Source: Geminicoccaceae bacterium
GTDB lineage: Bacteria > Pseudomonadota > Alphaproteobacteria > Geminicoccales > Geminicoccaceae
Assembly: GCA_020445645.1 (NCBI GenBank)
Contig: JAGRGG010000012.1
Span: forward strand, 1 to 64,000
Reading direction: 5' to 3'
DNA length: 64,000 bases
Within the stretch, counting starts at the first letter, position 1; each line of letters starts with the position of its first letter. Of the stretch, positions 1 to 64,000 are shown piece after piece. The position numbers and the translations under genes are program-made. The notes under the pieces were generated by a model. That model was not told where the DNA came from. It made no database searches and worked only from the letters and a program-made list of their open reading frames with translations.

Positions 1-20
1 GCGCCAGCGGACGCGAAGCG
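1..20 (-). repeat. Intergenic repeat copy (GCTTCGCG family)
   Basis: One copy of the dispersed intergenic repeat, core GCTTCGCGTCCGCYGGCGC. It is cut by the window edge and lies just after the ilvC stop codon. Read in the ilvC direction it begins about 6 nt past the stop, as several other copies do after their neighbouring genes. Confidence 0.7.
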
Positions 21-26
21 TGTCTC

Positions 27-1634
<1,608 letters not shown>

Positions 1635-1658
1635 TCATTGGGGAGAAGGGAGGGCCGG

Positions 1659-3452
<1,794 letters not shown>

Positions 3453-3686
3453 GGGATGCTCCAGGTTGAACGAGAGGGCGTCGCGTTTCGGGGGAAAATG
3501 GACGGCGCCGCATCGTGCCGGCACCGCCGAGGGGGCGCCACCATAGGGGGTGCCCTTTTAAGGGTCAACGGGCAGGTCGTACCGCTATTGTGCCGTTCGC
3601 GGCCGTAGCTCAATTCTCGGTTGATTCGAACTCTCTTCTTACCTAACTCATGCACCCCGCACCCATGCGCGGCAAGGAAAGCGCGA

Positions 3687-4661
3687 ATGCTTGATGTTGT
3701 TCTGCGACAGCCCTGCGACCTCCTGGCCGCCTGCCTGCCCTTGCAGGCTCTTCTGGCCGGGCTTGGCCGCGCGTTCCGCCGCCTCGCAGGGATCCTTGCC
3801 GGCAGAGGAGCGGTCTTCAACGGCCTGCCGATGGCGACAGTCCTCCTCGACGGACGCGGGCGCATCCGCGCCGCCAACGCCGCCTGGGGCGAGCGGTGGC
3901 GTTCGGCGTCCTGGGACCGCAGCCTGCGCGGCATGGGGATTGGCGGCCCCGACGTCGAGGCGCTTTGCGATGGCACCGATCAGGTTCTGGAGGGACGGGC
4001 ACGGCAGTTCACCGCCGATGCGGCCTGCTTCGCCGGGGACGCGGCGCGCTGGTTCCGCTTCACGGCGGTGCGGCTCCAGGGCGTCCGTGCCCGGCTCGAT
4101 GGGGCAAGAATGATGGTCACGCGGCTCGACGTCACCGACCTCTACCTCGCCCGTCAGGAAGCGCACGAGGCCGCGCGGCGGGATCCCCTCACGGGGCTGG
4201 GCAACCGCACCGTCCTGGACGAGCGGCTGGCGGACCTGGAAGCGGCCGATCCCGCCGCCGCCCCGCCCTGCGCCGTGCTCCTGATCGACCTCGACGGGTT
4301 CAAGGAGGTGAACGACGGGCACGGCCACGCGGCCGGCGACCTCTTGCTGCGGGTGGTGGCAAGTCGCCTGCGCGACGTGGTCGGCGCCGGCGGCACCGTG
4401 CTGCGCATCGGCGGCGACGAGTTCGTGGTGCTCATGGACTGCATGGACATCGGCCCGACGAGCCGGGTGGCGATGGAGGTCCTGGCGGCGATCATGCGGC
4501 CCTTGCGCGTCGGCGGCGCCACGGTCCGGATCGGGGCCAGCATCGGGGTCGGCGTCTGGCCGCGCCACGGCCGGCGTGTCGAGCGCCTGCTCGCCGCCGC
4601 CGACGCCGCCCTCTACGCGGCGAAGCGCGCCGGCAAGTCGCACTACAGGCTCGCCGCCTGA
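3687..4661 (+). CDS. PAS-GGDEF diguanylate cyclase
   Basis: Predicted synthesis of the second messenger c-di-GMP from two GTP. The start at 3687 is chosen because AAGGAAA lies 6 bp upstream; an in-frame extension to 3621 exists. The 324-residue protein has a short amphipathic N-terminus (1-40), a PAS-like sensor (about 43-150, FNGLPMATVLLDGRGRI) and a GGDEF domain (165-322) with an intact LRIGGDEF at 239-246. The allosteric RxxD I-site expected just upstream of GGDEF is not seen, suggesting no product inhibition at that site. It is convergent with miaA, whose stop lies 1 bp away. It faces ilvB across a 230-bp divergent region. Confidence 0.85.
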   Translation: MLDVVLRQPCDLLAACLPLQALLAGLGRAFRRLAGILAGRGAVFNGLPMATVLLDGRGRIRAANAAWGERWRSASWDRSLRGMGIGGPDVEALCDGTDQVLEGRARQFTADAACFAGDAARWFRFTAVRLQGVRARLDGARMMVTRLDVTDLYLARQEAHEAARRDPLTGLGNRTVLDERLADLEAADPAAAPPCAVLLIDLDGFKEVNDGHGHAAGDLLLRVVASRLRDVVGAGGTVLRIGGDEFVVLMDCMDIGPTSRVAMEVLAAIMRPLRVGGATVRIGASIGVGVWPRHGRRVERLLAAADAALYAAKRAGKSHYRLAA

Positions 4662-4662
4662 C

Positions 4663-5589
4663 CTAGAGGGCACGGGCGAGGCCGAGCCCGGCCGCCAGCG
4701 CCTCGGGCGCGGCGCCGAGCGCTTGCAGGACGGCGAGTCCGGGAAGCTGGCGACGGAACCACGTCGACTGCCGCTTCGCGTACTGCCCGACCTTCAGGCT
4801 CGCCGCCTCGATCGCCGACGATTCGTCCAGGCGGCCGTCGAGCACGGCGAGCAGTTCCGGGAGGCCGTGGACCTTGGCGATGGGGAGCCCCAGGGGATCG
4901 CCGACCCGCCGCCGCAGGTCGCGCACCTCGCCGATGGCCCCCGCCGCCACCATGCCGGCCATGCGGGCCTGGATGCGCCGGCGCAGGAGCGCGCGGTCCG
5001 GCAGGAGGACGAGGCCTGCCGCCCGCAAGCCCGGCAGGGGCGGATGGCGGGGCAGGTCCTGCCAGTCGGCGAGCGAGCGGCCGGTCGCCCGGACCACTTC
5101 CAAGGCCCGCATCAGCCTCTGCCGGTCGTTCGGCCGAAGTCGCGCCGCCATGCGGGGATCCTCGGCCCCGAGCCGCTCCAGGAGTTCCCCGTGCGGCAAG
5201 GCGCGCACGGCGGCGCGCAGGTTGTCCGGGATCGGCGGCACGGGCGCCAAGCCGTGGAGGAGGGCGTGCAGATAGAGCCCGCTGCCGCCGGTCAGGATCG
5301 GCAGCCGCCCTTCGTCCCAGACCGCTCGCATCGCCGGCAGGACTAGGTCGAGCCAGACCGCGGCCGAAACCGGGGCATCGGGAGGAAGGAAGCCGTAGAG
5401 GCGGTGCGGCGCCATCCGCAGCTCGTCCGCGTCCGGCCGCGCCGTCAGGAGGGGCAGGTCCCGGTAGAGCTGGACGCTGTCGGCGTTAACGACGACGCCG
5501 TCCAGGCGCCGCGCCAGCGCCACGGCGAGCGCCGACTTGCCGCTCGCCGTGGCGCCGCCTATCAGGAGCGCCTTGCCCCGGACGCTCAA
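4663..5589 (-). CDS. miaA: tRNA dimethylallyltransferase
   Basis: Transfers the dimethylallyl group of DMAPP to A37 of tRNAs reading UNN codons. The P-loop GATASGKSALA sits near the N-terminus, followed by NADSVQLYRDLPLLTARP and the GGSGLYLHALL motif. The end of the protein, with QYAKRQSTWFRRQ, fits the family. No ATG lies near the expected start. TTG at 5589 is preceded by GGGGGAG with 5-base spacing and gives 308 residues, the normal length. It is divergent from serB with only 15 bp between start codons, so each promoter must lie inside the neighbouring gene or overlap it. Confidence 0.93.
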   Translation of the reverse strand: MSVRGKALLIGGATASGKSALAVALARRLDGVVVNADSVQLYRDLPLLTARPDADELRMAPHRLYGFLPPDAPVSAAVWLDLVLPAMRAVWDEGRLPILTGGSGLYLHALLHGLAPVPPIPDNLRAAVRALPHGELLERLGAEDPRMAARLRPNDRQRLMRALEVVRATGRSLADWQDLPRHPPLPGLRAAGLVLLPDRALLRRRIQARMAGMVAAGAIGEVRDLRRRVGDPLGLPIAKVHGLPELLAVLDGRLDESSAIEAASLKVGQYAKRQSTWFRRQLPGLAVLQALGAAPEALAAGLGLARAL

Positions 5590-5604
5590 AGGGTTCTCCC
5601 CCTT

Positions 5605-6486
5605 ATGCCCGTGCTCTGCCTCGTCGCCGACCCCGAGACGGCGCCCCTGCCGGCGGTCCCGCTCGAACGCCTCGCCGCCCGAGTCGGCGGGGACGTCGTC
5701 TGGCTGGCACCCGGCGCGGCGGCCGAGATCCGGGCCGAGGGCGACCCCACCCATCTTCGCGCCGAGGCCGAGGCGGCGCTGGGCGGGCTGCCGGTCGATA
5801 CCGCCATCCTGCCGGCGGCGGGGCGGCGGAAGCGGCTCCTGCTGGCCGACATGGACAGCACGATGATCACCATCGAGTGCATCGACGAACTGGCCGGCAT
5901 GGCCGGGATCAAGGCGGAGATCGTCCGGATCACCGAGCGGGCGATGCGGGGCGAACTCGACTTCTTCGCCGCCCTCGAAGCCCGCGTGGCGCGGCTGGCC
6001 GGGCTGCCGGCCACGGCGGTGGACGAGGTGATCAGGGAGCGGCTTCGCTTCATGCCCGGTGCCGTCACCCTCGTCGCCACCATGCGGGCGAACGGGGCCA
6101 GGGCCGTCCTCGTCTCCGGGGGATTCACCGCGTTCACGGGCCACGTCCGCAGGGTGCTCGGCTTCGACGCCGACCACGGCAACCGGTTGGAGGTGGAGGG
6201 CGGCCGCCTCACGGGGCGGCTGATCCCGCCGCTGCTGGGCGCCGACGCCAAGCGCGAGACGCTGCTCTCGTGCCTGGACGCGCTGGGGCTCGACGCGAGC
6301 GCGAGCCTTGCCGTCGGCGACGGGGCCAACGACCGGGCGATGCTGAAGGCGGCGGGGCTCGGCGTCGCATTCCGTGCCCACAAGGCGGCCGAGGCGACGG
6401 CCGACGCCGTCGTCCGCCACGGCGACCTCACGGCGCTTCTCTATTTGCAGGGGTACGCAAAGGCCGACTTCGTCGAACGCGGTTGA
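5605..6486 (+). CDS. serB: Phosphoserine phosphatase
   Basis: Final step of serine synthesis: hydrolyses O-phosphoserine. HAD-family enzyme of 293 residues with nucleophile motif ADMDSTMI, the LVSGGF motif II and the VGDGANDRAML motif IV. An N-terminal domain of about 80 residues precedes the HAD core, as in alphaproteobacterial SerB. ATG 5605 gives MPVLCLVADPE, the expected N-terminus; a clear Shine-Dalgarno is not visible. The next gene, the Do protease, is convergent. A hairpin repeat copy sits between the two stop codons. Confidence 0.95.
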   Translation: MPVLCLVADPETAPLPAVPLERLAARVGGDVVWLAPGAAAEIRAEGDPTHLRAEAEAALGGLPVDTAILPAAGRRKRLLLADMDSTMITIECIDELAGMAGIKAEIVRITERAMRGELDFFAALEARVARLAGLPATAVDEVIRERLRFMPGAVTLVATMRANGARAVLVSGGFTAFTGHVRRVLGFDADHGNRLEVEGGRLTGRLIPPLLGADAKRETLLSCLDALGLDASASLAVGDGANDRAMLKAAGLGVAFRAHKAAEATADAVVRHGDLTALLYLQGYAKADFVERG

Positions 6487-6499
6487 GACCCTGCCATCA

Positions 6500-6525
6500 C
6501 GCTTCGCGCCGGCGGGCGCGGAGCG
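6500..6525. repeat. Intergenic repeat copy forming a hairpin
   Basis: Variant of the GCTTCGCG repeat between the convergent serB and Do-protease genes. The two 11-base arms (CGCTTCGCGCC and GGCGCGGAGCG) pair with one mismatch around a 4-base loop. No T-run follows on either strand. Confidence 0.6.
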
Positions 6526-6528
6526 CAT

Positions 6529-8049
6529 TCAGCCCGTATGGCGGAAGCGCAGCGCCACGAAGCGCAGGTCGCCCTGGCGGTCGATGAGCAGAAGCACCGA
6601 TTTCTTGCCCTCGCCCTGGGCCTCCATGACCTTCGCCAGCATCTCCTCGGGCGAGCCAATCTCCTGCTGGTTGACCTCGCTGACGAGATCGCCCGGCTGG
6701 AGGCTCTCGCTGCCGGCCGGGCTGTCGGCCTCGACCTCGACGATGACGACGCCCTTCGCGTCGTCGCCGAGCTGGAAGCGGCTGCGGGTGGCGTCGTCCA
6801 TCCCGGCGACGGAGAGGCCGAGCGGCTCGATCTTCTCGGGCCCGTCGCCCGCGGGCGGCGGCGCGTCGCCGCTCTCGAGCCCCGCCACCGATTCGTCCTC
6901 GGGCAGCTCGCCGAGCGTGACGGAGAGGTGCCTGCGCGCCTTCTGCCGCCAGACCTCGACGTCGACCGCCTCGCCGATCGGCGTCTCGGCGACCATGCGC
7001 GGCAAGGAGCGCATCCGGTCGATCGGCTTGCCGTCGAAGGCGAGCACGACGTCGCCCGCCTGGATCCCGGCGTCCTCGGCGGGTCCACCCTCGGTGACGC
7101 TGGCGATGAGGGCGCCCGTCGTCGTCCCTTGCAGGCCCAGGCTCTCGGCGATCTCGTCCGTCACGCTCTGGATGCGCACGCCGAGCCAGCCGCGCGCGAC
7201 GCGGCCGCTGTCTTTCAAGGAGTCGATGACGTTGCGGGCGAGGTTCGAGGGGATGGCGAAGCCGATGCCGACGTTGCCCCCAGACGGCGAGAAGATCGCC
7301 GTGTTGACGCCGAAGACCTTGCCGTCGAGGGTGAAGCTCGGCCCTCCCGAATTGCCGCGGTTGATCGCGGCATCGACCTGAAAGAAGTCGTCGTAGGGGC
7401 CGGCCTGGATGTCGCGACCGCGCGCCGAGACGATCCCGGCCGTGACCGAGAACCCGAGGCCGAAGGGGTTGCCGATGGCGACCATCCAGTCGCCGACCTT
7501 GACGGCGTCGCTGTCGGCCCACTGCACGAACGGGAAGGGCTTGGCGCGCTGGATCTTGAGGAGGGCCAAGTCGGTCTTCGTGTCGCGGCCGACGATCTCC
7601 GCCTTGTACTCGCTCTCGTCGCTGAAGATCACCGTCACCTCGTCGGCGTCGGCGATGACGTGGTTGTTGGTGACGACGAAGCCGGCAGGGTCGACGACGA
7701 AGCCGGAGCCGAGCGAGAAGCTGCGGCGCGGCTGCTGCGGCCGGTCGCCCTTGCCGTCCTCGTTGAAGAAGTCCTTGAAGAACTCCTCGAAAGGCGAGCC
7801 TGGCGGGAACTTTGGGATCTCGGCCTCGGGGGCGGGCGCGCCCGCCTTCGCCGTCGAGATGTTGACGACGGCCGGCCCCACCGTCTCGACGAGGGCAGAA
7901 AAACCCTGAAGGGGTGGCAGGCCGCCCTGCGCGGCCGCGGACGTAGCGCCCGCCGCAAGGCACGCGAGCACGAGCAATGCGCGCCACGTCCCGTGCCACC
8001 CCAGGGGGGAGCACCGACGTGCCGGCAAGGAAACCGATACCCTCTTCAT
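6529..8049 (-). CDS. degP: Periplasmic Do/DegP-like serine protease
   Basis: Envelope protease/chaperone. The ATG at 8049 has AGGCGG directly upstream and gives 506 residues with a signal peptide (hydrophobic 23-40, cleavage after SAAAQ). The trypsin-like domain carries His130 (TNNHVI), Asp160 (KTDLALLK) and Ser234 (GNSGGP), followed by two PDZ domains (about 270-360 and 410-500). A Do-like protease next to hflC-hflK is a standard alphaproteobacterial arrangement, linking it to membrane-protein quality control. It lies downstream of hflK-hflC-DUF2065 on the same strand and may be co-transcribed. DegQ/MucD naming is equally possible. Confidence 0.93.
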   Translation of the reverse strand: MKRVSVSLPARRCSPLGWHGTWRALLVLACLAAGATSAAAQGGLPPLQGFSALVETVGPAVVNISTAKAGAPAPEAEIPKFPPGSPFEEFFKDFFNEDGKGDRPQQPRRSFSLGSGFVVDPAGFVVTNNHVIADADEVTVIFSDESEYKAEIVGRDTKTDLALLKIQRAKPFPFVQWADSDAVKVGDWMVAIGNPFGLGFSVTAGIVSARGRDIQAGPYDDFFQVDAAINRGNSGGPSFTLDGKVFGVNTAIFSPSGGNVGIGFAIPSNLARNVIDSLKDSGRVARGWLGVRIQSVTDEIAESLGLQGTTTGALIASVTEGGPAEDAGIQAGDVVLAFDGKPIDRMRSLPRMVAETPIGEAVDVEVWRQKARRHLSVTLGELPEDESVAGLESGDAPPPAGDGPEKIEPLGLSVAGMDDATRSRFQLGDDAKGVVIVEVEADSPAGSESLQPGDLVSEVNQQEIGSPEEMLAKVMEAQGEGKKSVLLLIDRQGDLRFVALRFRHTG

Positions 8050-8152
8050 CCGCCTGCCCTTAGCGATAGCGTCCGAACGATCCCGGCCTTGCGGCCTTGT
8101 TTTCCCCCATCCTGCAACGATTGGAAAGGATCGCCAACAGTCGATCGGTCTG

Positions 8153-8338
8153 TCAACCACGAACGAGCCAGACGAGCGCCACGCCGAGCGCGGCCGCCAG
8201 CAACCCGCTTGTCCGCAAGGCGCACTCCTCCAGGGACAGCACCCCCAGAAGGAGTGCCCGCATCCTGCGAGGAAAGAGCACCCAGAGCGCGCCCTCGACC
8301 ATGACGGCGAGTCCGAGGGCGGCAAGGAGGTCATGCAA
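8153..8338 (-). CDS. DUF2065 small inner-membrane protein
   Basis: A 61-residue protein, almost entirely two hydrophobic segments (about 3-24 and 42-59) joined by FPRRMRALLLGVLSLEE. This matches the DUF2065 (YjeT-like) family, usually found beside hflC. The start is a TTG: an in-frame stop lies two codons upstream, and AGGTGA precedes the TTG. It lies 41 bp after the hflC stop and 103 bp before the Do protease. Function of the family is unknown. Confidence 0.85.
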   Translation of the reverse strand: MHDLLAALGLAVMVEGALWVLFPRRMRALLLGVLSLEECALRTSGLLAAALGVALVWLVRG

Positions 8339-8379
8339 GGATCACCTGCGGCGCCTGGAGAGGGTGGGAAGGGCTTCCG

Positions 8380-9444
8380 TCAGCCGCCCTCGGCCGGCGC
8401 CTGGGCATCGCCGCCGGCCGAGGGGCCGGGCGCGGCCGGACCGTTCGTCCCCGCCCGATCGGCGGCGTTGGACGCCGGCGCCGGGGGCTCGGGCTTCGCG
8501 CCCGCCGCGCCCTGAGGGGCGCCTTCGGCCTGGGGTTCCCCCCGGCCCTGCCCTCGACCCTCCGTCGGCGGCGGCTCGTCCGACGTGCCGAAGAAGCGGA
8601 AGAACTCGTTGTCGGGACTCATGACGATGCTCGTGCTGTCGTCGCCGAGCGCCTCCTTGTAAGCCTGCATCGAGCGGTAGAAGTCGAAGAAGGCAGGATC
8701 CCGGCCGAAGGCTTGACCGAAGACCTTGACGGCCTCGGCGTCGCCCTCGCCGCGCAGCACCTCGGCGTCGCGCTGGGCGTCGGCGATGAGCACCCGGCGC
8801 TCGCGGTCGGCGCGGGCACGGATGCGCTGGGCGATCTCCGCACCCTGCGCGCGCAGCTCCTTCGCTTCGCGCTCGCGCTCGGTGCGCATCCGCTTGTAGA
8901 TGGCCTCGCTGTTCTCGGGCGGCAGGTCGGCGCGCTTGATGCGTACGTCGACCAAGTTGACGCCGAACTGCTGGAGCGCCCGATTGGCTTGATCGCGGAT
9001 CTGGCCCATGAGCGCCGTGCGGTCCTCGGAGAGCACGGTGAAGAGCGACGCCTCGCCCAGCACGTTGCGGAGCGTGGAGTTCGTGATCGATTCGAGCCTC
9101 GAGAGGAAGTCCCGCTCCGTGCCGACCGACTGGCGAAAGCGCAGGGGATCGATGATACGGTAGCGGGCGAAGGTGTCGACGACGAGGCGCTTCTGGTCGC
9201 CCAGGATCACTTCGAGCGGCTCGGCATCGTAGTCGAGCACCCGCTTTTCGAACCACTCGACCTGCTGGAGAATCGGCAGCTTCAGGTGCAGGCCCGGCTC
9301 CTGGACGACGCGGATCGGCTCGCCGAACTGGAGGACGAGCGCCTGCATCGTCTGGTGGACGGTGAAGACCGAGAGCCAGAGGAGGAGGAGAACGGCGGCG
9401 GCCGCGACCCCGATTCCGGCGAGCAGGTTGCGGTTCAGTCTCAT
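8380..9444 (-). CDS. hflC: FtsH modulator HflC (SPFH/band 7 protein)
   Basis: Inner-membrane partner of HflK; the HflKC complex encloses and modulates the FtsH protease. The 354-residue protein has one N-terminal membrane helix (about 8-27), then an SPFH domain and a coiled-coil stretch (residues about 185-235, rich in Arg/Glu). A low-complexity Pro/Ala/Gly tail of about 65 residues is longer than usual. Its ATG overlaps the hflK stop by 4 nt (ATGA). Confidence 0.95.
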   Translation of the reverse strand: MRLNRNLLAGIGVAAAAVLLLLWLSVFTVHQTMQALVLQFGEPIRVVQEPGLHLKLPILQQVEWFEKRVLDYDAEPLEVILGDQKRLVVDTFARYRIIDPLRFRQSVGTERDFLSRLESITNSTLRNVLGEASLFTVLSEDRTALMGQIRDQANRALQQFGVNLVDVRIKRADLPPENSEAIYKRMRTEREREAKELRAQGAEIAQRIRARADRERRVLIADAQRDAEVLRGEGDAEAVKVFGQAFGRDPAFFDFYRSMQAYKEALGDDSTSIVMSPDNEFFRFFGTSDEPPPTEGRGQGRGEPQAEGAPQGAAGAKPEPPAPASNAADRAGTNGPAAPGPSAGGDAQAPAEGG

Positions 9445-10625
9445 TGGCCGCTCCCGATCGCAGCGGCGCCGGTGGGCATCGCGCCGAAGGCCGGCGGTTC
9501 CTCGCGGCCGGCGCCGGACGGCGCCCGGTGCTGCAACTCGCCCAGCGGCAGGTAGGGCACGACTCCGGAGCCGCCGGCGCCCTCGTCGAGGATCACCTTG
9601 TTCATGTTCTTGAGGACGCCCTCCATCGTCTCGATGTAGATGCGCTTCCTCGTGACATCGGGTACCTTCTCGTACTCGCCCAGCACCTGCTCGAAGCGCG
9701 ACGCGCCGCCGGTGGCGCGGGCCACGGCCTCCTGGCGGTAGGCCTGCGCCTCCTGGAGGAGACGCTCGGCCTCGCCGCGCGCCCTTGGGATGATGTCGTT
9801 GGCGAAGGTCTCGGCCTCGTTCTGGAGCCGCTCGCGGTCGGCCTGGGCGCGCTGCACGTCGCGGAAGGCGTCGATGACCTCGGACGGGGGATCCGCCTTT
9901 TGCAACTGGACCTCGTCGATGAGGATGCCGGCGCCGTAGCTGTCGAGGAGGGCCTGGAGCTGCTCGCCGGCCTTGATCTCGATCGAGCGCCGCGCCTCGG
10001 TGCTGGCCTCGGCGATCGGGGTCTGGCCGATGATCTCGCGCATCACGCTCTCGGACGCCGCCTTCACCGTGGCTTCAGGGTCGCGGACATTGAAGAGGTA
10101 GGCGGCGGGGTCGTTGATCTTCCAAAGGACGACGAAGTTGATGTCGATGATGTTCTCGTCGCCCGTCAGCATGAGCGACTCGTCCTCGACCTCGCGCGCC
10201 GCCGTGCCGCGGGTGCCAAGGTTGGCGCGAAAGCCGACCTCGATGCGGTTGACGCGGCTCACCTGGGGGGTGAGGACGGAACCAATCGGCGACGGCCACC
10301 AGAAGTGAAGGCCCGGCTCGGTGGGGGCACCGGCCTGACGGCCGAAGAGGAGGCGCACGCCGCGCTCGTCCGGCTGGACACGGTAGACGCCGGTGAACAG
10401 CCAAAGGACGAGGAGGACGACGCCGACGATGCCGATGAGGATGGGACTAGGGCCGCTGCCCGTGCCACCGCCGCCGCGACCACGCGGGAACAGGTTCTTG
10501 ACCTTCTCCTGGCTGCGCCGGATCAGCTCCTCCAGGTCCGGCGGCTGCTGGCCGCCGCCGGGGCGGCCGCCCCAGGGTCCCTGGCCGCCTTGCCAGCCGC
10601 CCCCGCCTTGACTGTTCCAGGGCAT
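9441..10625 (-). CDS. hflK: FtsH modulator HflK (SPFH/band 7 protein)
   Basis: Partner of HflC in the FtsH-regulating membrane complex. The 394 residues start with a Gly/Gln-rich cytoplasmic segment (1-30) and a conserved DLEELIRRSQEKVKNLFPRG linker. One membrane helix follows (about 62-80) and then the SPFH domain. It is the first gene of hflK-hflC-DUF2065-Do protease. It is divergent from mrp across 119 bp that holds a plausible sigma-70 promoter for this gene. Confidence 0.95.
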   Translation of the reverse strand: MPWNSQGGGGWQGGQGPWGGRPGGGQQPPDLEELIRRSQEKVKNLFPRGRGGGGTGSGPSPILIGIVGVVLLVLWLFTGVYRVQPDERGVRLLFGRQAGAPTEPGLHFWWPSPIGSVLTPQVSRVNRIEVGFRANLGTRGTAAREVEDESLMLTGDENIIDINFVVLWKINDPAAYLFNVRDPEATVKAASESVMREIIGQTPIAEASTEARRSIEIKAGEQLQALLDSYGAGILIDEVQLQKADPPSEVIDAFRDVQRAQADRERLQNEAETFANDIIPRARGEAERLLQEAQAYRQEAVARATGGASRFEQVLGEYEKVPDVTRKRIYIETMEGVLKNMNKVILDEGAGGSGVVPYLPLGELQHRAPSGAGREEPPAFGAMPTGAAAIGSGQ

Positions 10626-10693
10626 ACGCTCTCAACCCTCAATCTAATTGGATGGCGCCGCCGGGCAGCCCCGTGCAACCATCGTGGTCGTCC

Positions 10694-10722
10694 CTATATC
10701 GTCCGTAGCGAGAATGGATCAA
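10694..10722 (-). promoter_or_regulatory. Candidate sigma-70 promoter for hflK
   Basis: On the minus strand, TTGATC (10722-10717) and ATATAG (10699-10694) are separated by exactly 17 bp, about 70 bp upstream of the hflK start. Only base match and spacing support it. Confidence 0.35.
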
Positions 10723-10744
10723 CCACGACAGCATCGAAGCCAGC

Positions 10745-11872
10745 ATGACAGCACCCGACCGCGAGCAGATCCTGGAAGCCCTCAAGGCCGTGCGCCACCC
10801 GACCAAAGGCGGCGACCTCGTCGGCCTCGGCATGGTGAGCGGGGTCGTCGTCAAGGGCGGCAACGTCGGCTTCGCACTCGAGGTCGATCCCGCCGAGGCG
10901 AAGGCGCTCGAACCCTTGCGCCAAGCCGCCGAGGCCGCCGTGAAGCGCCTGCCGGGCGTCCTGTCGGTGGCGGTTGTGCTCACCGCCGAGCGGGCGCCCG
11001 GCGGCCGGATGCCGAGCGGACAGGCAGCCCCCCCGCCCGAGATCGGTGCCAGGGCGCCGCAGAAGCCCCTCGTCCCCGGCATCGACGCCATCGTTGCGGT
11101 GGGCTCCGGCAAGGGCGGCGTCGGCAAGTCGACGACGGCGATCAACCTGGCGATGGGGCTGGCCGCGCTCGGCGTCCGGACCGGTCTCCTCGACGCCGAC
11201 ATCTACGGCCCATCGCTCCCCCGGATGAGCGGGCTCTCCGGCCGGCCGACCACCGTCGACGGCAAGCGGCTGCGGCCCATGGAGGCGTTCGGCGTCAAGC
11301 TCATGTCGATGGGCTTCCTGGTCGAGGAGGACACGGCGATGATCTGGCGGGGGCCGATGGTGCAGAGCGCCTTGCGACAAATGCTCGCGGACGTCGACTG
11401 GGGCCGGCTCGACGTCCTCGTCGTCGACCTGCCCCCCGGCACCGGGGACGCGCAGCTGACGATGGCGCAGCACGTGCCGCTCGCCGGCGCCGTCATCGTC
11501 TCGACGCCGCAGGACATCGCGCTCCTCGACGCGAAGAAGGCGATCAACATGTTTCGCCGCGTCGACGTGCCCGTGCTCGGGATCGTCGAGAACATGAGCT
11601 ACTACCGCTGCCCGAACTGCGGGCACCGTGCCGACATCTTCGCCCACGGCGGGGCAAGGGAGACGGCGGCGCGCTTCGGCGTCGACTTCCTCGCCGAGAT
11701 CCCGCTCGCCATCGAGATCCGCGAGACCTCCGACGCCGGTCGCCCGATCGTCGTCAGCGCCCCAGACCACCCCCAGGCGAAGGCCTATCTCGACCTCGCC
11801 CGCACGGTACGGGACAAGCTGTCACCGGAGGCCCAGAGCCGGCGAGCCTTTCCCGGCATCGTCTACGAATAG
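10745..11872 (+). CDS. mrp: Mrp/ApbC iron-sulfur cluster carrier ATPase
   Basis: Cytosolic P-loop ATPase thought to bind and deliver Fe-S clusters. The 375 residues have an N-terminal MIP18/DUF59 domain (about 5-85), a variable linker, and then the deviant Walker A SGKGGVGKST at 121-130. The C-terminal CPNC (Cys289, Cys292) is the cluster-bridging pair of the family. ATG 10745 is the natural start. Divergent from hflK, and followed 66 bp later by the phasin-like gene. Confidence 0.95.
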   Translation: MTAPDREQILEALKAVRHPTKGGDLVGLGMVSGVVVKGGNVGFALEVDPAEAKALEPLRQAAEAAVKRLPGVLSVAVVLTAERAPGGRMPSGQAAPPPEIGARAPQKPLVPGIDAIVAVGSGKGGVGKSTTAINLAMGLAALGVRTGLLDADIYGPSLPRMSGLSGRPTTVDGKRLRPMEAFGVKLMSMGFLVEEDTAMIWRGPMVQSALRQMLADVDWGRLDVLVVDLPPGTGDAQLTMAQHVPLAGAVIVSTPQDIALLDAKKAINMFRRVDVPVLGIVENMSYYRCPNCGHRADIFAHGGARETAARFGVDFLAEIPLAIEIRETSDAGRPIVVSAPDHPQAKAYLDLARTVRDKLSPEAQSRRAFPGIVYE

Positions 11873-11898
11873 CCCTTGCGAACCGTTCGAGAACCCTT

Positions 11899-11915
11899 AT
11901 GTTGCAGTGCAGCAT
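11899..11915. promoter_or_regulatory. PhaR-like TGC-rich palindrome
   Basis: ATGTTGCAGTGCAGCAT is an 8+1+8 inverted repeat with one mismatch, 24 bp before the phasin start. On the minus strand it reads CTGC-ACT-GCA, close to the CTGC-N3-GCAG type reported for the PHA regulator PhaR. The assignment rests on that resemblance and on the phasin domain downstream. Confidence 0.45.
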
Positions 11916-11938
11916 TAAGGCAACCGAAGGGAACCGCC

Positions 11939-12631
11939 ATGACGACCGCAAAGCGTAAGCTCAACCTGAACGAGGCAACGCGCGAGGAACTGATCGACGT
12001 GCTCGGCCTGCGGGCGAACCAAGTGGACGCGCTGCTCAAGCACCGCAAGGACAAGGGCAAGTTCGAGGCGATCGAGGACCTCGTCGACATCCCCGGCGTG
12101 GGGCAGGCCACCGTCGACCACATCAAGGACACGGTGACGCTGACCGAGGAGAAGGCGAAGGAAACCGCGAAGGAAGCCGGCGACAAGGTCGTCGACATGA
12201 CGGCGAAGGCCGTCGAGACGGGCCGCGACAACGTCGCCAAGGCGACGGACATGGGCGCGAAGCAGGTCGACGAGACGGCCGCCAAGGTGCGCGAGATCGG
12301 CGGCGAGGTGGCGCGAAAGAACGCGCAGGCGGTTGAGACCGTGCTGCCGGGCAGCGGCGAGCCGGCGGCCGACGCCACCAGGGTTGCGATGCTGTGGGCC
12401 TCCTACTGGCCGGAGCAGATGGGCGAGAACATGCGGACCCTCAACCGCCTCGTCGGCTGCCGGACGTTCGGCGAGGTCGTCGAGGTGCAGAACGGCTTCG
12501 CCCGCGCCAGCTTCGAGCGGCTCGCGTCCCGCTTCGGCACGGCGATGGAACTCGCCGCGCAGGCTGGCGCCGCCGGGATGCGCAACGCCAAGCATCAGGC
12601 CGGCAAGGTCGAGGCCCAGGCGCGCCACTAA
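11939..12631 (+). CDS. Helix-hairpin-helix / phasin fusion protein
   Basis: A 230-residue protein starting at ATG 11939 (GAAGGG 6 bp upstream). Residues 8-66 form a ComEA-like helix-hairpin-helix, with LNLNEATREELIDVLG and the hairpin IPGVG at 51-55. Residues 67-130 are an Ala/Lys/Glu-rich helical linker. Residues 148-215 match phasin_2 (MLWASYWPEQMGENMRTLNR, then an FARASFERL helix). Phasins coat polyhydroxyalkanoate granules; HHH modules bind DNA or proteins. A granule protein that also touches DNA, like PhaM/PhaF in other bacteria, is an inference. A TGC-rich palindrome lies just upstream and a 13-bp-stem hairpin just downstream. Confidence 0.75.
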   Translation: MTTAKRKLNLNEATREELIDVLGLRANQVDALLKHRKDKGKFEAIEDLVDIPGVGQATVDHIKDTVTLTEEKAKETAKEAGDKVVDMTAKAVETGRDNVAKATDMGAKQVDETAAKVREIGGEVARKNAQAVETVLPGSGEPAADATRVAMLWASYWPEQMGENMRTLNRLVGCRTFGEVVEVQNGFARASFERLASRFGTAMELAAQAGAAGMRNAKHQAGKVEAQARH

Positions 12632-12641
12632 ACGCATGGTG

Positions 12642-12675
12642 GACGGCGCCGGCGGCGGTTCGCGCCGGCGCCGTC
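12642..12675. terminator. Strong GC hairpin after the phasin gene
   Basis: Perfect 13-bp inverted repeat (GACGGCGCCGGCG and its complement) with an 8-base loop, 10 bp after the phasin stop. No T-run follows, so intrinsic termination is uncertain; it could also protect the mRNA 3' end. Confidence 0.5.
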
Positions 12676-12716
12676 ACGCTTTGCGCCGGGCGCCCACCGG
12701 CGCGGGGCATGGATTT

Positions 12717-12791
12717 TGGTGGGCGCGACAGGGTTTGAACCTGTGACCCCTGCCGTGTGAAAGCAGTGCTCTACCGCTGAGCTACGCGCCC
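12717..12791 (-). tRNA. tRNA-Val (anticodon CAC)
   Basis: The reverse strand folds as a cloverleaf: acceptor GGGCGCG/CGCGCCC, D-arm with AGCTCAGCGGTAGAGC, anticodon stem CTGCT/GGCAG with loop TTCACAC (anticodon CAC, reading GTG), and T-arm with GGTTCAAACCC. Discriminator A and a genomically encoded CCA end are present (12717-12720). Confidence 0.93.
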
Positions 12792-12828
12792 TTGCGAGCG
12801 CCGCCTGTAGAGGCTTTGGCAGGGGGCG

Positions 12829-13503
12829 TCAAGCGGCGGCGGCGAGGCGCTCGAAGGCGGCGGGCAGGTCGGACAGGCGGTCGACGACCGCGTCCGCGCC
12901 AAGCTCGCGGGCCGGGGTCTTCGTATAGCCGAAGCTGACGAGGATGCAGGCCAGCCCTGCCGCTTGCGCCGCCGCCACGTCGTTCGCGCCGTCGCCGACG
13001 AAGACGGCCTCCCCGGCCGCCACGCCCAGCCGGTCGAGGACGCCGCGGACGTGGCCGGGATCCGGCTTCTTCACGGGCAGAGCGTCGCCGCCGATCGTGC
13101 AGTCGACGAGGGAAGCGAGCCCCAAGGCCTCCATCAGCCCCTCGGTCGGCGCCTGCGGCTTGTTCGTGCAAACGGCGAGCCGCAGCCCCCGCCGGCGCAG
13201 GTCCGCGAGCAGGTCCAAGGCCCCTGGGTAGGCCGTGGTCAGGACGCAAGGCTCGGCCGTGTAGAAGGCAAGAAAGCGGGCGAGCCGCCGCGTCTGGGCG
13301 TCGTCGCCCGCCTCGGCCCCCTTGGCGGCGAACGCGCGGCGGACGAGGATCCCCGCCCCGTCTCCGACCATCGCCCTGGTCTCCGCGAGGGTCGGGGCTT
13401 CGAACCCTTCCTCGGCCATCACGGCGGCGAGCACCCGGCGAAGGTCCGGCACCGAGTCGACGAGGGTGCCGTCGAGGTCGAAAAGAACGGCTTTCAAGGG
13501 CAT
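12829..13503 (-). CDS. gph: HAD phosphatase, phosphoglycolate phosphatase type
   Basis: Removes phosphate from 2-phosphoglycolate, a by-product of DNA repair or RuBP oxygenation. ATG 13503 gives 224 residues; the frame runs further upstream without family similarity. HAD motifs: FDLDGTLVDS (nucleophile Asp), VCTNKP (motif II), KKPDP (motif III) and FVGDGANDVAAA (motif IV). The helical cap (about 15-80) is the Gph type. It is divergent from glmU across 132 bp that contains a repeat copy. Exact substrate is inferred; other small phosphate esters are possible. Confidence 0.85.
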   Translation of the reverse strand: MPLKAVLFDLDGTLVDSVPDLRRVLAAVMAEEGFEAPTLAETRAMVGDGAGILVRRAFAAKGAEAGDDAQTRRLARFLAFYTAEPCVLTTAYPGALDLLADLRRRGLRLAVCTNKPQAPTEGLMEALGLASLVDCTIGGDALPVKKPDPGHVRGVLDRLGVAAGEAVFVGDGANDVAAAQAAGLACILVSFGYTKTPARELGADAVVDRLSDLPAAFERLAAAA

Positions 13504-13537
13504 GGACGGGCTCCGGAAAAAGGGGGAAAGCCCCACG

Positions 13538-13556
13538 CCAACGGACGCGAAGCACG
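13538..13556. repeat. Intergenic repeat copy
   Basis: Degenerate copy of the GCTTCGCG repeat (reverse orientation, containing ACGGACGCGAAGC) in the divergent gph/glmU region. It is one of the few copies upstream of genes rather than after stop codons. Confidence 0.5.
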
Positions 13557-13635
13557 ATCTTCCCCCAATCGTATTGAGGCTCTGCCCAGACTTGCTAGAG
13601 AGGGCGCCCGTGTCCAGACCTCGTTCGGAGAAGGC

Positions 13636-15012
13636 ATGACAGGCTTGAGCGTGGCGGTCCTCGCCGCCGGCAAAGGGACCCGGATGCGCAACGCGCGGCC
13701 GAAGGTGCTGCACGACCTCGCGGGGTTCAGCCTCATCGGCCACGTCCTGCGGACGGCGGACGCGATCGGGGCCGACAGCCTCGTCGCCGTCCTGGCCCCT
13801 GACGCGCCCGAGGTCGAGGCCGAGGTGCGCCGCCTCCGTCCCGACGCCGCGATCGTCCACCAGGAACCGGCGCTCGGCACCGGCCACGCCTTGCAGGTGG
13901 CCCTTCCCGCCCTGCGGGCGGAGGGCACGGTGCTCGTCCTCTACGGCGACACGCCGCTCATGATGCCCGCGACCCTGGAAAGCCTCGTCGCCCGGCTACG
14001 GGACGAGGGCGCGGCCGTGGCCGTGCTTGGGATGCGTCCCCCCGACCCCGCCGGGTACGGGCGGCTTCGTCTCGACGGTGCCGGACGGCTCGTCGCCCTG
14101 GTCGAGGCCCGCGACGCCGACGCCGACCTCCTGGCGACGGCCGCCTGCAACTCCGGCGTGATGGCGATCGACGCCGCCCGGCTGCGCCCGCTCCTGGGCG
14201 GGCTCGCCCTGCACGCCGAGAAGAACGAGTACTACCTGACCGACATCGTCGCCCTGGCCGTGGCGCAAGGCTGGCGCTGCGCCGCGATCGAGGCTTCCTG
14301 GGAGGAGGGGCACGGGGTCAACTCGCAGGCGCAGCTCGCGGAGGCGATGGCGATCCTCCAGGTGCGGCTGCGGGCGGCGCATATGGAAAACGGCGTCACC
14401 CTCGTCGCCCCTGAGACCGTCCACCTCGCCGCCGACGCCGAGATCGCGCCCGGCGTCGTCATCGAGCCCAACGTCGTCCTCGGCCCCGGCGTACGGGTCG
14501 GCGAGGGTGCGCGCATCCACGCCTTCTCGCACCTGGAGGGGGCGTTCGTCGGCCCCGGCGTCGCCGTCGGCCCCTTCGCCCGCCTGCGCCCCGGCACCGT
14601 CCTGGAGCAGGGTGCCAGGGTCGGCAACTTCGTCGAGACCAAGGCGGCGACGCTCAAGACCGGCGCCAAGGCGAACCACCTCACCTATCTCGGCGATTGC
14701 GAGGTGGGGGCGGGAGCGAACGTCGGCGCAGGGACGATTACCTGCAACTACGACGGCTTCAGCAAGCACCGCACACGGATCGGCGACGGCGCCTTCATCG
14801 GCTCGAACGCGGCGCTCGTCGCCCCGGTCGAGGTCGGCGACGGCGCCGTCGTCGGCGCCGGCAGCGTCGTCGTCCAGGACGTGCCGGCCGGTGCGGTGGC
14901 GATCGCAAGGGGGCAACAGCGCAACCGCGAGGGGGCGGCACCCCTCCTGCGCGAGCGCCTCAAGGTTTTGCGCGAACGGCTGAAGGGCCGCACCCCGCCC
15001 GCGTCCGGGTGA
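13636..15012 (+). CDS. glmU: Bifunctional GlcNAc-1-P uridylyltransferase / GlcN-1-P acetyltransferase
   Basis: Makes UDP-GlcNAc for peptidoglycan and LPS: acetylates GlcN-1-P and then transfers UMP. ATG 13636 is preceded by GGAGAAGG and gives 458 residues. The N-terminal pyrophosphorylase domain carries LAAGKGTRM and LYGDTPLM. The C-terminal left-handed beta helix (about 250-450) carries NFVETKAA and the acetyltransferase region GAGTITCNYDG. Divergent from gph. Confidence 0.96.
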   Translation: MTGLSVAVLAAGKGTRMRNARPKVLHDLAGFSLIGHVLRTADAIGADSLVAVLAPDAPEVEAEVRRLRPDAAIVHQEPALGTGHALQVALPALRAEGTVLVLYGDTPLMMPATLESLVARLRDEGAAVAVLGMRPPDPAGYGRLRLDGAGRLVALVEARDADADLLATAACNSGVMAIDAARLRPLLGGLALHAEKNEYYLTDIVALAVAQGWRCAAIEASWEEGHGVNSQAQLAEAMAILQVRLRAAHMENGVTLVAPETVHLAADAEIAPGVVIEPNVVLGPGVRVGEGARIHAFSHLEGAFVGPGVAVGPFARLRPGTVLEQGARVGNFVETKAATLKTGAKANHLTYLGDCEVGAGANVGAGTITCNYDGFSKHRTRIGDGAFIGSNAALVAPVEVGDGAVVGAGSVVVQDVPAGAVAIARGQQRNREGAAPLLRERLKVLRERLKGRTPPASG

Positions 15013-15072
15013 CAAGCCCGTGGCAGGGATGGTAGGGCTTGGCGCCAAACGAAACGAAACGGGAGAGGGAAC

Positions 15073-16275
15073 ATGCGCCGCCTCACCTTCGCAAGCCTAG
15101 CCGTCCTGGCGTCCCTCGCCGGACCCGCGCTCGGGCAGGGGCTCGAGGACGTTCGAACCGGCAACGAGGCCTTCAAGGAAGGCCGCTTCGCCGAGGCGGT
15201 CGCGGCCTACAGCCGGGTCATCGACGCGGGCTCGGTCGAAGGCGAATCGCTCGCCATCACGCGCAACAACCGGGGCGTCGCCTACGGCGAGATGGGCCGC
15301 TACGACGCAGCGATCGACGACTACAAGGCCTCGCTGGCCCTTCGTCCCGACGACCTGACGACGGTCAAGAACCTGCGCGTCGCCCACGTCCGCCGCGGCC
15401 GCAACCGCCTGAACGCGGGCGATTACGCCGGGGCAAGGGCCGACTACGACGAGGCGATCCGGCTCGAACCCGATCATTACCTCGCCTGGCTGCGCCGGGG
15501 CGAGCTGGAGGAGGAGCAAGGGGAGCTTGAGGCGGCGATGGCCGACTACGCCGAGGCGCGGAAGCGCAGCCCCGACAGCGGCGAGGTCCGGCAGGCGATC
15601 GACCGGGCGCAGGGGCTGATGGCTTCCCTGGGCAAGGGGGCGCGCACGGCGTCCGCGAAGGCCGAGACCAAGCCGCCCGTGGAGGGGAGCAAGGCGCCGG
15701 CGGCCGGCACCGAAACGGCCGAAGCCACTCCCCCGGCCGACACGACCGAATCGGCGGCCAAGTCGGAGGTCAAGTCGGGGAGCACCGTCTCGGCGACGCC
15801 GAACGGCGGACCGGCGACGGCGCAGGACGAGGCCCCGGCGGCCTCCCCGGCCGGCGCGCCGCCGTCCGAAGCGACCAAGGCGGTCAAGACGGAGGCTTCC
15901 GGCCCGGCGATGCCGGCCGACGAACCAGTGACGGCGCGGGTCGAGGCCCCGGCGACGCCCCCGGCGGTCGCGCCGGAACCGGCGCCCAAGGCGGGTACCG
16001 TCAAGACGGCCGAGCCCGCCATCGAGCCAGCCGCGGCACCGCCCGCCACGGTATCGAGCGCGCCCGCCGACGAGGGGCCGGGCGGCCGCTGGCGGGCAAA
16101 GCAGTCGGTCAACGTCCGGGTTGGACCCAACAACGGCGCCGAATCCTTGGGCGCGATCGGCGGCGGGGTCGAGGTCCAGGTCATCGGCGACGAACTCGGC
16201 TGGAAGCATGTCATCCTGCCGAACGGCCAGCGGGGCTACATCTACAAACGCTGGCTACAGCCAATTGGAGGTTGA
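15073..16275 (+). CDS. Exported TPR protein with C-terminal SH3 domain
   Basis: A 400-residue secreted protein. A signal peptide (1-22, ending ALGQ) is followed by TPR repeats (about 28-185, for example GNEAFKEGRFAEAVAAYSRV and GDYAGARADYDEAIRLEPDHY). A long Ala/Pro/Glu/Thr linker (about 195-335) leads to a bacterial SH3 domain (336-400) with SVNVRVGPNN and YIYKRWLQ. SH3 domains of this type often bind peptidoglycan, so an envelope scaffold role is inferred. It lies 60 bp after glmU and 220 bp before a carboxypeptidase gene on the same strand. No specific family name recognised. Confidence 0.8.
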   Translation: MRRLTFASLAVLASLAGPALGQGLEDVRTGNEAFKEGRFAEAVAAYSRVIDAGSVEGESLAITRNNRGVAYGEMGRYDAAIDDYKASLALRPDDLTTVKNLRVAHVRRGRNRLNAGDYAGARADYDEAIRLEPDHYLAWLRRGELEEEQGELEAAMADYAEARKRSPDSGEVRQAIDRAQGLMASLGKGARTASAKAETKPPVEGSKAPAAGTETAEATPPADTTESAAKSEVKSGSTVSATPNGGPATAQDEAPAASPAGAPPSEATKAVKTEASGPAMPADEPVTARVEAPATPPAVAPEPAPKAGTVKTAEPAIEPAAAPPATVSSAPADEGPGGRWRAKQSVNVRVGPNNGAESLGAIGGGVEVQVIGDELGWKHVILPNGQRGYIYKRWLQPIGG

Positions 16276-16293
16276 ATTTCTTTAGTGGCTGTA

Positions 16294-16308
16294 TTAACCG
16301 ATTGTTAG
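16294..16308 (+). promoter_or_regulatory. CtrA-like box (TTAA-N7-TTAG)
   Basis: TTAACCGATTGTTAG matches the CtrA consensus TTAA-N7-TTAA at all but the last base. It lies about 190 bp upstream of the D,D-carboxypeptidase, a plausible cell-cycle-controlled target. This is motif resemblance only. Confidence 0.35.
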
Positions 16309-16495
16309 GTCGAGGCGGATTAGGGTGACTTGTGCGTCACAGCGGGGCGGCGCGTGGGGCTCGGTCCCTTCTTTCGTCGAGACGCATGGCCTAAGAGCGG
16401 AATAGGCGGTTGGCACATGGCCGCGCTAAGCCGTTCCTACGTCGAAAGCCCGAACGTAACCGGCCGGAGTCCCGGCAACGAGGTCAGAGGTGCGC

Positions 16496-17857
16496 ATGAT
16501 AGGCCTGCGGGCAGCTTTCTTCGCCGCCGTCATGCTGTTGGCGTTCGGCCATCAGGCCGTGGCGGAGCGGCAGTACGCGGCGATCGTCGTCGATCACGCG
16601 AGCGGCCGCGTGCTGCACGAGAGCGCCGCCGACCTGCGCCTCTTCCCGGCTTCGCTGACGAAGATGATGACCCTCTACATGCTGTTCGACGCCATCGAGG
16701 CGGGCCGGCTCAGCCTGAAGACGAAACTGAGGGTCTCGCGCCGCGCCGAGGGGATGCCCGCTTCCAAGCTCGGTCTCACCGCCGGCAACACGATCCGGGT
16801 CGAGGACGCGGTTCTGGCGCTGACGACGAAGTCGGCGAACGACGCCGCCGTCGTGATCGGCGAGGCGCTGGGCGGCAGCGAGGCGGCCTTCGCCCACGCG
16901 ATGACCAGAAGGGCGCGGCAGATCGGCATGACCCGGACGGTATTCCGCAACGCGTCGGGCCTGCCCGACGACGAGCAGGTGAGCACGGCACGCGACATGG
17001 CGACGCTCGCCCGGCGCCTGATCGTCGACCACGGCCGCTTCTACGACTACTTCTCGCGCGGCTCCTTTCGCTATGGGAGCCGCGTCCACCGCTCGCACAA
17101 CCGCCTGATGGCCCGCTACGAGGGCATGGACGGCCTCAAGACCGGGTACATCCGGGCATCGGGGTACAACCTCGCCGCCTCGGCCCTGCGCGGCGGGCGG
17201 CGGGTCATCGCCGTCGTCTTCGGCGGCCGCACCGCCGACGCCCGCGACGACGAGGTCGCCCGCCTGCTCGACCTCGGCTTCGAGCGGCTGGGCGACCGGG
17301 ACGAGATGCTGATCGCGGGGCCGCCGCGCCCACGCCCGGAGGCCGGTCCCGCCGTGCCGCCGGCGCTGACCGCCGCCGTTGCCGCCGACGCCGCTTCGGC
17401 CCAGTCGGTCCTCGAGAGCGCCGCCGCGCGGCCCGCGCTCGAAGAGGCGCTCGAAGTCGCGGCGATCGAAGCCGGCGCCGCCTCCTCGACGCTACCGGTC
17501 GTCGCCGCGCCGGCGGACGACCCCGCCTTGCCGCGCGCCCGGCCCGGCGGGCTGAAGCTGCGCCAGGGCGCCCCCAAGGCCGAGGCGCAGGGCGAGTACG
17601 GCGTCCAGGTCGGCGCCTATCACGACCCGGAATCCGCGCGCCGCCGCGCCTACCAGATTACCCGCCACGCCCCGGACCTGCTCCTGCAAGGCGACGTGCA
17701 GGTATCGGCGCTCCAGGGCCGCCGCGGCATGGTCTACCGCGCCCGCTTCGTCGGCCTCGGCCGCAACGCCGCCCTTCAGGCCTGCAAGGCCCTCAAGCGC
17801 AAGCGCGTCGACTGCCTCGTCATCCACCTCGATCCCCTGCAACTCGCGCGGAACTGA
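16496..17857 (+). CDS. D-alanyl-D-alanine carboxypeptidase with SPOR domain
   Basis: Low-molecular-mass PBP (peptidase S11) that trims the terminal D-Ala of peptidoglycan side chains in the periplasm. ATG 16496 is favoured over GTG 16490 because AGAGG lies 5 bases before it. Signal peptide at 1-23 (ending AVAE). Catalytic motifs: SLTK (Ser53-Lys56), SAN (113-115) and KTG (215-217). A Pro/Ala linker leads to a C-terminal SPOR domain (about 372-448, YGVQVGAYHDPESARRR), which targets denuded glycan at the septum. This points to a role in division. A CtrA-like box lies upstream. Confidence 0.93.
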   Translation: MIGLRAAFFAAVMLLAFGHQAVAERQYAAIVVDHASGRVLHESAADLRLFPASLTKMMTLYMLFDAIEAGRLSLKTKLRVSRRAEGMPASKLGLTAGNTIRVEDAVLALTTKSANDAAVVIGEALGGSEAAFAHAMTRRARQIGMTRTVFRNASGLPDDEQVSTARDMATLARRLIVDHGRFYDYFSRGSFRYGSRVHRSHNRLMARYEGMDGLKTGYIRASGYNLAASALRGGRRVIAVVFGGRTADARDDEVARLLDLGFERLGDRDEMLIAGPPRPRPEAGPAVPPALTAAVAADAASAQSVLESAAARPALEEALEVAAIEAGAASSTLPVVAAPADDPALPRARPGGLKLRQGAPKAEAQGEYGVQVGAYHDPESARRRAYQITRHAPDLLLQGDVQVSALQGRRGMVYRARFVGLGRNAALQACKALKRKRVDCLVIHLDPLQLARN

Positions 17858-17858
17858 G

Positions 17859-17878
17859 GCGCCGGCGGACGCGAAGCG
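17859..17878. repeat. Intergenic repeat copy
   Basis: Full-length copy of the repeat (reverse orientation), occupying almost the entire 25-bp gap between the convergent carboxypeptidase and cyclase-family genes. Confidence 0.75.
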
Positions 17879-17882
17879 CGTC

Positions 17883-18827
17883 CTACTCCGCCGCGGGGCG
17901 CATGACCCCGTTCGCGTCGCGCTTGAGCGGGTTGGTCTGGGTCGGCAGGGGCGCGCCGGGCGCTTCTTCGACCGTGACGCCCTCCGGCCAGTCGGCGGGG
18001 GCGATGGCGACGTAGCGGGCGTAGCCGCCGGTGCCGCCCAGAGGCTTGGCGAAGCCGATCGAGATCAGGGCACCCGTCTCCGGTACCTTGTCGAGGTTGG
18101 CGACCCCCTCGGCCTGGGCGAAGTGGTTGTGCATCAGCCAGTATTCGCCTTCGAGGTTCGGGGTCGTGTCGGTGTCGAGCGGCTCGTGGCCGTGGAACAG
18201 GATCCTGCGCTCCAGGTGCAAGAACTTGAGCGCGTCCAGGCCGACGCCGGGAAATTCCTTCTGATTGAAGGCCTCAATGTCATCCCAGCGCTTGGACCAG
18301 TCCGAGCGCACCATGACGACCGACCCTTCCGGGATGCGCCCGTGCCGCTTCTCCCAGGCCTCGATGTCGGCGACCTGGAGGTGGTAGCCCTGATCCCTAG
18401 CGACCTGATCAACAATGCTGATGACGACGAGCGGGCGGAGGGCGTAGGTCGCCGGCAGGTCGCTGATCGTCGCCCCCATCGGGTCCCAGTGCGCCGGCGG
18501 GTCGAGCTGGGTGCCGTACTGGTCGGTCGGCAGGTCGTAGGCGGTGGCGACGAAGCCGTGCTTCTCGTAAGTATATTCCTCGCCCTTCTCGACGTAGCCT
18601 TCCATCGTCTGACCGGCGACGGCGGGCTTGAACGTGGCGTTGCCGAAGCCCGGCCAGACCGGCTGCACCGGCGCGAAGGCGTGGGTGAGGTCGATGTACT
18701 TGGCCCCCTTCAAGGCGTTCTCGTAGACCCCCCACAACCCTGCCTCCGCCGCCCCGGCCGATCGGGGCGGCAGGGCCGCGACCGACGACACCACCAGCAG
18801 GGCCGCCAACACCGCTGCCTTTTTCAC
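17883..18827 (-). CDS. Exported cyclase-family (PF04199-like) hydrolase
   Basis: Predicted periplasmic metal-dependent hydrolase of the family that includes kynurenine formamidase and polyketide-cyclase-like enzymes; substrate unknown. GTG 18827 with GGAGGAGAAGG upstream gives 314 residues and a clear signal peptide (1-27). The metal-site region is TDQYGTQLDPPAHWDPMGA, in which the family H-x-GTH-x-D pattern appears as Q-x-GTQ-x-D. The later FHGHEPLDTD and HNHFAQAEG segments supply His residues. The two His-to-Gln changes make a different metal ligation likely and argue against calling it KynB. Convergent with the carboxypeptidase. Confidence 0.75.
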   Translation of the reverse strand: MKKAAVLAALLVVSSVAALPPRSAGAAEAGLWGVYENALKGAKYIDLTHAFAPVQPVWPGFGNATFKPAVAGQTMEGYVEKGEEYTYEKHGFVATAYDLPTDQYGTQLDPPAHWDPMGATISDLPATYALRPLVVISIVDQVARDQGYHLQVADIEAWEKRHGRIPEGSVVMVRSDWSKRWDDIEAFNQKEFPGVGLDALKFLHLERRILFHGHEPLDTDTTPNLEGEYWLMHNHFAQAEGVANLDKVPETGALISIGFAKPLGGTGGYARYVAIAPADWPEGVTVEEAPGAPLPTQTNPLKRDANGVMRPAAE

Positions 18828-18939
18828 GACCTTCTCCTCCCGCGGGTTTCGTTGGCCCGGAGCTTGAAGCGGCCGGGGGGCGTTGTCCAGGGCTCGCCGG
18901 GGCGCAAGGACCGTTCGAGGCGTCTTGAGGCGCCGTCGC

Positions 18940-19707
18940 TCAGGCCGGGCTTGCGTCGAGCCACGCCCAGGCATCGACCTCCTTGTCGGCGGGGAAGGTC
19001 CGTACGTCGATGCCGGCGAGGACGGGACGCATCGCCTCGATCGCCCTGCCCATCCAGCCGGGCGCGCCGACGACGGCATAGCGCTCCACCTTCCGCATGG
19101 CGTCGAGCTTCATCGAGACCAGCCCGCTCTGCATGAACACCGCCGGATCGACGCCGCCGAAGCGCTTCATCCGACCGAGAAGGCGCACCTTCTCGTGACG
19201 ATCCAGGAACGCCTGGACCGTCTCGACGACACAGGGCATCTCCTTTACCGAGACCTTGCCGTCGATCTCGAAGGCGAGAACGTCGTCCCTGGACGACTTG
19301 AGAAACCGGAAGGCCGGGGTCGCGGCCTCGGACGGTTCCGGCGCCGCCGCCACCCAGGTCACGGCCTCATCGCCCCGATCCAAACGGAACGCCCGCATCT
19401 CCAGGGTCGGAAGCATCGGGTTCATGACGCGGATCGCCGCCTCGGGCCAGTCCTTGTTCGAAACGATGGCGAGGCGGTCGAACCGGCCGAGGTGGGAGAT
19501 GACGTCAAGGTCGGCCTTCGCTCCTTCCACGAGCCCCTCGGCGTCGATGTCCGACAGGCCGGCGAGGTCGACGCAGAGGCCGATCCTTGCCTGCCCCCGC
19601 AGCTTGGCATCGAGGACACCCTTGTAGCGCCTGGCGTCCTCGCCCGTAAGCCTGCCCTCGAAGCGCACGGCGAGGACGTGCTCCGGTGCGTTCAGGATCT
19701 CGATCAT
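18940..19707 (-). CDS. Tandem SpoIIAA-like (STAS-type) protein
   Basis: A 255-residue soluble protein made of two similar alpha/beta modules, about 1-118 and 125-255. Each has a strand-helix pattern of the SpoIIAA-like (PF11964) type: VLAVRFEGRLTGEDARRYKGVLDAKLRGQARIG... and VLAFEIDGKVSVKEM.... Each ends in a WMGRAIEAMRP/DWPEAAIRVMNP-like helix. No catalytic motif. It lies on the same strand 31 bp after the NADH dehydrogenase and may share its transcript. Function unknown. Confidence 0.6.
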   Translation of the reverse strand: MIEILNAPEHVLAVRFEGRLTGEDARRYKGVLDAKLRGQARIGLCVDLAGLSDIDAEGLVEGAKADLDVISHLGRFDRLAIVSNKDWPEAAIRVMNPMLPTLEMRAFRLDRGDEAVTWVAAAPEPSEAATPAFRFLKSSRDDVLAFEIDGKVSVKEMPCVVETVQAFLDRHEKVRLLGRMKRFGGVDPAVFMQSGLVSMKLDAMRKVERYAVVGAPGWMGRAIEAMRPVLAGIDVRTFPADKEVDAWAWLDASPA

Positions 19708-19738
19708 GCGGGTTTCCTCGGGTTGGGCCGCGAGAAGC

Positions 19739-21091
19739 TCACTCGGCCGGCGATGGGTTCGGGTTCCGGGTGATCAGGCGGGCGCCGCGGGCGTAAGTGG
19801 CCCAGGACCAGAGCCACCGCCCCGTGACCGCGAGCCGGTTGCCGAAGCCGACCAGGAGGAAAACGTGGACGATGCCCCACAGGAACCACGCGGGGCGGCC
19901 CTTGAGGCGCAGCCAACCGAAATCGGCGACGGCGGCGTGCCGGCCGATGGTCGCCATGTTGCCCATGTCGCGGAAGCGGAACGGCCGGATCGGCGACCCG
20001 TCTTCAAGATGGCGGCGCAGCCCGTTGCCGAGGTGGCGCCCCTGCTGCTTGGCGACCTGGGCGAGGCCGGGGAGCGGGCGGCCGTTCCCGTCCTTCGCCA
20101 GCGCGGTGTCGCCCAGCACGTAGACGCCCTCCAGGCCGGGCACGGCCAGGGTGGCGCCGACCGGCACCCGCCCGACGCGGTCGGTCCCGACGCCGAGCCA
20201 GCGCCCGGCGGGCGACGCGGCGACGCCCGCCCCCCAGAGTACCGTCGCCGCCGGCACGTCCCGCCCGCCGACCGTGACCCCGCCCTGCCGCACGGCCTCG
20301 ACCGGGGCGTCCACGCGCACCTCGACGCCGAGCCGTTCCAGCGCCCGCGCCGCGTAACGGGACAGGCTTTCGGGAAACCCGGCGAGCACGCGCCCGCCAG
20401 CCTCGACCAGGAGCACGCGCGCGCTCGCGGGCTCGATATGGCGGAAGTCGCGGCTCAAGGTGTGCCGCGCCAGCTCGGCCACCGAACCCGCCAGCTCGAC
20501 CCCTGTCGGGCCGCCGCCGACAACGACGATCGTCATCAGCCGCCGGCGCTCCTTCGGGTCGTCGCACGCCTCGGCGCGCTCGAAGGCGAGGAGCACGCGG
20601 CTGCGGATCTCGCGCGCGTCGTCGATCGTGCGCAGGCCCGGCGCCAGAGGCTCCCACTCCGGGTGGCCGAAGTGGCTCTGCCGCGAGCCGGTCGCCAGGA
20701 TCAGCGTGTCGTAGGCCACCTCGTGCCCGTCGGCGAGCCGCACCAGCTTTTCGGCCACGTCGACGCCGTCGACCTCGCCCAGCAAAACCTCGACGTTGCG
20801 CGCGCGGCGCAGGATGCGGCGGATCGGCTCGGCGATATCGGCGGGGGACAGGCCGGCGGTGGCCACCTGGTAGAGCATCGGCACGAACAGGTGGTAGTTG
20901 TGCCGATCGATCAGGGTGACGGCCACCTTCGCCCCGGCAAGCGCCCTGGCGGCGGCGAGCCCGGCGAAGCCCGCGCCGACGATGACGACGCGGGGCGGTT
21001 CGTTGCAGGACGCCCCGCCGGCCGGGCTCGAACGGTCCGTTCCGTCAAAACCGGACGACGCAGCCGCGACGCCGGCCGCTCGACTCGTCAT
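19739..21091 (-). CDS. ndh: Type II NADH dehydrogenase (NDH-2)
   Basis: Single-subunit, non-proton-pumping NADH:quinone oxidoreductase bound to the cytoplasmic membrane face. ATG 21091, preceded by GGGAAGCGGGAG, gives 450 residues. The frame continues 39 codons upstream in Arg/Pro-rich sequence that does not fit the family. FAD site VVIVGAGFAGLAAARAL lies near residue 35 and NADH site VVVGGGPTGVELAG in the middle. C-terminal amphipathic helices (FLWGIVHVFLLVGFGNR) serve as membrane anchor. The Ser/Gly-rich first 30 residues are not conserved. Confidence 0.9.
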   Translation of the reverse strand: MTSRAAGVAAASSGFDGTDRSSPAGGASCNEPPRVVIVGAGFAGLAAARALAGAKVAVTLIDRHNYHLFVPMLYQVATAGLSPADIAEPIRRILRRARNVEVLLGEVDGVDVAEKLVRLADGHEVAYDTLILATGSRQSHFGHPEWEPLAPGLRTIDDAREIRSRVLLAFERAEACDDPKERRRLMTIVVVGGGPTGVELAGSVAELARHTLSRDFRHIEPASARVLLVEAGGRVLAGFPESLSRYAARALERLGVEVRVDAPVEAVRQGGVTVGGRDVPAATVLWGAGVAASPAGRWLGVGTDRVGRVPVGATLAVPGLEGVYVLGDTALAKDGNGRPLPGLAQVAKQQGRHLGNGLRRHLEDGSPIRPFRFRDMGNMATIGRHAAVADFGWLRLKGRPAWFLWGIVHVFLLVGFGNRLAVTGRWLWSWATYARGARLITRNPNPSPAE

Positions 21092-21279
21092 CTCCCGCTT
21101 CCCTCGCGTTTCGGACGACGGCGGCTTAGGGGCGTTCCGTGCCGGCGGCACGGCGGGCCGTCGCTCCGCACGGTCGGCCCCGTCCACTCGCGGGTTTTCG
21201 TCCCTCAAGGTGCCATGCCGTCGTCATGGTGCATAACGAGGCACAGGCTCGCCGGTTTCGTCTCGAACGAATGGGAGGC

Positions 21280-21354
21280 TGGCTGGGGCGGTAGGATTCG
21301 AACCTACGAATGCCGGTACCAAAAACCGGTGCCTTACCGCTTGGCGACGCCCCA
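21280..21354 (-). tRNA. tRNA-Gln (anticodon TTG)
   Basis: The reverse strand begins TGGGGCGTCGCCAAGCGG, typical of tRNA-Gln. Acceptor TGGGGCG/CGCCCCA, anticodon stem CCGGT/ACCGG with loop TTTTGGT (anticodon TTG) and a GGTTCGAATCC T-arm. Discriminator G; CCA is encoded (21280-21282). Confidence 0.95.
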
Positions 21355-21409
21355 TCACGGCCGGGCTCCTAGATAGACGTTTCGGATCCTGCTTGCAACG
21401 AGGGCGCGA

Positions 21410-22129
21410 TCAGGCGCGGCGGACGGGGGCGCCGGGGGCGAGGTTCAGGACGGCGGCGGCGCTGGCTTCACGGAGCGCGACCTCGACGAGGCCGAGGCTG
21501 TTGCCGTACCAGAAGGGTTCGCCCGGCCAGGCCTCGCCGAAGGTGCGGGCGTGGCGCACGCGCCGGCCCGCCGCCTCGATGACGGCGTCTCTGGAGGTGC
21601 GGGCGGCATCGAGCCCGGTCATCAGGTTGCCGTAGCCGTCGGCGTAGACGACGCGGGGCGGCTCGTCCGACCAGTCGGGAAAGCGCGTCGGCGGGTGGGG
21701 CTCGATCCCGGCATCGTCGCCCCTCGCCAGCCGGGCCGCCACGGGCGCGAAGAGGTCGCGGCCGTGGAAGCTCGCCGAAAGGTCCGCCGGACGCCACGCG
21801 ATGCGGTGCGCCCGCACCGTCCTTGCTCCGCGCAGGACGTGCTCGAACAGCCCGTTGTCCGGCCCGACGAGCCAGCGCCCGTCCGCCTCGACCGCCAGCG
21901 CCTCTCTGCTTGTACCGACGCCCGGATCGACGACGGCGAGCAGCAGGTCGCCCGGCGCCGTCCGCAAGAACAGCCGGGCGAGCAGCAGCCCTGCGCCTTC
22001 CGGGTCGAACGCCGGCGCGTCCGCCATCAGCCGAACCACCGGCACTTCCGGCGTTCCGCGGAGAAGGACCGCCTCCATCTCGCCGAGGTAAGGGCCTTGC
22101 CAGCCGAAATCGGTGAAGTGGAGGATCAT
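21410..22129 (-). CDS. SAM hydroxide adenosyltransferase (DUF62 family)
   Basis: Enzymes of this family, related to SAM-dependent fluorinase/chlorinase, hydrolyse S-adenosylmethionine to adenosine and methionine. The 239 residues carry HFTDFG at the start, AVVDPGVGT, GPDNGLFEHV, FHGRDLFAP, ADGYGNLMTGL and the late YGNSLGLVEVALREA, in family order. The halogen-binding insertion of fluorinases is not evident, so the hydrolase activity is preferred. The physiological role is uncertain. It is upstream of nothing on its own strand, and its start lies 58 bp from the ispE stop with a perfect inverted repeat between. Confidence 0.85.
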   Translation of the reverse strand: MILHFTDFGWQGPYLGEMEAVLLRGTPEVPVVRLMADAPAFDPEGAGLLLARLFLRTAPGDLLLAVVDPGVGTSREALAVEADGRWLVGPDNGLFEHVLRGARTVRAHRIAWRPADLSASFHGRDLFAPVAARLARGDDAGIEPHPPTRFPDWSDEPPRVVYADGYGNLMTGLDAARTSRDAVIEAAGRRVRHARTFGEAWPGEPFWYGNSLGLVEVALREASAAAVLNLAPGAPVRRA

Positions 22130-22150
22130 TGCCCTGGGCCTTGCCGAATG

Positions 22151-22182
22151 CGCTTCGCGTCCGCCGGCGCGGACGCGAAGCG
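22151..22182. repeat. Perfect inverted-repeat copy of the intergenic repeat
   Basis: Two full repeat arms face each other: a 14-bp arm beginning CGCTTCGCGTCC, a 4-base centre CGGC, then the exact complement ending GGACGCGAAGCG. It lies between the ispE stop and the SAM hydroxide adenosyltransferase start. This is the cleanest hairpin of the family. Confidence 0.85.
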
Positions 22183-22186
22183 TGTC

Positions 22187-23050
22187 CTACGCCGTCGTCG
22201 CCGCCACCCACCACCGCGGCCACGCCGCCGCGAGCCGCGCCGCCGCGCGGTCTCGGCGAGTTTCGTCCATGAAGAGGCCGAAGCAGGTGGCGCCGCTGCC
22301 GGACATGCGGGCAAGGACGCAGCCCTCTTCGTTACGGAGCGCGTCGAGCGCCGCGCCGATCGCGGGAGCGAGCGTCGTGGCGGGTGCCTCCAGGTCGTTG
22401 CGGCTCTCGTTCAGCCAGACGCCGAACTGGACCACCGAGGCCCGCACCGGGAGGCCGGGGCGGCGGCAGGGTTCGAATGCTGCGGGGTCGAGCGCCCCGA
22501 ACGCGGCCGCCGTCGACACGGGCGATCCTGGGTTGACGAGGACGATGGGCAGGTCCGGCAGGCCGCGCACGGGGTCGAGCCGCTCGCCGAGGCCGCGCAT
22601 CCGGCAAGCCCTTGCGTGGACGCAGACCGGCACGTCGGCGCCGAGGCCCCGGCCGATCTCGCCGAGCGCGAGCCGGTCGAAGTTGAGGCCCCAGAGACGG
22701 GCGAGCCCGCGCAGGGCGGCCGCGGCGTCGCTCGACCCGCCGCCGAGCCCGGCCATGACGGGAAGGTTCTTCTCGAGCCGGATGTGGGCGCAAGGCGCGA
22801 TCCCCGCCTCGGCGGCGAGGCGGCGGGCGGCCCGGACGACGAGGTTGTCCGCCCCCTTCGGCGTCCCGGCGGCGAACGGCCCCTCGACCTCGAGGCCCAG
22901 GTAGTCGGCAGGGGTGAGGGTGAGGCGGTCGCCCAGCGCTGCGAAGACGACGAGGCTGTCGAGGTCGTGGTAGCCGTCGGCGCGGCGCCCGGTGACGGCG
23001 AGGTCGAGGTTGACCTTGGCCGGCGCCGCCTCGACGACGGCCCCGCTCAC
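22187..23050 (-). CDS. ispE: 4-diphosphocytidyl-2-C-methyl-D-erythritol kinase
   Basis: Fourth step of the non-mevalonate (MEP) isoprenoid pathway: ATP-dependent phosphorylation of CDP-ME. GHMP-kinase fold, 287 residues: N-terminal PAKVNLDLAVTGRRADGYHDL, ATP loop LPVMAGLGGGSSDAAAALRGL and C-terminal ARMSGSGATCFGLF. The start is GTG 23050, overlapping the upstream TPR gene's stop as GTGA, so translation is probably coupled. Alphaproteobacterial neighbourhoods commonly place a TPR lipoprotein before ispE, as here. Confidence 0.95.
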   Translation of the reverse strand: MSGAVVEAAPAKVNLDLAVTGRRADGYHDLDSLVVFAALGDRLTLTPADYLGLEVEGPFAAGTPKGADNLVVRAARRLAAEAGIAPCAHIRLEKNLPVMAGLGGGSSDAAAALRGLARLWGLNFDRLALGEIGRGLGADVPVCVHARACRMRGLGERLDPVRGLPDLPIVLVNPGSPVSTAAAFGALDPAAFEPCRRPGLPVRASVVQFGVWLNESRNDLEAPATTLAPAIGAALDALRNEEGCVLARMSGSGATCFGLFMDETRRDRAAARLAAAWPRWWVAATTA

Positions 23051-24798
23051 CCGCCGTCCTTCGCGGCCTTCGTGGGCGCGGCGCCACCGGGAGAGGCGGC
23101 GGCGGGCAGCCCCTGCGCGAGCTTCGTCCGCACCTCGGCGGCGATTTCGGGCTCGGGCTTGAAGACGAGCGAGCGTTCCCACTGGAAGTGCGCCTCGCGC
23201 TCGCGTCCCGCCCGCCAGTAGGCGTCGCCCAGGTGGTCGTTGATGACAGGGTCGCCCGGCTCCAGTTCCAGGGCGTGCTCCAGTTCCTGGACCGCCTCCT
23301 CGTAGCGCCCCAGCCGGTAGTGCGCCCAGCCGAGGCTGTCGACGACGAACCCGTCGTCGGGCCGGAGTTCCACCGCCCGCTCCAGCATGTCGAGCCCCCG
23401 CTTCAGGTGGACCCCCTTGTCGACCCAGCTGTAGCCGAGATAGTTGAGGACGTAGGGCTGGTCCGGCTGGAGTTCCAGGGCCTCCAGGAAGTCGGCCTCG
23501 GCGTCCGGCCAACGGCCCGTCCGCTCGTAGGCGATGCCCCGCGCGTAGAGCAGGCGCCAGTCGTCGGGCGTCATTTCGTCGATCCGGGTCAGCGCCGCCG
23601 TGTAGTCCTTCTCGGCCTCGGCCCAGCGCTCGTCCCGGCGCAGCATGTCGCCGCGCGCGACGAGCGCCTCGGTACGCTCCGGCCGCTCGTCGGCCATCGC
23701 CTCGAGCTTGGCCAGCGCCTCGTCCTCGCGGCCGAGATCGGCCATCGCCTCGGCGACGAGGAGCCCTGCCCGCCAGTGGAACGGGCTGGCCTCGCCGATC
23801 CGGCCCAGGGCGTCCAGCGCCGCCTCGGGCCGATCGGCCGCAAGCTCGCTCTGGCCGATGTAGAGCCGGAGGTCGTCGTCCTTGGGCGCCGCGAAGGCGG
23901 CGAGCCGCGCCAGCACGAGCCCCTGCCAGTCGATCTCCTGGTCGGCGAATGCGCGGGCCAGGGTGAAGAGCGCGTCGCCGAGCCCGCCCAGCGCGTCGCC
24001 GAACGGCAAAGGCAGGTTCTTTCCCGCCTCGATGCGCTCCAGAACGTCCGCGTAGACGTCGTTGTCGCCGACGAGCACGAGTTGCGACTCGACGAGCCCC
24101 CGCGCCGCCTCCCGGTCGCCCAGCTTCGCCTCGATCGCCGCCTGGGTGAGGACGAGGCGCAAGGGCTTGGCCTCGTCGCCTTCCAGGAGGGGCTGGAGCC
24201 GCGCCCGCGCCGCGCGGGGCCTGCCGGCCAGGGTCTCGATCACCGCCGCGTGGTAGGTGCGCACGGGCTTGAGCCCGTCGTCCTTCGGCTGCCCGTCGAG
24301 GGTCTTGAGCGCGGCCGCGTCGTCGCCGGCGGCGTGATCGGTCCAGGCGGCGAGGAAGGAACCGAGCAGGCGGCCGAGGGTGCCGTCGAGGCCGCCGCTC
24401 CGCGCCTTCGCGGCCTCGGTCCTGCCCGCGCGCAGGTCGTCGAGGAGGAGGAGGAGCTGCGCCTCGTCGACCGGATCGTCGTTCTTGAGCAGGCGTCTCG
24501 CCGCGTCGAGGGCGCCCGCCTCGTCGCCGCTGGCGAGGCGCAGGAGGAACACCTGCCGCCGCAGCTCGGCGTTGTCCGGGTCGAGGCGCAGCGCCTTGGT
24601 GAAATCCCCCGCCGCCTGCCCGAGGTCGCCCTCGTCGAGCGCGAACTGGCCCATGAGGTAGGTGCCGGCGAACGTGGTGCCGAGCGTCGCCGTCGTCGTT
24701 CGGGCGTCCGCGTCGAGGGGGGCGCTCGCGGCGCCGCAGGCGGCGAGCATCAGGACGCCGGCCATGAGGGCCGAGGTTCCGAGGGCGGCCCGCCTCAT
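23047..24798 (-). CDS. TPR-repeat lipoprotein
   Basis: A 583-residue envelope protein. A lipobox LMLAAC (Cys at 21) follows a short signal peptide. The remainder is helical repeats with at least ten TPR-like units (for example YLMGQFALDEGDLGQAAGDFTKALRLDPDNAE near 48-80). Canonical repeats cluster at the C-terminus (about 420-550: ADFLEALELQPDQPYVLNYLGY, GRYEEAVQELEHALELEPGDP). TPR arrays mediate protein contacts; no enzymatic motif. It is translationally coupled to ispE by a GTGA overlap, a conserved pairing whose meaning is unknown. Confidence 0.88.
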   Translation of the reverse strand: MRRAALGTSALMAGVLMLAACGAASAPLDADARTTTATLGTTFAGTYLMGQFALDEGDLGQAAGDFTKALRLDPDNAELRRQVFLLRLASGDEAGALDAARRLLKNDDPVDEAQLLLLLDDLRAGRTEAAKARSGGLDGTLGRLLGSFLAAWTDHAAGDDAAALKTLDGQPKDDGLKPVRTYHAAVIETLAGRPRAARARLQPLLEGDEAKPLRLVLTQAAIEAKLGDREAARGLVESQLVLVGDNDVYADVLERIEAGKNLPLPFGDALGGLGDALFTLARAFADQEIDWQGLVLARLAAFAAPKDDDLRLYIGQSELAADRPEAALDALGRIGEASPFHWRAGLLVAEAMADLGREDEALAKLEAMADERPERTEALVARGDMLRRDERWAEAEKDYTAALTRIDEMTPDDWRLLYARGIAYERTGRWPDAEADFLEALELQPDQPYVLNYLGYSWVDKGVHLKRGLDMLERAVELRPDDGFVVDSLGWAHYRLGRYEEAVQELEHALELEPGDPVINDHLGDAYWRAGREREAHFQWERSLVFKPEPEIAAEVRTKLAQGLPAAASPGGAAPTKAAKDGG

Positions 24799-24942
24799 CG
24801 CCGCCCTTCCCCGGCCGCGCCCCAGGGGCCAGGGCGCCCAAGGCGCCTTGACGCCAGGGCCGCTTCACGCCAAATGTCAGCCAGCATCGCCCCTTCCCGA
24901 CAGGCCCCTCAAGGGGTCGTCTGCATTCTTTTGGAGAGCACC

Positions 24943-25146
24943 GTGCTCAAGATGTCGAAGAGCAAGAACGACCCCACCGCCCGCGGCCCCGCCCAGCAGA
25001 TGAAGACCCTGGAAGGCAAGAAGATCAAGCCCGCCCTCTACGTCGGGACCGCCGTCGGGCACGGGCGTTACATAGCGGGGCAGGATGAGGGCGGCAAGCT
25101 GGTCCTCGACCGCGATGGCCGGCCGGTTCCCTACCGCGACATCTAG
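24943..25146 (+). CDS. Small conserved-looking hypothetical protein
   Basis: A 67-residue basic protein. GTG 24943 has GGAG six bases upstream, whereas the ATG at 24952 would be 15 bases away, so the GTG is preferred. The body reads MKTLEGKKIKPALYVG followed by TAVGHGRYIAGQ and a DRDGRPVPYRDI tail, a compact beta-rich small domain. No known family recognised. It sits alone between the divergent TPR lipoprotein gene and the uracil-DNA glycosylase, and codon usage matches the region. Confidence 0.65.
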   Translation: MLKMSKSKNDPTARGPAQQMKTLEGKKIKPALYVGTAVGHGRYIAGQDEGGKLVLDRDGRPVPYRDI

Positions 25147-25168
25147 GCCCGACCGGCTCCGGGAGGCC

Positions 25169-25180
25169 ACGCTTCGCGTC
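25169..25180. repeat. Partial intergenic repeat
   Basis: ACGCTTCGCGTC, the first half of the repeat, 22 bp after the small protein's stop codon. Confidence 0.4.
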
Positions 25181-25205
25181 TTGTGGATAGGGAGCCAGTC
25201 TGCCG

Positions 25206-26021
25206 GTGAACGCCGACCTCCGTCTCGGCCTCGCCGCGTGGCTCGAATGGTGTGCGGCGGCCGGCGTCGACTCCAGCCTGGACGACCGGTCGCTCGGCGT
25301 CTACGCGCCCGTGGCCGCCCCTCCGGCTGACCCCGCACCACCGCCCTTCTCCCCGCGCGCCCCGGCCCCCGCCCAGCCGAGCCTGCTCACGCCCGAGGGG
25401 GACCGGGTGCGGACGGCGGCGGCGCTGGCGCAAGGCTGTCGCTCGCTCGGCGAGCTTGCGCGTGTCCTCGAAGCCTTCGAGGGCTGCTCGCTGAAGGACA
25501 CCGCCAATTCCCTATGCTTCGCCGACGGCAGCGGGGACGCCAGGGTCATGCTGGTCGGCGAGGCGCCGGGCGCCGAGGAGGACCGCCAGGGGCGCCCCTT
25601 CTGCGGACCGTCCGGGCGCCTCCTCGACCGGATGCTCGGGACGATCGGGCTCGACCGCCGCCACGTCTGGATCACCAACATGATCTACTGGCGCCCGCCC
25701 GGCAACCGTACGCCGACCCCGGCCGAGATCGCCCTCTGCCAGCCGTTCCTGGAGCGGCAGATCGAGCTTCTCCGCCCCGGCTACATCGTCTTTCTGGGCG
25801 GGATCGCCGCCCGCGCCCTCTTGAACCGCAAGGAGGGCATCACCCGCCTGCGCGGCCAGGAATTCGCCTACGGCGGTATCCCGGTGCTTGCGATGTTCCA
25901 TCCCGCCTACCTCCTGCGCCAACCCTTGCAGAAAAAGCTTGCTTGGCGCGACCTCGTCACCCTTCGTAAGGCCCTGGAGGAGAGGGGTCTCTTTCCGGCG
26001 ACCGCGATCGACAGCCCCTAA
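25206..26021 (+). CDS. Uracil-DNA glycosylase (family 4-like)
   Basis: Excises uracil from DNA. The 271-residue protein starts at GTG 25206 and has a disordered Pro/Ala-rich N-terminal region (about 35-65). The catalytic region is VMLVGEAPGAEEDRQGRPF, followed by GPSGRLLDRML, ITNMIYWRPPGNRTPTP and AMFHPAYLLR, the standard family 4 order. The first cluster-ligand pair of family 4 (CxxC) appears as GCSLKDTA, with only one Cys, so the [4Fe-4S] ligation may differ from that of thermophilic homologues. Upstream of the lytic transglycosylase on the same strand. Confidence 0.87.
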   Translation: MNADLRLGLAAWLEWCAAAGVDSSLDDRSLGVYAPVAAPPADPAPPPFSPRAPAPAQPSLLTPEGDRVRTAAALAQGCRSLGELARVLEAFEGCSLKDTANSLCFADGSGDARVMLVGEAPGAEEDRQGRPFCGPSGRLLDRMLGTIGLDRRHVWITNMIYWRPPGNRTPTPAEIALCQPFLERQIELLRPGYIVFLGGIAARALLNRKEGITRLRGQEFAYGGIPVLAMFHPAYLLRQPLQKKLAWRDLVTLRKALEERGLFPATAIDSP

Positions 26022-26078
26022 GGGCGAAGCCCCCACCCCTGCCCGCGCGGGGAGCGGCCGGCGAAAGGGAGAAAACAG

Positions 26079-27917
26079 ATTCTCAGGCGTTTTGCGGCAC
26101 CGGGCGGATGGCCCCTCCTGGCGGTGTGCCTGACGGCCGCCCTTGCCGCGACGCCCGCCCCATCCATAGGCCCCCGCGCCGCCGAGGGCGGCGTGCACCT
26201 CGCCCGTCTGAACCCGGCGACGCCCCTGCCGACCCGACTCGGCACCCTGCCCCGGCCGCTCGCCGTCGCCGACGCCGTAGCGTACCGGGCGATCTTCGCC
26301 CTTCAGGCCGAGGGGCGGATGGCGGCGGCGGACCGGCTCGTCCGGGACCTCAAGGATCCTATGCTGATGGGCCACGTCCTCGCCCAGCGCTACCTCCACC
26401 CCACGGCCTACGTCACCACCTACGCCGAGCTGCGGGACTGGCTCGACGCCTACGCCGACCACCCGGACGCGCCCCGCATCTACGACTTGGCGCTGCGCAA
26501 GAAGGGCCGGGACGACCCCCTGCCGCCGAACCCGATCGCGGGGTTCCTCGCCGGCTCCGGCCAGGAGCTGATCGAGGAGATGCCGATAGCCTACCCCGGC
26601 CCCTCCGACCGGCCGACGGCGGCGACCGGGCGGGTGCGGGCGTGGCTCGCCAAGGTGCGCGCCCTCGTCGGCCGCGACCGCCCCTCGGCGGCGGCGAAGC
26701 TGCTCGACGCGCCCGCCGCAAGGCTCGCCGACACCGTGGAGCGCGACATCGCCCGCTGGTACGTCGCGCGCGGCTACTTCGCCAACCGCAAGGACACCCA
26801 GTCCTACCGCTTCGCCGCCATCGCCGCCGACCGCTCCGGCCACGTCGAGCCCCGGCTGCACTGGACGGCCGGGCTCGCCGCGTGGCGCCTCGGCGACTAC
26901 GAGACGGCGGGGCGGCATTTCGGCCTCCTGGCGGAGAGCGAAACCACCGCCGAGGACGTGGCGGCGGGCGCCTTCTGGGCCGCGCGCGCCTACCTGCGGA
27001 TCCGCCAGCCGGAGCGGCACCGCCGCTACCTTGCCCAGGCGGCGGGCATGGGCGACTGCTTCTACAGCCTCCTGGCGCAGGCGCTCGTCGGCGACCGGAT
27101 CCGCTTCGACTGGCGCGAGGACGCGCTTCAGGACGGGATGCTGCGCCTCCTCTCCGGCCAGCCGGGGGCCTTGCGAGCGATGGCGCTCGGCCAGGTCGGC
27201 GAGGCGGAACGGGCCGAGGCCGAGATCAGGAAGCTGGCTGCGAGGGCGAAGCCCAACCTCACCCAGGCGCTGGCGGCGCTCGCCGAGACGCTGCGCCTGC
27301 CGGCGGCGCAGATGCGGGTGGCGCAGCGGCTCCGGATCCAGGACGGGCACAGCCACGACGGCGCCCTCTACCCCGTGCCGCCCTGGTCGCCGCTCGGCGG
27401 CTTCGACGTCGACCGCGCCCTCCTCTTCGCCCTCGTCCGCGCCGAGAGCGGTTTCGACCCCCTGGCGAAGAGCCACGCCGGCGCGCACGGCGTCATGCAG
27501 ATCCTGCCCGCGACGGCGGCGGCGATGGCGAAGAGGCGGGGCCTGCCCTACGCGGGCGAGGCCGACCTCCTGGACCCCGTCGTCAACCTGACGCTGGGGC
27601 AGGCCTACGTGCGCCGCCTCCTCGACACGGGCTTCATCGGCGGCGACCTCATCAAGACCGCGCTCGCCTACAATGCAGGGCTGAAGCGGATGGGCGATTG
27701 GGCGCCGCGCTTCGATGACATCGACGACCCGCTGCTCTACCTTGAGAGCGTGCCCGTGCCCGAGACCCGCCTCTACGCGAAGAAGGTGCTCTCGAACATA
27801 TGGGCCTACCAGACCCGCCTCGGCCTGCCCGTGTCCTCGCTCAACCGTCTCGCCGAGGGCAAATGGCCGATCTACCAGGACCAGGACCCGGTGAACCCCC
27901 GCTATGCCGCGAATTGA
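26079..27917 (+). CDS. Soluble lytic murein transglycosylase (Slt70-like)
   Basis: Cleaves the MurNAc-GlcNAc bond with 1,6-anhydro product formation in the periplasm. About 612 residues: a large alpha-superhelical U/L domain (about 40-430), then the catalytic SLT domain (about 440-590). That domain has the catalytic Glu in LVRAESGFDPLAKSHAGAHGVMQI and an ALAYNAGLKRM segment. The start is odd. GTG 26124 would leave a truncated signal peptide, while reading back to ATT 26079 adds RRF...WPLLAVCL and places GGGAG 7 bases before it. An ATT start, or a base error here, is suspected. It overlaps moaB by 14 bp. Confidence 0.85.
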   Translation: MLRRFAAPGGWPLLAVCLTAALAATPAPSIGPRAAEGGVHLARLNPATPLPTRLGTLPRPLAVADAVAYRAIFALQAEGRMAAADRLVRDLKDPMLMGHVLAQRYLHPTAYVTTYAELRDWLDAYADHPDAPRIYDLALRKKGRDDPLPPNPIAGFLAGSGQELIEEMPIAYPGPSDRPTAATGRVRAWLAKVRALVGRDRPSAAAKLLDAPAARLADTVERDIARWYVARGYFANRKDTQSYRFAAIAADRSGHVEPRLHWTAGLAAWRLGDYETAGRHFGLLAESETTAEDVAAGAFWAARAYLRIRQPERHRRYLAQAAGMGDCFYSLLAQALVGDRIRFDWREDALQDGMLRLLSGQPGALRAMALGQVGEAERAEAEIRKLAARAKPNLTQALAALAETLRLPAAQMRVAQRLRIQDGHSHDGALYPVPPWSPLGGFDVDRALLFALVRAESGFDPLAKSHAGAHGVMQILPATAAAMAKRRGLPYAGEADLLDPVVNLTLGQAYVRRLLDTGFIGGDLIKTALAYNAGLKRMGDWAPRFDDIDDPLLYLESVPVPETRLYAKKVLSNIWAYQTRLGLPVSSLNRLAEGKWPIYQDQDPVNPRYAAN

Positions 27918-28458
27918 CGAGACCCGCCCGTTCCAGCCGCTCGCCGTCGCCGTGCTCACGGTCTCCGACACCCGCACGGCGGAGGACGACCGCTCCGGCG
28001 ACGCGCTCGCCGAACGCCTGACCGCCGCCGGGCATCGCCTCCTTTGGCGCGGCATCGTCGAGGACGACGCCGACGCCATCGAGGCCCGCCTTCGCGCCCT
28101 CGTCGCCGACCCCGAGGTCGAGGTCGTCCTCGCCACCGGCGGCACCGGCGTCACCGGCCGCGACGTGACGCCCGAAGCCCTCCACCGGGTGATCGAGAAG
28201 CACGTCGCCGGCTTCGGCGAGCTGTTCCGCTTTCTCTCCTACCAAAAGATCGGCACGTCCACGATCCAGAGCCGGGCCGACGCCGGGGTCGCGGGGGGCA
28301 CCTACCTCTTCGCCCTTCCAGGATCCCCCGGCGCCTGCCGCGACGCCTGGGACATGATTCTGAAAGACCAGCTCGACGTCCGCCACAGGCCCTGCAACTT
28401 CGCCGAGCTGCTGCCCCGCCTGCGCGAGCACGAGCCGGGGGGGAGAGGCGCGCTCTAG
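27904..28458 (+). CDS. moaB: Molybdopterin adenylyltransferase / MoaB-type protein
   Basis: Acts in molybdenum-cofactor synthesis by adenylating molybdopterin before metal insertion. The 184 residues have the MoaB/Mog fold: VAVLTVSDTRTAEDDRSGD, then VEVVLATGGTGVTGRDVTPEA and LPGSPGACRDAWDMIL. Starts inside the end of the transglycosylase gene, so it is likely on the same transcript. No other molybdenum gene is nearby. Confidence 0.92.
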   Translation: MPRIDETRPFQPLAVAVLTVSDTRTAEDDRSGDALAERLTAAGHRLLWRGIVEDDADAIEARLRALVADPEVEVVLATGGTGVTGRDVTPEALHRVIEKHVAGFGELFRFLSYQKIGTSTIQSRADAGVAGGTYLFALPGSPGACRDAWDMILKDQLDVRHRPCNFAELLPRLREHEPGGRGAL

Positions 28459-28469
28459 GCGCCGAAAAT

Positions 28470-28488
28470 GCTTCGCGTCCGCCGGCGC
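28470..28488 (+). repeat. Intergenic repeat copy
   Basis: Exact core copy GCTTCGCGTCCGCCGGCGC, 12 bp after the moaB stop and before the convergent MBL-fold gene. Confidence 0.75.
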
Positions 28489-28502
28489 AGGGCGCGTCTT
28501 CT

Positions 28503-29498
28503 TCACGACTCCATGAAGCCCGCCATCACCTCCGCCTCGGTCCCGGCCGCGTCCGGTGCGTAGCGGGGCGAGACGTGGAACGGGCGGACCCGCTTCGCCC
28601 CCGCGAGCCGGGCGAGCGTCCCCGTCTGGAGCGCCGTGAGGTGCCGGCGCTTCGCCGCCTGCGCCCGTTCAGCGTGGCGGAAAGGGGCCTCGATGAAGAG
28701 GGTGTCGACCCCTCGGGCGAGCGCGACGATTCGCTCGACGTTGGGGGCCGTATAGGCGCAGTCGGTGACGTAGGCGAGGCTGCGCCCCTCGCCCGTCGTC
28801 AGCACCCGCTCGCGGAGGAAGCCCAGGGAATACGTCGCCTCGCCCCCCTCCAGGCGAGGTGCCCGGATCGGCGAATCGTCCGGCGCGCCTTCCAGGACGA
28901 GCCCCTTCAGGCGGCGCAGCCACGGACCGGTGGCGAGGCCGAGTTCCCGCAGGCGGCTGCCCCAGACGTTGAGGCGGCGGGGCTCGTCCAGCCGGAAGGC
29001 GAGGCAAAGCGTACCGTGGTCGAGCGCGGCGGCGGTGATGCGCAACCTGTCCGTCGCCAGGAGCGGCCCCCCTTCGGGCGGCGGCAGGTCCTCCCGCGCG
29101 AAGCCCCCCTTGAGGCGGAAGGCCGCCCGCGCTTCCGGCCCCCCCTCGCCGACCTCGGTGACGAGGAGGACGAGGTCGTTCGCGTAAGCGCCGAGCAGGT
29201 TCCAGGTGTAGGCCCCCAGCTTGTGCCCTACCCGCGCGATCATCCCCGGTGGCCCGAACACCCGCACCGTCGCGTCGCGCCCGAGCACGAGGCGGAGGTA
29301 ACGGTCGAACCCTGCCCAGTGGTCCATGTGCGCGTGCGAGACGAGCAGCAGGTCGACCCGCAGCACCTTCCTGGCCGGCAGCGCCGCGATGTCCCCCACG
29401 TCGATCAGCACCGCCCGCCCCGTCTGCGGCATGTCCACGAACAGCGCCGGGTCGTCGAACGGCCCGTTGACGAGATGTGCGTCGAAGGCGGGGGACAA
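28503..29498 (-). CDS. RNase Z-like metallo-beta-lactamase-fold hydrolase
   Basis: 331 residues with an MBL core: LLLVSHAHMDHWAGFDRYL (HxHxDH zinc site), a long beta-rich insert (about 100-190), then YVTDCAYTAPN (Asp ligand) and a late HLTALQTGTLARLAG...FHVSPRY. Overall arrangement resembles the RNase Z/ElaC side of the superfamily, but no tRNA-binding exosite was recognised, so substrate is open. Starts at TTG 29498, four bases after the upstream MBL gene's stop, forming a two-gene unit with it. Confidence 0.75.
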   Translation of the reverse strand: MSPAFDAHLVNGPFDDPALFVDMPQTGRAVLIDVGDIAALPARKVLRVDLLLVSHAHMDHWAGFDRYLRLVLGRDATVRVFGPPGMIARVGHKLGAYTWNLLGAYANDLVLLVTEVGEGGPEARAAFRLKGGFAREDLPPPEGGPLLATDRLRITAAALDHGTLCLAFRLDEPRRLNVWGSRLRELGLATGPWLRRLKGLVLEGAPDDSPIRAPRLEGGEATYSLGFLRERVLTTGEGRSLAYVTDCAYTAPNVERIVALARGVDTLFIEAPFRHAERAQAAKRRHLTALQTGTLARLAGAKRVRPFHVSPRYAPDAAGTEAEVMAGFMES

Positions 29499-29502
29499 GG
29501 GC

Positions 29503-30585
29503 TCAGACCCCCCGCGTCTCGCCGATGGCCATCACCCACGCCCCGTCCTCCTTGTACCCCGCCGCCTCGGCCGCCGGCAAAAAGCGGGTCGGCGGCTCGA
29601 AGGGGGGCTCGTCGGTGAGGCGGATCGTGCCCCAGTGCATGGCGGCGAGGCGCTCGGCGCCGAGGTCTCGGCCGATCCGCACCGCCTCTTCCGGCGTGCA
29701 GTGCGAGGCCCGCATCAAGGGACGGGGGTCGTAGGCGCCGATCGGAACCAGGGCGAGGTCGACCTCTCGCACCGCCTTGCCGATTTCCGGGAAGATCGGG
29801 CCGTAGGCCGTGTCGCCCGCGAAGTAGACCCGCTTTCCCGCCGTCTCGATCAGGAAGCCGCCCCACAAGGACTCGTTGCGGTCGCCGAGGCCGCGCGCCG
29901 AGAAGTGGATCGAAGGCAGGAGCGTCACCTTCAGCCCAGCGGCTTCGACGCTGCCCCACCAGTCGAGTTCGACGATCCGCTCAAAGCGCAAGGCATCGAC
30001 GTAGCGTCCGGCCTTGAGCGGCAGGACGCAGACGGTCCCCTCCAGCCCAGGCAGCCGCTCCAGCGTCATCAGGTCCATGTGGTCGTAATGGTTGTGCGAG
30101 AGCAGCAGAAGGTCGACCGGCGGCACTGCCTCGGGCCGGAGGCCGGGCGGGGCGAATCGCCTGGGGCCGAGCCCGACCCGCTGCAACGGCGAGGCGTAGT
30201 CGGTGAGGAAGGGGTCGGTGAGCACCCGCCTGCCACCCAACCGCAGCAGGAAGCTCGCGTGGCCGAGCCATGTCAGGCTGTCGCCGTCTCCGTGCCGCGC
30301 CAGCCCTTTCCGCACGACGGCCGCGTCGAGGACGTGGCCGGGCGGCAGAACATTCGGATCGTCGCGGGTGACGAGGCCGCGCCAGAGGAAGCCGTACCAG
30401 TCGCCCCGGTCGCCGCCGCGCACCGGGCTGCCCTTCGGGTTGCGGAACCCGCCCGCGACGTGGTGCCAGGGCGCACCCGGCGGTGGCGCATCGCCCGGAT
30501 TGCCCCCGCACGCGGCGAGCAGGAGGGGAGAGGCCGCGGCAAGGCCGAGGCTGCGGCGGCGGTTCAGACGATTGGGCGCGGGCAC
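29503..30585 (-). CDS. MBL-fold lipoprotein (UlaG / NAPE-PLD-like)
   Basis: 360-residue putative lipoprotein: a Twin-Arg-like NRRRSLGLAAASPLLLAACGG N-terminus with a LAAC lipobox (Cys 26). The MBL core has LTWLGHASFLLRLGG, VLTDPF, LLLLSHNHYDHMDLMTL (zinc ligands), YFAGDTAYGP and MHWGTIRL, the order seen in UlaG and NAPE-PLD-type hydrolases. Substrate might be a phosphodiester or lactone; this is inferred from the family only. GTG start at 30585. Co-directional and almost contiguous with the RNase Z-like gene. Confidence 0.82.
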   Translation of the reverse strand: MPAPNRLNRRRSLGLAAASPLLLAACGGNPGDAPPPGAPWHHVAGGFRNPKGSPVRGGDRGDWYGFLWRGLVTRDDPNVLPPGHVLDAAVVRKGLARHGDGDSLTWLGHASFLLRLGGRRVLTDPFLTDYASPLQRVGLGPRRFAPPGLRPEAVPPVDLLLLSHNHYDHMDLMTLERLPGLEGTVCVLPLKAGRYVDALRFERIVELDWWGSVEAAGLKVTLLPSIHFSARGLGDRNESLWGGFLIETAGKRVYFAGDTAYGPIFPEIGKAVREVDLALVPIGAYDPRPLMRASHCTPEEAVRIGRDLGAERLAAMHWGTIRLTDEPPFEPPTRFLPAAEAAGYKEDGAWVMAIGETRGV

Positions 30586-30745
30586 GGACCCTCTGTTGCT
30601 GAATGCGAAGCGTGAGGGCGGACCGCCGCCCGTCTTGAAAGCGTCACCCCGCTGAGGTAGCTAAAGCGGGGGCGGCATCCAGGCTGCGGGGGGAATCAAT
30701 GCAACGGACGGCGTGGGCGAGCATCCTCTTGAGTCCGAGGGCCTG

Positions 30746-31327
30746 ATGCACGGGCCGGGCACCGGCGCCGCGCGCGCCCTCAACGGCTTCCCGGCCCTCG
30801 TCCTCAACGCCGACTACCAGCCGCTCAGCTACTATCCCCTCTCCCTTTGGCACTGGCAGGACGCCGTCAAGGCGATCTTCCTCGACCGGGTCGCCGTCGT
30901 CCAGGAATACGACCGCGCCATCCGCTCGCCCGGCACCGTATTCCGCCTGCCCTCGATCGTGGCCTTGAAGGAGTACGTGCCGCAGGACCGGCGCCCGCCT
31001 TTCACCCGCTTCAACGTCTTCCTGCGCGACCGCTTTACCTGCCAGTACTGCGCCGGTCACTTCCCGACCCACGAACTCACCTTCGACCACCTCGTCCCGC
31101 GCTCGCGCGGCGGGCGCACGTCCTGGACCAACATCGTCACCGCGTGCAGCCGCTGCAACCTCGTCAAGGGCAGCCGCCTGCCTGCCGAGTGCCGGATGCA
31201 CCCGCAGGCCGCCCCCGTCGTTCCCACGGCGTGGCAGCTCCAGCGCAACGGCCGCGCCTTCCCGCCCGGCTATCTGCACGAGGGGTGGCGCGACTATCTC
31301 TATTGGGACAGCGAGCTGGAGCCGTAA
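30746..31327 (+). CDS. HNH endonuclease
   Basis: Predicted DNA nuclease. ATG 30746 (GAGG 5 bases upstream) is preferred over GTG 30713, giving 193 residues. An N-terminal region ALVLNADYQPLSYYPLSLW is typical of stand-alone bacterial HNH proteins. The HNH domain (about 100-150) holds two zinc pairs, CQYC and CSRC, flanking LTFDHLVPRSRGG with the catalytic His and the later NLVKG. No restriction methylase or phage gene is nearby, so a housekeeping role is more likely than defence. Followed by an inverted repeat pair. Confidence 0.9.
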   Translation: MHGPGTGAARALNGFPALVLNADYQPLSYYPLSLWHWQDAVKAIFLDRVAVVQEYDRAIRSPGTVFRLPSIVALKEYVPQDRRPPFTRFNVFLRDRFTCQYCAGHFPTHELTFDHLVPRSRGGRTSWTNIVTACSRCNLVKGSRLPAECRMHPQAAPVVPTAWQLQRNGRAFPPGYLHEGWRDYLYWDSELEP

Positions 31328-31332
31328 GGTTA

Positions 31333-31468
31333 CGCTTCGCGTCCGCTGGCGCGGGGCCTTCTTTTTTCTTTTTTATTTGTTGATCGAGCTTGGCACGGGC
31401 GCCTGAACCACGCATGGCCAACAGATAGAAAAGAGAAGAAAAGGCCCCGTGCAGCGGACGGGAAGCGC
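31333..31468. repeat. Inverted pair of intergenic repeats with T-tract
   Basis: Two extended repeat copies of about 40 bp face each other (31333-31372 and 31429-31468) around a 56-bp centre. Each carries the core plus GGGGCC and a pyrimidine tract (CTTTTTTCTTTT on the left arm, its complement on the right). RNA from either strand could form a long stem; reading forward, the left arm alone ends in a T-rich run 35 bp after the HNH stop. A terminator role is likely but unproven. Confidence 0.75.
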
Positions 31469-31534
31469 GTCCTCCCCTTGACGCCCCCCCGCCATCGGGC
31501 GTTCAACGGCACCTTGAGCAGCGAGGTAACGACG

Positions 31535-33316
31535 ATGACCGACGAAAAGCGCAGGCTGCGCAGCCAGGACTGGTGGGACAACCCCGAAGACCCCGACATG
31601 ACCGCGCTCTATCTGGAGCGCCAACTCAACTTCGGCCTCACGCGCGGCGAGCTGCAGACCGGGCGGCCGATCGTCGGCATCGCCCAGACCGGCTCCGATC
31701 TGGCCCCCTGCAACCGGCACCACATCGAGCTGGCGAAGCGCGTATCCGACGGCATCCGGGACGCGGGCGGCATCCCCCTCGAATTCCCGGTCCACCCCAT
31801 CCAGGAAACGCTGAAGCGGCCGACGGCGGCATTGGACCGCAACCTTCAGTACCTCTCGCTGGTCGAGATGCTCTACGGCTACCCCTTGGACGGCGTCGTG
31901 CTGACGACCGGCTGCGACAAGACGACCCCGGCGCTTCTCATGGGCGCCGCCACCGTCAACCTGCCGGCGATCGTGCTCTCGGGCGGGCCGATGCTGAACG
32001 GGCGCTACAAGGGCGAGCTTGCCGGCTCGGGCACCATCGTCTGGCACGCGCGGCAATTGATGGCGAAGGGCGAGATCGACTATGCCCGCTTCATGGACAT
32101 GGTCTGCGCCTCGGCCCCCTCGGTCGGCCACTGCAACACGATGGGCACCGCGTCGTCGATGAACGCGATGGCGGAAGCCCTGGGCATGTCGCTCCCCGGC
32201 TGCGCCGCGATCCCCGCACCCTACCGCGAGCGGGCGCAGATGGCGTACCTGACGGGCAAGCGCATCGTCGAGATGATCCACGAGGACCTGCGCCCGTCGC
32301 AGATCATGACGCGCGAAGCGTTCGAGAACGCGATCTACGCCGCCGCCGCGATCGGCGCCTCGACCAACTGCCCGCCGCACCTCGTCGCCATCGCCCGCCA
32401 CTTGGGCGTCGAGCTGACGACCGAGGACTGGGGGATGGGCCACGACGTCCCCCTTCTCGTCGACATGCAGCCGGCGGGCCGCTTCCTCGGCGAGGACTAC
32501 TACCACGCGGGCGGCCTGCCCGCCGTGGTCCGGGAGCTGATGGGCGCCGGGCGCTGGCACGGCGACGCACTCACCGTGACAGGCAGAACCTACGCCGAGA
32601 ACATGGAGACGGTCCCGGACGAGGTCGACCGCAACGTCATCCGCCCCTACGACGATCCGCTGATGCCCGAGGCCGGCTTCGTCATCATCTCCGGCAACCT
32701 GTTCGACAGCGCCGTCATGAAGACCTCGGTGGTGACGCCCGAGTTCCATGCCCGCTACTTCGAGGACGCGGACCATCCAGGCGTCGCCGAGGGGCGGGCG
32801 ATCGTCTTCGACGGGCCGGAAGACTACCATGCCCGTATCGACGATCCGGACCTTGGCATCGACGAGGACTGCTTCCTCTTCATCCGCTACGTGGGGCCGG
32901 TCGGCTACCCCGGCGGCGCCGAGGTCGTCAACATGCGCCCGCCGGCCGCCCTCATCAAGAAGGGCATCAAGGCGCTGCCGACGATCGGCGACGGCCGGCA
33001 GAGCGGCACGTCGGAAAGCCCGTCGATCCTCAACGCCTCGCCCGAGGCCGCGGTCGGCGGCAACCTGATGATCCTGAAGACGGGCGACCGGGTGCGGCTC
33101 GACCTCAACCGGCGCCGCCTCGACCTCCTCCTCTCCCAGGACGAGATCGAGGCGCGGCGGCGGACGACCAAGCCCACCTACCCTGCCTCGCAGACCCCCT
33201 GGCAGGAGATTCAGCGCAACCTGGTCGGCCAGTTCGGCACTGGGGCCTGCCTGGAGCCGGCCGTGCTCTACCTCGACATCGCCCGGACGAAGGGCCTGCC
33301 GCGCCGCAACCATTGA
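31535..33316 (+). CDS. IlvD/Edd-family sugar-acid dehydratase (XylD-like)
   Basis: Fe-S dehydratase of 593 residues, ATG 31535 with GAGG 8 bases upstream. Cluster ligands lie in TGSDLAPCN, LTTGCDKTTPALLMG and GHCNTMGTASSMNAMAEALG. The opening (RSQDWWDNPEDPDMTALYLER), FPVHPIQET and the closing TPWQEIQRNLVGQ match Caulobacter-type D-xylonate and L-arabinonate dehydratases better than IlvD, from memory of those sequences. Despite the ilv genes at the left end, this is therefore probably not the ilvD of the cell. Probable product is a 2-keto-3-deoxy sugar acid. No other pentose-catabolic gene is adjacent. It is coupled to the next gene by a TTGA overlap. Confidence 0.85.
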   Translation: MTDEKRRLRSQDWWDNPEDPDMTALYLERQLNFGLTRGELQTGRPIVGIAQTGSDLAPCNRHHIELAKRVSDGIRDAGGIPLEFPVHPIQETLKRPTAALDRNLQYLSLVEMLYGYPLDGVVLTTGCDKTTPALLMGAATVNLPAIVLSGGPMLNGRYKGELAGSGTIVWHARQLMAKGEIDYARFMDMVCASAPSVGHCNTMGTASSMNAMAEALGMSLPGCAAIPAPYRERAQMAYLTGKRIVEMIHEDLRPSQIMTREAFENAIYAAAAIGASTNCPPHLVAIARHLGVELTTEDWGMGHDVPLLVDMQPAGRFLGEDYYHAGGLPAVVRELMGAGRWHGDALTVTGRTYAENMETVPDEVDRNVIRPYDDPLMPEAGFVIISGNLFDSAVMKTSVVTPEFHARYFEDADHPGVAEGRAIVFDGPEDYHARIDDPDLGIDEDCFLFIRYVGPVGYPGGAEVVNMRPPAALIKKGIKALPTIGDGRQSGTSESPSILNASPEAAVGGNLMILKTGDRVRLDLNRRRLDLLLSQDEIEARRRTTKPTYPASQTPWQEIQRNLVGQFGTGACLEPAVLYLDIARTKGLPRRNH

Positions 33317-34626
33317 GCGCCCGGACGCGCGCCGTCTGGCTGGCGCTGGCGCTCCTGCTGCCAGCCTCTCCTGGCGAGGCCGCCGATCCCGCCTGGGTCG
33401 AAGGGCTCGAAGCCGGGGCCGAGGCGGCGAGAGCGGGCGACCTCGCGGCGGCGTCGGACGAACTTGCCGCCGCCCGCGCCCTTGCCGGCAAGGGCGGCCC
33501 CCCGAACGGCGACCCCCGCTACTGGACCTTGCTCGAAGACCTTGGGCAGGTTTTGGCCTGGACGGGACAGGCACCCGCCGCGCTCGCGCCCTTGCAAGAG
33601 GCGCTTCGGCTGCGCGAGGCGGCCCTGCCGGCGGACGACCCGGACCTCGCCGGGGCGCGGCTCGCGCTTGCCCGGATCGAGGCCGGGGCGGGGGCGAAGA
33701 ACGCGGCGCACGGCCTTGCCCAGGCCGCGCTCGCCGGGCTGGAGGCCGGGCTCGGCGCCGACCACCCGGCGACCGCCCCCGCCCGCTTCCTCCTCGCCGA
33801 CCTCGCCCTCGACGCCGGCGACTCCACCACGGCGCGGCGCCTTGCCGAAGCCGCGTTCCTTACCCGGACCTCGCGCCTCGGTGCCGACCACCCGGCGACC
33901 GTCGAGAGCGCGGCGCAGGTCGCCCGTATCGAGGCGGCGGCGGGCGACGCCGCCGCCGCGCGCGCGCGTCTGGAGGCCCTTCTGCCCCTCCTCGACTCCC
34001 TGCCGCCCACCGCCCGTGCCGCCGTCACCCTGCCGCTCGCCCGGCTGCGCGCCGGCGAGAACGACGGCGCCGCCGAACGCCTGCTCGAAGGGTTGTTCGA
34101 CGGCATCGGCGATGAGCCCGCCGCCCCCGGCGAGGTCCCGGCCCCGCTCCTCAAGGCCCAGGCGGCGAACGAGGCGGGCGTGCTGCTCACCGAGGCCGGC
34201 GCCTACGATCGCGCGCTGCCCTGGCTGGAACGGGGCCTCGACCTCAAGGCGAGGGCGCTGGGCAAAGACGGCCCGGCCCTTGCCCCCCCGCTCCTGAACC
34301 TCGCCGAACTCAGACTTCGCCAGGGGGAGCCCGAAGCGGCGGACGGCCCCATCGCCCGCGCCGAACGGATCCTGCAAGACGCCCGCCTCGCCGAATCCCC
34401 GGCCTTCGCCCCGGTCCTGGAACTCCGGGCCTCGCAGCGGGCGCAGGAAGGCCGCTTCCGCGAGGCCGTGCTCGCCCTCGAAGGGGCGATGACGCTCCGC
34501 GACCCTGCCGACCCGGCGCTCCCCCTCGACCTCGAAGCCTACGCCACCCTCCTCGACGCCCTCGCCCGCTTCGAGGACGCGGATCGTGCGAGGGAGCGGT
34601 TGCGCGGGCTGCGGGGTAAGGAGTGA
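33313..34626 (+). CDS. Exported TPR protein
   Basis: 437 residues from TTG 33313, which overlaps the dehydratase stop (TTGA), so translation is probably coupled. A signal peptide (VWLALALLLPASPGEA, cleavage near 22) precedes helical repeats of the tetratricopeptide type over the whole length. Some have the kinesin-light-chain-like spacing (GLGADHPATAPARFLLADLALDAGD and RLGADHPATVESAAQVARIEAAAGD near residues 146 and 188). No enzymatic motif; partner unknown. The coupling to a sugar-acid dehydratase is unexplained. Confidence 0.75.
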   Translation: MSARTRAVWLALALLLPASPGEAADPAWVEGLEAGAEAARAGDLAAASDELAAARALAGKGGPPNGDPRYWTLLEDLGQVLAWTGQAPAALAPLQEALRLREAALPADDPDLAGARLALARIEAGAGAKNAAHGLAQAALAGLEAGLGADHPATAPARFLLADLALDAGDSTTARRLAEAAFLTRTSRLGADHPATVESAAQVARIEAAAGDAAAARARLEALLPLLDSLPPTARAAVTLPLARLRAGENDGAAERLLEGLFDGIGDEPAAPGEVPAPLLKAQAANEAGVLLTEAGAYDRALPWLERGLDLKARALGKDGPALAPPLLNLAELRLRQGEPEAADGPIARAERILQDARLAESPAFAPVLELRASQRAQEGRFREAVLALEGAMTLRDPADPALPLDLEAYATLLDALARFEDADRARERLRGLRGKE

Positions 34627-34639
34627 CGCTTCGCGTCGG
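34627..34639. repeat. Partial intergenic repeat
   Basis: CGCTTCGCGTCGG immediately after the TPR stop codon: the left half of the family core. Confidence 0.45.
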
Positions 34640-34674
34640 ACCCGAAACGTAACAGTGCAGGCTCTCCCGTCTGG

Positions 34675-34690
34675 TTAGCCTTCCGTTAAC
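34675..34690 (+). promoter_or_regulatory. CtrA-like box (TTAG-N7-TTAAC)
   Basis: TTAGCCTTCCGTTAAC differs from the CtrA full-site consensus TTAA-N7-TTAAC at one base and lies 50 bp before the start of the 140-residue unknown gene. It overlaps an imperfect inverted repeat (GGTTA...TAACC). Confidence 0.4.
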
Positions 34691-34739
34691 CCTGCCCGGC
34701 TAGGATCGCCCCAGAACGCACTTTCCTGGGATCCCTTCG

Positions 34740-35162
34740 ATGGCCTGGTTCACGACCCTGCAACCCAAGCGCGTCGGCCTCGTCGACATCTTCCGCAACC
34801 CCGTCGGCCGCGAGTGGCTCGAGCTTCAAGCACTCGCCGACCCGATTGACGGCATCCGCGGCTACGTCGTCGGCGGCGACTTCTACGGCTGGGGCTCGCT
34901 TCCCCTGCACCGCGACCTGCGCCGGGACCTCCAGGCGGAACTGCCCGATGCGCGGGGCGGCTGGATCGGCGTCCAGGTGATGCCGCTCCTTCGCGCCGTG
35001 TCAATCACCGAGGCGCTGGACGGGACGGGCGAGCCCGTGCCGGGCGGCGAGGTCGTGGCCGCCCTGTCCCGCTGCCTGCCGCTCGTCCGCCTCCTCGGCC
35101 AGGACTTTCTCGTCACCCGCCTGGGCGAGGCCACGCCCCGCCCCGTCGCCGCCGCGCGCTAG
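34740..35162 (+). CDS. Hypothetical protein, 140 residues
   Basis: A soluble, mixed alpha/beta protein starting MAWFTTLQPKRVGLVDIF, with a conserved-looking centre GYVVGGDFYGWGSLPLHRDL and GGWIGVQVMPLLRAVSI. No signal peptide, membrane segment or recognised domain. It stands alone: transcription from the CtrA-like box upstream is possible, and the next gene is convergent. Base usage matches neighbours, so it is taken as a real gene of unknown function. Confidence 0.65.
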   Translation: MAWFTTLQPKRVGLVDIFRNPVGREWLELQALADPIDGIRGYVVGGDFYGWGSLPLHRDLRRDLQAELPDARGGWIGVQVMPLLRAVSITEALDGTGEPVPGGEVVAALSRCLPLVRLLGQDFLVTRLGEATPRPVAAAR

Positions 35163-35203
35163 AGTTTCGCCCCGCGACCGCGCGGACGAAGCCGGGCCTT
35201 CGC

Positions 35204-37129
35204 TCAGGGCCACGCCATGATTGAAGCCTCGGACGAGGTGAGGCGGTGGATCGTGCCGGTCTGGTAGAGGGAGGACAGAACGCCTTTGAGGCCGAAGGCG
35301 GCGCCGACGGCGCGTTTGGCCCGGTCGGCGTAGGTGCCGGCGACGGCGGACGCCCCCCCTTTGGCGTAGAGTTCGAGGTTCACGGCGGCGCTGATCAGGC
35401 CGAGATGAGTGAAGGCCTGCGGCATGTTGCCGAGGAAGGCTGAGGTGGCGGGGTTGATCTCCTCGGAGAACAGGCCGACGTCGTTGGCGTGGGCGAGCAT
35501 TTCCTCGAACAAAGGCCGGGCTTCCCTTCCCCCGTCGGCGGCGAGCAGGGCGTCGACGAGCCAGAAGCTACAGGTGAGAAAGGCGCCCTCGCCGCCGTTG
35601 AGGCCGTCGTCGCTGGTGTAGCGGTAGAGGAAGGGGCCTTTGCGCAACTCAGCGTTGGTCCGCCTGATCGTGGCGTCGAGCACGCCGTCCGGCAGGGGGA
35701 AGCCCAGGAGGGGCGCGAGCAGGTTGGCAGCGTCGATGCCGTCGGCGTTGTAGGTCTGGCGCAGGACGCCATCCCCGTCGATCCCCTCGGCGACGATCTG
35801 GTCCCGGATGCGCTCGCGGGTCTCCCGCCATCCCGGCTCGTCGCCGAAGAGGCCGAGCGCCCGGTCCATCGCCACCCAGGACATGATCTTGCCGTGGACG
35901 TGCTGGTGGGGCGGGCCGCGCATCTCCCAAAGGCCCTGGTCGGGCTCGTCCCACTGCGCCTTCGCCGTGTCGACGAAGGTGCGCATCAGGCGGCGCTCCT
36001 GCTCGTCCAGCCGCCCGCCCAGCGCCTCGTAGAGGAGGATGAGGTCGAGCGCGAGGCCGTAGGCGTCGATCTGCCGCTGGCGGAAGGCGGCGTTGCCGGT
36101 GCGCACGGGCCGGCTGCCCCGGTAGCCTTCCAGGTGGTCCAGCTCCCTTTCGGGCAGGAAGCGCTCGCGCTGGAGGCCGTACATCACCTGGATGTCTGGC
36201 AAGGTGAGGTGGACGCACTGGGTGAGGTAGGCGACGTAGCGCTCCGCCTCGCCGCCGTAGCCGAGCGCGCCGAGCGCGTAGAGGGCAAAGCAGGAGTCGC
36301 GCAGCCAGGAAAAGCGGTAGTCCCAGTTGCGCGCGCCGCCGATCTCTTCCGGCAGGGAAGTGGTGAGCGCGGCGGCGATGGCGCCCGTGGGCGCGAAGGT
36401 CATGAGCTTGAGGACGAGCGCGCTGCGCTCAACCGCTTCCCGGTAGGGCCCTTGATAGCGGCAGTAGGCGATCCATTCGCGCCAGAAGGCGAGGGTCGTC
36501 GCCTCCATCGCGTCGGTCCGCTCCAGGGGCGGCGCCTCGATCGTGTGGCGGGCGGCGAGGATGAGGTCGAGCCTCTCGCCCGCTTCGAGACGCACGACGG
36601 CTTCGGCCCGGTTCCCCTCGATCTTGAGCGGCGTCTTGCAGAACAGGGCGGGTACCCCGTCGCCGCCGACGCCCGCGCTCCGCTCGTCGAGCCGGACGGG
36701 CGAACGGGCGAAGCCTTCGACCGGCCGGTAGCGGATGCGAAGCCGGACGCTGCCCTCGACGACCAGGACCCGACGGACGATCCACCCCGGCACGACCAGG
36801 TTTACGTAATCGTGAGCGGTGCTGCCGATCCGACGCCCGACCGGCATGAAGTCGGTGAGGCGCACCCGTCCGCTCTCGGTCTCGATCGTCGTGACGAGGA
36901 CGTTCGTGCCAGGCTCGTAGGCCCGCCGCGACCCGGTCGCGCCGTCCGGGCGGGTTTCGAGGAAGCCGCCCTTGTCCTTGTCGAGCAGGCGGCAGAAGAC
37001 GGGATCCTGGTCGTGGCGCTCCAGGCACGACCAGTCGATGTCGCCGTTGGAGGCGATGAGCGCGTGCCCGTGGCAGTCGCCGATGACGGCGTAGTCCCGG
37101 ATGGATCGGTAGCCGTCGGTGTCGGTCAT
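35204..37129 (-). CDS. GH15 glycoside hydrolase (glucoamylase/trehalase type)
   Basis: 641-residue cytosolic enzyme; no signal peptide. ATG 37129 gives RSIRDYAVIGDCHGHALIASNGDIDWSCL, the usual N-terminal super-sandwich start of bacterial GH15 proteins. The (alpha/alpha)6 barrel carries GGARNWDYRFSWLRDS and MPQAFTHLGLI with the LFSEEINP acidic segment before it. Members hydrolyse alpha-1,4-glucans or trehalose; sequence alone does not decide. It is divergent from the LOV kinase across 139 bp containing two palindromes. Confidence 0.9.
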   Translation of the reverse strand: MTDTDGYRSIRDYAVIGDCHGHALIASNGDIDWSCLERHDQDPVFCRLLDKDKGGFLETRPDGATGSRRAYEPGTNVLVTTIETESGRVRLTDFMPVGRRIGSTAHDYVNLVVPGWIVRRVLVVEGSVRLRIRYRPVEGFARSPVRLDERSAGVGGDGVPALFCKTPLKIEGNRAEAVVRLEAGERLDLILAARHTIEAPPLERTDAMEATTLAFWREWIAYCRYQGPYREAVERSALVLKLMTFAPTGAIAAALTTSLPEEIGGARNWDYRFSWLRDSCFALYALGALGYGGEAERYVAYLTQCVHLTLPDIQVMYGLQRERFLPERELDHLEGYRGSRPVRTGNAAFRQRQIDAYGLALDLILLYEALGGRLDEQERRLMRTFVDTAKAQWDEPDQGLWEMRGPPHQHVHGKIMSWVAMDRALGLFGDEPGWRETRERIRDQIVAEGIDGDGVLRQTYNADGIDAANLLAPLLGFPLPDGVLDATIRRTNAELRKGPFLYRYTSDDGLNGGEGAFLTCSFWLVDALLAADGGREARPLFEEMLAHANDVGLFSEEINPATSAFLGNMPQAFTHLGLISAAVNLELYAKGGASAVAGTYADRAKRAVGAAFGLKGVLSSLYQTGTIHRLTSSEASIMAWP

Positions 37130-37169
37130 GCGTCGTCCGGGTTCGTTTGCGCTCCAAAAGGATGTTCCA

Positions 37170-37199
37170 CTCGCCACGGCTCTTGGCAAGAGGGGCGAG
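37170..37199. promoter_or_regulatory. Nested palindrome in the GH15/LOV-kinase region
   Basis: A perfect 13-base palindrome CTCTTGGCAAGAG (37180-37192) is enclosed by the complementary arms CTCGCC (37170-37175) and GGCGAG (37194-37199). It lies between the two divergent start codons, about 40 bp from the GH15 start, and is a candidate operator or 5' UTR hairpin. Confidence 0.4.
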
Positions 37200-37225
37200 G
37201 TCACTTCAGCGTGCTGGAAGCGCGC

Positions 37226-37240
37226 CGTTGCCGGGCAACG
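37226..37240. promoter_or_regulatory. Second palindrome in the same divergent region
   Basis: CGTTGCCGGGCAACG, perfect 7+1+7 palindrome, 29 bp upstream of the LOV-kinase start. No known regulator consensus recognised. Confidence 0.35.
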
Positions 37241-37268
37241 CTTGCGTGCTTGGGGCGTTGAAGGAGGC

Positions 37269-39605
37269 ATGGTCATCCAGCAAGACGCCATGCCCGACCT
37301 CGATCCGACCCTTCGCGAAGCGGTTCGCCAGTCCCGTACGGCGGCGTGCCTTACCGACCCGCGCCAGGAAGACAACCCGATCGTCTTCGTCAACGCGGCG
37401 TTCTGCCGGCTCACGGGCTACGACGAGGACGAGGTCCTCGGCCGCAACTGCCGCTTCCTCCAGGGCAAGGACACGGACGAAGCCAAGGTGCGGGAAATCC
37501 GCGCCGCGATCGAGGCCGGCCACGGCCTGCGGATCGAGGTTCTCAACTACAAAAAGGACGGCAGCCCCTTCTGGAACGACCTGCGCATCGACCCGATCCG
37601 CGACGAAAGCGGCGAGCTCCGCCTCTTCTTCGGTGCGCAGGAGGACGCAAGCGCGCGCGTGCACGACCGGCGCGCCCTCGAGGACGCCAACGCCGAACTG
37701 CGTCTCCTCCGCACGGCGCTATCCGCCGCCAACGACGCCGTCCTCGTCACCGAGCCCGACCCCCTGGATGAACCGGGACCGCGCATCGTCTACGCGAGCA
37801 AAGGCTTCGAGCGCATGACCGGCTACCGGGCGGACGAGGTAAAGGGCTTCTCGCCCCGCCTCATGCAGGGGCCGGACACATCGCGCGCCGAACTGGAGCG
37901 GATCCGCACGGCCCTTGCCGCCGGCCACGAGGTCGAGGGCAGCCTCGTCAACTACAAGAAGGACGGCACGCCTTTTTGGATCGAGTGGACCATCGTGCCG
38001 GTCCACGACGACGCCGGCCGGCGGACGAACTGGGTCGCCGTACAGCACGACGTTACCGAGCGGGTCAAGAGCCGGCAGAGCCACGACCAGCGCCTGGAGC
38101 AGCAGGAGATCGTGGCCGAGTTCGCGCAGAAGGCCCTCGACGGCTTCGAGCGGCAGGCGCTCCTGACCGAGGCGTGCCGCGCCATCGTGCGGGGGCTCGA
38201 CTGTCCGTTCGCGAAGGTGCTCGTGCCGGTGCGCGGCGAGACGGGCGAGCGCACCCTCCTCGTCGCCGCCGGGGTCGGCTGGGACGAAGGCGTCGTCGGC
38301 CATGCCACGATCGGCATCGACGACGACTCGCCCGCCGGCCACGCCCTGCGGACCGGCCAGCCCGTCGTCACCCCCGACCTCGCGCAGGAAACGCGCTTCT
38401 CCTGGCCGACCCTCCTGCGCGCGCACGGCGCCGTCAGCGCCGTCAACGTCCTCATCGAGGGGAACGGGAAGCCGTTCGGGGTGCTGGAGGCCGACAGCCG
38501 GGATGCCCGATACTTCAACGAGCACGACATGGCGTTCCTGAGCGGCGTCGCCAGCCTGCTCGCAAGCGCGCTGGAACGCCGGCAGGCCGAGGAGGAGCGC
38601 GAGTTCCTCATGGCCGAGCTCGACCACCGGGTGAAGAACATGCTCGCCCGCGTCCAGGCGATCGCCCAGCGCTCCGACGACGAAGCGAAGTCGAAGGCGC
38701 AGTTCCGGGAGAGCCTCGTCGCCCGGCTCGGTGCGATGGCGCAGACCCACGACCTTCTGACCCGGAGCCGCTGGCGCGGCGTCGACCTGCGCCAGATCTG
38801 GGCGCGCGAGCTTGCCCCCTACAGGACCGGCGACAACCTGCGCCTGGAGGGTCCGAAGGCCGTCCTCAACCCGAAGGCGGCGCTCTCCCTCAGCCTCGTC
38901 GCCCATGAGCTGGCGACGAACGCGGCCAAGCACGGGGCGCTCGCCAGCCCCAAGGGCCGGGTCGAGGTCGTCTGGCGGCGCCAGCGGGATGGAGGGCTCG
39001 CCATCCTCTGGCGGGAGTCGGGTGGGGCGCCCGTCGAGGCACCGGTCCGGCGGGGCTTCGGCAGCACGGTGATCGAGCGGGCGTTCGCTTTCGAAACGGG
39101 GGGGCAGGCGGCGCTGCGCTTCCTGCCCGAGGGCGTCGTCTTCGACGCGACCCTGCCGGCCGCCGTGCTCGTCGAGGAGGAGGCTCTACCCTCGGCGCCC
39201 GAGGCGAGCAGGGAGGCGTCAGGGGAAACCGCCGCCGGCGTCGCCCTGCTCGTCGAGGACGATTACCTCATCGCAACGATGGTCGGGGACATCCTGCGCC
39301 GGGCCGGATGGCGCGTCGTCGGGCCGGCGGCGAGCGTGGCGCAGGGGCTTGCTCTCGTCCGCGCCGAGGGGGCGTCCCTCGACGCCGCCGTACTCGACGT
39401 CAACCTTGGGGAATCGTTCTCGATCGCGGTCGCCGACGCGCTGCGCGAGCGGGGGGTGCCCTTCGTCTTCGCCAGCGGCTACACCCGCGAGGAGGTGCTG
39501 CCCGAACGCTTCGCCAGGACGCCGCGCCTGAACAAGCCCTACGGCGAGGCGGCCCTCCTGCGGGCCTTGGGCGACCTCGGCAAAAGGCGGCCGACAGGGA
39601 AATGA
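37269..39605 (+). CDS. LOV-type HWE hybrid histidine kinase (blue-light sensor)
   Basis: 778 residues from ATG 37269; AAGGAGG is unusually close (1 base), so ATG 37290 is a second option. Residues 25-127 are a LOV domain: flavin-adduct Cys61 in GRNCRFLQG, with NYKKDGSPFWN and Gln124 of FGAQED. Residues 155-264 are a second LOV-like PAS where Pro196 replaces the Cys (GFSPRLMQG) and FWN is FWI, so it should not form an adduct. A GAF domain (about 285-440) follows. The HWE kinase has phospho-His453 (LDHRVKNML), HELATNAAKHGAL and WRE at 581-583. The C-terminal receiver has Asp710 and Lys756. Cytosolic. Related LOV-HWE kinases regulate stress or adhesion; the target here is unknown. Confidence 0.9.
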   Translation: MVIQQDAMPDLDPTLREAVRQSRTAACLTDPRQEDNPIVFVNAAFCRLTGYDEDEVLGRNCRFLQGKDTDEAKVREIRAAIEAGHGLRIEVLNYKKDGSPFWNDLRIDPIRDESGELRLFFGAQEDASARVHDRRALEDANAELRLLRTALSAANDAVLVTEPDPLDEPGPRIVYASKGFERMTGYRADEVKGFSPRLMQGPDTSRAELERIRTALAAGHEVEGSLVNYKKDGTPFWIEWTIVPVHDDAGRRTNWVAVQHDVTERVKSRQSHDQRLEQQEIVAEFAQKALDGFERQALLTEACRAIVRGLDCPFAKVLVPVRGETGERTLLVAAGVGWDEGVVGHATIGIDDDSPAGHALRTGQPVVTPDLAQETRFSWPTLLRAHGAVSAVNVLIEGNGKPFGVLEADSRDARYFNEHDMAFLSGVASLLASALERRQAEEEREFLMAELDHRVKNMLARVQAIAQRSDDEAKSKAQFRESLVARLGAMAQTHDLLTRSRWRGVDLRQIWARELAPYRTGDNLRLEGPKAVLNPKAALSLSLVAHELATNAAKHGALASPKGRVEVVWRRQRDGGLAILWRESGGAPVEAPVRRGFGSTVIERAFAFETGGQAALRFLPEGVVFDATLPAAVLVEEEALPSAPEASREASGETAAGVALLVEDDYLIATMVGDILRRAGWRVVGPAASVAQGLALVRAEGASLDAAVLDVNLGESFSIAVADALRERGVPFVFASGYTREEVLPERFARTPRLNKPYGEAALLRALGDLGKRRPTGK

Positions 39606-39677
39606 AGTGGGGCATGAAGACTGCGCTTTGCGCCCGCCGCGCCCGATCGGAAGATGCTTAAATAAGGAAAAGACGTA

Positions 39678-40187
39678 TTGAAGTCCCGCAGTCCTTTCAG
39701 CGGTTTCATTGTCCTGGCGGCTCTCGCGGGCACCGCGGCGGCGGCACCGTCGCCCGGCTTCGACGGGCTTGTCCGGGCGACGGCAGCCTTGTGCGCGAGC
39801 AATCCTTCGACCGCCTGCGTCGCCTACGCCTTCACCGCCCTCGACCTCGACCATGATGGCGAACTCTCGGTGGGCGAACTCGACCGGGCACGGGACCAAC
39901 TCGGTGCCTGGACGGCCGCCCAGGGGGAGAGCCTGCCGTTCCCCGTCCGGCACGGCATCGGCACCGCCCTTCGGGTCGTCGACCTCGTCGGCGTCGAGCG
40001 CGCCCTCTACCTCTACGACAGCGACGGCGACGGCGGGTTGACCTTGAAGGAGGCGACGCAGGATCTCCGCCTCGACCAAAGGCCGATCGGCGAGATCTAC
40101 GCCGAAGGCCGCCTCATCGACTGGACGCGCATCCGCGCCGCCCTGGGTCCTTCCGCCTTCCTGCTCGACTATCTCGGGCTGGAGTAG
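39678..40187 (+). CDS. Exported EF-hand protein
   Basis: 169 residues from TTG 39678, with AAGGAAAAG 6 bases upstream. Signal peptide about 1-23 (ending TAAAAP). Two Ca-binding loops: DLDHDGELSVGE (about 55-66) and DSDGDGGLTLKE (about 114-125), both with acidic residues at positions 1, 3, 5 and 12. No catalytic domain; a periplasmic calcium sensor or buffer is inferred. It lies 72 bp after the LOV kinase on the same strand. Confidence 0.8.
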   Translation: MKSRSPFSGFIVLAALAGTAAAAPSPGFDGLVRATAALCASNPSTACVAYAFTALDLDHDGELSVGELDRARDQLGAWTAAQGESLPFPVRHGIGTALRVVDLVGVERALYLYDSDGDGGLTLKEATQDLRLDQRPIGEIYAEGRLIDWTRIRAALGPSAFLLDYLGLE

Positions 40188-40262
40188 CCGTGGGAATGAA
40201 GAGAGGCCGCTTTTGGTCTCTCTTCACGCAAGCCCCTTTCTGACCCGCGACTGCGGGCGTCT

Positions 40263-40472
40263 CTAGTTGGCCTTGTCCTGCATGTTTTCACCGGCGTCCT
40301 CGACCACCTCGCCGGTATTTTCGGCCGCGTCGTTGATCGCCTCGCCGGTATTTTCGGCCGCGTTGTCGATCGCCTCGCCCGCGTTCTCAGCAGGGCCGTC
40401 GTTGTCGTCACAGGCGGCGAGGCTGAAGCCGCCGAGGCCGAGGAGCAGAACGAGAGCGATGGTACGGGTCAC
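40263..40472 (-). CDS. Small entericidin-like lipoprotein
   Basis: 69 residues: signal peptide with lipobox SLAAC (Cys20), then a strongly acidic tail built of a repeated unit of about 11 residues (AENAGEAIDNA, AENTGEAINDA, AENTGEVVEDA). No predicted fold beyond helices. Resembles entericidin-type small lipoproteins. The DNA repeats of the unit (CCGGTATTTTCGGCCGCGTTG) are visible as near-identical copies, so unit number may vary between strains. Confidence 0.75.
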   Translation of the reverse strand: MTRTIALVLLLGLGGFSLAACDDNDGPAENAGEAIDNAAENTGEAINDAAENTGEVVEDAGENMQDKAN

Positions 40473-40650
40473 GGATCATTCTCCAGTCATTGGGATCACG
40501 GAGCGCGAGCGGCCCCTATCGTGGCAGAGATAAACGCCGGGTCCCACCGGGGTTCCCCATCCCGCACGGGTGCGAAACGACGACAGGCCCGCCCTTCGAT
40601 GCGAAGGGACGGGCCTGCGAGAAGGACGCCTCGATGACGCTCTGGGAAGG

Positions 40651-42030
40651 CTACTTCAGGTAGCCGTTCGCCCTGGCATAGGCTTCGAGCGGGTGCATCG
40701 TATACGCCTTTGCCAAGCTCTCCGCCTCCCCGGCCGACTTCGTGTAGGTCCGACCCCAGCCGAACTTGTCCTTCAGGCTCTTGTTCGAAAGCGGGTAGCT
40801 GGTCGTGAACACGGTGACGTGGACGTGCGACCTGAACTGACCCTTGGGATTGACCGTCTTGCCAACGACGGTGCCCTTGGCGATGTTCTGGCCCCGCTTC
40901 ACGCTCTGCGCGATGTGACCGTAGACCCACCAGCGGTTGGCACCGTTCTCCTTGACGACCACGGCGGGCGTGTTGGGATCGCTCACGTTGCCGATGACGG
41001 CCACCACCTGCCCGGGCGCCGCCGCCCTGATCGATGTGCCGATGGCGTTGGGCATGTCGAGCCCCGTGTGGCGGATATAGACGTTGGACCTGCCGCTGGC
41101 GCTCGTGGCCGTGCTGTAGCCCATGTAGTTCTGGGCAAGATAGCCCTGCCCTGCCCGGCCGCCCGAACCGGCGACGTCGCCGATCATCTTGCTGATGATC
41201 GACTTGACGAAGGTCGAGGACTCGCCGTTGGAAGACTTGCCGTCGATGTCGTTCGGGCCGTGGTAGGCGTTGTCCCAGTTCGAGGGCGCGCCGCCGCTGA
41301 TCTTGGTGTCGCTCTCGTCCTTCGCCGTCGAGGTGTTTCCGCCCGACGAGCCGGCGTTGGAGGCCTTGATGCCGCAGCTCTTCGACTTCCTGGCTTGGCT
41401 TTCGACGGTGGACCTTGAAAGCAGCCCGTAACCCGCCTGCTTCGCGTAACTCGTGTAGAGGCCCCAATTCTTGTTCATCATGTAGGGAGCACGGTCGCGC
41501 ACGTTGTACCAGAACTTGCACAGGTACTGGTTGGCCAGCGCCGCCGCCTTCGCATCCGAGCTTGAACTGCTGTTGAGCGCTTTCGAGCCCGTACTTCCTG
41601 CACCCGCAGCATTGAGAGACTTGCCCTTGCGCGCCTGAGAAATGACGTAGGACCTGGAATAGACTTTGAGACCCGCCTTCTGCGTGGCGCTGGTATACAG
41701 CCCCCAGTTCTTCGACATCATCTTGGGGTTCTTGCGGACGCTGTACTGGAACCAGTCCAGGTATTTGTCGGCTGTGGCCGTCGGATTCACGGCCGCGAGG
41801 TAGACCCTGGCTTCGGCCGTGCCGCCGGCCTGAACGTCGGCGAGGGCGGGTTCCGCCCCGAGCGTCCGGACGCTTTCCACCGAGAGGTGGCTCGCCTGCA
41901 GGACGCCGGCGCCCGCGTCGGAAGCAGCAAAGGGTTGGAGCGCTGCCACAAGACCGATGCCTATGACGGCGAGGAAGCTGACGTTGCACCTGGAGTCCCT
42001 GCTGGACGCCTTGCTGCGCGTTAGAGTCAT
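40651..42030 (-). CDS. M23 (LytM) peptidase with duplicated WGLYTS domain
   Basis: 459 residues with a signal peptide or anchor (16-36). Two copies of an unrecognised domain of about 51 residues lie at 88-138 and 167-217. Both contain KNWGLYTS, an xxAGxxxxSRSxV segment and SQARKxKS, and they are joined by a Ser/Ala linker. The M23 domain (about 300-410) has zinc ligands His321 and Asp325 (HTGLDM) and catalytic His372 (YGHI) and His402/His404 (SHVHVTV), so it should cleave peptidoglycan cross-links. It uses more Ser, Lys and Asn and looks less GC-rich than its neighbours, hinting at acquisition. Upstream is 430 bp of non-coding DNA. The duplicated domain may bind cell wall; this is inference. 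Confidence 0.8.
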   Translation of the reverse strand: MTLTRSKASSRDSRCNVSFLAVIGIGLVAALQPFAASDAGAGVLQASHLSVESVRTLGAEPALADVQAGGTAEARVYLAAVNPTATADKYLDWFQYSVRKNPKMMSKNWGLYTSATQKAGLKVYSRSYVISQARKGKSLNAAGAGSTGSKALNSSSSSDAKAAALANQYLCKFWYNVRDRAPYMMNKNWGLYTSYAKQAGYGLLSRSTVESQARKSKSCGIKASNAGSSGGNTSTAKDESDTKISGGAPSNWDNAYHGPNDIDGKSSNGESSTFVKSIISKMIGDVAGSGGRAGQGYLAQNYMGYSTATSASGRSNVYIRHTGLDMPNAIGTSIRAAAPGQVVAVIGNVSDPNTPAVVVKENGANRWWVYGHIAQSVKRGQNIAKGTVVGKTVNPKGQFRSHVHVTVFTTSYPLSNKSLKDKFGWGRTYTKSAGEAESLAKAYTMHPLEAYARANGYLK

Positions 42031-42460
42031 CTTCTAACCTTTATTCCCGTGGTTCGTTCGTTCATCCGCCCGGAGGCGGGGGTCGTGAGTGCGTCTTCAA
42101 TGGCACTTGCAAGGGAAGACGGAACCGAACGCCGACTATTCCTGTTTCGGTTGAACAAAAGTGCATTTTGAACACGTATGAGGCGGGCTTAAGCCAAGTG
42201 ACGCACCGCCCGATGTGGTTGAGCACCGCCAAAAGTCGGGTCTCTCACACGTCGTTCTTCGGGCATGGTAGAGGATTAAACCTTTAGAATTCGCTAAAGG
42301 GACGTCATTCCGCCGTTGCGTCGCGCGGTGTCGTGAGGTAGGGGGCCTGTCCGGAACGGCAGGCCTGGGAAAGAGGCTCCTCCGGATCAGCCGGCGCCGT
42401 TCGCGGGTGCGTCACGCCCGGCTTTCGGGAAAATCCCTTCAACAGGTTCACGAGGTATGC
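42031..42460. other. Non-coding region, AT-richer than surroundings
   Basis: 430 bp between the divergent M23-peptidase and arylsulfotransferase-like genes. It holds a perfect 7-bp-arm palindrome (CCTTTAG at 42281-42287, CTAAAGG at 42294-42300). It also holds a hairpin GGCCTG/CAGGCC at 42343-42364 and a small hairpin CCGCC/GGCGG at 42066-42079. No convincing open reading frame or recognised RNA family. Confidence 0.6.
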
Positions 42461-45336
<2,876 letters not shown>

Positions 45337-45369
45337 GGCCGAGGGTGCGGTCGAGAAGGAAGGTCGACG

Positions 45370-46185
45370 ATGGACGTCCACATCTGCCGCGCGTGCGGGA
45401 CCTCCTACCCGAAGGCGCCGGCGCCGCCGGACGCCTGCCCAGTCTGCGAGGACGAGCGGCAGTACGTGCCGGCGGGCGGGCAGGCCTGGACGACCCCGGC
45501 CGCGCTCGCGGCGGGCCACGCCAACGCGTGGCGCCGGCTGGAGACCGGCCTGTTCGAGATCCGCACCCGGCCCGACTTCGGGATCGGACAGCGCGCGCTG
45601 CTCGTGCGAACCCCTGAAGGCAACCTTCTCTGGGACTGCCTCGCCCTCCTGGATGAGGCGACGGAGGAGATCGTCCACGCTTTGGGCGGTCTAGACACCA
45701 TCGCGGTCTCGCACCCCCACTACTACACCCGGATGCAGGACTGGGCGCGGGCCTTCGACGCGCCGGTCCACCTCCACGCGCGCGACCGGGACTGGGTGAT
45801 GCGCCCCGACCCGAGGCTCGACTTCTGGGAGGGGGACGCGCGCGAGGCGCTGCCCGGCCTCACCCTGCTTCGCCTCGGCGGCCACTTTCCGGGTGGGACG
45901 GTGCTGCACTGGGCGGCCGGCGCGGACGGGCGGGGCGCTCTCCTCAGCGGCGACATTGTCCAGGTCGCGGCCGACACGCGGCGGGTGTCGTTCCTGTGGA
46001 GCTACCCGAACATGCTGCCGCTCGCCGCCGGCACCGTGCGGCGGATGGCGGCGGCGCTCGACCCGTGGCCCTTCGAGCGCGTCTATGGCGCCTTCGCGGG
46101 ACGGCAGGTCCTGGACCAAGGCAAGGCGGCGGTGGCGGAGTCGGCGGCGCGCTACGTCGGGCTGCTCGAGAGCGGGCAGGCGTAG
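45370..46185 (+). CDS. Zinc-ribbon plus metallo-beta-lactamase-fold protein
   Basis: 271 residues. An N-terminal rubredoxin-like zinc ribbon has Cys6, Cys9, Cys23, Cys26 (CRAC ... CPVC). An MBL core then follows, with SHPHYYTRM at 114-122, GGHFPGG around 170 and SGDIV at 193-197. The usual HxHxDH is H115-x-H117-Y-Y, so two of the metal ligands of active hydrolases are missing. The second site or a single-metal centre may remain through His172 and Asp195. Family without a settled substrate. It may share the guaB transcript, but the link to purine synthesis is unexplained. Confidence 0.75.
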   Translation: MDVHICRACGTSYPKAPAPPDACPVCEDERQYVPAGGQAWTTPAALAAGHANAWRRLETGLFEIRTRPDFGIGQRALLVRTPEGNLLWDCLALLDEATEEIVHALGGLDTIAVSHPHYYTRMQDWARAFDAPVHLHARDRDWVMRPDPRLDFWEGDAREALPGLTLLRLGGHFPGGTVLHWAAGADGRGALLSGDIVQVAADTRRVSFLWSYPNMLPLAAGTVRRMAAALDPWPFERVYGAFAGRQVLDQGKAAVAESAARYVGLLESGQA

Positions 46186-46200
46186 GCGTCGAAGGGCTGC

Positions 46201-46240
46201 GCGGCCGGCCGCGGGCGCCGGGCCTTCTTTCTTCTTTCCT
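46201..46240 (+). terminator. GC palindrome followed by pyrimidine tract
   Basis: Perfect palindrome GCGGCCGGCCGC (46201-46212), then GGGCGCCGGGCC and a T-rich tract (TTCTTTCTTCTTTCC), 15 bp after the zinc-ribbon MBL gene's stop. The layout resembles the extended repeat copies and could terminate transcription between these convergent genes. Confidence 0.5.
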
Positions 46241-46284
46241 TCCCTCCGGCCGAAGAGAGGGTCGTGCCGGCGGCGCGGGGCGCG

Positions 46285-47049
46285 TCAGTGCGCGATCTGC
46301 CCGAGAAACGTCCGGGTCCGCTCGTGCTTCGGGCGGGAGAAGAATTCCTCCGGGCCCGCCATCTCGACGATCTCGCCCTGGTCCATGAAGATGACGCGGT
46401 CGGCGACCTGACGGGCGAAGCCCATCTCGTGGGTGACGACGAGCATGGTCATGCCCTCGCCGGCAAGGTCGATCATGGTGTCGAGCACTTCCTTGACCAT
46501 CTCCGGGTCGAGCGCCGAGGTGGGCTCGTCGAACAGCATGATCCGGGGGTTCATGCAGAGCGCGCGGGCGATGGCGACCCGCTGCTGCTGGCCGCCCGAC
46601 AATTGCGCCGGGTACTTGTCGGCTTGCTCCGGGATGCGGACGCGCTCCAGGTATTTGCGCGCCGTCGCCTCGGCCTCGGCCTTGGCGGCGCGGCGCACCT
46701 TGAGCGGCGCCAACATGCAGTTCTCAAGGACGGTCATGTGCGGGAACAGGTTGAACTGCTGGAAGACCATGCCGACGTCGCGCCGCACCTTGTCGACGTT
46801 CTTGTGACCGGCCGTCAGCTCGATTCCGTCGACGACGATCCGCCCCTTCTGGACCACCTCCAACTGGTTGATGCAGCGGATCAGCGTCGACTTGCCCGAG
46901 CCCGAGGGGCCGCAGACGACGATCCGCTCGCCCGAGGCGACTTCGAGGTCGACGTTCTTCAGCGCGTGGTAGGTGCCGTACCACTTCTCGACGCCCTCCA
47001 TCCGCACCGCGGGCGCGTCGGCGCCGTCCGCCCCTGGATTGGCGCTCAT
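46285..47049 (-). CDS. Polar amino-acid-type ABC importer, ATP-binding subunit
   Basis: 254 residues from ATG 47049. Walker [11 protein letters not shown]-loop [16 protein letters not shown], signature [15 protein letters not shown] and Walker [14 protein letters not shown]: the GlnQ/HisP/ArtP class (HAAT family). Last gene of a four-gene minus-strand importer operon. Its neighbours are a periplasmic binding protein and two permeases of the same family; the whole unit is preceded by a LacI-type operator. Confidence 0.93.
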
Positions 47050-47069
47050 CGTCTGGGTCTCCCGGTCGG

Positions 47070-47873
47070 CTACTTGGTGGTCTTGAGGACGAAGTCCGGC
47101 AGGGGCGCGCCGATCCACTTCTCGTAGAGCGCGTTCAGCTCGCCGCTCTCCTTCTTCCTGGTGAGGAAGTCGTTGACGTAGGCCATCATCTCGGTGGCGC
47201 CCGGCCGGGTCGCGATCCCCTGGCTCTGCTGGCGGAGCTGGAACTTCTTGTCGAAGCGCCCCGGCGCCGCCTGATCGATCTGGGCGATCACGGTGTTGGA
47301 GGCGCCGATGAGCGGCACCTGCCCCGAGAGCAGCGCCTGCACGGCGGTGGCGTCGTCGTCGAAGCGTTGGATGTTCGTGCTCTTGGGCGCCATTCCGGTG
47401 ATGGCCGTATCCTGGGTCGAGGCGCGCGCCACGCCCACGCTCTTGCCGGCGAGGTCGTCGGCGTTCTTGACCTCGACCCCTGTGTCGCCGACGACGAAAA
47501 TCTCGATCCCGGCGTAGGGCTGCGAGAAGTCGACCTGCTTCGCCCGCTCCTCGGTGATGCCGAGCGAGGCGACGAGGATGTCGACCTGGTTGGAGAGGAG
47601 GTAGGGGATGCGGTTCGGCCCGGTGACGGGGACAAGGTTCGCCTCGACCCCCATGTCCTCGGCCAGGAGCTTCGCCACGTCGGCGTCGTAGCCGTCAGGC
47701 TTGCCCTCGAGGTCGAGGATGCCGAAGGGCGGGAAGTCGACCAGCATCCCGATGTTGATCGTGCCCCGCGACTTGATCTCGTCCGGGGTCTGCGCCCGCG
47801 CGGTCGGGGCGCCATATCCCGCGAGCAGCGCCAGCGCCGCCGCGACGGCGGCCGCCTTCTTGAAGACATTCAT
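47070..47873 (-). CDS. Periplasmic solute-binding protein (family 3)
   Basis: 267 residues: signal peptide 1-28 (ending ARAQ), then the bacterial extracellular solute-binding family 3 fold. [36 protein letters not shown] and [16 protein letters not shown] are hallmark segments of amino-acid binders. Cargo is unknown; the Arg/Asp amino-acid clamp residues were not resolved. Third gene of the importer operon, 21 bp before the ATPase gene. Confidence 0.93.
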
Positions 47874-47917
47874 GCGTCGTTCCTCCCGAATTTGCGGTTG
47901 ACGAGGGGCGGCGGCGC

Positions 47918-48574
47918 TCAGCGCGCCGACGCCTTGGCGAAGCGTCGCTCCAGCTGCCCCGCCAGGATCGAGAGGGGCCAGCAGAGGACGAAGTAGAGGG
48001 CGGCGACGAGCCCGAACACGGTGAACGGGTCGAAGGTCGCGTTGTTGACGATCTGCCCGGCACGGGTCAGCTCGACGAAGCCGATGATGGACGCGAGCGA
48101 CGTGCCCTTGATGAGCTGGACGAGGAAGCCCACCGTCGGCGCCACGGCGATCCTGGCCGCCTGCGGCAGGACAACGGACTTCATCCGATCAAAGTAGCCG
48201 ATGCCGAGCGCCCAGCACGCCTCCGACTGTCCCTTCGGCACCGCCTCGATGCAGCCCCGCCAGATCTCGCCGAGAAAGGCGCTCGCGTGCAGCGTGAGGG
48301 CAACCGAGGCGGCAAGCCAGGGGTTGATGCCGCTGCCGAAGATGTTGAGCCCGAAGAAGACGAGGAAGAGCTGCATCAGGAGCGGCGTGCCCTGGAACAG
48401 GCGGATGAAGCCCAGCGCGGCGTAGCGAAGCGGCTTTGCCCCCGAGACGCGGGCGAGCGCCGTGAGCAGCCCGCCCACGGCGCCGCCCGCGAACGCCACC
48501 GCCGAGAGCGCCAGCGTCCACTGGACGGCCATGACGATGAACCAGAACTCGTTAGGGCCGAAGGCGCGGATCAT
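47918..48574 (-). CDS. Polar amino-acid-type ABC importer permease
   Basis: 218 residues with about five membrane helices and an EAA-type loop (LGIGYFDRMKSVVLPQAARIAVAP) that contacts the ATPase. Typical HAAT permease (HisM/GlnP type). Second of two permeases, nine bases after the first, so they form the heterodimeric channel. Confidence 0.92.
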   Translation of the reverse strand: MIRAFGPNEFWFIVMAVQWTLALSAVAFAGGAVGGLLTALARVSGAKPLRYAALGFIRLFQGTPLLMQLFLVFFGLNIFGSGINPWLAASVALTLHASAFLGEIWRGCIEAVPKGQSEACWALGIGYFDRMKSVVLPQAARIAVAPTVGFLVQLIKGTSLASIIGFVELTRAGQIVNNATFDPFTVFGLVAALYFVLCWPLSILAGQLERRFAKASAR

Positions 48575-48583
48575 CCGTTCCTC

Positions 48584-49255
48584 CTACCGGCTCATCGGGT
48601 AGTCGAAGGCCGCGCGCCGGACGAGCGCGAACAGCGCCGAGAAGGCGAGCGACAGGAGGAGGTACATGCCTGTGATGACGAGGTAGACCTCGAACGCCGC
48701 GAAGGTCTTCGACTGGATGTTGTTGCCGGCGGCGGCGAGGTCGGTCGCCGAGATCACCGAGACGACGCTCGAGGTCAGCATCAGATAGATGAACTGGCTG
48801 GTCAGCGCCGGGTAGACCGTCCGAAGGGCCGGCTTCATGATGACGTAGCGGAAGATCTGGCCGCGCTTCAGCCCGAGCGCCACCCCGGCCTCGACCTGTC
48901 CTTTATGGATCGACTCGATCCCGGCCCGGATGATCTCGGTGGCATAAGCGCCGATGTTGACCGTGAGCGCCACGAGGGCCGCCACGTTCGGCGAGAGGCG
49001 GAGCCCGATCGCCGGCAGGGCGAAGAAGATGAAGAAGATCTGGATCAGGAACGGGGTATTGCGGATGATCTCGATGTAGGCGTTGATGAGCCACCTGACG
49101 GGCGCCGGCCCCGCCGACTTGCCGACGGCGCAGACGACCGCGACGACGGTCCCAAGCAGCATCGCCCCGAAGGACAAAAGGACCGTGATCCACGCCCCAG
49201 CCAGGAGCTGGCCGAAATTGGCGAAGACGGGCGCGAAGTTGAACTGGTAGGCCAA
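48584..49255 (-). CDS. Polar amino-acid-type ABC importer permease
   Basis: 223 residues, about five membrane helices, EAA-type loop ALGLKRGQIFRYVIMKPALRTV. It is the first gene of the importer operon. Its start is 58 bp from a 16-base perfect palindrome (49314-49329) that matches the LacI-type site upstream of the neighbouring regulator. Confidence 0.92.
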   Translation of the reverse strand: MAYQFNFAPVFANFGQLLAGAWITVLLSFGAMLLGTVVAVVCAVGKSAGPAPVRWLINAYIEIIRNTPFLIQIFFIFFALPAIGLRLSPNVAALVALTVNIGAYATEIIRAGIESIHKGQVEAGVALGLKRGQIFRYVIMKPALRTVYPALTSQFIYLMLTSSVVSVISATDLAAAGNNIQSKTFAAFEVYLVITGMYLLLSLAFSALFALVRRAAFDYPMSR

Positions 49256-49313
49256 GCCTCGAAACCTCCCCAGGCTGCCGCCGCACGGCGCGCGGCGCTC
49301 GCGGGCGCCGTCA

Positions 49314-49329
49314 TTTAGATCGATCTAAA
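49314..49329. promoter_or_regulatory. Operator-like palindrome upstream of the ABC operon
   Basis: TTTAGATCGATCTAAA, a perfect 16-base palindrome 58 bp upstream of the first permease start. It shares the central GATCGATC and flanking TT/AA with the site at the regulator gene (50501-50514). A central CG is typical of LacI/GalR-family operators. Confidence 0.7.
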
Positions 49330-49438
49330 GGACGCCGGACCGCGGGTCAAGCGCAAATCCGGAGCGCAGGCCGCACTTCGCGCCCGCCAGCGCCGTTCCG
49401 GCCAAACACCGCGAATGGAAAAGGAGAAGGAAGGCCCC

Positions 49439-49458
49439 GCGCCGGCGGACGCGAAGCG
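49439..49458 (-). repeat. Intergenic repeat copy with pyrimidine tract
   Basis: Full repeat core. Read on the minus strand it follows the LacI-type gene's stop by 4 bp and continues into GGGGCC and a TTCC/CTCC pyrimidine-rich tract, to about 49418. Same layout as the 31333-31372 arm. Confidence 0.8.
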
Positions 49459-49462
49459 TGTC

Positions 49463-50485
49463 TCACGGCGCCCGCCCGCACGACTCGCGCGCGACGAAGC
49501 GAGTCGGCTCGACCGCGCGCTGGACGGGGGCGTCGGGCGCCATGATGCGCCGCAGGAGGAGGCGGGCTGCGCTGGCGCCGACCTTGAAGGGCTCGGTGGC
49601 AACGGAGGCGAGGCCGGGGCGGACGAGGTCGGCCTCGGCGACGTTGTCGAAGCCGACGAGCGACAGGTCCCGGCCGAGCACGACGCCGAGGTCCGACAGG
49701 CCTCGGTGAAGGCCGAGGGCGATCACGTCGTTGAAGCAGAGGATCGCCGTCGGGCGGTCGGGGGGGGCGATCATGCCGGCGGCGGCGGCGCGGCCCGCCG
49801 CGTGGGTGAGCGGGAGGTCGACGACGCGGCGGGGGTCGAGGCCGTTCGCCCGCATGGCGGCGGCGTACCCTTCGAGGCGGTCCGCCTGCGCCGAGTGCCG
49901 CCTGTCGCCGCTTGCGAACGCGATGCGGCGGTGGCCGAGTGCGATGAGGCGTTGGGTGGCGTCGGCCATCCCGGCCCGGTAGTCGATGCCGGCATAGTCA
50001 CCGGCGGTGTCGGGAACGAGGCGCAGCACCTGGACGAGGGGCGTCCGCCACGTTCCGGCGCCGTCGACGAGCCCTATCCCCGTTCCCTCCGCCGGGCAGA
50101 CGATCAGCCCGTCGACGCCGTGCTCGCGCATCCGCCCGACGAAGCCGTCCTGCTTCGCCGCACCTTCGTTCGAGTTGGCGAACAGGACGGCGAGCCCTTC
50201 CGCTTCGAGCACCGATTCGATCCCGGCGAGGAGGACGGCGAAGAACGGGTTGGCGAGGTCGGGGACGACGACGCCGACGGTGCGGCTGCGGGCCGCCCGC
50301 ATCCGGGCGGCGCCCTGGTGGTAGACGTAGCCGAGTTCGGCCATCGCCCGCTCGACCCCGGCGCGGGTGGCGGCGCCGACGAGCGGGCTCTTGCGCACGA
50401 CGAGCGAGGCCGTCGCCCGCGAGACGCCGGCGCGCCTTGCCACATCGAGGAGGGTCGGCCGTCTCGGGCCGGGTTCTTCGTTCAT
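49463..50485 (-). CDS. LacI/GalR-family transcriptional regulator
   Basis: 340 residues from ATG 50485. N-terminal helix-turn-helix TLLDVARRAGVSRATASLVVR (about 10-30), a hinge near 55, then the periplasmic-binding-protein-like ligand core (TVGVVVPDLANPFFAVLLAGIE, VDGLIVCPAEGTG, FASGDRRHSAQADRLEGYAAAM, ILCFNDVIALGLHRGLSDLGVVL). It is encoded upstream of an amino-acid-type ABC importer on the same strand. Both promoters carry GATCGATC palindromes, so autoregulation and control of the importer are inferred. LacI proteins usually sense sugars, which makes a polar amino acid an unusual ligand. Confidence 0.93.
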   Translation of the reverse strand: MNEEPGPRRPTLLDVARRAGVSRATASLVVRKSPLVGAATRAGVERAMAELGYVYHQGAARMRAARSRTVGVVVPDLANPFFAVLLAGIESVLEAEGLAVLFANSNEGAAKQDGFVGRMREHGVDGLIVCPAEGTGIGLVDGAGTWRTPLVQVLRLVPDTAGDYAGIDYRAGMADATQRLIALGHRRIAFASGDRRHSAQADRLEGYAAAMRANGLDPRRVVDLPLTHAAGRAAAAGMIAPPDRPTAILCFNDVIALGLHRGLSDLGVVLGRDLSLVGFDNVAEADLVRPGLASVATEPFKVGASAARLLLRRIMAPDAPVQRAVEPTRFVARESCGRAP

Positions 50486-50500
50486 GCCGCCAACGGTTCT

Positions 50501-50514
50501 TTGGATCGATCCAA
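50501..50514. promoter_or_regulatory. Operator-like palindrome upstream of the LacI gene
   Basis: TTGGATCGATCCAA, a perfect 14-base palindrome 15 bp before the regulator's start codon, sharing GATCGATC with the site at 49314-49329. Confidence 0.7.
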
Positions 50515-50653
50515 GCCGGAGCATAGCCGGAACCTCGGGGCTCATAAAGCCCCGCGCGGCGGACAGGGGGCGCAACCCGCCCTACCCCTGCCGCGCGACG
50601 GCTGCTAGGACAGGCCGGCGCCTCCCACACACCTCCCCGTCCGGACCCTTTTC

Positions 50654-52243
50654 ATGATCGACCGCGACACCATCGCCAAGAGCAAGGCCTGGCCCATCGT
50701 CGAGGCGACGGCGCTCGTCAGGCGCGTCGAGCGGCGCCCCCCCGAGAAGGGCTTCGTCCTGTTCGAGACTGGCTACGGCCCGTCCGGCCTGCCGCATATC
50801 GGCACGTTCGCGGAAGTGTTCCGGACGACGCTGGTGCGGCGGGCGTTCGGCCGGCTCTCGGATCTCCCGACCCGGCTCTACTGCTTTTCGGACGACATGG
50901 ACGGGCTGCGCAAGGTTCCAGACAACGTGCCGAACGCCGACATGGTGCGGGGGCACTTGGGCAAGCCGCTCACCTCGATCCCGGACCCGTTCGGCACGCA
51001 CGACAGCTACGGCGCGCACATGAACGCCCGGCTCATGGCCTTCCTCGACAGCTTCGGCTTCGACTACGACTTCAAGTCGGCGACGGCCTGCTACCAGGAG
51101 GGCGCGTTCGACGCCGTTCTCCAGCGGGTGCTGGAGCGGCACGAGGCCATCTGCGAGATCGTCCGCCCGATCCTGGGGCCGGAGCGGCGCGCCACCTACA
51201 GCCCGTTCCTGCCGATCTCGCCGACGACGGGACGGGTCTTGCAGGAGGGGCTGAAGGAGGTGCGGCCCGAGACGGGCACCGTCGTCTTCCGCGACGAGGA
51301 CGGCGCCCTCAAGGAGACGCCCGTGACGGGCGGGCGCTGCAAGCTCCAGTGGCGGGCCGACTGGGCCTTGCGCTGGACGGCGCTCGACGTGGACTACGAG
51401 ATGTCGGGCAAGGACCTGATCGACAGCGTGAAGCTCGCGTCGCAGATCTGCCGGGCGATGGGGGGTATCCCGCCGCAGAGCCTCACCTACGAGCTGTTCC
51501 TCGACGCCGAAGGGCATAAGATCTCGAAGTCGAAGGGCAACGGCCTGACGATCGACGACTGGCTGCGCTACGGCACCCAGGAGAGCCTGATGCTCTTCCT
51601 TTACCGGGAGCCAAAGGCGGCGAAGAGGCTCCACGTCGACGTGATCCCGAAGCACGTCGATGAGTACAAGGGCTTCCTCGAAGCCTACCCCATGCAGGAC
51701 GACGACAGGCGGCTCGGCAACCCGGTCTGGCACATCCACGACGGGGATCCCCCCCCGCCGCACCAGAAGCTCGACTACGGGATGCTCTTGAACCTCGCCT
51801 CGGTCGTCAACGCCGAGGCGCCCGAGATGCTCTGGCGCTACCTCGAAGCCACCATGCCGGGCACGAACCCGTCGAGCGACCCCGAGCTTGCCGGCCTCGT
51901 CGGGAAGGCCGTCGCCTATTACGGCGACGAGGTGAAGCCCAACAAGCGCTACCGGGCACCGAGCGAAACCGAGCGGGCGGCGCTGGTCGAACTCGCGCAT
52001 TTTCTGGAGGGCATCGATCCCGCGACCCCGGCGGAAGACATCCAGAACGGCGTCTACGAGGTCGGCAAGCGCCACGATTTCGCCAACCTCCGCGACTGGT
52101 TCAAGGCGCTCTACGAGGTGCTGCTCGGCCAGGAGACCGGTCCCCGCATGGGCTCGTTCATCGCCATCTACGGCGTCCTCAACACCCTCCGTCTGATCCG
52201 CCGCGTCCTGGAGCGTGGCACGCTCGCCGCCGATGCCGCCTAG
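50654..52243 (+). CDS. lysS: Lysyl-tRNA synthetase, class I
   Basis: Charges tRNA-Lys. 529 residues with class I signature motifs: PHIG in GPSGLPHIGTFAEVF (HIGH) and KISKSKG (KMSKS). The class I LysRS, instead of the more common class II enzyme, is typical of alphaproteobacteria and of archaea, supporting the taxonomic reading of this part of the window. ATG 50654 follows about 140 bp of divergent intergenic DNA; its stop overlaps the start of rsmB by 11 bp. Confidence 0.95.
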   Translation: MIDRDTIAKSKAWPIVEATALVRRVERRPPEKGFVLFETGYGPSGLPHIGTFAEVFRTTLVRRAFGRLSDLPTRLYCFSDDMDGLRKVPDNVPNADMVRGHLGKPLTSIPDPFGTHDSYGAHMNARLMAFLDSFGFDYDFKSATACYQEGAFDAVLQRVLERHEAICEIVRPILGPERRATYSPFLPISPTTGRVLQEGLKEVRPETGTVVFRDEDGALKETPVTGGRCKLQWRADWALRWTALDVDYEMSGKDLIDSVKLASQICRAMGGIPPQSLTYELFLDAEGHKISKSKGNGLTIDDWLRYGTQESLMLFLYREPKAAKRLHVDVIPKHVDEYKGFLEAYPMQDDDRRLGNPVWHIHDGDPPPPHQKLDYGMLLNLASVVNAEAPEMLWRYLEATMPGTNPSSDPELAGLVGKAVAYYGDEVKPNKRYRAPSETERAALVELAHFLEGIDPATPAEDIQNGVYEVGKRHDFANLRDWFKALYEVLLGQETGPRMGSFIAIYGVLNTLRLIRRVLERGTLAADAA

Positions 52244-53501
52244 ACCCGCCGCGTCCGCCCGCAAGGTGGCGCTGGCGATGCTGGACGCGACCCTGGCTAG
52301 TGGGCAGGGCGGCGGCAGCCGGGATCAACGCGCGGCGGCGGACTTCGGGGCGCTGGAGCCCCGCGACCGCGGCTTCGCCCGCGCGCTCTACGGCCTCACG
52401 CTCCGCCACCTCGGCGAGATCGACGCCGGCCTCGCCCCCTACCTGCGCCGCAAGCCGCCCTTGCCGCTCCTGAACGTGCTGCGCGTCGGCGTCTGCCAGA
52501 TCCGCCTCCTGCGCACGCCCGCCCACGCCGCCGTCGGCGAGACGGTGGCACTGGCCCCGCCGGGGGGACGCGGCCTCGTCAACGCCGTGCTGCGCCGCCT
52601 TGCCACGGCGGAACCCGCCGATCTCGACCCCGTCGCCCTCAACACCCCCTCCTGGCTGCGCGCGCGCTGGGAGCGGACGTATGGGGGTGGGACCGCCCGC
52701 GCCGTCATGGCGGCGCACCTCCTGGAACCGCCGCTCGATCTGAGCGTCAAGGCCGACCACGCGCTCTGGGCCGAGCGGCTGGGCGGGCGCCTCCTGCCGA
52801 ACGGCACGGTGCGGCTGGAGGGCGGCGGCGCCGTCGAGGCGTTGCCGGGCTTCGAGGAAGGGGCGTGGTGGGTGCAGGACGTGGCCGCCTCGCTGCCGGC
52901 GCGCATCCTCGGCGACGTGCGGGGCAGGCGCGTCCTCGACCTCTGCGCCGCCCCCGGTGGCAAGACGGCGCAGCTCGCGGCGGCGGGGGCCGCCGTCACC
53001 GCCGTCGAGCGTGACCCGGCCCGGCTCGCCTTGCTGCGCGCGAATCTGGCGCGCGTCGGCCTCGACGCCGAAACGGCGGCGGCGGACGCGCTCGCCTACG
53101 AACCGGCCGAGCCCTTCCCCTTCGTCCTTCTCGACGCCCCCTGCACGGCGACGGGTACGGTGCGCCGCCACCCGGACATCCCCTGGACGCGGCGCCCCGA
53201 CGACGTGGGTCGGATCGCGGCCCGGCAGGGGCCTTTGCTCGACGCGGCCCTGCGGCTCCTGGCGCCGGGCGGCGTCCTCGCCTACGCCGTGTGCTCCTTG
53301 GAACCGGAGGAGGGCGAACTGCAGATCGAGGCGGCGCTAGGCCGACATCCGGGACTGCGGCGGTGCCCGATCGGCAGGAACGACCTCGGCGGGCTGCCGC
53401 TCACGCCCACGGCAGGGGGCGACCTGCGCACGCTGCCCTGCGACATGGCGGATGAGGGCGGCATGGACGGGTTCTTCGTCGCCCGCCTCGGCATCGACTA
53501 G
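52233..53501 (+). CDS. rsmB: 16S rRNA (cytosine-967)-C5-methyltransferase-like protein
   Basis: SAM-dependent RNA m5C methyltransferase. 422 residues from ATG 52233 (a GTG at 52215 is in frame). A NusB-like helical RNA-binding domain (about 10-130) precedes the Rossmann domain. SAM motif RVLDLCAAPGGKTAQLA, catalytic Cys in LLDAPCTATGTVRRHPDI and the second motif YAVCSLEPEEGE are the NOL1/NOP2/Sun set. Some members modify positions other than 967. Coupled to lysS by overlap and followed 11 bp later by purH. Confidence 0.88.
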   Translation: MPPRPAASARKVALAMLDATLASGQGGGSRDQRAAADFGALEPRDRGFARALYGLTLRHLGEIDAGLAPYLRRKPPLPLLNVLRVGVCQIRLLRTPAHAAVGETVALAPPGGRGLVNAVLRRLATAEPADLDPVALNTPSWLRARWERTYGGGTARAVMAAHLLEPPLDLSVKADHALWAERLGGRLLPNGTVRLEGGGAVEALPGFEEGAWWVQDVAASLPARILGDVRGRRVLDLCAAPGGKTAQLAAAGAAVTAVERDPARLALLRANLARVGLDAETAAADALAYEPAEPFPFVLLDAPCTATGTVRRHPDIPWTRRPDDVGRIAARQGPLLDAALRLLAPGGVLAYAVCSLEPEEGELQIEAALGRHPGLRRCPIGRNDLGGLPLTPTAGGDLRTLPCDMADEGGMDGFFVARLGID

Positions 53502-53512
53502 GAGGAAGGCCC

Positions 53513-55042
53513 ATGCACGTGCGGCGCGCGCTCATCTCGGTCCACGACAAGATGGGGCTCGTTAGGCTTGCAAAAGCCCTTGCCGGCCTCGGCGTCGAAA
53601 TCGTCTCGACCGGCGGCACGGCGAGGGCCCTTAGCGCCGCCAGTCTCGACGTGACCGAGGTCGCCGACCTCACGGGACAGGCCGAGATCCTGGACGGTCG
53701 GGTCAAGACGCTCCACCCGGCCGTCCACGGCGCCCTCCTCGCCCGGCGCGACAGCGAGGCGCATATGGCGACGATCGAGGCCGCCGGGATCGCGCCGATC
53801 GACCTCCTCGTCGTCAACCTCTACCCCTTCGAGGCCACGGCGGCGCGGGGCGCTTCCTTCGAGGAGACGCTGGAGCAGATCGACATTGGCGGCCCCGCCA
53901 TGATCCGGTCGGCGGCGAAGAACCACGCCAGCGTCCTCGTCGTCGTCGATCCTGCGGACTACGGCGCCGTCGCCGCGGCGATCCGTGAGGGGGAGATCGA
54001 CCCCGACTTCCGCCGCCGCCTCGCCGCCAAGGCTTTCGCCCGCACCGCCGCCTACGACGCCGCCATCGCCGCGTGGTTCGCCAAGGAGGCGGATGAGCCC
54101 CTGCCCGCCGTCCTCCCCCTCGTCGCCGCCAGGGTCGAGACGCTGCGCTACGGCGAGAACCCGCACCAGAAGGCGGCGCTCTACAAAAGCCCGCTCGCGG
54201 GCACGGGCATCGCCGACGCGCGGCAGATCCAGGGCAGGCCGCTCAGCTACAACAACCTGCTCGACGCCGACGCGGCGCTCTGGGCAGTTCTGGAACACAC
54301 CGACCCCGCCGCCGTCATCGTCAAGCACGCCAACCCCTGCGGCGCCGCGACGGCCAAGACCCCCCGCGACGCCTACGAAGCGGCGCTCGCCTGCGACCCT
54401 TCGAGCGCCTTCGGCGGCATCGTCGCCCTCAACCGCCCCCTCGACGGCGCCACCGCCGCGGCCATCGCAAAACTCTTCGCCGAGGTCGTCGTCGCGCCGG
54501 AGGCGACGCAAGAGGCCGTGGCCGTGCTCGCCGCCAAGCCGAACCTGCGCCTCCTCGTCCTGCCAAGCAGGACGCCGAACGCGGGCCTTCAGATGCGAAG
54601 CATCGGCGGCGGGCTGCTCGTCCAGGAGGCCGACGCCGCCGCGACGATCGAGGGCGCCACGGTGGCGACGGAGCGCGCGCCCTCCCCCGACGAGCGCGCG
54701 GCGCTGGCCTTCGCGTGGCGGGTCGCCAAGCACGTGCGCTCGAACGCCATCGTGCTCGCCGCCGGCACGGCGACGGTCGGGATCGGCGCCGGGCAGATGA
54801 GCCGGGTCGACGCCGTGGAGATCGCGGCGCACAAGGCTCGGCGCGCCGACGCACGACGCCCCCTCGTCATGGCCTCCGACGCCTTCTTTCCCTTCGCCGA
54901 CGGCCTGGAGCGGGGCATCGAGGCCGGCGTCACCGCCGTGGTCCAGCCGGGCGGCAGCCTGCGCGACGCCGAGGTCGTGGCGGCGGCGGATCGGGCCGGG
55001 GTCGCCATGCTGTTCACGGGGCGGCGGCATTTCAGGCATTAG
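53513..55042 (+). CDS. purH: Bifunctional AICAR transformylase / IMP cyclohydrolase
   Basis: Last two steps of IMP synthesis. 509 residues, ATG 53513 preceded by AGGAGG. N-terminal MGS-like cyclohydrolase domain with VEIVSTGGTARAL and DGRVKTLHPAVHGALL. C-terminal transformylase domain with LRYGENPHQKAALY and VIVKHANPCGAA, the catalytic His region. With guaB 8 kb away and rsmB adjacent it fits a purine neighbourhood. Confidence 0.95.
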   Translation: MHVRRALISVHDKMGLVRLAKALAGLGVEIVSTGGTARALSAASLDVTEVADLTGQAEILDGRVKTLHPAVHGALLARRDSEAHMATIEAAGIAPIDLLVVNLYPFEATAARGASFEETLEQIDIGGPAMIRSAAKNHASVLVVVDPADYGAVAAAIREGEIDPDFRRRLAAKAFARTAAYDAAIAAWFAKEADEPLPAVLPLVAARVETLRYGENPHQKAALYKSPLAGTGIADARQIQGRPLSYNNLLDADAALWAVLEHTDPAAVIVKHANPCGAATAKTPRDAYEAALACDPSSAFGGIVALNRPLDGATAAAIAKLFAEVVVAPEATQEAVAVLAAKPNLRLLVLPSRTPNAGLQMRSIGGGLLVQEADAAATIEGATVATERAPSPDERAALAFAWRVAKHVRSNAIVLAAGTATVGIGAGQMSRVDAVEIAAHKARRADARRPLVMASDAFFPFADGLERGIEAGVTAVVQPGGSLRDAEVVAAADRAGVAMLFTGRRHFRH

Positions 55043-55054
55043 CTTCAAGCCCGA

Positions 55055-55086
55055 ACACGCTTCACGCGCTTTGGCGCGGAGCGTGT
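55055..55086. repeat. Hairpin of the intergenic repeat family
   Basis: ACACGCT...AGCGTGT outer arms (7 bp) and CGCGC/GCGCG inner arms form a 32-base hairpin 12 bp after the purH stop. A diverged copy of the GCTTCGCG repeat; no T-run follows. Confidence 0.6.
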
Positions 55087-55215
55087 CCGATCGATCAGAA
55101 AACCGCGCACTGCACAGAATCCGTTAACTACTCCACGCGATAATGGCGGCGGGCAGAGGGTTCGTGCTATGGTTGCATTGGACCCGACCTGCGTGACTCA
55201 ACGGACTCGCCTGCC

Positions 55216-55308
55216 ATGCTTGACCGTGCCGTGATCTATTTCAGTGGCGTTGTGCTGTTTTTTTCCTGGCTGATCGGTCAGCCAACCATAATGGCGATTT
55301 CGCCCTGA
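55216..55308 (+). CDS. Possible 30-residue membrane peptide
   Basis: ATG to TGA, 30 codons. The middle (IYFSGVVLFFSWLIG) is hydrophobic enough for one membrane helix, with Asp and Arg near the N-terminus. No clear Shine-Dalgarno upstream and a stable hairpin in the 3' half; could be chance. Reported because it is the only open frame of membrane character in an otherwise empty stretch. Confidence 0.25.
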   Translation: MLDRAVIYFSGVVLFFSWLIGQPTIMAISP

Positions 55309-55387
55309 AGCGAACGCCCTAGCACCGTAAGGGGGTAGGATGGGGCGGATGCCGGCCGTTGCCGGCGCGCCCGCCCGGGTGCGCGCC

Positions 55388-55561
55388 CTACTGTGCCGCG
55401 TCCTGCACCTTCTCGCCGGCGTTCTCGATCGCCTTGCCCGTTGCCGCCGTGTTGTCGCTGGTATCCTGCTTGACGCCGCGCCACGTGTCGCCACACCCGG
55501 AAAGGCCAGCGCCCATTACGAGGAGGAAAACGAGGGCAAGGGCAAGCCTGGAAACGCGCAT
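55388..55561 (-). CDS. Small entericidin-like lipoprotein
   Basis: 57 residues from ATG 55561, with GGGAG 6 bases upstream. Signal peptide with lipobox GLSGC (Cys23), then a polar helical tail (GKAIENAGEKVQDAAQ). The tail shares the pattern of the other small lipoprotein at 40263-40472 (GEAI, ENAGE). It resembles entericidin/osmotically inducible small lipoproteins. It is the only convincing minus-strand gene here. Confidence 0.75.
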   Translation of the reverse strand: MRVSRLALALVFLLVMGAGLSGCGDTWRGVKQDTSDNTAATGKAIENAGEKVQDAAQ

Positions 55562-56020
55562 CGGATTCTCCCAGCGTGGTTTTGGTAGGTGCCCAAGCAC
55601 CCGCGTTGGAAACGATTCCCGGCATGAACGCCCGAAACCGCCCAAGGTTGCACAGCCTATGAACGTGAACGCAAGGCGACGAGCGGTTTCGAGACCATTC
55701 AGGGCATGGGGCGCCCGCCCAAAGGCGGGCACTGTGACGGATGGGACACTGCCGCCCGCGGTATGAGGGCGAGAAGCCTGGGCCGACATTGCCCTTTTCC
55801 GTTCGGCCGGCAGGGGCGTAGCGCACGCCGCCCTAGGCACGCCGCGAACGGTCCCTCGCCGGTCGGTTGCAGCCGATCGCGGAGGTGGGCAAGACGTTAA
55901 GGATGTTTTAAGGTTAGCGGCGCAACTTACCGTTCAAGGTCATCCGTCGGAACGGGGCCGCGGGCGCCCCCCGCCGAACCGTTGGGTTGCATTGGGGCAG
56001 AGCATCGCGGAGAGGCGGGA
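55562..56020. other. Non-coding stretch upstream of gpmI
   Basis: 459 bp. Contains a GGTGC/GCACC hairpin (55588-55601), a perfect GCCCGCC/GGCGGGC hairpin (55713-55730) and a TTAA-N7-TTAA box (55897-55911). No convincing gene; open frames on either strand lack family similarity. Confidence 0.6.
55897..55911 (+). promoter_or_regulatory. CtrA-type box (perfect TTAA-N7-TTAA)
   Basis: TTAAGGATGTTTTAA fits the CtrA full-site consensus exactly, about 110 bp upstream of the gpmI start. A chance match is unlikely in DNA this GC-rich. Confidence 0.45.
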
Positions 56021-57532
56021 ATGGGTCCGGTCGTCTTGTGCATCCTGGATGGATGGGGCTGGCGCGAAAGCCGGGGCGACAACGCCGTGGCGCTGGCCGA
56101 CACCCCCGTCTTCGACCGCCTCTGGCGGGACTGCCCGCACGTCTTCCTGCGCACCGACGGCCCCGCCGTCGGGCTGCCGGAGGGGCAGTTCGGCAACTCC
56201 GAGGTCGGCCACATGAACCTCGGCGCCGGACGCGTCGTCGTGCAGGACCTGCCGCGCATCAACCACCTGATCGAGACCGGCGGCCTGTTCGAGGGCGAGG
56301 CCTACAAGGCCTTCGTCGCCAGGGCGAAGGCGGGCGGCGGCCGGGTCCACCTCCTGGGCCTCATCTCCCCCGGCGGGGTCCACGGTCACCAGCGGCAGAC
56401 GGCCCAGCTCGCCCGCGCGCTCGACGGGGCCGGGTTCGAGGTTCTGGTCCACGCCTTCACCGACGGCCGCGACACGCCGCCCCGCGCGGCCATCGGCTAC
56501 CTGGACGACTTGCTAGACGACCTGAAGGGCACTCGAGTCCGCATCGCCACGGTGAGCGGCCGCTACTACGCGATGGACCGCGACAAGCGCTGGGAGCGCA
56601 CCAAGCTCGCTTTCGATGCCATCGTCGCGGGCAAGGGGCCACGGGCGGAGACGGCGCGGGCGGCGGTCGAGGCGGGCTACGCGGACGATCTGGGCGACGA
56701 GTTCGTCGTGCCCACGGTGATCGGCGGCTACGCGGGCCTCAAGGACGGCGACGCCGTGCTCTGCACGAACTTCCGCGCCGACAGGGTAAGGCAGATCATG
56801 GCGGCGCTGGCGCTCCCCGGCTTCGACGGCTTCGAGCGCCCGCCTTTACACCTTTCGGTCCTCGCCGGGATGAAGGGCTATTCCGAGAACCTCGACGCGG
56901 AACTGCTCGCCTTGGTCCCGACCCAGGAACTCGACCGGATCCTGGGCGAGGTGGTCGCCGAGGCGGGGCTGCGCCAGTTGCGCATGGCCGAGACCGAGAA
57001 GTATCCCCACGTCACCTTCTTCTTCAACGGCGGCGAGGAACGGCTCTATCCGGGCGAGGAGCGGATCATGGAGCCCTCGCCGAAGGTGGCGACCTACGAC
57101 CTCCAGCCCGAGATGTCGGCGATGCCCCTGACCGACCGCCTCGTCGCCGCCGTCGGCGCCGAGGATTTCGGCTTCGTCCTCGTCAACTTCGCCAACCCCG
57201 ACATGGTCGGGCACACCGGCGTGATCCCGGCTGCGGTTCAGGCGATCGAGGCGGTCGACGCCTGTCTCGGCAGGGTCGTCGATACGGTGCTGGCCTCCGG
57301 CGGCGCCTGCCTGATCACCGCCGATCACGGCAACGCCGACAACATGCTGGAACCGGACGGGTCGCCGAACACGGCCCACTCGCTGAATCCGGTCCCCGTG
57401 ATCGTCACCGCCGAAGGATTCGAACTCGCCGAGGGCGGGATCCTGGCCGACGTGGCCCCGACCATCCTCGAGATGCTCGGCATCGCCCAGCCCGCCGAGA
57501 TGACCGGACACAGCCTGATCGAGCCGGCCTGA
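56021..57532 (+). CDS. gpmI: 2,3-bisphosphoglycerate-independent phosphoglycerate mutase (possibly chimeric)
   Basis: Interconverts 3- and 2-phosphoglycerate in glycolysis, with two Mn ions and a phosphoserine intermediate. 503 residues from ATG 56021 (GGAGAGGCGGGA upstream). LCILDGWGWRE, catalytic Ser60 in GNSEVGHMNLG, VATYDLQPEMSA and VNFANPDMVGHTG are canonical. The front half looks alphaproteobacterial. The last about 110 residues (DNMLEPDGSPNTAHSLNPVP... onward) look more like actinobacterial GpmI, where alphaproteobacterial enzymes usually have a GNCEMM-type stretch. The reading frame is intact, so a chimera joined at a conserved block (57085-57350) would be silent. Confidence 0.85.
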   Translation: MGPVVLCILDGWGWRESRGDNAVALADTPVFDRLWRDCPHVFLRTDGPAVGLPEGQFGNSEVGHMNLGAGRVVVQDLPRINHLIETGGLFEGEAYKAFVARAKAGGGRVHLLGLISPGGVHGHQRQTAQLARALDGAGFEVLVHAFTDGRDTPPRAAIGYLDDLLDDLKGTRVRIATVSGRYYAMDRDKRWERTKLAFDAIVAGKGPRAETARAAVEAGYADDLGDEFVVPTVIGGYAGLKDGDAVLCTNFRADRVRQIMAALALPGFDGFERPPLHLSVLAGMKGYSENLDAELLALVPTQELDRILGEVVAEAGLRQLRMAETEKYPHVTFFFNGGEERLYPGEERIMEPSPKVATYDLQPEMSAMPLTDRLVAAVGAEDFGFVLVNFANPDMVGHTGVIPAAVQAIEAVDACLGRVVDTVLASGGACLITADHGNADNMLEPDGSPNTAHSLNPVPVIVTAEGFELAEGGILADVAPTILEMLGIAQPAEMTGHSLIEPA

Positions 57533-57555
57533 TCCGCGACGGATAGGGTGGCCGG

Positions 57556-58761
57556 ATGCGCCACGACCCGGCTCGGCTGAGCTTCGAGATCCACGCCCGC
57601 GACGGCAATGCCCGCCGCGGGACGCTGCAGACGCCGCATGGCCCGGTCGAGACCCCGGCCTTCATACCCCTTGCGACCAAGGGCTCGGTCAGGGGCATGT
57701 CCTCCCGGGAGATCGAGGGGATGGGATACGAGATGGTGCTCGGCAACACCTACCACCTGCTGGTCGCGCCGGGCCCCGAACGGATCGCCGAAGCCGGCGG
57801 GCTCCACCGCTTCATGGGCTGGGAGAAAGCGATCATCACGGACTCTGGTGGCTTCCAGGTCTTTTCGCTGGCCCACGGAGGGGTGGCCGAGGAGATCAAG
57901 GGCTCGGGACGCAAGATGTACGGCCTCGCCAAGACCCTGGGCATCGAGGAGGAAGGGGTCCGGTTCCGTTCCTACAAGGACGGGTCCGAGCTGATGCTCT
58001 CGCCGGAGGAGTCGATGAGGGTGCAGGCTGCTCTCGGTTCCGACATCGCCCTGGTCTTCGACGAATGCACCCCTTTTCACGCCGACCGCGAATACACCGC
58101 CCGCTCGACCGAGCGCACCCACCGCTGGCTGAAGCGATGTCTCGACTGGCATGAAGCGAACGGCCCGTCCGGTCAGGCGGTGTTCGGGATCATTCAGGGA
58201 GGCACCCATGCCGATCTGCGCAAGGAGTCATGCGAGGCCGTTTCCGCATCCGGCGTGGACGGGATTTCGATCGGCGGCACGCTCGGACGAGACAAGGAAG
58301 AGATGGCCGAGGTACTCGGGTTCACGGTGCCGAACCTGCCGGTCGAGGCGCCGAAGCACCTGCTCGGGATCGGAGAGGTCGACGACCTGATGCGCGGGGT
58401 CGCGCTTGGTCTCGATGTCTTCGACTGCGCCGTCCCGACCCGGTTGGCCAGACACGGAATGGCTCTGGCTCCGCTCCCGGACAACCGTTTCCGGATCGAC
58501 GTCCGCAAGCCCCGGGAGATCGGTAATCGCGATCCGCTGGTCCCGGGCTGTCCCTGCACCGCCTGCGCCGCCTACGACCGGGATTATCTGAACTACATCT
58601 CGAAGTCAGAGGAGCTGACTGCGGTGAGGCTCCTGGTCGACCACAACCTGACCTATATGGAGCGGCTGATGCGCGGCGCCCGCGAAGCAATATCGGATGG
58701 GGAGTACTCCACCTACAGCGAGAAGATCCTGGCCGGATCGACCCCCTGGGATGCCCGGTAG
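57556..58761 (+). CDS. tgt: tRNA-guanine transglycosylase
   Basis: Replaces G34 by preQ1 in tRNAs with GUN anticodons (queuosine pathway). 401 residues. TDSGGFQVFSL, VFDECTPF (catalytic Asp region), FGIIQGGTHADLR and the zinc site CPCTAC...LLVDHN. The segment GSGRKMYGLAKTLGIEEEGVRFRS replaces the short KLRKI-type linker usual in proteobacterial Tgt; from memory this longer form is actinobacterial (Thermoleophilia). It marks the change of organism and is 23 bp after gpmI. Confidence 0.93.
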   Translation: MRHDPARLSFEIHARDGNARRGTLQTPHGPVETPAFIPLATKGSVRGMSSREIEGMGYEMVLGNTYHLLVAPGPERIAEAGGLHRFMGWEKAIITDSGGFQVFSLAHGGVAEEIKGSGRKMYGLAKTLGIEEEGVRFRSYKDGSELMLSPEESMRVQAALGSDIALVFDECTPFHADREYTARSTERTHRWLKRCLDWHEANGPSGQAVFGIIQGGTHADLRKESCEAVSASGVDGISIGGTLGRDKEEMAEVLGFTVPNLPVEAPKHLLGIGEVDDLMRGVALGLDVFDCAVPTRLARHGMALAPLPDNRFRIDVRKPREIGNRDPLVPGCPCTACAAYDRDYLNYISKSEELTAVRLLVDHNLTYMERLMRGAREAISDGEYSTYSEKILAGSTPWDAR

Positions 58762-58773
58762 GCTGCCCGGCAG

Positions 58774-59730
58774 ATGGCTGAATCCCTGATCCGGCTGGAG
58801 GGAGTTTCCAAGCGCTATGGCAGCGTAAAGGCACTCGACGGGCTTTCGCTCGAGGTGCCTGAGGGGACCGTCTGTGGTCTGCTCGGCCCCAACGGCTCCG
58901 GCAAGACGACCGCGATCAGGGTCCTGCTCGGCCTCACCGCGATGAACGCCGGCCGGGCCGAACTGCTCGGGGCCGAACCCGGCTCGGCCGATTTTCGGCT
59001 CGCCACAGGTCAGACCGGGTCACTGATCGAAGGCCCTGCCCTTTACCAGCGGGCATCCGCCCGGCAGAACATGGAGATTCAGGCTGCGACCCTCGGCCTT
59101 GACCACGCGGCGGGCCAGATCGAGGAGTTGCTCAGGATGGTTGATCTGGACGGGCGCGCCGACACCCGGTCCGGTGGCTTCTCGCTCGGCATGAAGCAGC
59201 GCCTGGGGCTTGCCCTGGCCCTGCTGGGAAACCCCCGCCTGGTGATCCTCGACGAGCCGACCAACGGTCTCGACCCTTCCGGAATTGTCGAAATCAGGGA
59301 GTTGATCAAACGTCTCCCCGAGCGCGGAATAACGGTTCTGGTGTCTTCCCATCTGCTGGCCGAGGTTCAGTTGATGTGTGACCGGGCGACGATCATCAAG
59401 GACGGGCGGCTGGTCGCCGGTGGCACCATGGAGGAGATCCTCTCTTCGACCGGCGTTGGCGAGGGTTACCGGGTATATGTCCGAATCTCGGAGGCTGAGG
59501 CGGCGGCGGCCGCCCTTGGGCGGGCCGGGCTTGAGGTCGAGGACCGGGGCGAGGGCAGCCTGGTTGCCCGCGGCAAGATCGACGACGATTCGGAAATCAC
59601 GCGAACCCTGGCCGAAGCCGGGATCTGGCTGCGCGGTCTGATGCGCGAGCGCCCCGATCTCGAACGGGTCTTCCTGACCTTGACCGACACGAACGCGAGT
59701 GAAAACGGAGGCCAGACCGATGAGGGCTGA
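58774..59730 (+). CDS. ABC transporter ATP-binding protein (ABC-2 exporter type)
   Basis: 318 residues: LLGPNGSGKTTAIR (Walker A), FSLGMKQRLGLALALLG (signature LGMKQR), LVILDEPTNGLDP (Walker B) and a C-terminal regulatory region of about 90 residues, as in DrrA/CcmA-type exporters. Its last codons overlap the start of the permease gene. Cargo unknown. Confidence 0.9.
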   Translation: MAESLIRLEGVSKRYGSVKALDGLSLEVPEGTVCGLLGPNGSGKTTAIRVLLGLTAMNAGRAELLGAEPGSADFRLATGQTGSLIEGPALYQRASARQNMEIQAATLGLDHAAGQIEELLRMVDLDGRADTRSGGFSLGMKQRLGLALALLGNPRLVILDEPTNGLDPSGIVEIRELIKRLPERGITVLVSSHLLAEVQLMCDRATIIKDGRLVAGGTMEEILSSTGVGEGYRVYVRISEAEAAAAALGRAGLEVEDRGEGSLVARGKIDDDSEITRTLAEAGIWLRGLMRERPDLERVFLTLTDTNASENGGQTDEG

Positions 59731-60427
59731 GTTCCTCAAGATCCGGATTCTCCCGACGCCCCGGTGGACCCTTTTCGCATTGCTGTTGTGTTTCCTGGCC
59801 GGGGTCGGCTTCAGCGTCACGTCGGGGGTCGGTCACGACGAGGCCGTGCTCGACCTGGCCGTGATGCTGCCGAGCGTCATCTGTTCGATCGTGTTCGGTT
59901 CCTGGATGGCCGGGGTCGAATTCGGCCAGAACACCCTGCGCCGGTCACTTGCCGCTGACCCGCGCCGGGTCCGTCTTGTTCTGGCAAAGGCAGCGGCAAC
60001 GGTGATCACGGTGGCTGCGGTCACAGTCGGGCTCTGGGCCCTGGGCATGCTGGTCTTCCCGCTGCTCGGATCCGGTCATGAGACAACGATCGATTCCGGA
60101 CGGGCGGTCGGCATGGGTCTCGCTGCGTTGCTTCAGAACGTGGTCTATGCGTTGATCGCACTTAGTCTCACCCTGCTGACCAGGTCGATGGGAGGGGGCA
60201 TGGCGATGTCATTCGCTTTCGCCTTCGTCATCAGCGCCTTCCTTTCGGTTATTCCGAAGGTCGGTGACTACATGGTCAGTTCAGCCCTCGAATCGGTCAC
60301 CTCATCCCTTCGCGACGAGAGCGTGAGCGGACTCGACGTCGGACCGGCCATCGTCGTGGTCGTGATCTGGATGTCCGCCTTCATCGGCCTCGGAATCTTC
60401 AGAACCCTCCGCACCGAGGTCAAGTAG
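59720..60427 (+). CDS. ABC-2 type permease
   Basis: 235 residues from ATG 59720 (GGAGG 10 bases upstream; GTG 59699 also open). Six predicted membrane segments: about 15-33 (WTLFALLLCFLAGVGFSV), 46-65, 92-112, 125-150, 160-180 and 210-228. No catalytic motif. Overlaps the end of the ATP-binding subunit by 11 bp, forming a two-component exporter. Confidence 0.85.
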   Translation: MRAEFLKIRILPTPRWTLFALLLCFLAGVGFSVTSGVGHDEAVLDLAVMLPSVICSIVFGSWMAGVEFGQNTLRRSLAADPRRVRLVLAKAAATVITVAAVTVGLWALGMLVFPLLGSGHETTIDSGRAVGMGLAALLQNVVYALIALSLTLLTRSMGGGMAMSFAFAFVISAFLSVIPKVGDYMVSSALESVTSSLRDESVSGLDVGPAIVVVVIWMSAFIGLGIFRTLRTEVK

Positions 60428-60477
60428 CACCACCAGGCGGTTGCCCGTTGGTGTCCGGCGAAGACCGGAAGTAGCGC

Positions 60478-61677
60478 TTATTGAGTGTTGTCCCGGACCT
60501 GCTGTTTCAGTTCGTCCGAGAGCTTCTCGACCGAGTTGCCGGCCCAGTCCTTGATCTTGACCGAGGCTGCCCGGTCGGTGAGCAGGATGACCGAACCCGC
60601 GACCACCGCCGCTATCAGTACCAGCGCCAGAACGCCAAGAACGAAGCGGAAAAAGGAGCGCATGAACGAGCGCTTCTTGCGGGCTCGCGGGGCAGTCTGG
60701 GGCAGGCTGTAGCGAGGCGGCGGGGGAGCCGGGCGATGGGCTGTGCGGGCGGTGCGCTCGAGCGGACGGGTCGCCGTTTCCGCCTGGGGGAACTCCGGTG
60801 GGGTAACCGGTTCCTCGTCCATCTGCAGGGTGACGTCCTCTCCGCGCAGGCCACGCTGGAGGCCATCGGAAAGGGCTGCTGCCGTGTTGAATCGGTAGGC
60901 CTTCTCGCCTTCGAGGGCCCGCATCACCGCGGCGCTCACGGTCTCGGGGACATCTGCGTTGTAGGTCCGGGGCGGCAGCGGCTTCTCGTTCTGCTGGCGC
61001 ACCGCCAGCTCGGCCAGGGAGGAGCCCTCGTATGGAAGCCGCCCGGTCAGGAACTGGTAGAGCACCACCCCGAGCGCATAGACGTCGGTTGAGGGCGTCG
61101 CTTCCTCGCCGCGCACCTGTTCGGGCGCGAGATAGGCGGCGGTGCCGACCACCGACCCGACCTGGGTGATCCGCGTCTGCTCGGCGGCCCTGGCGATGCC
61201 GAAGTCGGTCAGCTTGCAGGTCATCTCGCCGCCACCTACCGGGCCGCCGATGACCATCAGGTTTCCGGGCTTCACGTCGCGATGAATGATTCCGTGGCGA
61301 TGTGCGTACTCGAGTCCGGCGCAAGCCTGGACGCCGATCTCGACCGTCACCTCCGGGTCGACGAGGCCTTCGGTCTTGAGGATCTGAGCGCCTGACTTGC
61401 CTTCGACGCATTCCATGACGATGAAGTGGCGTCCGTGGTCGACCCCGGTGTCATAGACCTGGACGATGTTCGGGTGGATCAGCTTGGCCACGGCAAGCGC
61501 CTCGCGGCGGAAGCGGGCCACGAAACGGTCATCGTCTGACAGGTGCTCGGCCAGTACCTTCACCGCGACGGTGCGCTCGAGGATGCGGTCGGTCGCCCGG
61601 TAGACGTTCGACATGCCACCGGAGCCGAGCTTGTCCCGGAGTTCGTAACGGTCGGCGAGAATCGTCGGTTCACTCAT
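60478..61677 (-). CDS. Hanks-type serine/threonine kinase (PknB-like)
   Basis: 399 residues. Kinase domain 8-270: glycine loop LGSGGMSNVYRA, Lys40, catalytic HRDVKPGN (Asp134), DFG at 158-160, activation segment to AYLAPEQVRGEE. A Pro/Thr-rich juxtamembrane linker (about 275-335), one membrane helix (about 342-366, FFRFVLGVLALVLIAAVVAGSVIL) and a short extracellular tail follow. PASTA repeats are absent, unlike canonical PknB. Hanks kinases of this build are common in Actinobacteria and rare in Rhodospirillales. Next to a Thr-rich lipoprotein on the same strand. Confidence 0.92.
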   Translation of the reverse strand: MSEPTILADRYELRDKLGSGGMSNVYRATDRILERTVAVKVLAEHLSDDDRFVARFRREALAVAKLIHPNIVQVYDTGVDHGRHFIVMECVEGKSGAQILKTEGLVDPEVTVEIGVQACAGLEYAHRHGIIHRDVKPGNLMVIGGPVGGGEMTCKLTDFGIARAAEQTRITQVGSVVGTAAYLAPEQVRGEEATPSTDVYALGVVLYQFLTGRLPYEGSSLAELAVRQQNEKPLPPRTYNADVPETVSAAVMRALEGEKAYRFNTAAALSDGLQRGLRGEDVTLQMDEEPVTPPEFPQAETATRPLERTARTAHRPAPPPPRYSLPQTAPRARKKRSFMRSFFRFVLGVLALVLIAAVVAGSVILLTDRAASVKIKDWAGNSVEKLSDELKQQVRDNTQ

Positions 61678-61683
61678 CGTCGA

Positions 61684-62313
61684 TCACCCTGGGCCCAGTC
61701 CGCCGGAACCGGGTCCGGTGCCGCCCGACGGATTGGTCGGGGTCGTGGGTTCGGTCGGGGTGGTCGGAGTCGTTGGAGTGGTCGGATTCGTGGCAGGCGG
61801 GGTGGTCTGGTTCCCGTTGCCGTTGTTGTCTGTCTGGTTCGAATCCTGGTTTTCATCGGTGGTGCCCTGATCGCCGGTCGTGGCCTGGCTGGTGTCGGTG
61901 GTTCCGGTCTCCCCGGTTGTGCCTTCGGTGTCTGTCGGTGTCTCTTCGGTCTCGACCGGTACCTCGGTGGTCGTCGTGTCCGCTTCGGTGCATTTGTCCG
62001 GGTCGTTCACAAGGAGCGTCAAATCAGTGACACCATCCAACAGGGAACGTTTCAGCTCCGCGTCTACATCGGTTCCCATCGCTTCGATCTCCTGCTGCGC
62101 GGTCCGGGCCACTTTGGCCGCCTGGAAACACTCTCCGGCTGCCGCGAGCGACTGGATCCGGTCGAAGCGGGCGATCAGCGATTCCGACGTGTCCTTGGGG
62201 ATCAGGTTACTGCGATCCTCGCCGCAGCCAACCAGAAACGGGGCTACGACCAGGCAGGCGAGCAGGGCAGGCAGAAGACCCCTGCCGGGGCCTCTTCGGG
62301 CAAGAAACAGCAT
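61684..62313 (-). CDS. Thr/Glu-rich lipoprotein adjacent to the kinase
   Basis: 209 residues from ATG 62313 (an upstream ATG at 62358 is in frame). Signal peptide with lipobox FLVGC (Cys30). A helical domain of about 75 residues containing two Cys (AGECFQAAKVARTAQ and NDPDKCTE). A long extracellular tail is rich in Thr, Pro, Asn, Gly (TTPPATNPTTPTTPTTPT repeats). Same strand as and 6 bp before the kinase gene; it may present the sensor domain that the kinase itself lacks. This is inference from context. Confidence 0.75.
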   Translation of the reverse strand: MLFLARRGPGRGLLPALLACLVVAPFLVGCGEDRSNLIPKDTSESLIARFDRIQSLAAAGECFQAAKVARTAQQEIEAMGTDVDAELKRSLLDGVTDLTLLVNDPDKCTEADTTTTEVPVETEETPTDTEGTTGETGTTDTSQATTGDQGTTDENQDSNQTDNNGNGNQTTPPATNPTTPTTPTTPTEPTTPTNPSGGTGPGSGGLGPG

Positions 62314-62367
62314 TCCGGGCGAGTCTAGATGGTTGAAACGCTTGCCTTTGTGATGCATTCCCGGCCT

Positions 62368-63105
62368 TTACTGACCCTTGAAGAGGCGGTCGCCTAGGTG
62401 GGTGGGAAGGCCGGCTTCACGGATCGCTTCGGCCGCCTCGTCGATCGGGTAGTCGACCCGGTGAAAGCGCGCCCTGAACTCCTCCGTGTCGAGTTCCGCC
62501 CAGGCAGCCCGCGGGTCGCCGTCGCGGGGCTGTCCGACACTGCCGGGGTTGAGCAGCCACTTGCCACCCGTCATCGTCAATTCGGTTCCCTGCGGTGCCA
62601 GGACCGACGAGACCCGCGACATCTCGTCGACCCTCGTGAAATAGAGCGCGATGTGCGAATGGCCGATCAGGGCGATTCGCTCCTCCTGGAAGTCGAGATT
62701 GTCCTCGGCCAGGTCGCTGTCGACCACGTACTCCCAGATCGGGTCGCGCGGCGAGGCGTGAAAGAGGCCGATGTCTTCCCGGACCGCCGAGGTGCCGTCC
62801 AGGCTGCGCAGGATCTCGAAAGCCTCGGGCTCCATGTTGTCGCGCGTCCACCTGGCCGACATCGCGGCCGAGGGGCTGAAGGTGCCGATGTCGATTTCCC
62901 TCAGCGCCGCCAGGTCGTGGTTGCCGAGCAGGAAGACCGAGCAGCGATCCTTCAGGGTGGTTACGCATTCCCCGGGGAACGCCCCGTATCCGACCGCATC
63001 ACCGAGAAACCAGATCTCGTCGACCCCGGTGGCATCGATGTCCTCAAGGACCGCGTCGAGCGCGTGGCGGTTGGCGTGGATGTCGGAAATGACGGCGACG
63101 TTCAT
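62368..63105 (-). CDS. Calcineurin-like metallophosphoesterase
   Basis: 245 residues from ATG 63105 (earlier starts would add unrelated sequence). Metal-binding blocks DIHANRHALDAVL, GDAVGYGAFPGE, LLGNHD, GHSHIALYF and LNPGSVGQPRDGD: the YfcE-like phosphodiesterase layout. Substrate unknown. Divergent from the M48 protease by 34 bp. Confidence 0.88.
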   Translation of the reverse strand: MNVAVISDIHANRHALDAVLEDIDATGVDEIWFLGDAVGYGAFPGECVTTLKDRCSVFLLGNHDLAALREIDIGTFSPSAAMSARWTRDNMEPEAFEILRSLDGTSAVREDIGLFHASPRDPIWEYVVDSDLAEDNLDFQEERIALIGHSHIALYFTRVDEMSRVSSVLAPQGTELTMTGGKWLLNPGSVGQPRDGDPRAAWAELDTEEFRARFHRVDYPIDEAAEAIREAGLPTHLGDRLFKGQ

Positions 63106-63139
63106 GGTCGGGCTTGCCCGCCGAATATCGTATTGAGCG

Positions 63140-64000
63140 ATGAATTCGGGTCCGGCCACCGGCCGCGGAGTGAACGGCTACGTTCTGGCAGGAACCGCTG
63201 TCGGAGCTCTTCTGGTGGCCGTGATCGCGGCCCTCCTTCTGAGCCCGGACCAGGGCCTGCCGGTTCCCGACCCGGCGGCCGCGGCGAGGGTGATAGCGGA
63301 CCGTTTCACCCCGGCGGAGCTGAGCCAGGCCGGGGACTACCGGTCCTGGGGACGGTTGATCGGGGTAGCGACGCTGATCACCCAGTTTGCCGCCCTCGGC
63401 TTCCTGGCCTTCTGGCGGGGCGGGCCGATGAGGCGGATGCTGGAGCGACTCGGCAGGAGACCACTGGTCGGTGCCCAGGCCGTCGGGGCGGGCATATCCC
63501 TCGTGCTGGCGCTGGTCGACCTGCCGTTCAACGTCGCCGCCTGGAAACTGGGCCGGGACTACGGACTGATCAGCCAGGCACTCGGTCCCAGGCTGTTCGA
63601 CTGGCTGCTCTCGGCCCTGATCACGATGGTTCCGGCGGCGCTCGGGGCACTGATCGCGATGGCCCTCTGGCGCCGGCTCAGGGGCCGGTTCTGGATCGCT
63701 GCTTCGGCGCTAATCGCGGTCTGGGCCGTCGTCACGACCTGGCTTTGGCCGGTTGTGGTCGCCCCGATCTTCAACGACTTCGAGCCCCTGCCGGCCGGGC
63801 CGGCGCGGAGCGAGGTGCTGCGACTGGCGGACCGGGCGGGTGTCGAAGTGGGGGAGGTCTATGTGGTGGACGCCAGCCGCAGATCCTCCACGGTAAATGC
63901 CTACGTGAACGGGATCGGCTCCTCCAAGCGGGTGGTCATCTACGACAATGCGATCCGGGATCTGACTCCGGCCGAGTTCTCGGCTCTCATCGCCCATGAG
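63140..64000 (+). CDS. M48 (Ste24-like) membrane metalloprotease, truncated by window end
   Basis: 287 codons before the window ends, still open. Several membrane helices (about 14-36, 72-92, 112-132, 155-178, 187-208) precede the catalytic region. The last residues, LTPAEFSALIAHE, are the start of the HExxH zinc site. The layout, with YVNGIGSSKRVVIYDNAIRDL just before the site, fits CAAX-protease-type M48 enzymes. C-terminal catalytic half lies outside the window. Confidence 0.85.
   Translation, partial: MNSGPATGRGVNGYVLAGTAVGALLVAVIAALLLSPDQGLPVPDPAAAARVIADRFTPAELSQAGDYRSWGRLIGVATLITQFAALGFLAFWRGGPMRRMLERLGRRPLVGAQAVGAGISLVLALVDLPFNVAAWKLGRDYGLISQALGPRLFDWLLSALITMVPAALGALIAMALWRRLRGRFWIAASALIAVWAVVTTWLWPVVVAPIFNDFEPLPAGPARSEVLRLADRAGVEVGEVYVVDASRRSSTVNAYVNGIGSSKRVVIYDNAIRDLTPAEFSALIAHE

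Follow-up and report, generated by a model that had tools for sequence, protein, structure and literature searches.

A probable blue-light HWE hybrid histidine kinase with an unusual LOV-PAS-GAF-HWE-receiver architecture in a Geminicoccaceae bacterium

We have identified a gene that likely encodes a blue-light-regulated HWE hybrid histidine kinase assembled by domain shuffling. The gene lies within a 64,000-nucleotide stretch of a Geminicoccaceae contig (the window), and its product is a soluble protein with five domains in the order LOV - PAS - GAF - HWE kinase - receiver (Table 1). Judging from its sequence, the product is probably a real and functional blue-light HWE hybrid kinase, a kind of protein that is already known, in which the domains are combined in an unusual way. 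It is an apparent natural addition of a light switch to an otherwise stand-alone GAF-HWE kinase type, and provides a clean test of how a LOV signal passes through intervening PAS and GAF domains.

Pfam searches of the translated gene recovered two PAS domains, a GAF domain, HWE_HK (2.3e-24) and Response_reg (2.8e-5, under the cut-off), and detected no DNA-binding domain in the kinase. Using the NCBIfam equivalog model BluLightHisKinLov, the protein scored 387.5 bits against a cut-off of 450 bits. The feature was originally predicted to start at position 37130, where the intergenic gap begins; the gene itself begins at ATG 37269, with a GGAGG sequence just 1-2 nt 5' of the start codon. ATG 37290 is also a possible start, in which case the LOV cysteine would be residue 54. 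A small EF-hand protein is encoded immediately 3' of the kinase gene on the same strand (39678-40187).

Every flavin-contact position that was examined in the first PAS domain is canonical for a LOV domain. The putative adduct cysteine, C61 (base 37449), is found in a GRNCRFLQG motif that contains the N-C-R-F-L-Q signature, and the flavin-contact Asn, Asn and Gln are present as N93, N103 and Q124. The nearest solved structures are those of LOV histidine kinases, Brucella LOV-HK among them, together with YtvA and phototropin LOV. In a phylogenetic tree built from 68 LOV and PAS domains of same-class and same-phylum genomes and plasmids, the domain grouped with 30 LOV domains that bear the Cys, in a clade with support of 97/87. 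We consider it very likely that the LOV domain undergoes a photocycle. The catalytic part of the protein is similarly complete, with H453 in the H box, N551 in the N box, W581 and E583 in the W-x-E motif and a match to PF07536 (2.3e-24), and in a rapidly built tree, whose local support was low, the kinase domain fell inside the HWE clade and outside the groups of most LOV kinases. The receiver, which is recognized better by PRK13435-type models than by Pfam Response_reg, possesses the acidic pair D664/D665, a phospho-accepting Asp at D710, S736 and K756. Translation, motif positions and Pfam/NCBIfam matches therefore bear out the original prediction of an intact LOV motif with Cys61 followed by GAF, HWE kinase and receiver in one protein, and both the sequence and the literature on LOV-HWE/HisKA2 kinases (PMC10359499, PMC12148442) lend good support to its description as a blue-light kinase of the LOV-HWE kind. 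The same genome also encodes a stand-alone short LOV protein of about 140 aa with a GHNCRFLQG motif (G000:C122:3613-4095; loci L004 and L066), as well as a phytochrome-like protein that carries both an HWE kinase and a receiver (G000:C168:18704-19735; locus L002), the phytochrome part of which was recognized by eye. From the latter, the bacterium probably senses red light too.

Table 1. Coordinates of the kinase gene, its domains and the divergent neighbor, given as positions in the window
Feature	Position	Strand	Details
GH15 hydrolase	35204..37129	-	641 aa; Pfam GH15 1.6e-53, weak TREH_N match; divergent neighbor of kinase
Divergent intergenic region	37130..37268		exactly 139 bp
Palindrome CTCTTGGCAAGAG	37180..37192		perfect; no second genome copy even at 1 mismatch
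Palindrome CGTTGCCGGGCAACG	37226..37240		perfect; no other exact copy in genome
LOV-PAS-GAF-HWE-REC hybrid histidine kinase	37269..39605	+	778 aa; from translation, Pfam, NCBIfam and motif positions; alternative start ATG 37290
LOV domain	37305..37682	+	residues 13-138; putative adduct Cys C61; N93, N103, Q124 and RFLQ all present
Second PAS domain (PAS2)	37689..38084	+	residues 141-272; P196 at Cys position; PR-x-LQG PAS clade (100/96)
GAF domain	38094..38579	+	residues 276-437; Pfam GAF_2 1.4e-14; GAF-HWE identity to stand-alone kinases about 40%
HWE kinase domain	38580..39176	+	H453 (ELDHRVKN), N551 (HELATNAAKHG), W581/E583 (WRES), G box; Pfam HWE_HK, HWE tree
Receiver domain	39234..39584	+	D664, D665, D710, S736, K756; NCBIfam PRK13435-type 3e-14

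The second PAS domain (PAS2) had been taken for a dead second LOV. It does have a proline (P196, in GFSPRLMQG) at the cysteine position, and it aligns with LOV domains, its best solved match being a phototropin-2 LOV (1.4e-24). It also retains the R, Q, N228 and Q259, while lacking the LOV Asn that precedes the Cys and the Asn of FWN (I238). In the 68-domain tree, however, PAS2 does not cluster with LOV domains and instead belongs to a supported clade (100/96) of its own, comprising 15 domains from many families that mostly share a PR-x-LQ motif, the closest of which is 55% identical to PAS2. A sister relation between the LOV domain and PAS2 was rejected (AU p = 0.0006), and a single clade of PAS2 with all Cys-LOVs was weakly rejected (AU p = 0.028). 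The underlying alignment is short (126 columns) and does not settle the finer branching. Within the PR-x-LQG clade the proline is the rule rather than a lesion, and PAS2 is thus highly unlikely to be a copy of the LOV domain that has decayed and is retained just as a dimer or partner surface. Of the earlier description, the proline stands, whereas a LOV that lost its cysteine does not.

The filter of Yee et al. (2015) for Cys-less LOV-like domains calls for at least 9 of 10 other conserved LOV residues (PMC4682037), and PAS2, whose residues at the N61, F64, L65 and N104 positions are S, L, M and I, falls short of it. Like natural Cys-less LOV-like domains (BAT-LOV), PAS2 has a Pro for the Cys and retains several flavin contacts; unlike them, it lacks the equivalents of these four residues (PMC4682037). 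FAD-binding redox PAS domains (NifL/MmoS/Aer) are marked by a Trp in helix F-alpha (PMC10468136), and no such Trp was seen on reading the PAS2 sequence RAELERIRTALAAG. Because the four filter residues and the F-alpha Trp are both missing, PAS2 belongs to a different class of PAS domain. The absence of a Cys is common in any case, since a survey of PAS domains found one in only 57% of the LOV cluster (PMC10468136). According to the clade analysis, a Pro for a Cys need not signify a dead LOV. The opposite reading is tempting and will be met again in other genomes, and this result corrects it. At three loci in other genomes (L058, L059 and L060), the Cys of a LOV-like domain is replaced by Met, Pro or Ala; the first two read GRNMRFMQ and GRNPRFLQ. 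More of the LOV residues survive in these domains than in PAS2, and they are stronger candidates for true Cys-less LOVs.

A GTDB genome scan using the GAF-HWE-receiver part of the protein returned 80 named loci, nearly all of them alphaproteobacterial by title, and nearly every match was a GAF-HWE kinase standing on its own, about 400 residues long. The GAF-HWE module is about 35-42% identical to such kinases from Microvirga, Bradyrhizobium, Rhizobium and others. Neither a LOV nor a PR-x-LQG PAS domain was found at any of the 80 named loci. A receiver gene is situated directly downstream of the stand-alone kinase in six loci and in a Rhizobium plasmid relative, and the receiver of our kinase resembles the regulators found in this position in several genomes, which fits a gene fusion. 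The protein is a mosaic, with a LOV domain of the LOV-kinase type ahead of a GAF-HWE module that stands alone elsewhere, and a fusion of LOV, PR-x-LQG PAS, GAF-HWE kinase and receiver is the simplest reading of these similarities. Searches of 31 genomes of the same family, and of class and phylum samples running to several hundred genomes, yielded partial domain matches only and no full-length ortholog, and a whole-protein scan of genome contigs returned no relatives. As the genomes searched are samples, this shows that the full-length architecture is rare, and not that it is unique.

Known systems share parts of this layout. The LOV-HWE/HisKA2 kinases Brucella LOV-HK, Erythrobacter EL346 and EL368 and Rubellimicrobium RT-HK are also soluble and alphaproteobacterial, with a Cys-bearing LOV domain driving a kinase of the HWE superfamily. 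In the LOV kinases of the EL346 survey, one sensor is followed by the kinase (PMC10359499), whereas here an extra PAS and a GAF domain are inserted and a receiver has been added by fusion; in the tree, the kinase core does not join the main groups of LOV kinases. The layout is not unprecedented, since a plasmid protein of Novosphingobium sp. P6W (L206) is of the LOV-PAS-GAF-HisKA-REC type, with the same sensor order and a C-terminal receiver (domains beyond the LOV assigned by eye). Its kinase, in contrast, is HisKA-type rather than HWE, and its second PAS lies outside the PR-x-LQG class. Plasmid proteins of Rhizobium sp. BG4 and Paracoccus sp. AK26 share the LOV domain, a second PAS (by eye) and an HWE kinase, but have no GAF or fused receiver and carry another class of PAS. 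In the Rhizobium sp. BG4 plasmid gene (L205, 2878-4362), a stop codon splits the reading frame into two ORFs, and a short LOV fragment adjoins it on the opposite strand. Two further plasmid matches to the LOV-PAS2 region with high coverage (Sinorhizobium B11 and Blastomonas) were discarded, as they span about 420-460 bp and are too short for two domains; the Blastomonas match was confirmed to be a single LOV.

In the mechanism that we favor, blue light would induce a flavin-C61 adduct in the LOV domain, and Q124 together with the following helix would relay the change across PAS2 and the GAF domain into the HWE core, altering autophosphorylation of H453. Phosphate could then pass from H453 to D710 of the fused receiver, which may act as a switch, as a sink or as a hub for other response regulators, with PAS2 (possibly flavin- or redox-binding) and GAF contributing additional inputs or serving as relay modules. 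The domain content, the intact key residues, the clade of PAS2 and a PhyR gene in the genome are observed, whereas we infer flavin binding, the photocycle, the sign of the light effect, phosphotransfer and the output. A more speculative and unlikely extension is a light-plus-redox integrator, in which the LOV adduct and a flavin in the PR-x-LQG PAS would supply two flavin inputs to one HWE core, the fused receiver being a built-in phosphate sink or a stress-response hub; if true, this would give the widespread PR-x-LQG PAS clade a function.

It is likely that light changes the activity of the kinase. LOV-HWE/HisKA2 kinases undergo a photocycle and are able to pass their signal to PhyR (PMC12148442, PMC10359499), yet in some LOV-HKs the photocycle occurs without light altering kinase activity (PMC10359499). 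That precedent, along with the absence of a LOV from the GAF-HWE module at all 80 named loci, would suit a kinase driven mainly by a PAS2 or GAF ligand, with a vestigial light input. We regard this as unlikely, given that every LOV residue checked is retained. Weighing against the favored light-regulated kinase, no conservation vouches for the whole assembly working, as no ortholog was found, and no output partner is encoded adjoining the gene. We consider the PhyR/NepR/EcfG general stress response the most likely output, on the basis of a PhyR locus in the same genome and of precedents in Rubellimicrobium, where a LOV-HWE/HisKA2 kinase signals to PhyR (PMC12148442), and in Caulobacter, where single-domain regulators are hubs or sinks (PMC5964349). 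In the stress-response locus (G000:C127:11500-18578; L097), the PhyR gene scored over the family cut-off, and ORFs resembling NepR and a sigma factor were recognized by eye in the same stretch, together with a single-domain response regulator and a membrane protein that is likely a kinase. We put signaling through the stress network at about an even chance.

The original prediction further noted a GH15 hydrolase facing the kinase across 139 bp with two palindromes, which is corroborated by Pfam and by the exact gap. It went on to suggest that light may influence the use of storage glucan or trehalose. Under such a scheme, the kinase would regulate a palindrome-binding transcription factor, and blue light would tune trehalose or glucan breakdown via the divergent GH15 gene. 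The common region with its two perfect palindromes is compatible with this, as are the weak trehalase-type N-terminus of the hydrolase and the control of trehalose genes by the stress response in other alphaproteobacteria (PMC6599016). The palindromes themselves are mildly unusual and not decisive, two such elements occurring in 4.8% of Markov shuffles (arm of at least 6, loop of at most 8), or in 0.4% under a post-hoc definition (loop of at most 1). CGTTGCCGGGCAACG had 55 near-matches (at most 2 mismatches) in the genome versus 22 for a reversed control, an excess that is largely explicable by self-complementarity, since the same site can score once on each strand. With CTCTTGGCAAGAG unique and no clear excess for CGTTGCCGGGCAACG, no palindrome regulon was evident in this genome, and neither palindrome occurs 5' of the two closest GH15 relatives that were checked. 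A promoter scan found no sigma-70-like promoter in the 139-bp gap, which also lacks an EcfG-type promoter (GGAAC...GTT), and the kinase carries no DNA-binding domain of its own.

The lack of this gene pair in the other genomes examined argues further against the scheme. GH15 relatives were found in 29 other genomes searched, and at no GH15 locus outside the window was a gene resembling this kinase located within about 1.5 kb. Larger flanks were read for the three nearest relatives (49-51% identical) and one further relative; they contained unrelated neighbors and no such kinase. Conversely, none of the 80 GAF-HWE loci had a GH15 gene within up to 4 kb on each side. A conserved neighborhood is thus missing from the other genomes examined, an outcome that the original prediction had itself named as part of the grounds for abandoning the idea, although the lack of a kinase ortholog limits how directly the pair can be tested. 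Adjacency being the sole basis for a link between light and glucan or trehalose use, we do not uphold that claim, and control of the neighboring GH15 gene by the kinase, whether through a palindrome-binding factor or otherwise, is very unlikely. The adjacency is best treated as chance until expression data differ, and the pair could be recent, as the kinase has no ortholog. Between a TPR protein and the GH15 gene is a 140-aa ORF (34740-35162) with no Pfam or NCBIfam matches. In the hydrolase itself, GLWE and SEE retain their acidic residues, and residue 359 is a Leu where five aligned relatives have a Glu (QxDxYGE).
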